A DNA stretch of 37,891 nucleotides, taken from contig JAGLIM010000066.1 of NCBI GenBank assembly GCA_023142995.1, forward strand, positions 1 to 37,891, given 5' to 3'. Each line of letters opens with the position of its first letter. The stretch's first letter is position 1. The notes beneath the pieces are model-generated. The model did not search any database. It was not told where the DNA came from and worked only from the letters and a program-made list of their open reading frames with translations. This document shows, piece by piece, positions 1 through 37,891 of the stretch. The position numbers and the translations under genes were made by a program. The stretch is from Minisyncoccota bacterium (GTDB taxonomy: Bacteria > Patescibacteriota > Minisyncoccia > JAHIHE01 > JAGLIN01).

Positions 1-18
1 TTCGACTTTATGGAGAAC
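1..18. repeat. Half copy of the TTCGAC hairpin repeat (family R1)
   Basis: The window opens on one arm of the R1 palindrome (TTCGACTTTATGGAGAAC), immediately downstream of the recO stop codon. The other arm is not present to the right; the part to the left is outside the window. Confidence 0.7.
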
Positions 19-31
19 TATTCACGATAAA

Positions 32-826
32 CTATACCACTCTCAAAAAAACAACACTATTAATCTTTCTTTCAATATTATTTTCAATAAACTTATTCAT
101 TAATCTTATTAATTGAAAAATAGTTTTTTTCTTAACTTTCAGTTTTGATATTATTTTGATGTTGTTTTTTATATTATTCCGATATATATTTGCATCTCTC
201 TTGTCTATCTGCAATAGTCTCATTATTTTAATAGCATCATTATCAATATCAATTGCACTATCATCATTACAAACACACTTTTTTCCAGCAACTCCTCCAT
301 AAGAAAAGCTAAAAGCATTTTCTTCCAATGTTATATCCTCTTTACAAATAACACATTTATTGATCTCCGGAAAAAAACCAGATAATTGCATCACATTAAT
401 TTGATATTGAATTATCGCCAGATAATACTTCAGAGCATCATCTACACATAATGAATTCAAAAAATCCATCGTTTCTTTAAACAAATAATACATTCTTTCA
501 TTCTTATAACCATTTTCAGTAACCCTATCAGTTAATTCGGAAATATAATAAGCGCCAAAAGAAATATTCAAATTATTTTTCACATTCTCATAATTCTCTA
601 AAGAAAAACTATTTGCGATCCTATCAATACTCTTTCCATAAGCAAATATAAAATCTGACAACAAAAAAAGTTCAAGATGACCCTTGAGCTTTCCCTTCGG
701 CTTACGCGCAGAACGCGCCACCGCTTCAATTTTTCCATAGTCTTTCGTATAAACATTCAAAATCAAACTAGACTCCCCAAAATTACTCCTTCTTATAATT
801 ATTCCTTGTGTTCTATATGTAGACAT
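32..826 (-). CDS. recO: DNA repair protein RecO
   Basis: RecO loads RecA onto SSB-coated single-stranded DNA in the RecFOR recombinational repair pathway. The 264-aa product is slightly longer than usual. Its N-terminus (STYRTQGIIIRRSNFGESS, then YTKDYGKIEAVARSARKPKG) is the typical RecO OB-fold opening. A helical middle follows. A zinc-finger-like element lies at Cys158-x-x-Cys161 and Cys184-x-Cys186, preceded by GGVAGKK; the second pair is CxC rather than the common CxxC. The start ATG has no clear Shine-Dalgarno site. The 3' end abuts a half copy of the R1 palindrome. About 470 bases of repeat-bearing DNA separate it from ileS, so it is probably transcribed separately. Family assignment is firm. 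Confidence 0.93.
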   Translation of the reverse strand: MSTYRTQGIIIRRSNFGESSLILNVYTKDYGKIEAVARSARKPKGKLKGHLELFLLSDFIFAYGKSIDRIANSFSLENYENVKNNLNISFGAYYISELTDRVTENGYKNERMYYLFKETMDFLNSLCVDDALKYYLAIIQYQINVMQLSGFFPEINKCVICKEDITLEENAFSFSYGGVAGKKCVCNDDSAIDIDNDAIKIMRLLQIDKRDANIYRNNIKNNIKIISKLKVKKKTIFQLIRLMNKFIENNIERKINSVVFLRVV

Positions 827-834
827 ATTAGGTA

Positions 835-863
835 TTGACAGATTTTAAAAAGTATGATAGAGT
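835..863 (+). promoter_or_regulatory. Sigma70-type promoter for small RNA candidate
   Basis: TTGACA at 835-840, a 17-nt spacer, and an extended -10 (TGA-TAGAGT, 858-863). Over the 29-nt box it matches the promoter of the 15.1-kb RNA at about 24 positions. No protein gene follows on this strand. Confidence 0.6.
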
Positions 864-869
864 TCTAAT

Positions 870-948
870 AGGCACAAAGTCGTCTGATAAATTGTAGTAT
901 CAATAAGATACAAAAATTACAATTTAGAGATTTGATTGCCTTTTTTTT
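870..948 (+). ncRNA. Candidate small RNA (about 79 nt)
   Basis: The predicted transcript starts about 7 nt after the -10 box. It contains a long hairpin made of AAATTGTA (889-896) with TACAATTT (918-925), enclosing GTATC (897-901) with GATAC (907-911). A closing helix AGGCA (870-874) with TGCCT (937-941) runs straight into eight T residues (941-948), as in an intrinsic terminator. There is no credible ORF. The function is unknown. It is antisense to nothing and lies in the recO-ileS gap. Confidence 0.5.
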
Positions 949-988
949 ATCCAAAAACAGTTAACAGTACCCTATAATATAACATTAG

Positions 989-1013
989 CTCCAGTCTCCT
1001 AACTGGAGTTTTA
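989..1013 (+). repeat. CTCCAGT palindrome (family R7), terminator-like
   Basis: CTCCAGT (989-995) and ACTGGAG (1002-1008) form a 7-bp hairpin followed by TTTT. The same palindrome family recurs at 23534-23556 and 27282-27304 and, in altered form, inside the coding sequence at about 29303-29331. It is therefore a dispersed repeat that could also act as a terminator. Confidence 0.6.
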
Positions 1014-1077
1014 TAATCCACAACAACGACTAGAACTTTAGAAAATTAAAAAGTCAGATGATTATCGAAACGTGTTA

Positions 1078-1287
1078 ATGTCATTCTGAACTTGATTCAG
1101 AATCTTCGTTAATTTAGGTTTTAACTTATACTATTTAACACCATACTTTCATTCAATGTGAAAATATAACTATTGTATTTTTAAATTAAAGTTTTGTGAT
1201 TTATGGATTTGATTAGATGTAATGAACAATAGATTCTGAAATAATCCCACGACAAGCTCAGGATGACATTATTCAGAATGACATCTA
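1078..1287. repeat. Composite palindromic repeat (family R2), copy without R1 insert
   Basis: Begins with GTCATTCTGAA-type palindromes and runs through a shared middle (TTAATTTAGGTTTTAAC, then AAGTTTTGTGATTTAT). It ends with CCCACGACAAGCTCAGGATG and GACATTATTCAGAATGAC. The copy at 5588-5886 has the same order of blocks but carries an R1 hairpin in the middle. Further copies lie at 7362-7770 and 8827-9020. It fills the space downstream of ileS. Confidence 0.7.
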
Positions 1288-1293
1288 CATATT

Positions 1294-4200
1294 TTAATAA
1301 ATCCTAAAAAGCTGATTCCTAACCCCTAATCCCAACTTCAAATCTCCAACTTTCAATTCCTTCACCAGATCAAGATCCCCTTCAACTAATTCATCAGTAA
1401 ACTCAACATTTTTCGCCAAACATTCTTTGCTAATATAATCTTTCCACTTATCAAAAACTTTTTTAATATCTTTATCCTCATCAATAAAGCTATATTTGAT
1501 CGTTATCACATCGTTACGATCGTATTTCGCTTCTTTTCTCATCACCTGAATATGACGAATTATTTCTCTTGCCTGTCCTTCCAGCTTCAGCTCCTCAGTT
1601 ATTTCAACATTCAACGCAATTTTAATTTTATTATCTTCCTCTATAACCCAATTATCTTTCTCAACAATCTCATCCACAAACTCAACATTCTTAACATTCA
1701 ACTCATCCTTAATTAATTCTAATAATTCTCCTTCTATTTTTATTTCTGAAACTTTTTTTAATGCCTTTTCTACGTCAGAATTATTATTTATTTGTTTCCA
1801 ATTTTCAACTTTTAACTGATCTAAGGGTTGTCTTACTTTCAATCCATTTTTTGCCCTTATTGCAAGTCCCAAAGAAACTATATCTCTGACAAAATTCATT
1901 TTTTCACTCACTTTCCAATCAATTGATTTTTCATCAGCAACAGGGAAATTTTCTAAATGGACTGATTCTTTGTCAGTTAGATTCTCAAAAATCTCTTCAG
2001 CTATAAACGGCATAAACGGAGCAAGAAGCTTTGTATATTCAACCAAGACATAATGCAGAGTCTGAAAAGCAAAATCTTTATCTTCCGTAGAGACACAGCA
2101 TTGCTGCGTGTCTACCGCAGAAAATCTCTTTCTACTTCTACGAACATACCAATTTGAAAGCTTATCAACAAATTCACGAAGTGGTCTTGCCGCTCTTGCC
2201 AGATCATAATTCTCCATCTGCTTATTTACTTCCCCGATCAAAATATTAAATTCCGACAAGATCCATCTATCTAAAAGATTAGAACTTTTATTTTCAAAAA
2301 TTGTTCCACCATTTCCGTAAAACTGTTCTTTTACGTCCATCTCCTTTTGGGAGAGGACAGATGAGGGTTTCAAATTCTCATTCATCACCAAAAACGAATA
2401 TGTATTCCATAAAGTCAAAACAAACTTTTTCAAAACCTCCTCAACTCCTTTTTCTGAAAACCGAAGGGATTCCCCTTTCATCACAGGAGAAGACAAAAGA
2501 TAGTATCGAAGAGCATCAGCTCCATATTTCTCAATCACTAAGTTAGGCTCTGGATAGTTCTTTAATCTCTTGCTCATTTTCTGTCCATCTTCTGCTAAAA
2601 CCAGACCATTAACGATCACATTTGAAAAAGGAGCCTTATCAAAAAGCGCTGTTGAAAGAACCATCAAAGTATAGAACCAACCACGAGTTTGGTCTAGTCC
2701 TTCAGCAATAAATTCCGCTGGAAAACTTTTCTCAAATTCTGCTCTGTTCTCAAATGGATAGTGCCATTGCGCATATGGCATTGACCCTGACTCAAACCAA
2801 CAATCAAACACATCACCAACGATCTTCGCCTCATTTTTACACTTTGAACATTTGATCTTGATCCTATCAATATTTGGCTTATGTAAATTGAACTCTTTCT
2901 TATTTTTATCTACATAGAATATATTCTGCTTCGCATTGCCAAGGGTAAATTCATATTTATATACATCTTCTTTTGAAACCTTTTTGATGACCCTATAAAA
3001 CATTGCATTGATCACACCATGACCAACAATCAATATATTTTTTCCGGCATATTTTTCCGTAATTTCATCTATAAATTTCTTTACCCTGTCTTCAACTTCT
3101 TTTCTTGATTCTCCATCTCCACCAAAACGAAAATTATATCTTTGATCATTTTTAAGTTTCTTATATTCTCTATATAATTTATTCTCCTTAACAAAAGAAT
3201 CATCATTACTGCATCCATTCCATGATCCAAAGTCATATTCCCTGATTCTTTCATCTTCAATCCGCTGGATCTTTAATACCTTATTCACAATATCAGCTGT
3301 TTGCTTAGTCCTAAAGATCGGAGATGAGATCATAATATCAATCTTTTCTTCCTTTAGAATCTTCGTCACATCTTCCACTTGTTTAGTTCCTTTTTTCGTT
3401 AAGGGATATCCATCAAGCTGTCCTGCTTTTATATTATTTATATTATTCTCGCTCTCGCCATGCCGTAATAAGATGAGTTTCGTTATTTTCTGATCAATTT
3501 TTCCCCTCAGATCATCAATAGAACTTATCACTTCTATATTTTTGCAACTCTTACATCGCCAAATCGGAAGTGGCGCTCCCCAATATCTGCTTCGCGACAC
3601 TGCCCAATCACGAGCATCTTCCAACCATTTCCCAAACCGTCCTTCTTTGATATACTCTGGCGTCCAATTCACTTGCTTGTTATTAGCAACCATCTTATCC
3701 TTGATCTCCGTCACTTTCACAAACCACGAACTCGTCGCATAATTAAGTAGCGGCGTATCACACCGCCAACAATGCGGATAACTATGCTTATAATTTTCTT
3801 TAGAGAATAATTTATGATTTTCCTCTAGATATTTCACGATCTTTTCATCTGTCTCTCTCGGATTTCTCTTCGGTTTCACTTCCAGACCGATACCGCTATT
3901 CCCCTCTTGAGAGGGGCAGGGGTGTGTTAATGTGGAACCTTTTTGCAAGCCTCTATTAATTTTAGCTTTTTCCTTAAAATCCAAAACCTCACTTTTAAAT
4001 CTCCCATTCATTCCAACATGCGAAGCAAACGGCAAATTATGTTTCTGCCCCAAACTCATATCATCATTTCCAAACGCTGGCGCAATATGCACAACACCAG
4101 TTCCCTCTTCCGTTGAAACAAAATCCCCCGCATAAATTTTCCAACCGTTTTTTTCTTTTATTGCCTTTTTATAATAATCAAGATCATCATCAAAAGTCAT

Positions 4201-5544
4201 CTCAGGTGGCACATCTTTCAAATCAAAAAACTTCCACTCCGCAAATTTCTCTGGCTCATTGTTTTTTATCTGGTCTAAATTATACACTCTAACTAAAAAC
4301 CAATTAACAATATCACCATTTCGAAAACCCTTTCCACTGCCAAGATATTTTGTGATCTCATATTCGCAAATGTTACATTCTTCTTTCATCTCTCTTTGCA
4401 AAGCACTTTCCAAGTTTTCACCAATTTCTGATCTTCCACCAGGAACGATCCAACGATCTTTTTCTCCCTTGAAGCTTTTGCTATATTTCCTTAGACCAAG
4501 AAGTATTCTATCTTTCTCATCCAAAACAACAGCTTCAACAGTATTCAATTCATCCCCCGCTGTATTTAATAATTCTTCATTTTTATTCGAATAGTAATCA
4601 AACAGTGGTTCATATTCTAAATCAAGTAAATCCTTGCCATCAATTTCATTTAAGGTCTTGAACTCTTTATCTTTAAATATTTCACTTACTCTGTCCTTCG
4701 CTAGAACATAAAGATCATCTTCTCCCTTAATACTTAATACTGAATACTGAATACTATCTCCCACCGCCAAAGCCACATTCCCTGGCAATGTCCACGGCGT
4801 CGTCGTCCACGCCAAAACAAACACATCGTCATCCTGAGCCACACTGTCATCCTGAGCGAGCGGAGCGAGTCGAAAGATCCCTCTCAGTTTCCTAGCACTC
4901 TCTTCTTTCAATTTAAACTTCACAACCGCCGAGAGATCTGTAATATCCTTATACCCCTGCGTCACTTCAAAATTAGAAAGTGTCGTCTCACACCTCGGAC
5001 AAATATGCATCGCTTTATGCCCCTCATAAACCAATCCTTTTTTATAAAGCTCCGAAAAAACCCACCAAATTGATTCTGTATATTTCCAGTCCATTGTCCG
5101 ATAGTCATTTTCCATATCAACCCATCTTCCTATTCTTGGAATGAATTTCTTCCATTCTTTAGCATAACGCAAAACAGAATTACAGCATGCTTCATTAAAC
5201 TTATCAACTCCCATATCCTCAATTTCTTGCTTATTCTTGATATCTAGCTCTTTCTCAATTAAGTTTTCAATTGGCAATCCATGGCAATCCCAGCCCCATT
5301 TTCTCTCAACTCTATACCCTCTCATTGTCCAATATCTCGGCACAACGTCTTTCATCAAATTTGCCACGACATGCCCATAGTGAGGCATCCCCGTTGCAAA
5401 CGGAGGCCCGTCAAAAAAACTGTATGTTTTTCCATCATTTCTGTTATTTATAGATTTTTTGAATATTTTATTCTCTTTCCATTTTTCCATTACATCTCTT
5501 TCCATTTCTGGAAAATTCTGGCGAGGATCTACTTTTTTAAACAT
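1294..5544 (-). CDS. ileS: Isoleucyl-tRNA synthetase with inserted Nudix and histidine-phosphatase domains
   Basis: IleRS charges tRNA-Ile with isoleucine and hydrolyses mischarged Val-tRNA in its CP1 editing domain. Class I signatures are HYGH (residues 55-58) and KMSKR (989-993), typical of the eukaryote/archaeal-like IleRS type. The editing region is marked by TTTPWTLPGN (247-256) and VSTEEGTGVVHIAPAFG (476-492). At 1416 aa it is about 350 residues longer than the usual 1040-1060. The excess is mostly two domains: a Nudix hydrolase (about 333-460) within CP1, and a histidine phosphatase (about 687-878) between the CxxC pairs C664/C667 and C899/C902 of a zinc ribbon. Five short in-frame stretches, near residues 222-240, 264-273, 530-556, 1058-1071 and 1142-1156, derive from dispersed DNA repeats. 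The reading frame is intact and all synthetase motifs are present, so it is probably functional. No Shine-Dalgarno site precedes the ATG. Confidence 0.95.
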   Translation of the reverse strand: MFKKVDPRQNFPEMERDVMEKWKENKIFKKSINNRNDGKTYSFFDGPPFATGMPHYGHVVANLMKDVVPRYWTMRGYRVERKWGWDCHGLPIENLIEKELDIKNKQEIEDMGVDKFNEACCNSVLRYAKEWKKFIPRIGRWVDMENDYRTMDWKYTESIWWVFSELYKKGLVYEGHKAMHICPRCETTLSNFEVTQGYKDITDLSAVVKFKLKEESARKLRGIFRLAPLAQDDSVAQDDDVFVLAWTTTPWTLPGNVALAVGDSIQYSVLSIKGEDDLYVLAKDRVSEIFKDKEFKTLNEIDGKDLLDLEYEPLFDYYSNKNEELLNTAGDELNTVEAVVLDEKDRILLGLRKYSKSFKGEKDRWIVPGGRSEIGENLESALQREMKEECNICEYEITKYLGSGKGFRNGDIVNWFLVRVYNLDQIKNNEPEKFAEWKFFDLKDVPPEMTFDDDLDYYKKAIKEKNGWKIYAGDFVSTEEGTGVVHIAPAFGNDDMSLGQKHNLPFASHVGMNGRFKSEVLDFKEKAKINRGLQKGSTLTHPCPSQEGNSGIGLEVKPKRNPRETDEKIVKYLEENHKLFSKENYKHSYPHCWRCDTPLLNYATSSWFVKVTEIKDKMVANNKQVNWTPEYIKEGRFGKWLEDARDWAVSRSRYWGAPLPIWRCKSCKNIEVISSIDDLRGKIDQKITKLILLRHGESENNINNIKAGQLDGYPLTKKGTKQVEDVTKILKEEKIDIMISSPIFRTKQTADIVNKVLKIQRIEDERIREYDFGSWNGCSNDDSFVKENKLYREYKKLKNDQRYNFRFGGDGESRKEVEDRVKKFIDEITEKYAGKNILIVGHGVINAMFYRVIKKVSKEDVYKYEFTLGNAKQNIFYVDKNKKEFNLHKPNIDRIKIKCSKCKNEAKIVGDVFDCWFESGSMPYAQWHYPFENRAEFEKSFPAEFIAEGLDQTRGWFYTLMVLSTALFDKAPFSNVIVNGLVLAEDGQKMSKRLKNYPEPNLVIEKYGADALRYYLLSSPVMKGESLRFSEKGVEEVLKKFVLTLWNTYSFLVMNENLKPSSVLSQKEMDVKEQFYGNGGTIFENKSSNLLDRWILSEFNILIGEVNKQMENYDLARAARPLREFVDKLSNWYVRRSRKRFSAVDTQQCCVSTEDKDFAFQTLHYVLVEYTKLLAPFMPFIAEEIFENLTDKESVHLENFPVADEKSIDWKVSEKMNFVRDIVSLGLAIRAKNGLKVRQPLDQLKVENWKQINNNSDVEKALKKVSEIKIEGELLELIKDELNVKNVEFVDEIVEKDNWVIEEDNKIKIALNVEITEELKLEGQAREIIRHIQVMRKEAKYDRNDVITIKYSFIDEDKDIKKVFDKWKDYISKECLAKNVEFTDELVEGDLDLVKELKVGDLKLGLGVRNQLFRIY
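2077..2121. repeat. ileS: Palindromic repeat inside ileS (residues about 1142-1156)
   Basis: The DNA is a near-perfect palindrome (GTAGAGACACAGCA ... TGCTGCGTGTCTAC). It encodes SAVDTQQCCVSTEDK between the anticodon-binding segments RRSRKRF and FAFQTLHYVL, where other IleRS proteins have only a short linker. The insertion keeps the frame. Confidence 0.7.
2332..2373. repeat. ileS: Palindromic repeat inside ileS (residues about 1058-1071)
   Basis: CATCTCCTTTTGGGAGAGGACAGATG-type palindromic DNA encodes KPSSVLSQKEMDV in a linker after the KMSKR-bearing catalytic core. The resemblance to the CCCCTC-type repeats elsewhere is partial. Confidence 0.5.
2911..3486 (-). other. ileS: Histidine phosphatase (PGAM-like) domain inserted in IleRS
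   Basis: Residues about 687-878 form a complete histidine-phosphatase domain. The phosphohistidine motif is LLRHGESEN (Arg694, His695). The second arginine is in SSPIFRTKQTA (Arg745). The second catalytic histidine is in ILIVGHGVIN (His842). Synthetase sequence resumes at FNLHKPNIDRIKIKCSKC. The domain sits between the first CxxC (CKSC, 664-667) and the second (CSKC, 899-902) of the IleRS zinc ribbon, so an independent folding unit could bulge out of that loop. All catalytic residues are visible. The substrate is unknown. Confidence 0.9.
3877..3957. repeat. ileS: CCCCTCTTGAGAGGGG repeat (family R4) inside ileS
   Basis: The palindrome CCCCTCTTGAGAGGGG and the downstream GGGGTGTGTTA motif encode LTHPCPSQEGN within IleRS residues about 530-556. 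The same element lies in the 584-aa membrane protein gene (22467-22526), where it encodes THPLPLSRGE, and in two decayed genes near 26.27 and 27.6 kb. Confidence 0.8.
4165..4548 (-). other. ileS: Nudix hydrolase domain inserted in the IleRS editing region
   Basis: Residues about 333-460 are a Nudix fold. The Nudix box (G-x5-E-x7-R-E-U-x-E-E-x-G-U) reads G370, E376, R384, E385, M386, E388, E389, N391, I392. Every metal-binding acidic residue is present; only the penultimate glycine is replaced (Asn391). Synthetase sequence stops near YEPLFDYY and resumes at GWKIYAGDFVSTEEGTG, both part of CP1. Nudix enzymes cleave nucleoside diphosphates linked to another moiety, including Ap4A, a by-product of aminoacyl-tRNA synthetases. 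The link to that substrate is inference. Confidence 0.9.
4726..4755. repeat. ileS: Short repeat-derived insert in ileS (residues 264-273)
   Basis: A run of TTAATACT/GAATACT-type units encodes SIQYSVLSIK between VALAVGD and GEDDLYVLAKD in the editing domain. It looks like short tandem DNA rather than conserved protein. Confidence 0.45.
4825..4881. repeat. ileS: TCATCCTGAG-type repeat inside ileS
   Basis: Two TCATCCTGAG units followed by CGAGCGGAGCGAGTCGAAAG encode GIFRLAPLAQDDSVAQDDD just before VFVLAWTTTPWTLPG. A related motif, CCCACGACAAGCTCAGGATG, is part of the intergenic R2 repeats. Confidence 0.7.
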
Positions 5545-5587
5545 TGATTTGAGTTTAGTTTTATTATTACAGCAAAGCTGTCACTCT

Positions 5588-5886
5588 TAATTTGTCATCC
5601 TTGAACCCATTCGGCAAGCTCAGGGCAGACCCGATTTAAGATCTTTGTTAATTTAGGTTTTAACTATACTATTTAACATCATACTTTCTTTTTTAATATA
5701 AACAATAATATTGTTCGACCTTGTGGAGAACTCCGTGCGATAAATTTCTCCACAAGGTCGAAAAATATTAAAAGATTATTGTATTTTCAATTTAAATCAA
5801 AGTTTTGTGATTTATAGATTGAATTAGCGTAATAGCCGAAAGATTCTGAAACAATCCCACGACAAGCTCAGGATGACATTATTCAG
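5588..5886. repeat. Composite R2 repeat carrying an R1 hairpin
   Basis: This occupies most of the gap between ileS and the glycosyltransferase gene. The block order matches the copy at 1078-1287 (TTAATTTAGGTTTTAACTA, ATACTTTC, ATTGTATTTT, AAAGTTTTGTGATTTATAG, CCCACGACAAGCTCAGGATG). An R1 palindrome is inserted in the middle at 5706-5769. Confidence 0.75.
5706..5769. repeat. R1 hairpin repeat, full copy
   Basis: Arms TTCGACCTTGTGGAGAA and TTCTCCACAAGGTCGAA are perfect reverse complements (17 bp). They are flanked by AATATTG and AATATT and enclose the loop CTCCGTGCGATAAAT. Confidence 0.9.
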
Positions 5887-5963
5887 ACATCTGAATTTTA
5901 TATTCTACTACTCTATCTTACCTAAAAACCCACAAAAAATCAACCATTTTAAAAGACAAGATG

Positions 5964-6006
5964 AGAAAAAACAAAGATCCGCTCTGAAAACTCAGGACGG
6001 ATTTTA
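5964..6006 (-). terminator. Intrinsic terminator after the glycosyltransferase gene
   Basis: Read on the minus strand, AATCCG-TC-CTGA pairs with TCAG-AG-CGGAT around a short loop, and a T-rich tract TTTGTTTTTT follows. It lies about 75 bases past the stop codon at 6079. Confidence 0.65.
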
Positions 6007-6039
6007 CTTTTTAGAAAATTATATAACTACCAAAAATTT

Positions 6040-6066
6040 GTCATTCTGAAACAAGTTCAGAATGAC
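6040..6066. repeat. GTCATTCTGAA palindrome (R2 end unit)
   Basis: GTCATTCTGAA and TTCAGAATGAC, 11-bp arms around ACAAG, adjoin the glycosyltransferase stop. This is the solo form of the palindrome that bounds the R2 composites. Confidence 0.75.
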
Positions 6067-6078
6067 AGATTTAAAAAT

Positions 6079-7236
6079 CTACCCAACCACCTCTTCAAAA
6101 ACCTTCAATGTCTCCTCTGCTGTTTTCTCCCAATGGAACTTCCTTGCCTGTTCTGGTCCTCTTTCTCTTAATTCTCTCCTTAGTCGATCATTATCAAGAA
6201 CCTTTAAAATCGCATCTTTAATACCTTTAATGTCAAAAGGATCAACCAGTTCAGCTACTCCTCCTGTTATTTCGCGAAGAGAAGGAACATTGGAACACAC
6301 AACTGGAACACCAGATGCCATTGCTTCTAGAACTGGAGCACCAAATTCCTCATAGATTGGAATAGAAACAAAAACATCAGCGCCAGCGAATAAAGCGTTT
6401 AGATCTTCTGGATCTATATAACCAGGAAATATAACTTCATTCTTAAGTCCAAAATCTCTTGCGATCTGGTGAATTTCATCTGCAAGCCAACCATTTTTTC
6501 CAGCCAGAACCAGCTTATAATTTGAATTCGGTTTTTTCCCTTTCAGGATCAATCTTAATTTCAGAAACGCTTCAATAAGTCTTGTCAGATTATTAAGAGG
6601 CTTGATCGTATTCATAAATAATATATATTCCCCATCAATTTTATACTTATCTTTCGCATTTTGAATTTCATCTATAGTTGCATCAGCAAAAAACTTTTTA
6701 TCAAAAGCATTATAGATTACCTTTATTTTTTCATCACTAATTTCAAAATCTTCTTTAAGATCATTCTTTGCAGCTTGCGAACTTGCAATAACCGCATCAG
6801 CTCTCTTAAATGCAGCTGGCTTGACCTTAAACTTTATCTGTTGCTTTTTGGAAAATAGATCCGGAAATTTCTTAATTCCAAGATTATGAGCTGTCACGGT
6901 CAATTTTCTTTTATAGGTCAAAGGAGCTCTACCTCCTGGAACATGAAGAACATCCAGCTTATCACGCAAGAAAAATGCAGATGCAAGCGTTTCAGAATAA
7001 GCAAGAGGAAGATATCTCTTATATTGTGAAAAAGGAAAACGCCTTATTTTCACATTTGACTGACTGAACTTTTTAATATCCTTATCCCTAACCCTATAAT
7101 TAAAATACAAAAAATATTCATTTTCCTGATCAATTTCAAGCAAATGCTTGATCAACTGATAGGTATAATGACCAATGCCTGCTGCATCTCCTTTTTCCGG
7201 ATTCAATATTGTTTGCGCATCAATGCCAATTTTCAT
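6079..7236 (-). CDS. Glycosyltransferase family 4
   Basis: A retaining GT-B enzyme that transfers a sugar from an activated donor, probably to a surface glycan. I place the start at the ATG of MKIGIDAQTILNPEKGDAAG (7236), giving 386 aa. The open frame continues 36 codons upstream, but that extension is not GT-like. GAAGIGHYTYQLIKHLL is the donor-loop region. The C-terminal domain has FMNTIKPLNNLTRLIEAF and LVLAGKNGW. The E-x7-E signature is in YEEFGAPVLEAMASGVPVVCSNVPSLREI. The enzyme resembles the mannosyltransferase-like GT4 group common in Patescibacteria; the sugar cannot be read from sequence. It stands alone between repeat-rich gaps and has its own terminator. Confidence 0.9.
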   Translation of the reverse strand: MKIGIDAQTILNPEKGDAAGIGHYTYQLIKHLLEIDQENEYFLYFNYRVRDKDIKKFSQSNVKIRRFPFSQYKRYLPLAYSETLASAFFLRDKLDVLHVPGGRAPLTYKRKLTVTAHNLGIKKFPDLFSKKQQIKFKVKPAAFKRADAVIASSQAAKNDLKEDFEISDEKIKVIYNAFDKKFFADATIDEIQNAKDKYKIDGEYILFMNTIKPLNNLTRLIEAFLKLRLILKGKKPNSNYKLVLAGKNGWLADEIHQIARDFGLKNEVIFPGYIDPEDLNALFAGADVFVSIPIYEEFGAPVLEAMASGVPVVCSNVPSLREITGGVAELVDPFDIKGIKDAILKVLDNDRLRRELRERGPEQARKFHWEKTAEETLKVFEEVVG

Positions 7237-7361
7237 ATAATTATATATTAACTGATTATCTACTTTAATTATAAAACGATGATTTTCAAAGTCAATACAG
7301 AAGCCTCTAAAAAACACAATTTTTACCATTCCTAAAATGTTCACTAATTCACTAACAAAAT

Positions 7362-7770
7362 TTTGTCATTCTGAATTTAGTTCAGAATCTATTTTCTTTT
7401 ACATCTGATTGAACCTATAAATCACAAAGCTTTGATTTAAATTGAAGATACAACAATCTTTTAATATTTTTCGACCTTGTGGAGAAATTAGATGCGGATA
7501 GTTCTCCATAAAGTCGAACAATATTATTGTTTTTATATTGAAAATAAAAGTATAGTGTAAATAGTATAAGTTATACTATTTCGCTTTTCGAATTCCTATT
7601 TTGTAGATTTTAAAAAGATTACTTTTCTATTTAGAACCAAACAAAATTTCACAAAAAGCTACGGCGTATCATACGAAATTATCTTAGCAAAGGAGTATAA
7701 AACCTAAATTAACGAAGATTCTGAATCAATCCCACGACAAGCTCAGAATGACATTGTTCAGAATGACATC
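7362..7770. repeat. Composite R2 repeat, inverted copy with R1 inside
   Basis: Starts GTCATTCTGAATTTAG and runs through ATAAATCACAAAGCTTTGAT. It contains an R1 hairpin at 7463-7525, then AAAACCTAAATTAACGAAG, CCCACGACAAGCTCAGAATG and GACATTGTTCAGAATGAC. The middle blocks are reverse complements of those in the 1078 and 5588 copies, so the orientation is opposite. It fills most of the gap upstream of smpB. Confidence 0.7.
7463..7525. repeat. R1 hairpin repeat, inverted orientation
   Basis: The left arm is TTCGACCTTGTGGAGAA and the right arm is TTCTCCATAAAGTCGAA, with loop ATTAGATGCGGATAG. The two arms differ, so the element has a direction; this copy and the one at 8954 point opposite to the others. 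Confidence 0.88.
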
Positions 7771-7789
7771 TACGTATCTTAATAAATCC

Positions 7790-7885
7790 TAAAAAGCTAA
7801 TTTCCAATTCCTAAAAAGCTAAGAAGCTAATGCCTAAGAAGCTAATCTTCCTAATTCCTAAGAAGCTAATTCCCAATTCCCAACT
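7790..7885. repeat. Degenerate tandem CCTAAGAAGCTAATT units
   Basis: About six imperfect units of CCTAA(A/G)AAGCTAATT/CC precede smpB. The same unit occurs at the 3' end of ileS (1300-1325), at 11787-11818 and at 14256-14284, always next to a gene end. Confidence 0.6.
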
Positions 7886-7890
7886 CCTAT

Positions 7891-7898
7891 GCTAAACT
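7891..7898 (+). promoter_or_regulatory. Extended -10 box immediately before smpB
   Basis: TATGC-TAAACT ends 6 nt before the ATG. It matches the extended -10 form seen at other promoters here. Transcription would then start at or next to the start codon, giving a leaderless mRNA. No good -35 box is visible. Confidence 0.4.
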
Positions 7899-7904
7899 AA
7901 AATT

Positions 7905-8354
7905 ATGCCAACATATGCAATTAACAAACGAGCAAACTATGATTATGAAATTCTTGAAAAATTAGAGGGTGGTTTAGTTTTGGCTGGATATGAAGTAAAG
8001 TCTATAAAAACTGGACATATAAGCCTCAAAGGAGCATTCGTCACGATCACTGGGAATCAAGCTTACCTGACAAACGCCAATATTCCAGCATATCAAGTTG
8101 CAAATATGCACAAAGATTATGATCCAAATCAATCGAGAAAAGTTCTCATCCATAAAAGAGAGGTAAAAGCATTAATAGGCAAAATAAGTCAAAAAGGCTT
8201 GACATTAGTACCAATTAGAGTATACTCTACTCGCGGGCTTATAAAGCTTGAATTTGGTGTTGGTAAAGGAAAAAAGAAAATAGACAAAAGAGAAAACATC
8301 AAAAAACGAGAAGAAAAAGTAAAAATGGAAAGGATATTGAAAAATAAAAGGTAA
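7905..8354 (+). CDS. smpB: SsrA-binding protein SmpB
   Basis: SmpB binds the tRNA-like part of tmRNA and delivers it to stalled ribosomes for trans-translation. The 149-aa protein shows the family pattern throughout: INKRANYDYEILEKLEGGLVLAGYEVKS at the N-terminus, a central LTNANIPAYQ segment, then NQSRKVLIHKREVKALIGKI. The basic C-terminal tail (KGKKKIDKRENIKKREEK) enters the mRNA channel. Length is normal. The gene for its partner tmRNA starts only about 70 bases downstream on the same strand. No Shine-Dalgarno site is present; an extended -10 box ends six bases before the ATG. Confidence 0.96.
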   Translation: MPTYAINKRANYDYEILEKLEGGLVLAGYEVKSIKTGHISLKGAFVTITGNQAYLTNANIPAYQVANMHKDYDPNQSRKVLIHKREVKALIGKISQKGLTLVPIRVYSTRGLIKLEFGVGKGKKKIDKRENIKKREEKVKMERILKNKR

Positions 8355-8410
8355 TCAGATAAAGTTTATTCAAACATCAACACGGTTGTTTAAATATTAA
8401 TATGTTCAAA

Positions 8411-8419
8411 TGTTAAAAT
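8411..8419 (+). promoter_or_regulatory. Extended -10 promoter element for ssrA
   Basis: TGT-TAAAAT ends 6 nt before the mature tmRNA 5' end (8426). Upstream TTGTTT (8386-8391) is too far away to be a standard -35, so this would be an extended -10 promoter. Read-through from smpB is also possible. Confidence 0.4.
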
Positions 8420-8425
8420 GACCAT

Positions 8426-8822
8426 GGGGATGTTTAGATTCGATAGGAATCTTAATTTAAAAATTGCCAATCGAGCATTCTGATCAATCTCGTAAAAATT
8501 ATCAGAAAAATATAAGTGCAGAAACACTTGTAAGCAAAGTAAGATCGCTTTTTGCGATGCCTGCTCTTGCGACTGCTACTGTCTAATAGACGAGTAGCCA
8601 TCGAATTGCTGATTCTTGATAGGCAAATCTCGGTGTCATACATCAAGATAGGACTTCGTAACTTCTGAGTGCGAAAATCCGAAAATTCACTCAGAATCGA
8701 ATTTATAAGGTCTTGGTTGTTCATTGCTTATAGGTTTTAAACTTCAAAAGAACAACATATATTGGTAGATGATTTTTGGATGGATTTACTAGACGCGGGT
8801 TCAATTCCCGCCATCTCCACCA
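8426..8822 (+). ncRNA. ssrA: Transfer-messenger RNA (tmRNA)
   Basis: One-piece tmRNA of about 397 nt. The acceptor stem GGGGATG (8426-8432) pairs with CATCTCC near the 3' end, with one G-U pair. ACCA is encoded (8819-8822). The T arm is GCGGG-TTCAATT-CCCGC. The 5' part has TAGATTCGAT, as in other tmRNAs. The resume codon is probably GCA at 8518, after ATAAGT. The tag reading frame runs 22 codons, starting AETLVSK and ending ALATATV, to tandem stops TAA TAG (8584-8589). The usual tag ending is ALAA or similar, so this end is unusual. The location just after smpB supports the call. Confidence 0.93.
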
Positions 8823-8826
8823 AGAA

Positions 8827-9020
8827 GTTGTCATTCTGAACAATGTCATCCTGAGCTTGTCGTGGGATTGATTCAGAATCTTTGTTATATTACATCTAAT
8901 TAAACCTATAAACCACAAAGCTTTAATTTAAATTGAAGATACAATAATCTTTTAATATTTTTTGACCTTGCTCCAAAATCAATCGCGAATAGTTCTCCAT
9001 AAAGTCGAACAATATTTAAG
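8827..9020. repeat. Composite R2 repeat, partial copy with R1 inside
   Basis: GTCATTCTGAACAATG, GAGCTTGTCGTGGGATTG, AAACCACAAAGCTTTAAT and TTGAAGATACAATAATC match the 7362 copy. An R1 copy lies at 8954-9015. The far end is missing; it runs into the infC leader. Confidence 0.7.
8954..9015. repeat. R1 hairpin repeat, decayed copy
   Basis: The left arm has decayed (TTTGACCTTGCTCCAAAA) while the right arm TTCTCCATAAAGTCGAACAATATT-type sequence is intact. Same orientation as the 7463 copy. Confidence 0.8.
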
Positions 9021-9042
9021 ATTTATATTTTATAACTCAAAG

Positions 9043-9096
9043 TAATTATATATTAATAAGAAATATTGCAATATATTACTTATTAATATATAATTA
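9043..9096 (+). promoter_or_regulatory. Perfect 18-bp hairpin in the infC leader
   Basis: TAATTATATATTAATAAG (9043-9060) and CTTATTAATATATAATTA (9079-9096) are exact reverse complements. The loop contains the smaller palindrome ATATTGCAATAT. It ends about 35 bases before the infC start. It could be a leader-RNA structure for autoregulation, or a DNA cruciform; nothing in the sequence decides. It does not resemble the palindromic repeat families elsewhere. Confidence 0.6.
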
Positions 9097-9130
9097 AATT
9101 ACACATTATTAATTATTTTAAAACAAATAT

Positions 9131-9682
9131 ATAGCAAAAACAAAAGAATTAAGAGTAAATAGCCAAATTAAATTACCAGAGATTATGGTAATTGATGATG
9201 ACGGAAAGCAATTAGGACTTTTAAAGTTTGAGGACGCTCTAAATCTGGCAACAGAAAAAGACCTTGATCTAGTAGAAGTTTCTCCGCATCTCAAACCTCC
9301 TGTTTGCAAAATTATGGATTATGGCAAATATCTTTATAAACTGGCAAAACAGAAAAGACACCAGAGTGCAAAGATAAAGAAAACGGAAACGAAAGCACTC
9401 CGAATTAGCACAAGAGCAGAAAAACACGATCTAGGCTTCAAGGCTAAAAATGCCGTTAAATTCCTGAAAAATGGTGACAGGGTAAAAATTGATATGGTTC
9501 TAAAAGGCAGAGAAAAGGCTCATCTAGATCTAGCTACTGAAAAGATGGAAGGTTTTCTCAATATCATAAGCGAAATGTCAAAAGCAAATAAAGAAACTGA
9601 AGACAGAGAGATACTTAGAGAACAAGCTATCAAAAAAACACCTCAGGGATTAAACATTGTCATAGAGTATAAGAGAAAATAA
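9131..9682 (+). CDS. infC: Translation initiation factor IF-3
   Basis: IF-3 keeps ribosomal subunits apart and checks the start codon in the P site. The family N-terminus, ELRVNSQIKLPEIMVIDDDGKQLG, is encoded upstream of the first in-frame ATG (9185), and an in-frame TAA lies at 9119-9121. Translation must therefore begin between them, where no ATG, GTG or TTG start is available. I place it at ATA (9131), giving 184 aa beginning (M)AKTKELRVN; the exact codon is uncertain. A non-AUG start is known for infC in other bacteria (AUU in E. coli) and serves autoregulation. Further motifs are DLVEVSPHLKPPVCKIMDYGKYLY and, in the C-domain, IDMVLKGREKAH. It heads the infC-rpmI-rplT operon. Confidence 0.93.
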   Translation: MAKTKELRVNSQIKLPEIMVIDDDGKQLGLLKFEDALNLATEKDLDLVEVSPHLKPPVCKIMDYGKYLYKLAKQKRHQSAKIKKTETKALRISTRAEKHDLGFKAKNAVKFLKNGDRVKIDMVLKGREKAHLDLATEKMEGFLNIISEMSKANKETEDREILREQAIKKTPQGLNIVIEYKRK

Positions 9683-9706
9683 TATTTAAATAATAATTTC
9701 GAGAAA

Positions 9707-9898
9707 ATGAAAATCAAAACGAAAAGAGCTGTTGCTAAACGGTTTAAGATAACCAAAAAAGGTAAAATTATAGCAAGAACTGCAAATCAAGATCATTTTA
9801 ATTCCAAAGAATCAGGAAATAAAACAAGAGCAAAAAGATCAGATAAGCAAATTACTTCTGGAATGAAAAAATCAATCAGAATACAACTTGGAAAATAA
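9707..9898 (+). CDS. rpmI: 50S ribosomal protein L35
   Basis: A 63-aa, very basic large-subunit protein. MKIKTKRAVAKRFKITKKGKI is the canonical L35 opening, and ANQDHFNSKES corresponds to the conserved HLLTKKS-like segment, with H replaced in context. It sits 24 bases after infC and 32 bases before rplT, the standard gene order. Only a weak purine-rich stretch (GAGAAA) precedes the ATG. Confidence 0.95.
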   Translation: MKIKTKRAVAKRFKITKKGKIIARTANQDHFNSKESGNKTRAKRSDKQITSGMKKSIRIQLGK

Positions 9899-9930
9899 AT
9901 GCATATAATCAGATTTAATAATCAATAGAA

Positions 9931-10287
9931 ATGACAAGAATAAAAAGAGGCGTAATGGCCAATAAAAGAAGAAAAAAAGTTATAAAAAAAGCTAAAGGAT
10001 ATTTAAACGCTCGAAGTAAAAAATATAAAGCTGCCAAAGAAGCATTAATGAAAGCTGGAGTCTATTCCTACCGAGATAGAAAAGTAAAGAAAAGAACAAT
10101 GAGAGGTTTATGGCTGATCAGACTTAATGCTGGAGTAAGAAAATATGGATTAAACTACAGTAAATTCATCCACGCTCTAAAACTATCTAATGTTGAATTA
10201 GACAGAAAAGTTCTCTCACAGATCGCAGTTGAAAACCCTAAAATTTTCAAAAATATTGTTGAAAAAGCAAAGACAGAAGTAAAATAA
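9931..10287 (+). CDS. rplT: 50S ribosomal protein L20
   Basis: L20 binds 23S rRNA early in 50S assembly and in many bacteria represses its own operon. The 118-aa protein has the expected start (MTRIKRGVMANKRRKKVIKKAKGY), the RNA-binding helix region AKEALMKAGVYSYRDRKVKKRTMRGLWLIRLNAGVRKYGLNYSKFI, and the C-terminal globular part with LDRKVLSQIAVENPKIF. It is the last gene of the operon; an intrinsic terminator follows 40 bases later. Confidence 0.96.
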   Translation: MTRIKRGVMANKRRKKVIKKAKGYLNARSKKYKAAKEALMKAGVYSYRDRKVKKRTMRGLWLIRLNAGVRKYGLNYSKFIHALKLSNVELDRKVLSQIAVENPKIFKNIVEKAKTEVK

Positions 10288-10325
10288 AATATACAATTTA
10301 ATTGGCTCTAGCCATTCAAATATAA

Positions 10326-10349
10326 AAACACCTTGTTAAGGTGTTTTTT
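10326..10349 (+). terminator. Terminator of the infC-rpmI-rplT operon
   Basis: AAACACCTT (10326-10334), loop GTT, AAGGTGTTT (10338-10346), then more T residues. Confidence 0.9.
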
Positions 10350-10367
10350 GGTTTTAAATAATAATTT

Positions 10368-10690
10368 GTCATTCCGAGCAAAGCTTTGGAGCCTTAGCAA
10401 CAAAACGTATTCTTTGTCATTCCGAGCGACGATAGGAGTCGAGGAATCTCTCTCAATATCACAAAACGTTCATTAAAAGAACACCCACTAAATTTCACAA
10501 AACGTATATTAAAAAAATTCCCACTTCAGAGAGATTCCTCCATTCCATTCGTTCGTACCTCACTCATTCCAGTCGGAATGACAATAAGAGTTTGTCATTC
10601 CAAATTTGTCATTCCAAGCGACGATAGATGTTTGTCATTCCAAGCGACGATAGGAGTCGAGGAATCTCTCTCAATATCACAAAACGTTCA
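10368..10690. repeat. GTCATTCCGAG repeat cluster (family R5)
   Basis: This fills the rplT-carboxypeptidase gap. GTCATTCCGAGCGACGATAG and GAGGAATCTCTCTCAATATC lie at the left, and GAGAGATTCCTC with TCGGAATGACA in inverted orientation lie in the middle (10525-10580). A second direct copy follows at 10620-10690. CACAAAACGTTCAT is repeated three times in variants. No gene or promoter is evident. Confidence 0.75.
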
Positions 10691-10734
10691 TCAAAAAACC
10701 CACAGATCACGGATGTTAAAATGTTAATATGCCT

Positions 10735-11685
10735 TCACCATTGATAATTCTTCCAGATCCAATTTTTCAATCTTTGAGTTTGTAAGAATCGATCTTCAGC
10801 GTTCAGAACAACAGTTATGACCTGATTATCACTTGAATTATTTGTTATCAAAACCAAACACTGTCCAGCTATATCAGTGAAACCAGTTTTTCCGCCAACA
10901 ACATCTTCCAGTTTTCCCAAGAGCTGATTTGTGTTTTTCACCCAATGGTTAGTCCTTCCGTCTAATGAACTTATTTTAACATCTTTTATTCTTGAATATT
11001 CCCAAATGATCGGTTCTTCCAACGCATAATCAACCAATTGAGCAACATCATATGCAGTAGAAACATTAACATCCTTTTGGTCTAGTCCAGTTGGATTATA
11101 GAATACCGTGTCTTCAAGCCCTAAAAATTCAACTTTTTGATTCATTAATTCAATAAAACTTTCAATATCTCCTCCTGAATGTTCCCCAAGAGCTGAAGCT
11201 GCAATATTATTTGAACTTACCAACATCATTTTCAGCAAATTATCCACGGTGATCTTCTCCCCAACAAACAATCTTTCCTTTTTTCCAGGAACTTCAAATG
11301 CGCTTCGACTTATTGTCACAACATCATTAAGATCACTCTTTTCTAACACAACTAACGCTGTAACAATTTTGCTCAAAGATGCGATAGGCAATTTTTTTTT
11401 CACGTCTTTTGAATATAGAACATAATCTGTTCCAACATCAAATGCGATTGCTGAATCTGAATTTATCTCAATCTCATCATCTGAAACCTTATAAGGTAGC
11501 GGACTAATCTGCTCTTGACCTTCAGAAATGTTTCTATACGCATCCCAATTATCATTACTCAAATATTCATTGATTGATTCGGTTTCTATAAATTGATCCA
11601 ACATATGATCAATTCCGTTTCCATCAGATGCAACATTGAGCTGAGTTAAGAAAGCTAATACGATTATGGCAATATTTTCGATCAT
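10735..11685 (-). CDS. D-alanyl-D-alanine carboxypeptidase (peptidase S11)
   Basis: A penicillin-binding serine enzyme that trims the terminal D-Ala from peptidoglycan stem peptides outside the membrane. The chosen start is the ATG of MIENIAIIVLAFLTQLNVASD (11685), giving 316 aa with a hydrophobic signal segment. The open frame runs upstream, but that part is translated R1 repeat DNA. Catalytic motifs, numbered from this start, are S103-L-S-K106 (SxxK), S157-S-N159 (SxN) and K266-T-G (KTG, in VVGGKTGFTD). The distal beta-sheet anchoring domain of longer PBPs is short or absent. It lies downstream of scpA and scpB on the same strand, a common arrangement, and may be co-transcribed with them. 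Confidence 0.93.
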   Translation of the reverse strand: MIENIAIIVLAFLTQLNVASDGNGIDHMLDQFIETESINEYLSNDNWDAYRNISEGQEQISPLPYKVSDDEIEINSDSAIAFDVGTDYVLYSKDVKKKLPIASLSKIVTALVVLEKSDLNDVVTISRSAFEVPGKKERLFVGEKITVDNLLKMMLVSSNNIAASALGEHSGGDIESFIELMNQKVEFLGLEDTVFYNPTGLDQKDVNVSTAYDVAQLVDYALEEPIIWEYSRIKDVKISSLDGRTNHWVKNTNQLLGKLEDVVGGKTGFTDIAGQCLVLITNNSSDNQVITVVLNAEDRFLQTQRLKNWIWKNYQW

Positions 11686-11720
11686 TTTTTTAATTAAAAA
11701 TATAGAAATTATTATTATAT

Positions 11721-11783
11721 AATATTGTTCGACTTTATGGAGAACTCTACGCATCTGACTTCTCCACAAGGTCGAAAAATATT
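11721..11783. repeat. R1 hairpin repeat, full copy
   Basis: TTCGACTTTATGGAGAA and TTCTCCACAAGGTCGAA surround CTCTACGCATCTGAC, with AATATTG and AAATATT at the edges. It lies between scpB and the carboxypeptidase gene, just upstream of the latter's start. Confidence 0.9.
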
Positions 11784-11815
11784 AATAAATCCTAAAAAGC
11801 TAATCTTCCTAATTC

Positions 11816-12418
11816 CTAACGTTCTAACTCCTCTTTCTTATCTTCATCACTATTTTCTTTTACACTAGCATCATCCTTTGTAATATTTTCATCATTTCTC
11901 TCAAACATTTTCTTTTCTCTTAATTCATTATATTTTGGCAGATCTTCAACTTTTTCAACTCCCAGTTTTTTCAAGAAATCAAAAGAAACTTGATAGAGAT
12001 ATGCTCTGGCATCGTTCGGATTATTAATTCTCTCCACAAGCCCCCTTATTGCTAAATGCCTTAGTGTAAAACTACAATTTACTCCTCTGATATCTTCAAT
12101 TTCTGATCTGGAAATTGGTCCTCTATAAGAAACTATTGAAATAACTTCAAGAGCGGCTCTGCTTAATTCACCTTCAATATCAGCTTTTAGATATTTTTCC
12201 ACAAATAAACTATTCTCCCCAGATGTAACCATTTGAACTCTGTTATCTTTTATAATGATCTTTAATCCCCTATCTGAATCTGAATATTCAGCAGATAATT
12301 TTTCAGCAGATAATTTTATATCACTTTCCTTTACTGCAATGATTTTTGCAAGCTTTTTGAAATTCATTGGTTCACCAGAAATAAACAATAAACTTTCAAC
12401 AGCAGATTCTATGTTCAT
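11816..12418 (-). CDS. scpB: Segregation and condensation protein B (ScpB)
   Basis: ScpB is the winged-helix kite subunit that dimerises and binds ScpA in the SMC-ScpAB chromosome condensation complex. The 200-aa product starts MNIESAVESLLFISGEPMNFKKLAKII, the classic opening. It continues with the second winged helix (SRAALEVISIVSYRGPISRSEIEDIRGVNCSFTLRHLAIRGLVER). The last 30 residues are charged and low-complexity. Its 3' end overlaps the CCTAAGAAGCT repeat unit. It is transcribed with scpA, with a 170-base repeat-bearing gap between them, which is unusual because the two genes normally abut. Confidence 0.94.
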   Translation of the reverse strand: MNIESAVESLLFISGEPMNFKKLAKIIAVKESDIKLSAEKLSAEYSDSDRGLKIIIKDNRVQMVTSGENSLFVEKYLKADIEGELSRAALEVISIVSYRGPISRSEIEDIRGVNCSFTLRHLAIRGLVERINNPNDARAYLYQVSFDFLKKLGVEKVEDLPKYNELREKKMFERNDENITKDDASVKENSDEDKKEELER

Positions 12419-12588
12419 GTTAATATGAATTATGAATTAAGTTTCCAACACCACAAACTACGTACTGGAGTCCTTGCGAAAGCAAGAATGAAATTTCATA
12501 AGATTGATAAAATTCTAAAGTATTGTGATATCTCTCCTTTGCTTTCGCAAGGACTTCCTAGAATTCTAATTCCTAATGTTCTAACCCC
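12419..12588. repeat. GGAGTCCTTGCGA repeat (family R6), copy 1
   Basis: AATTAAGTTTCCAACACCAC, GGAGTCCTTGCGAAAGCAAG, GAAATTTCATAAGATTGAT, AAGTATTGTGATATCTCTCC and CTTTCGCAAGGACTTCC follow in order. The outer GTCCTTGCGAAAGCAAG and CTTTCGCAAGGAC are inverted. A second copy lies at 15615-15790. It separates scpA from scpB. Confidence 0.75.
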
Positions 12589-13314
12589 CTAGCCCTTCTT
12601 GATCCTTATCTCGCCAAATATATCTTCCTGCTCAACAAAAACTATACTTTTTCTTACTAATTCAAGCACAGCTAAGAAAGTAACAATAACCTCAACCTTA
12701 TCGTTGCTTCGAGCAGTTACATCTTCAAAGGTAATTTCAATTCTTTCTAATAAACTTTTCTTAATATGATCTATTCTGTCTTTAATATTTATACTATTGA
12801 TAGCTACTGCTTTTTTAGCGTCTTCGGCTTGTGGCAATTTATCAAAAATACTCTCCATAGACAGTTGCAAATCACTACATTTTATATCTTCAGGAGGACA
12901 AAATATAACTTGTATGCCAGAATAACTTTGTCGCGAAAAAAACATTTCCGATCTATTTTCCAACCCTTTAATCTGTTTTGAAATATTTTTAAATCTTTGG
13001 TATTCTTCCAATCTCGCCTTTAATTCTTCAATATCCTCTTCTTCCTCTTTCTCAAGTTCCAACATTGGAAGAATTGCTTTTGACTTGATCAGAATAAGCT
13101 TACCAGCAACCAATATAAAACTTGAAAGATATTCTGGAGTAATGTCCTCCTTTGAACTCTCCAAATAAACAATGAATTGATCTGCGACTTGCGCAAGCGC
13201 TATATCTGTTACATCAAGCTTCTCTTTTTCAATCAAATCTAAAAGAAGATCAAGAGGACCCTCAAACAATTGTTCTTGATTTTGCAAATTGTGAGCCTTG
13301 ACGATATATGACAT
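12589..13314 (-). CDS. scpA: Segregation and condensation protein A (ScpA)
   Basis: ScpA is the kleisin that bridges SMC heads and recruits ScpB. The 241-aa protein shows the canonical start (LFEGPLDLLLDLIEKEKLDVTDIALAQVADQFIVYL) followed by EYLSSFILVAGKLILIKSKAILP. A glutamate-rich coiled-coil linker (EKEEEEDIEELKARLEEYQRFK) follows, then a C-terminal winged helix (KVEVIVTFLAVLELVRKSIVFVEQEDIFGEIRI). It is transcribed toward scpB. Confidence 0.95.
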   Translation of the reverse strand: MSYIVKAHNLQNQEQLFEGPLDLLLDLIEKEKLDVTDIALAQVADQFIVYLESSKEDITPEYLSSFILVAGKLILIKSKAILPMLELEKEEEEDIEELKARLEEYQRFKNISKQIKGLENRSEMFFSRQSYSGIQVIFCPPEDIKCSDLQLSMESIFDKLPQAEDAKKAVAINSINIKDRIDHIKKSLLERIEITFEDVTARSNDKVEVIVTFLAVLELVRKSIVFVEQEDIFGEIRIKKG

Positions 13315-13389
13315 AGAGTGGTAATTTTAACATATGGTAAAAAGAATATCCTTTAGAAAGGACTGTCCTTAACTCACCACCAAATTTTA

Positions 13390-13983
13390 TTAACAAGAAT
13401 GAACTTTCTTCTTCAGTTTTTTAGGTTTCACCTTAGATTTCACTTTTGCCTTTGTCTTTGATTTCTTTGCTTTTGCCTTCTTTGGTTTTGCCTCAGAAAA
13501 CATTCCTTTAACCGTGTCCTCTAGCTCTATAAATTTCTTTGTTGCCAACTTGATTGATCTGTTATAATCACCTGTATTAATAACCAGGTCTTTATTCTTC
13601 AACAAACTCTTATCTATAAAAGTTGTCATCTTCTCAAGCGAACCAAACGGCACAGTTGCTCCAATCTTTCCTTTTATATTCTTTTTCGTCCAAACTTCCT
13701 TAGCAAATTCAACAGTTTTCACGGCTTTTTCCTCTTCTGTCTTAAGCCACTTATTAACTTCTTTGAGAAGTTTTTTCTTATCTAAATTCTTATTAGCTGA
13801 GATCAAAGCCAAAACATATTTTTTTGAATTTATTTTCATTATCAATGTTTTCACAACTTCCTGTGGTTTGATATGTTGAGTTTCAGCATTATCAAAAGCA
13901 GTATAAACAGTCCTATGTTCAATAACTTCATGTTTAACACCATTTTTCTCCAACAAATTTTGAAGACTTTTTAATATCGCCAT
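13390..13983 (-). CDS. YbaK/EbsC-type aminoacyl-tRNA deacylase with lysine-rich tail
   Basis: YbaK/ProX-family proteins hydrolyse mischarged aminoacyl-tRNAs such as Cys- or Ala-tRNA-Pro. Residues 1-160 match the fold: LLEKNGVKHEVIEHRTVYTAFDNAE, then KPQEVVKTLIMKINSKKYVLALISANKNLDKKKL, whose Lys45 (VVKTL) is the likely catalytic lysine. IGATVPFG and INTGDYNRSIKL follow. The last 35 residues are almost entirely Lys, Ala, Pro and Ser, a basic tail not typical of the family. It may bind nucleic acid. It lies upstream of scpA on the same strand. Substrate specificity cannot be assigned. Confidence 0.85.
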   Translation of the reverse strand: MAILKSLQNLLEKNGVKHEVIEHRTVYTAFDNAETQHIKPQEVVKTLIMKINSKKYVLALISANKNLDKKKLLKEVNKWLKTEEEKAVKTVEFAKEVWTKKNIKGKIGATVPFGSLEKMTTFIDKSLLKNKDLVINTGDYNRSIKLATKKFIELEDTVKGMFSEAKPKKAKAKKSKTKAKVKSKVKPKKLKKKVHSC

Positions 13984-14028
13984 AATATTTATATTAATAA
14001 ATTAGACCTAACAACACATAAACACAAT

Positions 14029-14225
14029 AATATTGTTCGACCTTATGGAGAACTCCGTGCGGTAAATTTCTCCACAAGGTCGAAAAATATCCTATGTGGG
14101 AGCGGGTTTGGAACCCGTTCCATAATGTTTTTAAATCTCGATTAATTATTCTTATACAAGTAATTTTATAAATACGGTTTATGTAAATGAAAAACATTTT
14201 GAAACTAGTTACAAACTAGTTCCCG
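14029..14225. repeat. R1 hairpin joined to GGGAACTGGTTT-type palindromes (family R3)
   Basis: A full R1 copy (14029-14090: TTCGACCTTATGGAGAA, TTCTCCACAAGGTCGAA) is followed by GGGAGCGGGTTTGGAACCCGTTCC. After a spacer come AAAACATTTTGAAACTAG and TTACAAACTAGTTCCCGC. This is a diverged relative of the R3 composites at 24506 and 31658. No gene is present. Confidence 0.75.
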
Positions 14226-14285
14226 CTAAAAATAACATCTACATATTTTGATAAATCCTAAAAAGCTAAAAAGCTAATTCCTAAT

Positions 14286-14945
14286 CTACATTTTATCAAT
14301 CTTATCATTAATAACTTTCTTAACTTCTTTCTTAATTCTATTCTTAACTTTATTCTTTATTCCCTTAGTCCCAGCGATCTTGACCGATTCATCATCGTCT
14401 TTTCCTTTTTTGTCCTGTTTTGGACTAGCTTTTCTCTTCTTAATATTTTCGGATCTAGAATTTTGCTCATTTAAAATCTTATTCTCAGCTAATGCTAATA
14501 TAACCATAAAAATCATAAATCCTAATCCAGATTTAATCGCCAAATTCAATGTATTTCCTCCCATATTAATAATTTGATATGAGATAGAATCAATATAAGC
14601 AATTATCAGAACAAACATCAAAGACGACCAAGCCAAGAAAGCTAGAAATTGTATCAAGACTGCAAAATATCTTTTAAACTTTGATGTATTACTAGAAAAG
14701 AACATTTTTATTCCCAGCAAAAATAAAATACCGATCGGTGAAATAAACCAAAGCAACATAGCAAGAAATACACACAATATATTTGCTAAAAAAGCACCAA
14801 AGGCAGCACCGAAAGTATACCTGCCCAAGCAATGATTCACCTGAGACACAGCAATGCATTCATTCACAAAAGGTAGCAAAGGATATAGGATCATAACCAC
14901 TGCAAAAATTATAATTAGCGATTTGAGTTCTTTTTTATTTTTCAT
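14286..14945 (-). CDS. Small four-helix membrane protein with basic tail, function unknown
   Basis: I set the start at 14945 because a perfect AGGAGGT lies 8 bases upstream of that ATG, the only canonical Shine-Dalgarno site in the window; the frame itself continues farther. The 219-aa product has about four hydrophobic segments (SLIIIFAVVMILYPLLPFV; FGAFLANILCVFLAMLLWFI with SPIGILFLLGIKMFF; VLIQFLAFLAWSSLMFVLIIAYI; SGLGFMIFMVILALAENKIL). A C-terminal cytoplasmic tail of about 50 residues is rich in Lys, Asp and Arg (KKRKASPKQDKKGKDDDES). The promoter is TTGCAT-N17-TAAAAT. I do not recognise a family. Confidence 0.75.
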   Translation of the reverse strand: MKNKKELKSLIIIFAVVMILYPLLPFVNECIAVSQVNHCLGRYTFGAAFGAFLANILCVFLAMLLWFISPIGILFLLGIKMFFSSNTSKFKRYFAVLIQFLAFLAWSSLMFVLIIAYIDSISYQIINMGGNTLNLAIKSGLGFMIFMVILALAENKILNEQNSRSENIKKRKASPKQDKKGKDDDESVKIAGTKGIKNKVKNRIKKEVKKVINDKIDKM

Positions 14946-14980
14946 ATTGTTTACCTCCTTTTTTATTATTAAACACTTAT

Positions 14981-15009
14981 ATTTTAACAAAATAATTGAA
15001 TTGATGCAA
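14981..15009 (-). promoter_or_regulatory. Promoter of the 219-aa membrane protein gene
   Basis: On the minus strand, TTGCAT (15009-15004), a 17-nt spacer ending TGT, then TAAAAT (14986-14981). The transcript would start about 30 bases before the ATG and include the AGGAGGT site. Confidence 0.55.
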
Positions 15010-15028
15010 TGATCTTTCAATATTTTTT

Positions 15029-15056
15029 AATATTGTTCGACTTTATGGAGAACTAT
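15029..15056. repeat. R1 half copy
   Basis: AATATTGTTCGAC plus TTTATGGAGAACTATTG, without the second arm. The flank TCAGAAAATGAAATAAA resembles the flank of another half copy at 21641-21680 (TCAGAAAATAAAATAAA), so the half form with this flank may be an element in its own right. Confidence 0.75.
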
Positions 15057-15123
15057 TGTCAGAAAATGAAATAAAGATTAGAACAAGCAAATAAAAATGC
15101 AATTCAGGACAAATCCACAGCTA

Positions 15124-15152
15124 TTGACAGATTTTAGAAGGTATGCTAGGAT
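15124..15152 (+). promoter_or_regulatory. Strong promoter of the 350-nt RNA
   Basis: TTGACA (15124-15129), a 17-nt spacer, and the extended -10 TGC-TAGGAT (15147-15152). It is nearly the same sequence as the promoter at 835-863. Confidence 0.75.
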
Positions 15153-15157
15153 GCATT

Positions 15158-15507
15158 GTTGGCTTGGATACTACCACTCCTGCGAGAGTGATAGACAAGA
15201 CCAACGATTGACTTGGCGCTACCACATAAGATTGGCAAGTGCCAAAGTCAACACAGAGAAAAGAAACAGAAAGAAACCTTTGGCCCTAAGAAATGGTGCC
15301 TCTAAGAAACAGTCGTAATGAAGCAGGCCAAAAAAGGTCTAGCAAGAGACGTTTCGGGTTTCGGGAGATCGCGATTGGTCGCATCAGATAGGCCATCTGA
15401 TTGGGCCCTAAGTCACGCGCAAGGAAAAAAGATTATACGCGCAAACTGACACGATCTCCCCATTTCATTTATCCTATTCTATCATAAAGCCGAGAGGCTG
15501 TTTTTTT
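15158..15507 (+). ncRNA. Unassigned structured RNA, about 350 nt
   Basis: A promoter in front and an intrinsic terminator behind bound an RNA with many strong helices. Hairpin I is GTTGG-TTG (15158-15166) with CAA-CCAAC (15196-15205), enclosing CACTC/GAGTG. Hairpin II is TTGACT-TGGC (15208-15217) with GCCA-AGTCAA (15241-15251). Hairpin III is TTTGGCC (15279-15285) with GGCCAAA (15326-15332). Hairpin IV is GTCT/AGAC (15337-15350). Domain V is closed by GGGAGATCG (15363-15371) with CGATCTCCC (15452-15460) and holds two inner hairpins, ATCAGAT/ATCTGAT and GTCA-CGCG/CGCG-TGAC. It lacks the GAGGAAAGTCC core of RNase P RNA and the GGAAGCAGC-type loop of SRP RNA, and the tmRNA is elsewhere. Its GC content is well above its surroundings, as for stable RNAs. 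A 73-codon frame overlaps it but looks spurious. Confidence 0.7.
15488..15507 (+). terminator. Terminator of the 350-nt RNA
   Basis: AGCC (15488-15491), GAGA loop, GGCT (15496-15499), then G and seven T residues. Confidence 0.85.
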
Positions 15508-15614
15508 ATGCGCTAATATTTGATTAACATATAAAAGTTCTGAAACCTAGTTTCAGAATTCACCCATTAAACAAATTTTTACATTTAATTTATTTTTTTA
15601 CAGCATTCTAATTT

Positions 15615-15790
15615 CATAAATTAAGTTTTACGACACAAACGCTAGCACATATTTTGGAGTCCTTGCGATAGCAAGGATGAAGTTTCATAGGATTAATGAA
15701 TTTCAAAAGTATTGTGATATTTCTCCCTTACTGGAGTTTATGCTGAATTTAGTTCAGTATAAGGACTCCATAACATTGAAATTCCTATAC
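15615..15790. repeat. GGAGTCCTTGCGA repeat (family R6), copy 2
   Basis: ATAAATTAAGTTTTACGACAC, GGAGTCCTTGCGATAGCAAG, GAAGTTTCATAGGATTAAT, AAGTATTGTGATATTTCTCC and a final AAGGACTCC repeat the block order of the copy at 12419-12588. Its right half carries an extra GCTGAATTTAGTTCAG palindrome. Confidence 0.75.
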
Positions 15791-15835
15791 TTTAAATTAT
15801 TCATAAATATCAATGACTATTGATATTATAATACC

Positions 15836-15860
15836 ATTCTACTTTATGGAGAACTATACT
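15836..15860. repeat. R1 half copy, degenerate
   Basis: ATTCTACTTTATGGAGAACTA resembles the first R1 arm; the second arm is absent. Confidence 0.55.
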
Positions 15861-15889
15861 CATCTAACTTTTTTGCTCTCGTATAGGTA

Positions 15890-15918
15890 TGGACAAAACA
15901 ACAAATATATGCTAAAAT
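15890..15918 (+). promoter_or_regulatory. Promoter upstream of the subtilase gene
   Basis: TGGACA (15890-15895), a 17-nt spacer and the extended -10 TGC-TAAAAT (15913-15918). It predicts a leader of about 145 nt before the subtilase ATG. Confidence 0.65.
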
Positions 15919-16006
15919 GTAGTTATAGTAAGTTAGTTTCTTAAGACTACTCTATGTTCAAAATAATTCTATTAACTCTCAAATTGCATAATTCTTAAAT
16001 CAAAGG

Positions 16007-16030
16007 AAGGAATTGAATATTCCTTTTTTT
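16007..16030 (+). terminator. Terminator-like hairpin in the subtilase leader
   Basis: AAGGAAT (16007-16013), loop TGAAT, ATTCCTT (16019-16025), then T residues to 16030. It lies about 40 bases before the subtilase ATG and about 85 bases after the predicted transcription start. That position would allow attenuation or release of a short leader RNA. Confidence 0.6.
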
Positions 16031-16068
16031 AAATAATTATTAATTTAATAATCAATAAACAAAAAAAT

Positions 16069-18294
16069 ATGGAGAAAAAACAAAAAACAATAGCAAGTGA
16101 ATTGCCTAAGTTCTTGGTAGTTGGGCTTGTTATCTTGGTCACAGGATTAGTTTCTTTGAACTCAATAGTTGCATTGGAACACAACACAGCTAACAAAAAC
16201 AAAAAAGTTGAAACTAAAAATGAAGTTAAAGGACAAAAAAATGATCAACAATATATTCCAGGACAAGTTATTGTCAAACTTAAAGAAGGAGAATCTTCTA
16301 ACTATGAATTTTTAAGGGGAAATAGATTGAAATCTGCTAAAAGAGTGATCAAAGAAAACAAATCAGGGAAAAACATAAAAGCCAGAGAAGTGGCAAAAGC
16401 GCACGGACTTGACCGAATTTATCTTGCAGAATTTTCTTCTGAAGAAAACCTAGCAGGAGTTTTAGAAAGACTTAATAAAGATCCCAGGGTAGAATATGCA
16501 GAACCTGACTATATTTACCGCACTACTGAAACAATTCCTTCTGATCCAAGTTTCTCTAAACTTTGGGGATTACACAACACAGCAACAGACGCAGACATTG
16601 ACGCTCCTGAAGCATGGGACCTTCAAAAAGGAAGCAAGGAAATCATAGTCGCTGTTATTGATTCAGGAGTTGATTATAATCATCCAGATCTAGCTGCGAA
16701 CATTTGGACTAATCCAGGTGAAATAGCTGATAATGGCGTAGATGACGATAATAATGGTTTTGTTGATGATTATTATGGTTGGGATTTTTATAGTAATGAC
16801 AATGATCCGATGGGCGCTACTTCTCATGGCACGCATTGCGCGGGAACAATCGGCGCGGTGGGAAATAATGGAGTTGGTGTTGTTGGTGTAAATTGGAATG
16901 TTAGTATAATGTCAATTAAATTTATGGGTACTAGCGGAGGAACCACATATGGAGCTATAAATTCTATAAATTATGCCATCAATATGGGTGCTGATATAAT
17001 GAGCAATAGCTGGGGCGCTAATCTTACTTCTGCCGGTATAGAAAATGCTATTTCTGCCGCAAATGACGCTGGTATTTTATTTGTCGCATCAGCTGGAAAT
17101 AGTGGCCAGGACAATGATAATGTCGTTACTCCAAACTACCCATCCAGTTCTAAATTAGATAATGTCGTTGCTGTAGCAGCAACAGATTCCAATGATAATA
17201 AAGCATCTTGGTCAAGCTATGGAGCTACTACTGTAGATCTTGGTGCTCCTGGTGTTAGTATTTATTCAACTGTAATGGGAGGTGGCTATGCTACTTACAG
17301 TGGAACTTCAATGGCTTGCCCGCATGTCGCTGGCGCAGCAGCTTTGATCAAAGCTCATTATCCAACAATGACCAGCGAAGGATTAAAGGCAAGACTCCTT
17401 GGCGGAGTTGATCCTATTCCTTCAATGGCAGGAATAACAGTAAGCGAAGGAAGATTAAATGTATTTAATTCTCTTTCTTTAGACAATGTTCCTCCAATAG
17501 CAAACGCAGGAGGCAGTCAATTTGTTAGTGATACTGATAGCAATGGAACAGAAACAGTTACTCTTGACGGATCTACTTCTACTGATTCAGATGGGTATAT
17601 AGCTTCTTATCAATGGTTTAAAAGTAATTCCACTACAGAATCTACTCTGATTGGAATTGAAGAGATTATAACTCATCCTTTTTTAGTTAATGATGATTAT
17701 TTAATAACTCTAATAGTAACAGACGACAAAGGAGCTACTGATACTAATATGGTTACTATAATAGTTAATCCAAATGAACCTCCATTTGCAAATGCTGGTG
17801 GAAACCAAACTGTAAATGATATAAATGGTGATGGTCAAGAATTAGTAACCTTAGATGGTAGCGACTCCTATGATCCAGATGGGAGCATAAGCTCTTATGT
17901 TTGGGATTTTGGAGATGGATCGACAGGATCAGGAATTTCTCCAACTCATACTTATAGTACTATTGGAATTTTCACAGCTACCTTAACCGTCACAGACAAC
18001 GGCGGAGCTATTGACACTGACATAGCTACTATAGAAATAGTAGAATTTATTCCAGATACAGTAACTGTGACAAATATTAAGTATGATACTAAAAAATCTA
18101 CCTTATTGGTCTATGCTATTTCTAACGGAAATGGTGCAGTCTTGACTGCTAGCGCTGGCGGTTTTGAAAATATAGCGATGAAATATGATTCGCGACTTAA
18201 AGTATTTAAAGCGACAATCAGAAAGATTGCTCCAGATCCTCATTCCGTAACTGTTACATCTTCTCTTGGAGGAGAAACAACTTATACCTGGTAA
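16069..18294 (+). CDS. Secreted subtilisin-like serine protease with PKD domains
   Basis: A peptidase S8 enzyme that is exported and probably acts outside the cell or on its surface. The 741-aa protein has an N-terminal membrane/signal segment (14-36, KFLVVGLVILVTGLVSLNSI). An inhibitor I9-type propeptide follows (about 61-150, YIPGQVIVKLKEG to RVEYAEPDYIY). The catalytic domain is 165-470, with Asp198 (VIDSGVDYNHPDL), His253 (SHGTHCAGT), oxyanion Asn344 (SAGNSG) and Ser414 (GTSMACPHVAG). Two PKD beta-sandwich domains follow (about 475-567 and 573-660; the second has YVWDFGDGSTGSG), then an 80-residue beta-rich tail. All catalytic residues are intact. It has its own promoter and terminator. 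The substrate is unknown; such proteases may process surface proteins or host polypeptides. Confidence 0.95.
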   Translation: MEKKQKTIASELPKFLVVGLVILVTGLVSLNSIVALEHNTANKNKKVETKNEVKGQKNDQQYIPGQVIVKLKEGESSNYEFLRGNRLKSAKRVIKENKSGKNIKAREVAKAHGLDRIYLAEFSSEENLAGVLERLNKDPRVEYAEPDYIYRTTETIPSDPSFSKLWGLHNTATDADIDAPEAWDLQKGSKEIIVAVIDSGVDYNHPDLAANIWTNPGEIADNGVDDDNNGFVDDYYGWDFYSNDNDPMGATSHGTHCAGTIGAVGNNGVGVVGVNWNVSIMSIKFMGTSGGTTYGAINSINYAINMGADIMSNSWGANLTSAGIENAISAANDAGILFVASAGNSGQDNDNVVTPNYPSSSKLDNVVAVAATDSNDNKASWSSYGATTVDLGAPGVSIYSTVMGGGYATYSGTSMACPHVAGAAALIKAHYPTMTSEGLKARLLGGVDPIPSMAGITVSEGRLNVFNSLSLDNVPPIANAGGSQFVSDTDSNGTETVTLDGSTSTDSDGYIASYQWFKSNSTTESTLIGIEEIITHPFLVNDDYLITLIVTDDKGATDTNMVTIIVNPNEPPFANAGGNQTVNDINGDGQELVTLDGSDSYDPDGSISSYVWDFGDGSTGSGISPTHTYSTIGIFTATLTVTDNGGAIDTDIATIEIVEFIPDTVTVTNIKYDTKKSTLLVYAISNGNGAVLTASAGGFENIAMKYDSRLKVFKATIRKIAPDPHSVTVTSSLGGETTYTW

Positions 18295-18332
18295 TAGATT
18301 TAAAGATAAGTTTTTTCTGACAAGTTAAATCA

Positions 18333-18364
18333 AAAACAAGCTGCTTAAAAACAGCTTGTTTTTG
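18333..18364 (+). terminator. Terminator after the subtilase gene
   Basis: CAAAAACAAGCTG and CAGCTTGTTTTTG form a 13-bp stem around CTTAAAAA. It sits 38 bases past the stop codon and is symmetrical enough to stop transcription from either side. Confidence 0.88.
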
Positions 18365-18503
18365 ATTCTGAAAAACTACTATAGAAACCTCTGGAAAACG
18401 CAGTTTTTGTCATTCCCTTGGAGGAGGGAATCCAGTGTTTAAATCAAAATACAAATTCAAAAATGTAACTTTTGATAGTTTTTCAGAGCTTCCTATAATA
18501 TGC

Positions 18504-18566
18504 GATATTGTTCGACTTTATGGAGAACTCTGCGCGATAAGCTTCTCCACAAGGTCGAAGAATATT
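18504..18566. repeat. R1 hairpin repeat, full copy
   Basis: TTCGACTTTATGGAGAA, loop CTCTGCGCGATAAGC, TTCTCCACAAGGTCGAA, with GATATTG and AGAATATT at the edges. It is close to the family consensus. The preceding 130 bases (18365-18503) hold short repeat fragments only. Confidence 0.9.
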
Positions 18567-18618
18567 GGAACAAGAAGGAGTTTTTCAGAGGTTCTTATGT
18601 TTGTTTTTGCGAATAATT

Positions 18619-19446
18619 TTATAATTTATTAATCTCTCCTTTTAATACTTCCTTTATATTTTTCCCAAGACTTTTTACGAATCTTTTATCGGCAATAAAA
18701 TTTTCTAAATCTAAAATAATACTGCGTTCATTGACTTTGTCTAGAATTTCTAATAATCTTTTTTTAAGATCTTTAGCACTAGAAATATCTTCAAGACAGT
18801 TCAAATTCGGACTAACATTTTTTTGCAAATACCACATCAAGTCAAAATAATCCCTGCCCTTAACAGTAATTAAAGCTTCTCCAGATTTGGCAGTTTTTTC
18901 CCATTTCCGATAAAGTATTGCTCTGATCTTTGTCGCCATTAATGTCGGTAAATCAAAAGTTTTGATCAAAATGGATTGATTAAGTTTAAATAATGGTCTA
19001 ATCTCCGTTTTATATTTCTTACAAAAATTAAAACCTTTGAAAATTTCTACTTTTAAATAGAGCTGGTCCGACTGGCTATTATTAGCCAATTTCAATTGCT
19101 TAAGAATTGGAAATTTCAAATATATTCTAAATTTCTGTATCTTTATTTTTACAGGCAAACCAACTTCTTTTTCAAAATATTCTTGCAGATCACTTGCTAC
19201 GGTTTCAATTTTTATTTTATTATTAATATCTACAAAATCAAGATCTTCTGAAAGACGCGGCAAATCATAGCACTGAGATAAGGCAGAACCTCCATAAAAT
19301 ACTAACTCACTGTATTTTTTATGCGAGTAAATATAACGCAAAGCAAACACTTGCAAATAATCTTTCAGCAAGTTTCGCTTGTATAGATCAGGCTTATCAA
19401 AATTTTCTTTGATAATATTTTCCAGTTCCAAAATTATTTTTTCCAT
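18619..19446 (-). CDS. AbiEii-type nucleotidyltransferase toxin, module 1
   Basis: AbiEii/AbiGii toxins are DNA polymerase beta-like nucleotidyltransferases and form the toxin half of type IV toxin-antitoxin systems. They act on tRNA or block phage growth. In this 275-aa protein, YGGSALSQCYDLPRLSEDLDF carries the G-G-S motif (52-54) and the metal-binding Asp68 and Asp70. KGRDYFDLMWYL (196-207) is the conserved second signature. The active site looks intact. Its antitoxin gene is upstream on the same strand but separated by a 168-base gap filled by a palindromic repeat, whereas module 2 has overlapping genes. Sequence similarity to module 2 is limited to the motifs, so the two are not recent duplicates. 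Confidence 0.9.
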   Translation of the reverse strand: MEKIILELENIIKENFDKPDLYKRNLLKDYLQVFALRYIYSHKKYSELVFYGGSALSQCYDLPRLSEDLDFVDINNKIKIETVASDLQEYFEKEVGLPVKIKIQKFRIYLKFPILKQLKLANNSQSDQLYLKVEIFKGFNFCKKYKTEIRPLFKLNQSILIKTFDLPTLMATKIRAILYRKWEKTAKSGEALITVKGRDYFDLMWYLQKNVSPNLNCLEDISSAKDLKKRLLEILDKVNERSIILDLENFIADKRFVKSLGKNIKEVLKGEINKL

Positions 19447-19469
19447 ATTTTGTTTTTTATTAAATACTT

Positions 19470-19616
19470 TGGATTACGAAATGCAAATTTTTGTGTCATT
19501 CCGAGTCTTAAACGAGGAATCTCTTCAATATTATTATTTGAGATTTACATTGTTTAAGGGATTTCTCAATCGCTACCGCTCATTTCGAAATGACAAAAAG
19601 GGATATTTCGTAATTC
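19470..19616. repeat. R5-type element between the AbiE module 1 genes
   Basis: Outer ends TTACGAAAT and ATTTCGTAA are inverted, as are inner GTCATTCCGAG and CTCATTTCGAAATGAC. It looks like a miniature inverted-repeat element of about 145 bases inserted between antitoxin and toxin. GAGGAATCTCTTCAATAT is shared with the 10368-10690 cluster. Confidence 0.7.
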
Positions 19617-20259
19617 AAAATAAATAATCAAAAATCATCCGCATTTTTTTTGATTTTTCCAATTCAATATATTTTTCCAGCTCTTTAACATCTTTTTTGG
19701 TTAGATTGTCCAAATTTAATCTTAACTCATCAATTTGTTTTTCGTTGAACAATATATTCTTGCGAAAATATAAAAAATCAAACAATGCTTTCGCAAGACT
19801 GGCTTCAGCGATCAAAAAGTTTTCTTTTTTTCTGATTCTAAATCCATTAAACAATTCTTTTCTGATATGATGATAATTAAAATTTCCAAAATGATTAAGA
19901 AATTTATTAGTTTTTTTCTCGGTAACTAAGGTAAAACTGTTAACTGATTCTGTCAGTACCCCATATTTTTCAAGTGTATATTCCATACTTAGATAGCTTG
20001 GAGTATAAATAATATTTGCAATAAATTCAGAGTATTCATTAATTATATTTTTCTTTTCAATATTTTCTATAAAACTTTTACTTACATATAGCCCTCTTTT
20101 TAAAGAAATAATTCTATTTCGCTTTGATAGACGATAAAAAAGCACCTTTAAAAAATTTCTATTTTTTTCAATTGGCATTAAACTATCAATAGCAAAATAA
20201 GGAAGACCTTCAATAAATCTTTCAATTTTTTTTGATTTGTTCTCTCTATTTTTTATCAT
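19615..20259 (-). CDS. AbiEi-type antitoxin / transcriptional regulator, module 1
   Basis: AbiEi-family antitoxins have an N-terminal winged helix that represses their own operon and a C-terminal domain that counters the toxin. The 214-aa protein shows FAIDSLMPIEKN...FYRLSKRNRIISLKRGLYVSK (winged-helix region). It then has YTPSYLSMEYTLEKYGVLTESVNSFTLVTEKKTNKFLNHFGNFNYHHIRKELFNGF and LIAEASLAKALFDFLYF, the standard AbiEi pattern. It precedes the toxin gene, as is usual. A near-consensus promoter with a GTATAC inverted repeat over the -10 lies 29-57 bases upstream, consistent with autorepression. Confidence 0.88.
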   Translation of the reverse strand: MIKNRENKSKKIERFIEGLPYFAIDSLMPIEKNRNFLKVLFYRLSKRNRIISLKRGLYVSKSFIENIEKKNIINEYSEFIANIIYTPSYLSMEYTLEKYGVLTESVNSFTLVTEKKTNKFLNHFGNFNYHHIRKELFNGFRIRKKENFLIAEASLAKALFDFLYFRKNILFNEKQIDELRLNLDNLTKKDVKELEKYIELEKSKKMRMIFDYLF

Positions 20260-20275
20260 AAATACCTATTTCTAT

Positions 20276-20316
20276 TAGTATACAATAAGTATACACTATC
20301 AGAAATGCAATGTCAA
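20276..20316 (-). promoter_or_regulatory. Promoter and likely operator of AbiE module 1
   Basis: On the minus strand, TTGACA (20316-20311), a 17-nt spacer and TATACT (20293-20288). An inverted repeat, TAGTATAC (20276-20283) and GTATACACTA (20289-20298), covers the -10 and the start site. The transcript start would be about 22 bases before the antitoxin ATG. Confidence 0.8.
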
Positions 20317-20340
20317 TACCAATAAACAAGATTGTCAGTT

Positions 20341-20411
20341 ATTCCAGAATCCACTCACTTTTTCATTATTCATCTCCAGTCGTTATTGCGGATGAAACAA
20401 CTCACTCATCG
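20341..20411 (-). pseudogene. Relic of the WWVDVDELCG-type protein C-terminus
   Basis: Read on the minus strand, this 70-base piece encodes SELFHPQ-stop-RLEMNNEKVSGFWNN. It matches the start of the fragment at 26143-26406 (SEPFNPQWQLEMNNKKEDGFLNG). It has a stop codon and no continuation. Confidence 0.5.
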
Positions 20412-20507
20412 CAAAAAAAGAACGCAGTGAAAGTACCTTTAAATATGAACGATTTTTTTAGTTGGATTTAAAGAGCTTGTTTTTGATTTTGGAAAACTAC
20501 TATAATA

Positions 20508-20629
20508 TGCGATATCGTTCAACAACAATATCGTTCAACCACAATATTGTTCAACTTTATGGAGAACTCTACGCAATAACTTCTCCACAAGGTCGAAGAA
20601 TATTAGAGCAAGATCAAAGAATATTAGAA
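20508..20629. repeat. R1 hairpin with tandemly extended arms
   Basis: The core (20543-20604) has TTCAACTTTATGGAGAA and TTCTCCACAAGGTCGAA. To the left, ATATCGTTCAACAACA-type units repeat twice more. To the right, AGGTCGAAGAATATTAGAG and AGATCAAAGAATATTAGAA repeat. The arms have grown outward on both sides. Confidence 0.8.
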
Positions 20630-20636
20630 AAAAGAA

Positions 20637-20665
20637 TTGACACAAATTATAAAAGATAGTATTAT
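20637..20665 (+). promoter_or_regulatory. Promoter of the 202-aa secreted protein gene
   Basis: TTGACA (20637-20642), a 17-nt spacer and TATTAT (20660-20665), giving a leader of about 34 bases. AGGAG at 20675-20679 is too far from the ATG to act as a Shine-Dalgarno site. Confidence 0.6.
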
Positions 20666-20705
20666 ATATAGTATAGGAGTGAGATTTTAATATAATATAG
20701 TTTTT

Positions 20706-21314
20706 ATGAATAATACAAAGGATTTAGCTAGAAAAAAGATTATTGGAACTGCGATTTTTGCGTTGTTTGTCTTTGGTTTGGCATTGTCTGCTTCTTCAAG
20801 TGTACAAGCTTTGTTTATTAGTACTAAAGGGACTATCAATGTAGATGGAACTGTAACTGATGTTGGAATTTCAAGTTTGACTATTAGTACTAATGATTCA
20901 ATTATTACTTTTAATACCGATGGAGCTAATATCATTCCTAATGGAACTACTTTTATTGGTGGTGAACGTGTTCGCGTTAAAGCAAGTCCTAACGGTGGAA
21001 TTCCACTTGCTATTGTCATTAAAAAGCTGAATAGCAGTGATCCTGGATATGGAACACAAGGAGATAATGTTAATATCAATGATGCAATTGTATATAGTGT
21101 TGATATAGACAATAAAACCTTTACTGTAAACACTGGATATACATTAATAACTTTTAGGGTTTCTTTGTCAGATACAAAATTTAACGGTAATGCCAAAAAC
21201 CTTTCTGAACTTTCTGATCTTCTTGGACAAGGAGGAGAGGTCACAATTCATGTTAATGGCGAAGATAGCGCAAGTGGATTTTTGGCAAGAACAGTTATCA
21301 CAAAAAAGAAGTAA
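20706..21314 (+). CDS. Secreted protein with repeated small beta-barrel (DUF5666-like) domains
   Basis: The 202-aa product has a signal segment (12-36, IIGTAIFALFVFGLALSASSSVQA). Two similar beta-rich modules follow. The first is KGTINVDGTVTDVGISSLTI...ITFNTDGANIIPNGTTFIGGERVRVKAS. The second is DAIVYSVDIDNKTFTVNTGYTLITFRVSLSDTKF...LSELSDLLGQGGEVTIHVNG. The G-x-V-x-x-V...T...G-x-x-V-x-V pattern resembles DUF5666. It probably sits outside the cell or at the envelope; the binding partner is unknown. It has its own promoter and terminator. Confidence 0.75.
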   Translation: MNNTKDLARKKIIGTAIFALFVFGLALSASSSVQALFISTKGTINVDGTVTDVGISSLTISTNDSIITFNTDGANIIPNGTTFIGGERVRVKASPNGGIPLAIVIKKLNSSDPGYGTQGDNVNINDAIVYSVDIDNKTFTVNTGYTLITFRVSLSDTKFNGNAKNLSELSDLLGQGGEVTIHVNGEDSASGFLARTVITKKK

Positions 21315-21341
21315 GCTACTATATAAAATATTTTAAATAAA

Positions 21342-21378
21342 AAAAACAGAGATGCAACAACGGCACTTCTGTTTTTTT
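21342..21378 (+). terminator. Terminator after the 202-aa gene
   Basis: ACAGA-GA-TGC pairs with GCA-CT-TCTGT, and a run of seven T residues follows, 30-60 bases past the stop codon. Confidence 0.8.
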
Positions 21379-21509
21379 ATTAACGGACTGACACACGAGC
21401 GATAGCGGAGTGTGTTATTCGCAAAAGCTTCACCTTTCTCTAACAAATAACAAACTACACTATCGTTCGTTTGTCACTCCGTCTATACTCTGTTTGTTTG
21501 TTTAACCAC

Positions 21510-21680
21510 AATATTGTTCGACCTTGTGGAGAACTTTGCGCGAATAGCTTCTCCACAAGGTCGAAGAATATTAGAACAAGGTCGAAGAATATTGGAGTAA
21601 GGTCAAAGAATATTGGAGTAAGGTCAAAGAATATTTTAATATCGTTCGACTTTATTGAGAACCATTATCAGAAAATAAAA
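21510..21680. repeat. R1 hairpin with a 21-bp tandem array and a half copy
   Basis: The core (21510-21571) has TTCGACCTTGTGGAGAA and TTCTCCACAAGGTCGAA. From 21558, four tandem 21-base units follow (AGGTCGAAGAATATTAGAACA and variants with TTGGAGTA). A half copy follows, TCGTTCGACTTTATTGAGAACC, with the TCAGAAAATAAAATAAA flank also seen at 15056. The preceding stretch 21379-21509 has only fragments of repeats. Confidence 0.85.
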
Positions 21681-21752
21681 TAAATTTGGAGTTCACTCTT
21701 TAGAGTGTAAGATCATTCGGCGATAACACCGTTAGACTTTATGAACCTTTGA

Positions 21753-23507
21753 CTATCTTATTTCATATAAAACCAAATCATCTTCCTCTAATACTATCTC
21801 CAGCCACTCAGACTCATCTAAAAATCCATACTTTTCATAATCCATTTCTTTTGCCAATATAATATGAGTTATTCCTTCTAATCGTAAAAATTTAATATTT
21901 TCATTAAGCGTTTCAAATCCTTGTAAGAGCTGAAACATCTTTTTATCCCAAATCTCTTGATCACATTCCAAAAGATATACATTATCTATATTTTTACCAG
22001 CGATAACTTCAACTTGAAAAAATCTTGGAGCAGGATTTGATACTCTTTTTTCACCAGCAAAAGAAATTTTCGGATATCCGTGCCACGGCAAAAAAAGCAG
22101 TTTGTTATTTTCGTCTTGTTTTAAAATTTCATTTGCCTGATACCATGATTTTGGATAATCACTAGACTTTAATTGCCCATTAAATCCCCAAAAAATAGTC
22201 CAAACAGAAAGAAAGGGGACTAAAACGAGAAGCGTAAAAACATATCTCTGTTTTTTCGCGTAAGCAAGACCCCCAATTGGAACTAGAATGGCGTATGAGA
22301 ACGCTAGTAAGCCGACAAGCTTCTCTGTCTCACGCAAACCCTTAAAACCTGGCAGGAAGGCATATAAGACATTTATAATCGGTTTTGTAATATCAGAACC
22401 ATAACCAACAGACAACAGAACAACTGGAATAAAAATAATAGCCAAAGTTAAAATTAGCGCTATTTCCGAGGTCCGACTTCTGAAATACAATAATTCCCCT
22501 CTTGAGAGGGGTAAGGGGTGTGTTACTACTTTCCTCAACAACACATAAACCCCATAAACAGCAAAACCCAAAATAACAAAAGTCAAAACCCACCAATATT
22601 GAAAAAAATCTTTAGTTAAAAAGTAATCCGTACCCCAAAAACCATATAATGAGAGAACATTAAAAAACACCCAAAAAGACGGATCACCTTGAGTCGCAAA
22701 AGCCCTAAAATCATTTAAACTAAATTTATAATAACCACTTGAAGGACTCAAAAACCCAACCAACCAAAAAGAATTTACAACAAAAAAAAGAACAGCACCA
22801 TAAACAAAATACTTAACAAGCTTTTTATTGTCATTGTGAGAAGTACCTTTCTTTTTGTCATCTCGAAGAAGCCCCAAAGGGCGACTGAGAGATCTAAAAA
22901 TAAGATTAAGTGCATCTAATATACTTTTGGGTTTTTCTTTTTGAGACAACAACATAACAACAAACCAAACACCCCCCAACAAAACCAAAAACCAAAAAGA
23001 TATATACGCCCAATGCAAAGAAAGAATCGGATAAACAGAAAACAAAATCGCAAGTTTTAAAAAGCTTTTATTATCCAATTTTTCCAAAAATTCCAAAAAT
23101 AATTTCACAAGCAAAGGAAAAAATGCGTATCCCAAAAGAACATGCCAATGTCCAGCAAGAAACCTTTCATAAACATACGGATTTAACATATAAAAAAGAC
23201 CAGATAAAATTGCCCATTTCATCGGCAAAAAATTTTTAACAAGCTTAAACATAAAAAGTCCAGGCAAGAACAGAACAAGCGACAGAATAATTTTCTGAAT
23301 AATCTCAAGTGGTAAAGCAAAACTAAAAAGTTTAACAAGAACAATGATCGGAAAACCAGAACCTATACCATTTTTCAAATAATCGCCAAAGTCAAGACGA
23401 GGCACAAAAACCATATCCAACAAAAAAATAAACCCACCTTGATACAAAGGAAACATAATCGCCAAAGTTACAACAGCAAATATAATATACGGAAAATATT
23501 TTTTCAT
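21753..23507 (-). CDS. Multi-pass membrane protein, YfhO/GT-C-like
   Basis: The 584-aa product has about twelve hydrophobic helices and a C-terminal soluble part of about 120 residues. The first loop DMVFVPRLDFGDYLKNGIGSG follows helix 1, where GT-C glycosyltransferases carry acidic catalytic residues. PGFKGLRETEKL (386-397) matches PGFSAFREATKF in the 724-aa protein of the glycan cluster, so the two are related. The likely role is sugar transfer or lipid-linked glycan handling outside the membrane. Two in-frame stretches are repeat DNA: residues about 205-224 (RSLSRPLGLLRDDKKKGTS) and 328-347 (VTHPLPLSRGELLYFRSRTS), both in loops. The reading frame stays open. Confidence 0.75.
   Translation of the reverse strand: MKKYFPYIIFAVVTLAIMFPLYQGGFIFLLDMVFVPRLDFGDYLKNGIGSGFPIIVLVKLFSFALPLEIIQKIILSLVLFLPGLFMFKLVKNFLPMKWAILSGLFYMLNPYVYERFLAGHWHVLLGYAFFPLLVKLFLEFLEKLDNKSFLKLAILFSVYPILSLHWAYISFWFLVLLGGVWFVVMLLSQKEKPKSILDALNLIFRSLSRPLGLLRDDKKKGTSHNDNKKLVKYFVYGAVLFFVVNSFWLVGFLSPSSGYYKFSLNDFRAFATQGDPSFWVFFNVLSLYGFWGTDYFLTKDFFQYWWVLTFVILGFAVYGVYVLLRKVVTHPLPLSRGELLYFRSRTSEIALILTLAIIFIPVVLLSVGYGSDITKPIINVLYAFLPGFKGLRETEKLVGLLAFSYAILVPIGGLAYAKKQRYVFTLLVLVPFLSVWTIFWGFNGQLKSSDYPKSWYQANEILKQDENNKLLFLPWHGYPKISFAGEKRVSNPAPRFFQVEVIAGKNIDNVYLLECDQEIWDKKMFQLLQGFETLNENIKFLRLEGITHIILAKEMDYEKYGFLDESEWLEIVLEEDDLVLYEIR
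22467..22526. repeat. R4 repeat inside the 584-aa membrane protein gene
   Basis: CCCCTCTTGAGAGGGG plus the GGGGTGTGTTA tail, in frame, encodes THPLPLSRGE in a loop between hydrophobic helices. The same repeat occurs in ileS. Confidence 0.8.
22836..22895. repeat. GTCATCTCGA repeat inside the 584-aa membrane protein gene
   Basis: TGTCATCTCGAAGAAGCC and GGGCGACTGAGAGATCT encode RSLSRPLGLLRDDK in a cytoplasmic-type loop. It resembles the TCATCCTGAG-type repeat in ileS. Confidence 0.65.
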
Positions 23508-23533
23508 TTTTTTTCTTTATATATAAATATATT

Positions 23534-23650
23534 GGCTCCATACTCTGTATGGAGCCTTTTGTGATTTCAAAAAAGAATAATCCTAAGCCAATAGTCTCTG
23601 CAGGAACTGGTTTCTACGTTGGTTCAGTGTCTCTGACCTGAACCAGACAT
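23534..23650. repeat. GGCTCCATAC (R7) and GGTTCAG (R8) palindromes
   Basis: GGCTCCATAC (23534-23543) and GTATGGAGCC (23547-23556) form a perfect 10-bp stem. TTGGTTCAG (23619-23627) and CTGAACCA (23638-23645) flank TGTCTCTGAC; the same R8 form occurs twice at 27340-27480. These fill the gap between the 584-aa and 244-aa genes. Confidence 0.7.
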
Positions 23651-23685
23651 TTCTAAAAAACAGAAGCTTATACCTTCCACATTCT

Positions 23686-24420
23686 CTAACTCTCTAACTT
23701 ATTCCTTCTTCTAACATCCATCATCCTTCTCTGCTTCACAACACTTTTATTCTGCTCATTTTGCTTGTATCGAACTTCTTCAATAATTTCATCTATAGTC
23801 TTTACATTTTCTAGATTTTTTGTATCTACTTTTTCTCTCATCACTTCTTTTCTCATCACAGATATAGAATCAATACTAGTCACATCTGTCACATTCTTTT
23901 GCGAGAACTGGTTTGTAACCAGTTCTTCTTGTTTTGAAGATTCATTAACATCACCTGTCTGTATAATTTCTTCCACTAATTCAGCATTTTCAACTTGATC
24001 TAACTTCTGATCATCTTTTTTTATTTTCTCTTTTTCTTCTTTCCTAAACTCCCAAACCTGCTTTGTAACACCGATAACTAGAAAATAATAAGCCCAAACA
24101 GCAGATTGTTCAGCCCAAATCTCTCCCATTAAAAAACCATAATTGTTTTCCAAAATCAAAAGAATCGGACAGAAAACCAAACAGACAAGCGCTCCGACAA
24201 TTGAAATTCTAGAATCCAAATGCCAATAAAAAAGAGCGATCCAAAAAATCATAAACAAACTTGAATCTGTTTGCCAATCTAAGTGATATTTAAAAATACA
24301 AAACAGAACTATTAAAACAACTAAACCAACTATGTCTTTCGGTCCAGCTTTTTTCACCAAATGCAAAACACCTCTATACAGATCAATCGGCGTTATAATG
24401 TAATTTTTTATTTTGAACAT
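23686..24420 (-). CDS. Membrane protein with cytoplasmic coiled-coil tail, function unknown
   Basis: The 244-aa product has three or four hydrophobic segments in residues 28-120 (DIVGLVVLIVLFCIF; SLFMIFWIALFYWHL; IVGALVCLVFCPILLIL; WAYYFLVIGVTKQVW). A charged, largely helical tail follows (EFRKEEKEKIKKDDQKLDQVENAELVEEI). Residues 165-175 (EELVTNQFSQK) come from an in-frame copy of the GAACTGGTTTGTAACCAGTTC palindrome, so the tail evidently tolerates insertions. It lies upstream of the 584-aa membrane protein gene on the same strand. I recognise no family. Confidence 0.65.
   Translation of the reverse strand: MFKIKNYIITPIDLYRGVLHLVKKAGPKDIVGLVVLIVLFCIFKYHLDWQTDSSLFMIFWIALFYWHLDSRISIVGALVCLVFCPILLILENNYGFLMGEIWAEQSAVWAYYFLVIGVTKQVWEFRKEEKEKIKKDDQKLDQVENAELVEEIIQTGDVNESSKQEELVTNQFSQKNVTDVTSIDSISVMRKEVMREKVDTKNLENVKTIDEIIEEVRYKQNEQNKSVVKQRRMMDVRRRNKLES
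23896..23930. repeat. R3 palindrome inside the 244-aa gene
   Basis: GAACTGGTTTG-TAACCAGTTC, the core of the R3 composites, is embedded in frame in the coiled-coil tail. Confidence 0.8.
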
Positions 24421-24505
24421 ACCATTTTTGTTTTTATTTTTTTTGCAAACTCGTTGGCACTTGTTAACTCCAGTCTTCTGACCTAAACCTTTAGATTTTT
24501 TACGC

Positions 24506-24606
24506 AGGAACTGGTTTTCTCTTTCGCGGGAACTGGTTTTTTTAACCAGTTCCCTATGTTTTAAAAACGCAATAATTCTATTTGCTTAGGAAACATCAGA
24601 AACTAG
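24506..24606. repeat. R3 composite palindrome, copy
   Basis: GCGGGAACTGG and AACCAGTTCCC, then CTATGTTTT, GCAATAATTCTATTTGCTT, GGAAACAT and a decayed AACTAGTT end. The same order occurs at 31658-31765. It fills the gap before AbiE module 2. Confidence 0.8.
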
Positions 24607-24616
24607 TTATCGTCGC

Positions 24617-25396
24617 TCATAAAACTCTTTGTTTAATATATTCCTTAAAACCAAGAACTCTGTCTGAACCGTTTTTGTCAATTAAAAACGGACTGACATC
24701 TTGAGCCAGATCATTCAAATTATTTTTATTTATTGTCTCAATCAATTTGTTTTTAATCTCGCTCTTTTCCTTAATTTTCAAAACTATTTTAAGATAATCA
24801 AAATCAGGATTGGTTTTTCCAAGCAGGTATGAAACATCATAATAGTCTCTGCCCTTGCTTCGTTTTCTCTCTATGATCGCTATTATTTTTTGAGATAAAA
24901 TTACTTCTTGCGAATTAACTAAAATTTTTCTATAAACTCCAAAATTGTTTAAAATAAAACTTTTAGGTTCGTTGAGTCGCTTTTTGAGAACTGTATCTAT
25001 CCGCACTAAAATTTTTTCATCTCGATGGTCAGATAAATCATTTTCAAAAAGCAGTTTTGGAAATTTAATATAGCAATGATAGGCGCCTTTTTCTAGTGAT
25101 CTAAATTCAATTTCAAATCCTTTATTTCTCATATCAGCCATTACTTTTTCTAGGAGCAGTTCAAAATCCTGATAGTTCAGTCCGAAGTTATCAAAATCCA
25201 AATCTTCTGAAAATCTTTGGCTGTTATATACAATTCTGATTGCCGTACCGCCCATAAAACTCAGCTTTTCGCTGTTTTTTTGCTTATAAAGCGAGTCCAA
25301 AATTTCATATTGAAGATATTCAATCAAAACCGCTTTGGGATTTCGTTGAATTATTTCTGGCGAATATTCATTTTTTATTTGTTCAAAAGTTAACAT
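24617..25396 (-). CDS. AbiEii-type nucleotidyltransferase toxin, module 2
   Basis: A 259-aa member of the same toxin family as module 1. MGGTAIRIVYNSQRFSEDLDF has G-G-T (49-51) and the catalytic Asp65 and Asp67. KGRDYYDVSYLL (181-192) is the second signature. The active-site residues are intact. The start codon overlaps the antitoxin gene by 14 bases, a typical arrangement that couples their translation. Similarity to the module 1 toxin is restricted to the motif regions. It most likely inhibits translation or phage growth when the antitoxin is depleted; the exact target is not predictable. Confidence 0.9.
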   Translation of the reverse strand: MLTFEQIKNEYSPEIIQRNPKAVLIEYLQYEILDSLYKQKNSEKLSFMGGTAIRIVYNSQRFSEDLDFDNFGLNYQDFELLLEKVMADMRNKGFEIEFRSLEKGAYHCYIKFPKLLFENDLSDHRDEKILVRIDTVLKKRLNEPKSFILNNFGVYRKILVNSQEVILSQKIIAIIERKRSKGRDYYDVSYLLGKTNPDFDYLKIVLKIKEKSEIKNKLIETINKNNLNDLAQDVSPFLIDKNGSDRVLGFKEYIKQRVL

Positions 25397-25988
25397 TTGC
25401 TATATTATGAATTAATTTTTGCAGATTTTTATTATTTGCCATTTTTGTGTATTTTCGCAATTTTTCCTTGTTTAATTTTTTTATTTCAATTTCATTAAAT
25501 CTTAATTCTTCAATGTCTTCCGCAGTTTTAATTTTTGGTGAATTTAGATACAAATAATCCAAAAGCGCTTTTTCTGGTTCAGCGATTAAATAAACTTGAT
25601 TATTTTCACTGATTTTTCTATAACCAAAAAACAATTCTTTTTTCAAATGGCGATAAGAAAACAAACCAAAATTATTTTTGAAAGTTCTGGTGGTTTTAGC
25701 GGTAACTGAAGTTGGATTAAACACAATTTCAGGAATTAGACCGTATTTAAAAAGTGCCCATTCCAAACTAATATAACTTGGCTGATATAAATTAAAAGCG
25801 ATTGTTTCCATCTTTAAATTTTTTGCCCGTTCACTGATTACATAAAGCCCGTTTTTAAGTTTCTGAATATATTTTTTTTGCGACCAAAGGGAAAGCTGAT
25901 AGGGATATATTTTTATTCCCATTAGAGCTAAATCCTGAATACTGAAGATTGGATCCTCCGTTTCATTGATTAAATCTATATATTTCAT
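25383..25988 (-). CDS. AbiEi-type antitoxin / transcriptional regulator, module 2
   Basis: The 201-aa antitoxin partner of the downstream nucleotidyltransferase. I use the ATG of MKYIDLINETEDPIFSIQDL (25988) because the upstream TTG at 26021 would overlap the -10 box. The N-terminus is a winged helix (FSIQDLALMGIKIYPYQLSLWSQKKYIQKLKNGLYVIS). The rest shows the family pattern: YQPSYISLEWALFKYGLIPEIVFNPTSVTAKTTRTFKNNFGLFSYRHLKKELFFGY and LIAEPEKALLDYLYL. It is probably an autorepressor as well as a toxin antagonist. Confidence 0.88.
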   Translation of the reverse strand: MKYIDLINETEDPIFSIQDLALMGIKIYPYQLSLWSQKKYIQKLKNGLYVISERAKNLKMETIAFNLYQPSYISLEWALFKYGLIPEIVFNPTSVTAKTTRTFKNNFGLFSYRHLKKELFFGYRKISENNQVYLIAEPEKALLDYLYLNSPKIKTAEDIEELRFNEIEIKKLNKEKLRKYTKMANNKNLQKLIHNIANVNF

Positions 25989-26020
25989 TTTTTTATTATT
26001 TTTAATAATATTATGAAACA

Positions 26021-26049
26021 ATTATATCATAAAATGTTAAAAAAGTCAA
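26021..26049 (-). promoter_or_regulatory. Promoter of AbiE module 2
   Basis: On the minus strand, TTGACT (26049-26044), a 17-nt spacer and TATAAT (26026-26021), a consensus -10. Transcription would start near 26014, 26 bases before the ATG at 25988. No inverted repeat like that of module 1 is obvious. Confidence 0.75.
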
Positions 26050-26083
26050 AAACTGGTTTAAATAAACTAAATTATAAAAAATC

Positions 26084-26171
26084 GTAGTGGCAGACCTGTG
26101 TGTCTGCCTTGTTCCACGCAAAAATTCTATTCTATCCAATATTCAGGACAGACACACAGGTCTGCCACTAC
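26084..26171. repeat. GTAGTGGCAGACC palindromic composite (family R9)
   Basis: GTAGTGGCAGACCTGTG at the left and CACAGGTCTGCCACTAC at the right are reverse complements, enclosing a spacer of about 50 bases with a second CTGCC/GGACAG pair. It has replaced the end of the adjoining decayed gene. Confidence 0.8.
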
Positions 26172-26406
26172 GCAACCATTTCCAAATCACTATCTCCAAA
26201 TTATAACTCCCATCCATATTAAGCACACACCCTGACAATGAGGGGCGTAGCCCCGATAATTCCCCTCTCAAGAGGGGTGCCCCGATAGGGGTGGGGTGTG
26301 TTAAGCCACACAACTCATCAACATCCACCCACCACCCATTCAAAAACCCATCCTCCTTTTTATTATTCATTTCCAACTGCCATTGTGGATTAAATGGTTC
26401 GCTCAT
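26143..26406 (-). pseudogene. Decayed C-terminal fragment of an 834-aa-like surface protein
   Basis: An 87-codon open frame (SEPFNPQWQLEMNNKKEDGFLNGWWVDVDELCG ... SGCVLNMDGSYNLEIVIW) matches the C-terminal region of the 834-aa protein (NAWWVDVEELCG ... LSVCVLNSDGTYEIELII). The repeat-derived segment LTHPTPIGAPLLRGELSGLRP sits between the two halves, and the membrane helix expected at the end is replaced by repeat R9. With no N-terminal part, it is a relic rather than a gene. Confidence 0.7.
26243..26305. repeat. R4 repeat in the decayed fragment
   Basis: GGGGCGTAGCCCC, CCCCTCTCAAGAGGGG and CCCCGATAGGGGTGGGG with a GTGTTA tail. This extended form recurs at 27578-27643 in the second decayed fragment. 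Confidence 0.8.
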
Positions 26407-26421
26407 AGCAAGTTTTTGTTA

Positions 26422-26449
26422 TTGACAATATTTTTAAATCTGCTATTAT
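26422..26449 (+). promoter_or_regulatory. Promoter of small RNA candidate
   Basis: TTGACA (26422-26427), a 16-nt spacer and the extended -10 TGC-TATTAT (26441-26449), one of the best promoter matches in the window. Confidence 0.75.
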
Positions 26450-26455
26450 TACATC

Positions 26456-26564
26456 AATAAGTCCTGAGGGTAAAGTTTGGTGGAGGGCATTCTCTCTTTA
26501 GGAATATCCCAACGAAACCAGAACAGTCCCAAAAGGCATTTATCCGCTATTTTAGCGGATTTTT
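26456..26564 (+). ncRNA. Candidate small RNA, about 110 nt
   Basis: Bounded by a strong promoter and an intrinsic terminator. GTT-TGGT (about 26477-26483) pairs with ACCA-G-AAC (about 26517-26524) around GGG/TCCC and TTCT/AGGAA, giving one long interrupted hairpin. There is no ORF. It lacks the GGAAGCAGC-type loop expected of SRP RNA, though its size and shape are similar. The terminator overlaps the 3' end of the convergent DUF3800 gene. Confidence 0.6.
26542..26564 (+). terminator. Terminator of the small RNA, overlapping the DUF3800 gene end
   Basis: ATCCGCT (26542-26548), loop ATTTT, AGCGGAT (26554-26560), then TTTT. It sits across the last codons and stop of the gene on the other strand. 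Confidence 0.8.
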
Positions 26565-27179
26565 GATTTGGACCATTTTAAACTTTAAATCCTCAAAAAA
26601 CTTTTCATCGTCTTTAATATAAGCACGGTAGAAAATATTAGAAATAAAATCGGCAAACTCAAGTAAAATATCAGTTGTTGAAGATTGTATTTTAAATTCA
26701 ATTTTTGTTTGAGCGTGTGTTTCTTTTAGAAATTTCTTAATTTCTTTTCTAAATGTTTTTTTAGCCAAGAGACCGCCCTTGCATTTTCTGTTGTCTATTA
26801 TAATCTTTACGCTTTTATATTCTCCCAATTTTAATTTACCAAATAACACTTTAAGCAAATCAAAATATATTTTTTCAAAATCTAATTTGTTTTTGCGAAA
26901 ATAACCTTTTTCTCTTTTAAAAGAAATTTCTTGGATAATTTGAAAAACACTTAATAATGTTAAATCAAATCGCCCAATAAGTTTTAAAGTCTTTAATCTT
27001 AAATCATTAAAAGTAGAATCATTAGCATGAATACGGCGTTTACCAATAAAAGGGTAACGATACTCCTTCCATTTTTTAAACAAATTTTTCTCATCTAAAA
27101 CCGCAAATCCATTTATACTGATAAACTGTTTTTTATTTCTATCTCTTAAATTATATGATTCATCAAGATAAATATACAT
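26547..27179 (-). CDS. DUF3800 domain protein
   Basis: The 210-aa protein begins MYIYLDESYNLRDRNKKQFISINGFAV, the DUF3800 hallmark (Y-x-DES). A central acidic segment is VKIIIDNRKCKGG. The C-terminal block LLEFADFISNIFYRAYIKDDEKFFEDLKFK is also conserved. The spacing of acidic residues (Asp6, Glu7, the Asp in IIIDN, and Asp in EFAD) is compatible with an RNase H-like metal-binding fold; that is inference. DUF3800 proteins often occur in defence or mobile regions, consistent with two AbiE modules next door. Function is unproven. The last few codons overlap the terminator of the opposing small RNA. Confidence 0.85.
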   Translation of the reverse strand: MYIYLDESYNLRDRNKKQFISINGFAVLDEKNLFKKWKEYRYPFIGKRRIHANDSTFNDLRLKTLKLIGRFDLTLLSVFQIIQEISFKREKGYFRKNKLDFEKIYFDLLKVLFGKLKLGEYKSVKIIIDNRKCKGGLLAKKTFRKEIKKFLKETHAQTKIEFKIQSSTTDILLEFADFISNIFYRAYIKDDEKFFEDLKFKMVQIKNPLK

Positions 27180-27249
27180 AGTAACTGTGATTAACTTCTA
27201 ATAAGTTTTTTGATTATTCCAAAAATACTTTTTATTTCAAAATAGACTA

Positions 27250-27545
27250 CTTTCTCGTTGGTTCCAACCTCCCGACTCGTCTGCTCCAGTCTCCTGACTG
27301 GAGCATTTTGTCAAACTACACAAGATAATCCTATTTTATCTGTTGTTAATTCAATGTCTCTGACTTGAACTAATAGCTCTCTATTTCTCTGACTTCACCG
27401 ACTTTCACACCATTTCTAGTGTGATCCGACTTTACCAATCGTTGGTTCAATATCTCTGACTTGAACCAATAATCTTTCAACTTTACATATTTTAACTCTC
27501 TAGCTTTCTACTCCTCTGACTTTACGACTTTACGAACTCTCCTCC
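27250..27545. repeat. Repeat-only stretch with R7 and R8 palindromes
   Basis: TGCTCCAGT and ACTGGAGCA (27282-27304), two R8 units (TTCAATGTCTCTGACTTGAA near 27352 and TTGGTTCAATATCTCTGAC near 27453) and several CTCTGACTTTAC-like short repeats. No gene, promoter or terminator is evident. Confidence 0.6.
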
Positions 27546-27547
27546 TC

Positions 27548-27856
27548 CCATCCGCATCAAAAACACACCTCAACAACAAGGGGCGTAGCCCCGATAATTC
27601 CCCTCTTGAGAGGGGTGCCCCGACAGGGGTGGGATGTGTTACGTTGCACAACTCATCAACTCGTTAGCTCCATAATCCAGTTAGGACTGTGGAACCAATT
27701 TGCACTATCGCACAACTCATCAACATCCACCCACCACCCATTCAAAAACCCATTCAATTCAAAATGATTATCATCCAAAATCCTATCTGGTTTCACAAAT
27801 GAAATCCACTTATTTCAAAATCCATTCTCGTTTTCATTATTCATTTCCAATTGCCA
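27548..27856 (-). pseudogene. Second decayed copy of the surface-protein C-terminus
   Basis: Minus-strand translation gives WQLEMNNENENGF, a stop, KWISFVKPDRILDDNHFELN, GFLNGWWVDVDELCD, repeat-derived sequence with stops, then RCVFDADG. It aligns with the relic at 26143-26406 and the 834-aa protein. The R4 repeat lies at the same position between DVDELC and CV(L/F)N/DxDG as in that relic. A second R7-like palindrome (27664-27690) has been added. Confidence 0.65.
27578..27643. repeat. R4 repeat, extended copy
   Basis: GGGGCGTAGCCCC, CCCCTCTTGAGAGGGG and CCCCGACAGGGGTGGG with GTGTTA, closely matching the copy at 26243-26305. Confidence 0.8.
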
Positions 27857-27857
27857 T

Positions 27858-29015
27858 TTATAAAACAAACTCCTGATAATTTTTTGGCGTGATCACTTTA
27901 AATTCTGAATTTTTATAGTTATCCGTCCATTGTTTTGGCGTTTTGATTTTTTTCTTATCATTCCATTTAAATTCATAAGCAAAAAGTTGACCGTCTCGTT
28001 CTTCTATTAAGTCTATTTCTTGTTGTTCCCATGTTCTCCAAAAATATTGATTAGCGTAAATTTGTTTATAATCTCTTGTCTTCATTCGTTCCAGAAATAC
28101 AAAGTTTTCCCACAGTTGACCAATGTCATTACGCAAATTGATGGTATTGAAATTTTCTATAATTGCGTTTCTGATACCTATATCTAAAAAGAAATATTTA
28201 TTTTTTTTGGTTACTTCTTTTCGTAAATTACGGCTAAATCCTCGCACACTCACAATTACAAAAACTTTTTCCAATAAATCCAAATAGCGAGCAACTGTTT
28301 TATAATCAATGTTCAAACTATTGCTTAGCTCAGTTAAAGACACCTCGTTTCCAATTTGCCAAGCCAGAAGTTGTAATAAATCACGTAAGATCTTTGGACT
28401 TTTTATTTTTTCCAAAGCCAAAACATCTTTCAATAAATATAAATTTGTAATTTCCATTAACGCTTCTCTTTTCTCTTTGTTTGTTTCGGCAGTTAAAACT
28501 TCAGGATAACAACCAAAAAGTAATAATTGCTCTAATAATTCGTTTTCTAGCTGATAAGGAGTATAATATTTTGATAGTTCTAAAACCGAAAGAGGAAACA
28601 ATGTGTAAGTGCGTTTTCTGCCTACTAGCGGTTCGCCAATTTGACCAGCCAATTCAAATGAAGCTGATCCGGTAACAATAATTTTAATATTCTCAACATG
28701 GTCAATGATAATCTTTAAACCCAATCCTATGTTTGGAATATTTTGCGCCTCATCAATAATTATCAATTCATAATCCTTGGCAAAGCTAATTAAGCCGTCA
28801 AAATCAGGTTCACTAAATAATGTTTTTAATCTCAAATCATCACCTGTCCCTTGAAATTTTTTTAATCTAGTTTTTTTAATGAGAGCTTGCAATAATGTTG
28901 TTTTACCAATTTGCCTGGGACCATATAAGACAAGGGCTTTTTGAGGTTTAAGCAACGATTCAAGATCATAGACACGATCAAAATATTTGATTTGTTCTTG
29001 GATTTGTAAAGACAT
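27858..29015 (-). CDS. AAA ATPase with DUF4143 (archaeal-type ATPase family)
   Basis: A 385-aa P-loop ATPase of the AAA_14/DUF4143 group, widespread in prokaryotic genomes and often associated with mobile or defence regions. Walker A is GPRQIGKTT (32-40) and Walker B is LIIIDEAQ (Asp88, Glu89). Sensor-like VTGSAS follows, then a winged helix (VSLTELSNSLNIDYKTVARYLDLLEKVFVIVSV). The C-terminal DUF4143 part (EIDLIEERDGQLFAYEFKW) carries the E-x-D...E-x-K pattern of restriction-endonuclease-like folds. No specific function is established for the family. It has a private promoter. Its frame is intact although decayed DNA lies on its 3' side. Confidence 0.9.
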   Translation of the reverse strand: MSLQIQEQIKYFDRVYDLESLLKPQKALVLYGPRQIGKTTLLQALIKKTRLKKFQGTGDDLRLKTLFSEPDFDGLISFAKDYELIIIDEAQNIPNIGLGLKIIIDHVENIKIIVTGSASFELAGQIGEPLVGRKRTYTLFPLSVLELSKYYTPYQLENELLEQLLLFGCYPEVLTAETNKEKREALMEITNLYLLKDVLALEKIKSPKILRDLLQLLAWQIGNEVSLTELSNSLNIDYKTVARYLDLLEKVFVIVSVRGFSRNLRKEVTKKNKYFFLDIGIRNAIIENFNTINLRNDIGQLWENFVFLERMKTRDYKQIYANQYFWRTWEQQEIDLIEERDGQLFAYEFKWNDKKKIKTPKQWTDNYKNSEFKVITPKNYQEFVL

Positions 29016-29046
29016 ATTTTTGTAGATTTTATCTGATTATGCTTTT

Positions 29047-29075
29047 ACACTAGCATATTTATTAAAATAAGTCAA
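29047..29075 (-). promoter_or_regulatory. Promoter of the DUF4143 ATPase gene
   Basis: On the minus strand, TTGACT (29075-29070), a 17-nt spacer and the extended -10 TATGC-TAGTGT (29052-29047). The -35 box overlaps the arm of a perfect hairpin (29074-29102). Confidence 0.65.
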
Positions 29076-29102
29076 TTTCAAGGAGTCATACTCCTTGAAA
29101 TT
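29074..29102 (-). terminator. Perfect 12-bp hairpin between the 834-aa gene and the ATPase gene
   Basis: AATTTCAAGGAG and CTCCTTGAAATT enclose TCATA. It lies 22 bases past the 834-aa stop codon, so it may end that transcript, though the T-tract is poor. It also touches the ATPase -35 box and could be an operator. Confidence 0.5.
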
Positions 29103-29123
29103 AGTATATTTAGTAGTTCATTT

Positions 29124-31628
29124 CTAATTTTTCTTTTTTTTCCTCCTCCTCCAATCCCACCCCAAATATCCCAAACACCCAAACAAAACAACCCCAAAAA
29201 CCAACAACCCCAAATAAAACCATCTCAACATCCCATTCTCAATAATCAATTCTATCTCATAAGTCCCATCAGAGTTTAACACGCAAACAGATAATTCCGT
29301 TGGCTCCATAGTCCCGTTAGGGCTGTGGAGCCTTTCTGCAGAATCTCCTACACTACCGCACAACTCCTCAACATCAACCCACCAAGCGTTGGAATAATTA
29401 TTAACCTGAAAATGTATATCTTCATCAATTGGCTCCTTAAACCAAGAATCATAAAATCTGCCATTACTCAAATTATCATTCCGAATTGATCCATCAAAAT
29501 TCTTAGAAATAAACTTATCACCAACAGCAGAAATTAAACCACCAGAAACAAACCCCTCAACCTCTTCTCTCGTCGCCTGCCTATTTGATTCTATTTCTGG
29601 AACAAAATAATCATCCGGCACACGTAGGGACGCAAGATTTTGCGTTCCTACAGATGTCAAATACACTTTCCACTTCTCACTATACTTTTCAGGATAAACT
29701 AAAAGAAATGAATCTTTCACACCATGCAAAACAACTTTATTTTTCCAACGATTAACCGCCTTATATTCCACTGATTTTAATTTTGGCGTTTCATCTACTT
29801 CTTGCTCGGCGTGAAGATAATATGAATCTATGTCTTTGGGCAAATATTCTGTTAAACGAACATTATCGTATAAATTTATAATTTCTTCTTTTCCATCTGA
29901 CGGGGCGTAAAAATGAATGTTAAAATATTTTACTCCGCTGATTTCAGGATCAATTATTGTCTCGTAAGTATGCCAATTATTATCTTCAGTTTTAATCATT
30001 TCTGAATGAGTATTTTGTTTTTCGTCGCTTCGCAAATTATAATAATACATTACTTTTCCACCTTTAATATTTTTATAATCAAATTGTAGTTTATACAATT
30101 TTCCGTCTGATAAATTAACTGGAAAAGCCTTTGAGATACAGGCGTAATGATTTTTTGATGATAATTCTGCTGATTTTTCACCATCGCTGACATCTGATGA
30201 TTCTTCCAGTTTTAAATCAGGCTCGCCTGGCTTTGAATTACTGCAATCTCCCGCTTCTTTCTGCCATAATCCGCTTTCAAAAGACGCAGTTTCCGCATCA
30301 AGCAAATTTGTATCATCAACAATATATTCAAATTTATTTTTGCCTTGCTGCAGAAAAATATTTTCAGCCAAAACTATATCTGTATCAATTACTGATTCAA
30401 GGTCAATCTTTCTTGTTTCCGTTAATTCATATTCCACTAAACGAACATTGTCATATAAATTCACAATTTCCTTGCTTCCGTCTGATGGAGCGTAAAAAAA
30501 TATATCAATAAATTTTATATCATCAATCGGATCTCCTGAATAAAAATCACTTATTCCTTTGCCTAAAAACAAATCCGCATTAAAGCCGTCTTGATCTTCT
30601 TCAATATATTCAGGATGCACAAAATTTTCTTTGACTGTTTTTGGCTTGATAATTGTGGAAAATGTATTCCATCTATTGTTTTCGGCTTGTATCGTTTCTG
30701 TAAAGGCATAGCCTAAAATTTTGTTATTTTCTTCACTGCGTAATTTATAGTAATAACGAACATCTTTTCCTGCGATATTTTTATAATCAAAAGACAACTG
30801 ATATAATTTGTCTTCTTTCATTTGCACAGGGAATATTTTACTTGTGCAAGCGTAATGATTTTTAGATGATAATTCCATTGCTATTTTACCATCGCTAGCA
30901 TCTGACGACTCCTTTAAATCAATTTCAGAAGCTCCGTCCATTTTATTACTGCAATCTCCAGCTTCTGTTTGCCACAGTCCGTTTTCAAAAGAGGCGGTTG
31001 TCGTGCCCAGTAAATTATCATTTATTGGCTTAAATATTTTTATTTCTGTGTCTTCTATGCCTCTAATTGCAGTTTCTATATTTAGATTATCAGATATATT
31101 AATAATATTATCTTCCCCAATTTTAATAATTGCGTTTGGAGCAATTTTATACAAAGAATATAAAATATTATTTTTTATATTTATTTTGTTATCAGAAATC
31201 AAAAGTTCATATCCAGACATTAAAAAATCAAGTCGTTCTTGTTTACTATTATAAACAACTTGCAGATTACTGCTATCTGTTATTTTTTTCTTTAAGCCAA
31301 AACCAGAATTAAAATTACCTTGATTGTTAAATAAATATTTTTCTTTTTCGTCTTTAATCAATCCCAAATATATATTTTTTGTTTGTGGGATAATTAAATT
31401 ATATTTTTTATCACTTTGTTTTTCGTCTATAATATTTACTCTCTCGTTTTTTCTATCAATAAAATACTGATTTTCCATGTCTCCTAAAATTATATTGTCT
31501 ATCTTGTTGGCAGTATAGACAGGTGAAACAAAATCAGTATAATTTACAAATACAAAAGCTATGCTATAAATTAGCAACAAAGCAAATAATGCGATAATTG
31601 ATTTAATTTTGTAATTTTTTTTTATCAT
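29124..31628 (-). CDS. Membrane-anchored extracellular protein with two carbohydrate-binding-like repeats
   Basis: The 834-aa product has an N-terminal helix (9-30, KSIIALFALLLIYSIAFVFV) and a C-terminal helix (near 800-822, FYLGLLVFGVVLFGCLGYLGW) followed by DWRRRKKKKN, so the bulk faces outward. Two similar jelly-roll-like modules (about 210-400 and 445-610) share ETASFE/GLWQ-EAGDCSN, SSKNHYAC-SK-FPV and FYAPSDG-EI-NLYDNVRL. The last 200 residues match the C-terminus of the 724-aa GT-C-like protein (DG-x-Y/I-E/D-x-EL, then GCLGYLGWDWRRRK). A role in binding or organising surface glycan is likely but inferred. Two repeat-derived inserts occur in frame near residues 655-669 and 757-776. Decayed relatives lie at 26.2 and 27.7 kb. 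Confidence 0.75.
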   Translation of the reverse strand: MIKKNYKIKSIIALFALLLIYSIAFVFVNYTDFVSPVYTANKIDNIILGDMENQYFIDRKNERVNIIDEKQSDKKYNLIIPQTKNIYLGLIKDEKEKYLFNNQGNFNSGFGLKKKITDSSNLQVVYNSKQERLDFLMSGYELLISDNKINIKNNILYSLYKIAPNAIIKIGEDNIINISDNLNIETAIRGIEDTEIKIFKPINDNLLGTTTASFENGLWQTEAGDCSNKMDGASEIDLKESSDASDGKIAMELSSKNHYACTSKIFPVQMKEDKLYQLSFDYKNIAGKDVRYYYKLRSEENNKILGYAFTETIQAENNRWNTFSTIIKPKTVKENFVHPEYIEEDQDGFNADLFLGKGISDFYSGDPIDDIKFIDIFFYAPSDGSKEIVNLYDNVRLVEYELTETRKIDLESVIDTDIVLAENIFLQQGKNKFEYIVDDTNLLDAETASFESGLWQKEAGDCSNSKPGEPDLKLEESSDVSDGEKSAELSSKNHYACISKAFPVNLSDGKLYKLQFDYKNIKGGKVMYYYNLRSDEKQNTHSEMIKTEDNNWHTYETIIDPEISGVKYFNIHFYAPSDGKEEIINLYDNVRLTEYLPKDIDSYYLHAEQEVDETPKLKSVEYKAVNRWKNKVVLHGVKDSFLLVYPEKYSEKWKVYLTSVGTQNLASLRVPDDYFVPEIESNRQATREEVEGFVSGGLISAVGDKFISKNFDGSIRNDNLSNGRFYDSWFKEPIDEDIHFQVNNYSNAWWVDVEELCGSVGDSAERLHSPNGTMEPTELSVCVLNSDGTYEIELIIENGMLRWFYLGLLVFGVVLFGCLGYLGWDWRRRKKKKN
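29303..29331. repeat. GGCTCCATAG palindrome (R7) inside the 834-aa gene
   Basis: GGCTCCATAGTCCCG and GGGCTGTGGAGCC are inverted. It lies between DVEELCG and LSVCVLN, the same site that holds the unrelated R4 repeat in the two decayed relatives. Confidence 0.75.
29622..29660. repeat. GTAGGGACGCAAG palindrome inside the 834-aa gene
   Basis: GTAGGGACGCAAGA and TTTGCGTTCCTAC are inverted. In frame it encodes SVGTQNLASLRV between WKVYL and DDYF; the related 724-aa protein has no such insert at its WKIRLG. Confidence 0.75.
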
Positions 31629-31657
31629 TATTTTTGATTAGTGAGAGTGGGTTCTTT

Positions 31658-31765
31658 TGCGGGAACGGGTTTGTAACCCGTTCCCTATGTTTTGAAGATG
31701 CAATAATTCTATTTGCTTGGGAAACATTGGGAACTGGTTGCAAACCAGTTCCCGCCAAAATGTTC
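31658..31765. repeat. R3 composite palindrome, best copy
   Basis: GCGGGAACGGGTTTG and AACCCGTTCCC, then CTATGTTTT, GCAATAATTCTATTTGCTT, GGAAACAT, then GGGAACTGGTTGC and AACCAGTTCCCGC. It is the only repeat between the 834-aa and 724-aa genes and marks the edge of the repeat-free glycan block. Confidence 0.85.
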
Positions 31766-31787
31766 CCGCTAAAAAAATTTTAATTTT

Positions 31788-33962
31788 TTAATTTCCATTA
31801 GTTTCAATAAACTTCTTAGTTTCTATTAATTTTCTTTTCCGCCAATCGTAAATTAAACATCCAAAGCATCCAAGTAAAGTCGTTCCTGAAATAATCAGTC
31901 CGAGATAAAGATATGACTGGGGTTTAAAATACATTACTAACTCAACATCAATGCTCCCGTCTGGATTTTCTTTGTAGTATTCTTTAGAAAAATTTTGTTT
32001 GATGTATTCGGGGTTAATTATAAAGCTATTTAAAAATCCATCATTTTCGTAATGAAAATAAGAGTTATAGAAATAATTTTTAGCAAAAATAGAGTCAAAC
32101 CAATTAATATCACGACCTAATCTAATCTTCCATTCTGGATGATAAGTATCTGAAAAATTAAGATGAATAGGCTCTTTAATTGATTTTAATTGTATCTTAA
32201 ACTTAGTTGTAGAAAATTGTTTGTATTCAATTTTTTTATAGCTAATTTCCTTGTAAATACTTTCTTGTTTTTCTGTAATATATAAACGAGGTTTATAGCC
32301 AATATTTTCGTATATTAATAAATTACCTGCTTTAATATCAACTTTTTTAAGATAAGATAATTTCTCAATAATATTAATATAAAAATCTCTATCTTTTTTA
32401 AAATGTAAAGAAAAATCGTTTTTAGAATCTTCTTTAATATCCAATGGTATAACCAAATATTTCACGGAATAATTATTTAAAAGGTTTTCGGAAAAATCCT
32501 GTTCAAGTATATCAACATATCGATGCATAGTATTTTTTTTGTATCCTTTGATGTTTTTCCACTTATCTTCAATAATTCTTGTGAGGTTAAATTTAGGAAC
32601 TTTATTTGAGTTATACCACCACCTAGAATCTCTTGGCACTAAAAGAAATCTATAGTTTCTGTTTTCGTCATTAAAATAATTTTTTGCTATCAAATATTCT
32701 TTGGGTATTTTCTTGGGTGTATACAAAGATTCTATTTGTCCACTAAAAATATTTACTGTGTTAGCAATAAAAATAAGTACAATCAAAATCGTGAGTCCAA
32801 ATTTTAGACACACTTTTATTTTTGTTGTTTTCCTTTTAGACCAAAGCCACTTTACAAAAAATCCTATTAAAACAGAATATCCTAAAATTATTAAATAATA
32901 AAATTTTGTAGCTTCTCTAAAAGCACTAAATCCTGGAAAATTTTCAAACATCCACTCATAAAGATTTTCAAAGGGCACCCCGTTTTGCTTGCTGAGTAAA
33001 ATTCCTAATACAGAAATAAATGCAAAAAAAATTACTATCTTTCGTTTTCTGTAAACAAAAAACCCCAAAAAAGCAAACAATGGTATTAAAAAAAAGTGTG
33101 ATGGTATTTGTTGCGGTATTTGCCAAATTGATGTTCCACTCCAAAATGGATGAAACAAAGACATCGCCTCTGATATGCCCCAGTAATTAACAAACGCAAG
33201 ATTTCTACTAAGTATCTCATTGTTAGTTAATTCATTTGCAAGAAATTGTGGCAGAATCCAATAAGATGATAAAAATATAAAGATCATAAAAGGCGTGACA
33301 AATGATTTTATGATCTTGCTGGCATTTTTTAAGTTGAATTTATATTTATAGAAATAATAAAAAGAGTAAAATAAAAATAACCACCACAAAATATAAAGAA
33401 ATCTTAAATCATAAGAACCAGTTATAAATAAGAAAAAAGAAGTAACTATTATTGTTCTTGGTCGTTGATTTTCCAAACTATTAATAAAAAAATAAAATGC
33501 TAAATTTGAAAAAATACAGGCAACGGTCAAAGATAAATGTCCCTGACTGTTTATTGCTAAAAAATAAGTATTAAAAGTAAAAACAATTCCGCCAACAAAG
33601 GCAGCGATTTTATTGTTAACAATTTTTTTTATCAACAAATAGCTACTTAATGGTAATACAAATATTATAGGCCACATCAAAATTATTTTTTCAGAAATAT
33701 TATAACCTATATTAAAATGAGCAAGAGCAGAAGCTGGAAAATGATAAAAACATTTCCACATTTGAATATTAAAATGCCCTGGTGTATGGTCAGATAACCA
33801 TGTTTGAGGAAGGATATGATCTTTTAATCTATCTATATAAAAAAAATGATTATCACAATATACAAAATAATCAAACGATAACCATCTAAAATAGACAAAA
33901 GAAGATATTGCTAGTAGTAACAATAATAATTTATGCTTTTTAATAAACAAGATTATATACAT
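31788..33962 (-). CDS. GT-C-like multi-pass membrane glycosyltransferase
   Basis: The 724-aa protein has about twelve hydrophobic helices in the first 420 residues and an extracytoplasmic C-terminal half ending in a last helix (YLYLGLIISGTTLLGCFGCLIYDWRKRK). The first outer loop (CDNHFFYIDRLKDHILPQTWLSDHTPG) has acidic and aromatic residues, as in GT-C enzymes that use polyprenyl-phosphate sugars. PGFSAFREATKF matches the 584-aa protein. The C-terminus matches the 834-aa protein. It is transcribed after the GT4 gene with only 15 bases between them, so it is part of the glycan operon. Its exact substrate is unknown. Confidence 0.78.
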   Translation of the reverse strand: MYIILFIKKHKLLLLLLAISSFVYFRWLSFDYFVYCDNHFFYIDRLKDHILPQTWLSDHTPGHFNIQMWKCFYHFPASALAHFNIGYNISEKIILMWPIIFVLPLSSYLLIKKIVNNKIAAFVGGIVFTFNTYFLAINSQGHLSLTVACIFSNLAFYFFINSLENQRPRTIIVTSFFLFITGSYDLRFLYILWWLFLFYSFYYFYKYKFNLKNASKIIKSFVTPFMIFIFLSSYWILPQFLANELTNNEILSRNLAFVNYWGISEAMSLFHPFWSGTSIWQIPQQIPSHFFLIPLFAFLGFFVYRKRKIVIFFAFISVLGILLSKQNGVPFENLYEWMFENFPGFSAFREATKFYYLIILGYSVLIGFFVKWLWSKRKTTKIKVCLKFGLTILIVLIFIANTVNIFSGQIESLYTPKKIPKEYLIAKNYFNDENRNYRFLLVPRDSRWWYNSNKVPKFNLTRIIEDKWKNIKGYKKNTMHRYVDILEQDFSENLLNNYSVKYLVIPLDIKEDSKNDFSLHFKKDRDFYINIIEKLSYLKKVDIKAGNLLIYENIGYKPRLYITEKQESIYKEISYKKIEYKQFSTTKFKIQLKSIKEPIHLNFSDTYHPEWKIRLGRDINWFDSIFAKNYFYNSYFHYENDGFLNSFIINPEYIKQNFSKEYYKENPDGSIDVELVMYFKPQSYLYLGLIISGTTLLGCFGCLIYDWRKRKLIETKKFIETNGN

Positions 33963-33977
33963 TGTGTTAATGAAAAT

Positions 33978-35027
33978 TTATTTTCTAAAATAATCTATAT
34001 AGCATTGCCAATCAAAGCTTAGCGAATAATTATAGTTGTGTTCAGTAGTTGATTTTAGATTGTTATCATTATTTTTTATATTGTTATAAAAATTGTTAAA
34101 ATTATTTAAATCTTTATTTAGCAACAAGCAATGTGATTTAAGTATTTCTGGAATTTTTGCTTTATTAAATACTATACATGGTTTTTTGTAATAGAAGGAT
34201 TCTAAAATCGGCAGTCCGTATCCCTCTCTTTCTGTAGGAAAAATAAATGCATCTATTAAACTAAAAAAAGACACTTTTTCCTCTTCTGAAATTAAACCAA
34301 AATGATAAAAATTAACGATGTCTGACATATTTGAAGTAAACAAATCAATAAATGCAGGTTTGATTGGTCCAGCTGTTATTATTGTTAATGGCAAATTATT
34401 TTTATTTGCATGTTGCATTAAATCATTCAATCTCTCTAGTCGTTTTCTATAAAGAGATGCTCCTAAATATCCTAAAGTAACCACTTTTTTCTTAATCGGT
34501 AATTTTAAATCTTTCTTCTTTTGATTTGGGTAGATAGTTAATCCCAAAGGAAGAACAACTATTTTGTCTGGGGTACACCATGAATATTTTTTCAATAATC
34601 TTTTTTTGTTCTCATCAGCAGTACTAATTATTTTATCGGAATGTTTTATTGCTATTTTTGTAAGACATCTAGCATAGTCTAGGTAAAGACCCTTCTCTTC
34701 AGGATAAGCATGTACAAGAGTGGTTATTTTAGTTCCTTTTAGTATTCGTTTTATTAAAAATATAGACACACATTGAGAAACATCTAAGAAAAAAACATGA
34801 TCTAGCTTTGTGTTGCGATACTTAAGAGCAATTAATACTGGATTAATTATATCATAAAAAATAATTGACCAAATGCTATGAAAAGTTGGTATCTTCCAAA
34901 CCTTTTTGCAATCTATAACTTTAAAATCGTTATCTACTAATCTTTTTTTAAGCCAGAACATAACTGCAGCAATTCCAGTACCCTTAACATAATTATCAAC
35001 AGGTCTATTAATTATTAAAATTTTCAT
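33978..35027 (-). CDS. Glycosyltransferase family 4
   Basis: A 349-aa GT-B enzyme. MKILIINRPVDNYVKGTGIAAVMFWLKKRL is the N-terminal donor/acceptor loop. HAYPEEKGLYLDYARCLTKIAIKHSDKIIST is the inter-domain part. LGYLGASLYRKRLERL is the start of the C-terminal Rossmann domain. FPTEREGYGLPILESFYYKKPCIVFNKAKIPEIL holds the E-x7-E signature (Glu268 and Glu276) of retaining GT4 enzymes. It lies in the glycan operon between the pyruvyltransferase-family gene and the GT-C-like gene. The sugar and acceptor are unknown. Confidence 0.88.
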   Translation of the reverse strand: MKILIINRPVDNYVKGTGIAAVMFWLKKRLVDNDFKVIDCKKVWKIPTFHSIWSIIFYDIINPVLIALKYRNTKLDHVFFLDVSQCVSIFLIKRILKGTKITTLVHAYPEEKGLYLDYARCLTKIAIKHSDKIISTADENKKRLLKKYSWCTPDKIVVLPLGLTIYPNQKKKDLKLPIKKKVVTLGYLGASLYRKRLERLNDLMQHANKNNLPLTIITAGPIKPAFIDLFTSNMSDIVNFYHFGLISEEEKVSFFSLIDAFIFPTEREGYGLPILESFYYKKPCIVFNKAKIPEILKSHCLLLNKDLNNFNNFYNNIKNNDNNLKSTTEHNYNYSLSFDWQCYIDYFRK

Positions 35028-35074
35028 AATAATATTTTTATTTATAAAATGTTTAGTAAAAATAAATACTTGTA

Positions 35075-36304
35075 TTAGTCAAAAATTATTTTGTATTTAT
35101 TATATATATCTTCAATACAAAAATTATCAAATTTCTTTTTGATTTCTGTCTCATTAGCTCTAAAATAATCAAATTTATTTAGCATTTCAATACACAATTG
35201 TTTTTTCGCCGCTTGTTTTGTTATTAGCAATTCTTTAATATTCCAGTATTCAAATAGCGATTTAGTTTTGTTATTATAATCTATGCCTATGACAGGCACT
35301 TTTGAGCTAATTGCATGTATTTGCGGGTGCATTCTTGCAGAAATTAATAAATCTAAATTAGAAATAAAGTACTTCATTTTCTTGCAATTTTTAGTTGAAA
35401 AAAGAAATATATTATTATTTACTAATCCATTCTTAATGTCCATAGCAACCTTAAAATCAGAGTCTTCTTTTCTTGTTACATGCGGAATTAAAATAATATT
35501 AATATTTTTATTGGAAGAAATTTTTTTCAAAAAAGAGGTACTTTGCTCAATGTAATCCTTGTATGACAAATTTAAATATCTATGTACCAAACCACTAGTT
35601 ACGAATCCTATGTTCATTTTTTCTGGTTTAATATAATCTTTTATATCAATAGTTTCTTTCTTTAAAATAAAAGCAATATCAGGAAATAATTTAATTTTAT
35701 TTTTGTGAGATGGAATATTGCCATAAGAATATTTATCTCTAATATAAAAAAAATCAATACTCTTGAAAATATAATTAAATAAAATTTGATAAAATTTATT
35801 AAAAGGACCTAATGTATGACTTAAAAATATTTTTTTAATTTTTATATTTCTTACATAATAAACTGGCAAAAAATTTGACAAAAAAGATTTTAATCCATAT
35901 ATGCTACTAAAATTATCACCCCCTCTGACTATGACTAGATGAGCATTTTTAATTATACGTATCTTATATTTTAAATATTTTGGTAGAAAATTAAAAAATA
36001 TATTTGGAAAAAAGCTAAAAATAACTAAAAATAAATTTTCGAAAAACATATTTATAAATCCTAGTTTTTTGCTGGGTTGTCTAATAAAAGATTTTATTAC
36101 ATTTACATTTTTATATTTTAAAATATCTTTTTGTATTTTAATTTCATTATTATAATCTAACGAAAAAATATAAATTATAAAATCTTGATTTATGTTTTTA
36201 ATTAAATCAATAGTAGAACATATCAATGATTGATCTCCTAAATTTTTAGAACTTGAATGATTTAAAATAACAATTGTCTTATTTTTTTCATTTAAAATTT
36301 TCAT
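35075..36304 (-). CDS. Polysaccharide pyruvyl transferase family protein
   Basis: The family (WcaK/CsaB type) transfers pyruvate from phosphoenolpyruvate to sugars of surface polysaccharides, adding negative charge; some members instead act as glycosyltransferases. The 409-aa protein has a GT-B-like layout. The N-terminal motif is HSSSKNLGDQSLICSTIDLI (N-x-G-D at 21-24). NAHLVIVRGGDNFSS is the glycine-rich second motif. The C-terminal signature is LDLLISARMHPQIHAISSKVPVIGIDYNNKTKSLFE, with the S-x-R-x-H motif. All are intact. The gene is very AT-rich. It starts 3 bases after the preceding GT4 gene ends, so translation is likely coupled. Confidence 0.88.
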   Translation of the reverse strand: MKILNEKNKTIVILNHSSSKNLGDQSLICSTIDLIKNINQDFIIYIFSLDYNNEIKIQKDILKYKNVNVIKSFIRQPSKKLGFINMFFENLFLVIFSFFPNIFFNFLPKYLKYKIRIIKNAHLVIVRGGDNFSSIYGLKSFLSNFLPVYYVRNIKIKKIFLSHTLGPFNKFYQILFNYIFKSIDFFYIRDKYSYGNIPSHKNKIKLFPDIAFILKKETIDIKDYIKPEKMNIGFVTSGLVHRYLNLSYKDYIEQSTSFLKKISSNKNINIILIPHVTRKEDSDFKVAMDIKNGLVNNNIFLFSTKNCKKMKYFISNLDLLISARMHPQIHAISSKVPVIGIDYNNKTKSLFEYWNIKELLITKQAAKKQLCIEMLNKFDYFRANETEIKKKFDNFCIEDIYNKYKIIFD

Positions 36305-36307
36305 ATT

Positions 36308-37492
36308 TTAATTTTCATAAATTTTATAACTCTTTATTCCAACTTTATCCCATAATCTTTCCATTTTCATTTCTTCAACTTCATTTTTGAATTTATCTTG
36401 ATTTTCAAAAAATTCTTTTAATTTTTGAGATAAATCTTCTGAAGTTTTCTTGAAAATCGTTCCTATTGGCAAAATTTTATCAAACACATCGCTTGCCAAA
36501 AACGGTTTTTCATATCCAATTGCCAAAGACAAAGGTCCGCTAGAAGACATTGCTATGGTATAAGGCGCTAACGCAATATCGCAAGCTGAATAATAATTTA
36601 TTATATCACACTCATCAATAAACCCAATCCAGCGAAATTGATTTTCTGGGATTAAACTTTTAGCTTTATCTTCCAATCTTTTATACTCTTTTAAATAATT
36701 TTTATCATCTTTTAATTTGGGATGTTTACCTGCTCCGATTATTAAAAAGGCATTCTTGTTCAACTTGCAATATTCAGAAAAACCGTCAATTAATAGATCA
36801 ATTCCTTTATAGCCAGTCAGATATCCCATGAATAGGCAAGTATCTTTCTTTTCATCCAATCCTAATTTATTATAAGCTACGATTTTGTCTATTGTTTTTA
36901 AATCTTCAACACCGTGACAGATAACTTCTATTTTATCTTTTTTAATATGATATTCATCAGCTAAAATATTTTTGAAATACTCTTCATGAACAATAATTTT
37001 TTTTGACCAAAGACATAGTGGTTTATAGATAATATAAAAAGCGATTTTGGTTAGCCAAACTGGCAAATTGGAATTATTTTCTTTGATAAAACTTTTATCA
37101 ATTTTTCTTAAAGAAACAACACCGTGCAAAGTAATAATCAACCTGTATTTTTTAAGCAGAAACAAAAGCCATTGCAATAAATATGCTGTTAAAACTCCAC
37201 CGAATAAAGCTAGCTCTTGTTGAATATGGATAACATCTGGTTTTATTTTTTTAACTTCTTTTAAAATTTGAAAGAAATATTTTGGATTTTTGTCAAAACA
37301 ACGGATTACTGTAATATTATCCTCTGTGTATTTTTCATATTTTCCATCAATTTTATTACACAAAATAAAAACTTTATCATTTTCTTGATACGGAATGCTT
37401 GTGATCAAATTTTTGGTATAAGAAGCAACACCGCCCGCGCGAGAATGTTTTTTGTTCTTTTCGGGATATATTGAGATGTGAATTATTTTCAT
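36308..37492 (-). CDS. Glycosyltransferase family 4, first gene of the glycan operon
   Basis: The 394-aa product has the GT4 opening (MKIIHISIYPEKNKKHSRAGGVASYTKNLI), PDVIHIQQELALFGG, LHGVVSLRKID, and KIEVICHGVEDLKTID. The C-terminal domain shows CLFMGYLTGYKGIDLLIDGF, LIIGAGKHP and WIGFIDECDIINYYSACDIALAPYTIAMSSSGPLSLAIGYEKPFLAS. The usual first glutamate of E-x7-E is replaced in that last segment (SSSGPLSLAIG), so activity or donor choice may differ from classic members. It is transcribed first in the cluster, after a gap with short AAAGTCTATAAAGT-like repeats. Confidence 0.87.
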   Translation of the reverse strand: MKIIHISIYPEKNKKHSRAGGVASYTKNLITSIPYQENDKVFILCNKIDGKYEKYTEDNITVIRCFDKNPKYFFQILKEVKKIKPDVIHIQQELALFGGVLTAYLLQWLLFLLKKYRLIITLHGVVSLRKIDKSFIKENNSNLPVWLTKIAFYIIYKPLCLWSKKIIVHEEYFKNILADEYHIKKDKIEVICHGVEDLKTIDKIVAYNKLGLDEKKDTCLFMGYLTGYKGIDLLIDGFSEYCKLNKNAFLIIGAGKHPKLKDDKNYLKEYKRLEDKAKSLIPENQFRWIGFIDECDIINYYSACDIALAPYTIAMSSSGPLSLAIGYEKPFLASDVFDKILPIGTIFKKTSEDLSQKLKEFFENQDKFKNEVEEMKMERLWDKVGIKSYKIYEN

Positions 37493-37553
37493 AGAATTAA
37501 AAAGTCTATAAAGTTAAAAGTCGGAAAGTCTATAAAGTCCTTAAAGTTTGATT

Positions 37554-37751
37554 TTATGACTTTACAGACTTCTGACTTTCCTTCATTGCTTTTATTTTAT
37601 AATCACTGCAAGGACAGAGACCATCTTTGATCCAGTCTTCGCAGGGGCATTGGAGTTTTAGATTGCATAGGCAATGACCGAGTTTTTTTGCTAGATCATG
37701 TGTTTCTTTTATTATTTGTTGTTCTGTTTTTTGTTCTTCTGTTTTTTCCAT
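37554..37751 (-). CDS. Small cysteine-rich protein (CxC, CPC, CPC)
   Basis: A 65-aa protein: a charged N-terminal helix (EEQKTEQQIIKETHDLAKKLG), then HCLCNLKLQCPCEDWIKDGLCPCSDYK with seven cysteines in CxC, CPC and CPC pairs. CPC motifs are reminiscent of the catalytic subunit of ferredoxin-thioredoxin reductase, but this protein is shorter and lacks the full pattern. It may bind an Fe-S cluster or zinc. The last ten residues are encoded by repeat-like DNA, so the end may not be conserved. It is the last gene in the window on the minus strand; its upstream neighbour is outside or repeat DNA. Confidence 0.65.
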   Translation of the reverse strand: MEKTEEQKTEQQIIKETHDLAKKLGHCLCNLKLQCPCEDWIKDGLCPCSDYKIKAMKESQKSVKS

Positions 37752-37783
37752 GGTGGTTCTTAGTTTGATTAAGTGTTATTGCT

Positions 37784-37807
37784 TTCTCCACAAGGTCGAA
37801 AAATATT
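37784..37807. repeat. R1 half copy (second arm)
   Basis: TTCTCCACAAGGTCGAA followed by AAATATT, with an adjacent degenerate GATTGAAAAATATT unit. The first arm is absent. Confidence 0.8.
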
Positions 37808-37861
37808 GTAGAAGATTGAAAAATATTTGGTAGTTATTATATTTAAATATTGTTTGACTGT

Positions 37862-37891
37862 TGGCAGGAACTGGTTTGCCTGTCCGCCTTG
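37862..37891. repeat. Partial R3 palindrome at the window edge
   Basis: GCAGGAACTGGTTTG is the opening of an R3-type unit, cut off by the end of the window. Confidence 0.5.

Follow-up and report, generated by a model that had tools for sequence, protein, structure and literature searches.

ileS Locus and Synthetase Features

The analyzed window is positions 1 to 37,891 of contig JAGLIM010000066.1 of the Minisyncoccota bacterium assembly GCA_023142995.1 (forward strand). A single uninterrupted frame of 1416 aa on its reverse strand encodes an isoleucyl-tRNA synthetase (IleRS) with two nested enzymes. The following features were located in it:

1294..5544, -, ileS, encoding the type-2 IleRS and its nested enzymes
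5371..5385, -, class I signature PHYGH (HIGH), residues 54-58
4828..4890, -, short in-frame repeat-like DNA tract, residues ~219-239 (LRGIFRLAPLAQDDSVAQDDD; DNA CTCGCTCAGGATGAC), pLDDT <50 at 227-236
4156..4569, -, Nudix hydrolase domain lying within CP1, residues ~326-463
4369..4437, -, Nudix box GRSEIGENLESALQREMKEECNI, residues 370-392, agreeing with GX5EX7REUXEEXGU save for N in place of the final G
4060..4104, -, CP1 editing motif GTGVVHIAPAFGNDD (GTGVVHIAPAFGNDD481), residues 481-495, intact downstream of the Nudix insert
3877..3945, -, second short in-frame tract, residues ~534-556, self-complementary CCCCTCTCAAGAGGGG, low pLDDT at 528-551
3544..3555, -, first CxxC of the zinc ribbon (C664, C667)
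2905..3486, -, branch 1 histidine phosphatase (HP) nested in the zinc ribbon, residues ~687-880
3460..3465, -, HP catalytic R694-H695 (RHG motif)
3310..3312, -, HP active-site R745
3019..3021, -, HP catalytic H842
2839..2850, -, second CxxC of the zinc ribbon (C899, C902)
2566..2580, -, KMSKR signature, residues 989-993

The window protein scored 888.6 bits against the ileS equivalog model TIGR00392 (cut-off 621.4) and was closer to IleRS2 8c8u (9e-208) than to IleRS1 8c9e (2e-76), which assigns it to type 2. All sequence signs of type-2 IleRS were present, namely HIGH, KMSKS, the CP1 editing motifs (including an intact TTPWTLPGN248), and the zinc-ribbon cysteines; judged by its sequence, the protein is a complete type-2 IleRS. 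The AF2 model covered residues 1-1190, and IleRS2 structures ranked first when it was searched with Foldseek (target TM 0.87 for 1ILE). Thermus 1ILE and Priestia 8C8U are the nearest solved relatives by both sequence and fold; their catalytic, editing, and anticodon parts are all common to the window protein, which differs from them in carrying two additional complete enzymes within the chain.

The tract at residues ~219-239 was considered as a dispersed repeat, and this was ruled out by its single copy in the assembled genome. In the relative G002, a Nudix domain is inserted at this position. The tract at residues ~534-556 also occurs in the loci of a few relatives. The contigs of several relatives end within ileS. 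Elsewhere in the window, a subtilase (Peptidase_S8) with PKD domains (16069-18294, +, 741 aa) was annotated, and three large frames of 584, 834, and 724 aa (21753-23507, 29124-31628, and 31788-33962, all -) had no Pfam match at 1e-4.

Nested Histidine Phosphatase and Nudix Domains

The Pfam scan placed His_Phos_1 (PF00300) at residues 690-887 (E 1e-37), flanked by the zinc-ribbon motifs CxxC 664-667 and CxxC 899-902. The active set of HP branch 1 is complete (RHGE694-697, R745, E769, and H842), and the domain was modeled in place within the ribbon at a pLDDT of about 88-95. Since GTG672 is the only candidate start codon in residues 655-700 (no ATG or TTG), a separate internal start of the HP is not obvious. 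The best PDB match was PspA 4ij5 (1.5e-18), and the nearest enzymes are phosphatases of the PspA, CobC, and PhoE types, which have the complete RHG, R, E, and H active site of the branch in common with the insert. Unlike these, the window HP is nested in a synthetase and falls below the curated cut-off of each specific phosphatase family (PspA 101/350, CobC 101/163, and dPGM 92/225 bits).

The Nudix domain (PF00293) was matched at residues 335-450 (E 1e-15), and its predicted catalytic set is complete. As the AF2 run on residues 1-1190 left this insert without a model, it was modeled from a separate alignment of its own (pLDDT 85.9); Foldseek gave a probability of 1.0 against many Nudix structures, corresponding to the alpha-beta-alpha Nudix fold. 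Among the matches listed, the best target-normalized TM-score belonged to the Ap4A hydrolase 1ktg (0.82), with 0.78 for the Ap6A hydrolase 1vc8, whereas the E-values placed MutT, ADP-ribose, and NUDT15-type enzymes above the Ap4A hydrolases. No Ap4A family was among the NCBIfam matches, and no specific curated family among the NCBIfam models was reached by the insert. It has the box and fold of MutT, ADP-ribose pyrophosphatase, and Ap4A hydrolase and is distinguished from them by its nesting in CP1 and by the lack of a specific family. Naming a substrate from family models was abandoned, because no specific family passes for the HP or the Nudix domain. The motifs, Pfam matches, and full active sets bear out what an earlier note had read from the DNA: two catalytically intact domains in one frame within a complete IleRS, with the Nudix domain in CP1 and the HP inside the zinc ribbon.

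An independent metagenome-assembled genome, G008 (JAGLOZ010000075.1, locus L001), has the Nudix domain and the HP at identical positions within a single frame, so that the architecture is not confined to one assembly, a doubt the earlier note had raised. The two Nudix domains are 83% identical (Ka 0.091, Ks 0.674, and Ka/Ks about 0.14) and the two HPs 73% identical (Ka 0.150, Ks 1.282, and Ka/Ks about 0.12); these low ratios point to purifying selection on both inserts.

Distribution and Phylogeny of the Inserts

The survey covered genomes of the window's class and of other classes of the same phylum. The HP and IleRS align without interruption in well over 100 class genomes, and by hand count the HP lies inside frames of at least 700 aa in at least about 80 of 143; HP-bearing IleRS were also found in several other classes of the phylum. 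The junction is nearly always the loop between the two CxxC motifs (...C..C....V.GS..EL-[HP]-(D)LHRPYID.I...C..C); the HPs of G609 and G427, like the second ones in family f168, are placed elsewhere. IleRS without an HP made up 23 of the 101 sampled sequences, the sample not being random. One of them belongs to G011, a member of the window's own family with a short zinc-ribbon loop; no HP was detected anywhere in the genomes of G011 and G017. Further HP domains occur in 928-aa frames other than the IleRS of the respective genomes (G066:C13:28892-29431 and G159:C26:24033-24554).

When 87 nested HPs with a mean identity of 32% were aligned, the only fully invariant columns were R694, H695, S741, R745, and H842. 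As these include signature active-site residues, the domain has probably been kept for catalysis, and it is seen from these sequences as an old and CATALYTICALLY constrained insertion. The impression from regular expressions that some HPs had lost RHG was ruled out by the alignment, in which all have the catalytic His. A different history applies to the Nudix domain, which at the window's CP1 site is common only to G008 among the sampled relatives and is a recent acquisition. Hence, of the conservation sought by the earlier note in related IleRS, that of the HP holds in the same loop of most sampled class genomes, and that of the Nudix site fails outside G008. Inheritance of the two domains as one pair was rejected, the other relatives having a Nudix domain elsewhere or none. 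The proposed pathway of Nudix cleavage followed by phosphate removal is likewise unlikely, given an HP that is old, widespread, and exchanged and a Nudix domain that is recent and found in one sampled relative.

In the HP tree, the window's family grouped with L054 and L055 (same order) and with L145 and L143 (other classes) at 99.5% support, and the IleRS core tree rejects this grouping (AU p = 2e-50). L053 is sister to the window's family in the core tree (100%), yet its HP belongs to another lineage (p = 0.0026). Support for deep branches is poor in the HP tree. The strong conflict of the HP and IleRS core trees rules out a single vertical inheritance of the HP with IleRS and indicates that the HP moves between IleRS hosts; the same conflict would result if ileS had partly recombined together with its flanks. 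A single clade of nested HPs separate from free HPs was also rejected (AU p = 0.005). Among 26 HP-less genomes of the class, 6 have a free HP gene immediately upstream of ileS, which it abuts or overlaps in five, and these free HPs interleave with nested ones in the tree. In family f54, the HP is nested in G333 and is a neighbor of ileS in G093, the sister of G333 in the core tree. Of 12 genomes from other classes that were likewise HP-less, none had an HP gene adjacent to ileS. Presence is patchy on the IleRS core tree, with at least 16 changes of label.

Accessory Enzymes in Other IleRS, ValRS, and LeuRS

The IleRS of relatives carry further modules. The earlier note was right that the loops tolerate inserts. 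A Nudix domain is situated at residue ~222 in G002 and G017 (L056 and L101), and an RBBP9-like serine hydrolase occupies CP1 in G282 and G189 (L063 and L065). The G643 enzyme (L141:1441-6072, 1544 aa) combines a serine hydrolase, a Nudix domain, and an HP in a single chain, and in that of G427 (L139:338-4690), a GNAT acetyltransferase and an HP immediately precede the anticodon-binding domain. Two or three HPs were found in the IleRS of L133, L135-L138, and L140, with a tandem HP in five of six sampled members of family f168; the three HPs of G609 (L140:3167-7882, 1572 aa) take three positions, one of them inside the catalytic domain. The box is intact in every inserted Nudix domain, and the HSLG nucleophile motif is present in every serine hydrolase examined in IleRS and LeuRS. 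A Pfam intein splicing domain was detected at residues 202-757 of the G225 IleRS (L142:7-4563, 1519 aa).

The ValRS of the window genome (G000:C30:26305-29832; L153:806-4333; 1176 aa) contains a PhzC-PhzF domain at residues 474-694. This ValRS region, equivalent to the IleRS insertion site, holds the PhzF-like enzyme in the window genome, an HP in G002, a serine hydrolase in G004 and G005, both an HP and a serine hydrolase in G014 (L168:1-3363), and nothing in G008, G010, and G012. LeuRS carry Ham1 ahead of the anticodon domain, plus a Nudix domain or a serine hydrolase, and a weak ASCH match was obtained in two of them. The C-terminal part of the LeuRS of the window genome (G000:C77:1-1484, L154; the contig begins inside the gene) has Ham1 between the catalytic and anticodon domains. 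In the G100 LeuRS (L174:504-3755), a partial Ham1-like match (residues 254-338) lies beside the editing domain.

The sole Ham1 and PhzF detected in the window genome are thus nested, in LeuRS and ValRS, respectively, although "only copy" may miss unassembled genes in this fragmented assembly (1.48 Mb, 95 contigs, 96% complete). Ham1 is lacking in 76 of 113 members of the class, which implies that its function is dispensable; where present elsewhere in the class, it is mostly a free gene.

Interpretation of the Nested Enzymes

The observations are best accommodated, with somewhat better than even confidence, by a synthetase that carries small enzymes, interchangeable and acting independently, in surface loops that serve as fixed ports. 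The type-2 IleRS would keep all of its catalytic parts and bear self-contained enzymes plugged into surface loops, the HP using a fixed port between the two zinc-ribbon CxxC motifs that may be filled or empty in related IleRS. The HP would act as a phosphomonoesterase and the Nudix domain as a nucleotide-diphosphate hydrolase, each with its own small-molecule chemistry, largely independent of aminoacylation. Nesting could provide co-expression and a stable scaffold without a promoter or ribosome-binding site of their own. Invariant active sites in 87 HPs and intact inserted Nudix boxes suggest that the inserted enzymes are maintained by selection; together with their mobility and interchangeability, this fits enzymes that ride on a synthetase carrier and have a job of their own.

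That the HP is tied to IleRS far more than to other hosts, also as a neighbor, could reflect functional coupling to isoleucylation. Coupled quality control, in which the hydrolases act on synthetase products or poisons and tethering matters for the chemistry, is a rather unlikely explanation; its tentative candidate substrates are AMP, Ap4A and further adenylylated nucleotides, analogues of aminoacyl-adenylates, and non-canonical NTPs. It gains from a module set biased to nucleotide and small-molecule enzymes (Nudix, Ham1, HP, serine hydrolase, and GNAT), from the linkage of the HP to IleRS both nested and adjacent, and from the target TM-scores of 1ktg (the top among the matches listed) and 1vc8. 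It loses by the preference of the Foldseek E-values for MutT, ADP-ribose, and NUDT15-type enzymes, by an HP that is nearest to PspA/CobC/PhoE-type phosphatases yet beneath all curated cut-offs, by the swapping of modules between hosts and positions, by the poor fit of PhzF and ASCH, and by related IleRS with no HP in the genome.

Patchy presence with repeated label changes, the multiplicity of sites, and the in-frame insertion of short repeat-like tracts would also be expected of neutral passengers, neighboring genes inserted in frame and retained only because excision is rare. Such a history is improbable and already disfavored: active sites are invariant over large divergence, Ka/Ks is low, and the HP-free zinc ribbon of G011 indicates that loss is possible and mostly has not happened. 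The earlier note's suggestion of passengers is therefore not right as stated, in view of the 87 divergent HPs with invariant active-site residues and the intact Nudix boxes. A structural or tRNA-contacting role with incidental catalysis is very improbable; a confident model does place the HP within the zinc ribbon, but full conservation among nested HPs is limited to catalytic residues, sister enzymes do without the domain, and the same phosphatase is also a free neighboring gene. As for an assembly chimera or a false frame, the contig breaks within ileS of several relatives could hint at one, yet an artefact is ruled out, to near certainty, by independent genomes with nested enzymes: G008 has the identical pair of inserts, and nested HPs lie in long frames of many genomes, including the single-contig G345 and G442.

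Relation to Known Synthetases and Significance

Accessory domains in synthetases are known. The NCBIfam family NF040702 (ileS_w_GNAT), an IleRS with an acetyltransferase domain, sets a precedent for IleRS with accessory enzymes, and L139 likewise carries GNAT. The window protein is not a member (285.7 bits, cut-off 1999; no GNAT in the Pfam scan), and the module set of the IleRS described here is different and swappable. The CP1/editing-domain insertions of class Ia synthetases are the classic domain insertion into the synthetase core (PMC13114784); here, in contrast, further unrelated enzymes are inserted that vary between sister species. In a full-text literature search largely limited to open-access journal articles, no paper was found that describes an HP, Nudix, Ham1, or PhzF domain inside synthetases. 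The nested enzymes appear to extend the accessory-domain synthetases to an unusual degree.

With a confidence slightly above even, the class Ia synthetases (Ile, Val, and Leu) of much of Patescibacteria can be regarded as a plug-in platform with fixed ports, whose intact enzymes are swapped between hosts and lineages and are sometimes free neighbors, some small-molecule enzymes existing only as synthetase domains. If this is true, shared insertion ports with different, apparently active, and interchangeable enzymes would represent a new mode of gene organization. Gene-content surveys may miscount enzymes concealed within synthetases, and the sites and tolerated inserts would form a natural catalogue for protein engineering. 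The chemical purpose of tethering enzymes to a synthetase would become testable.
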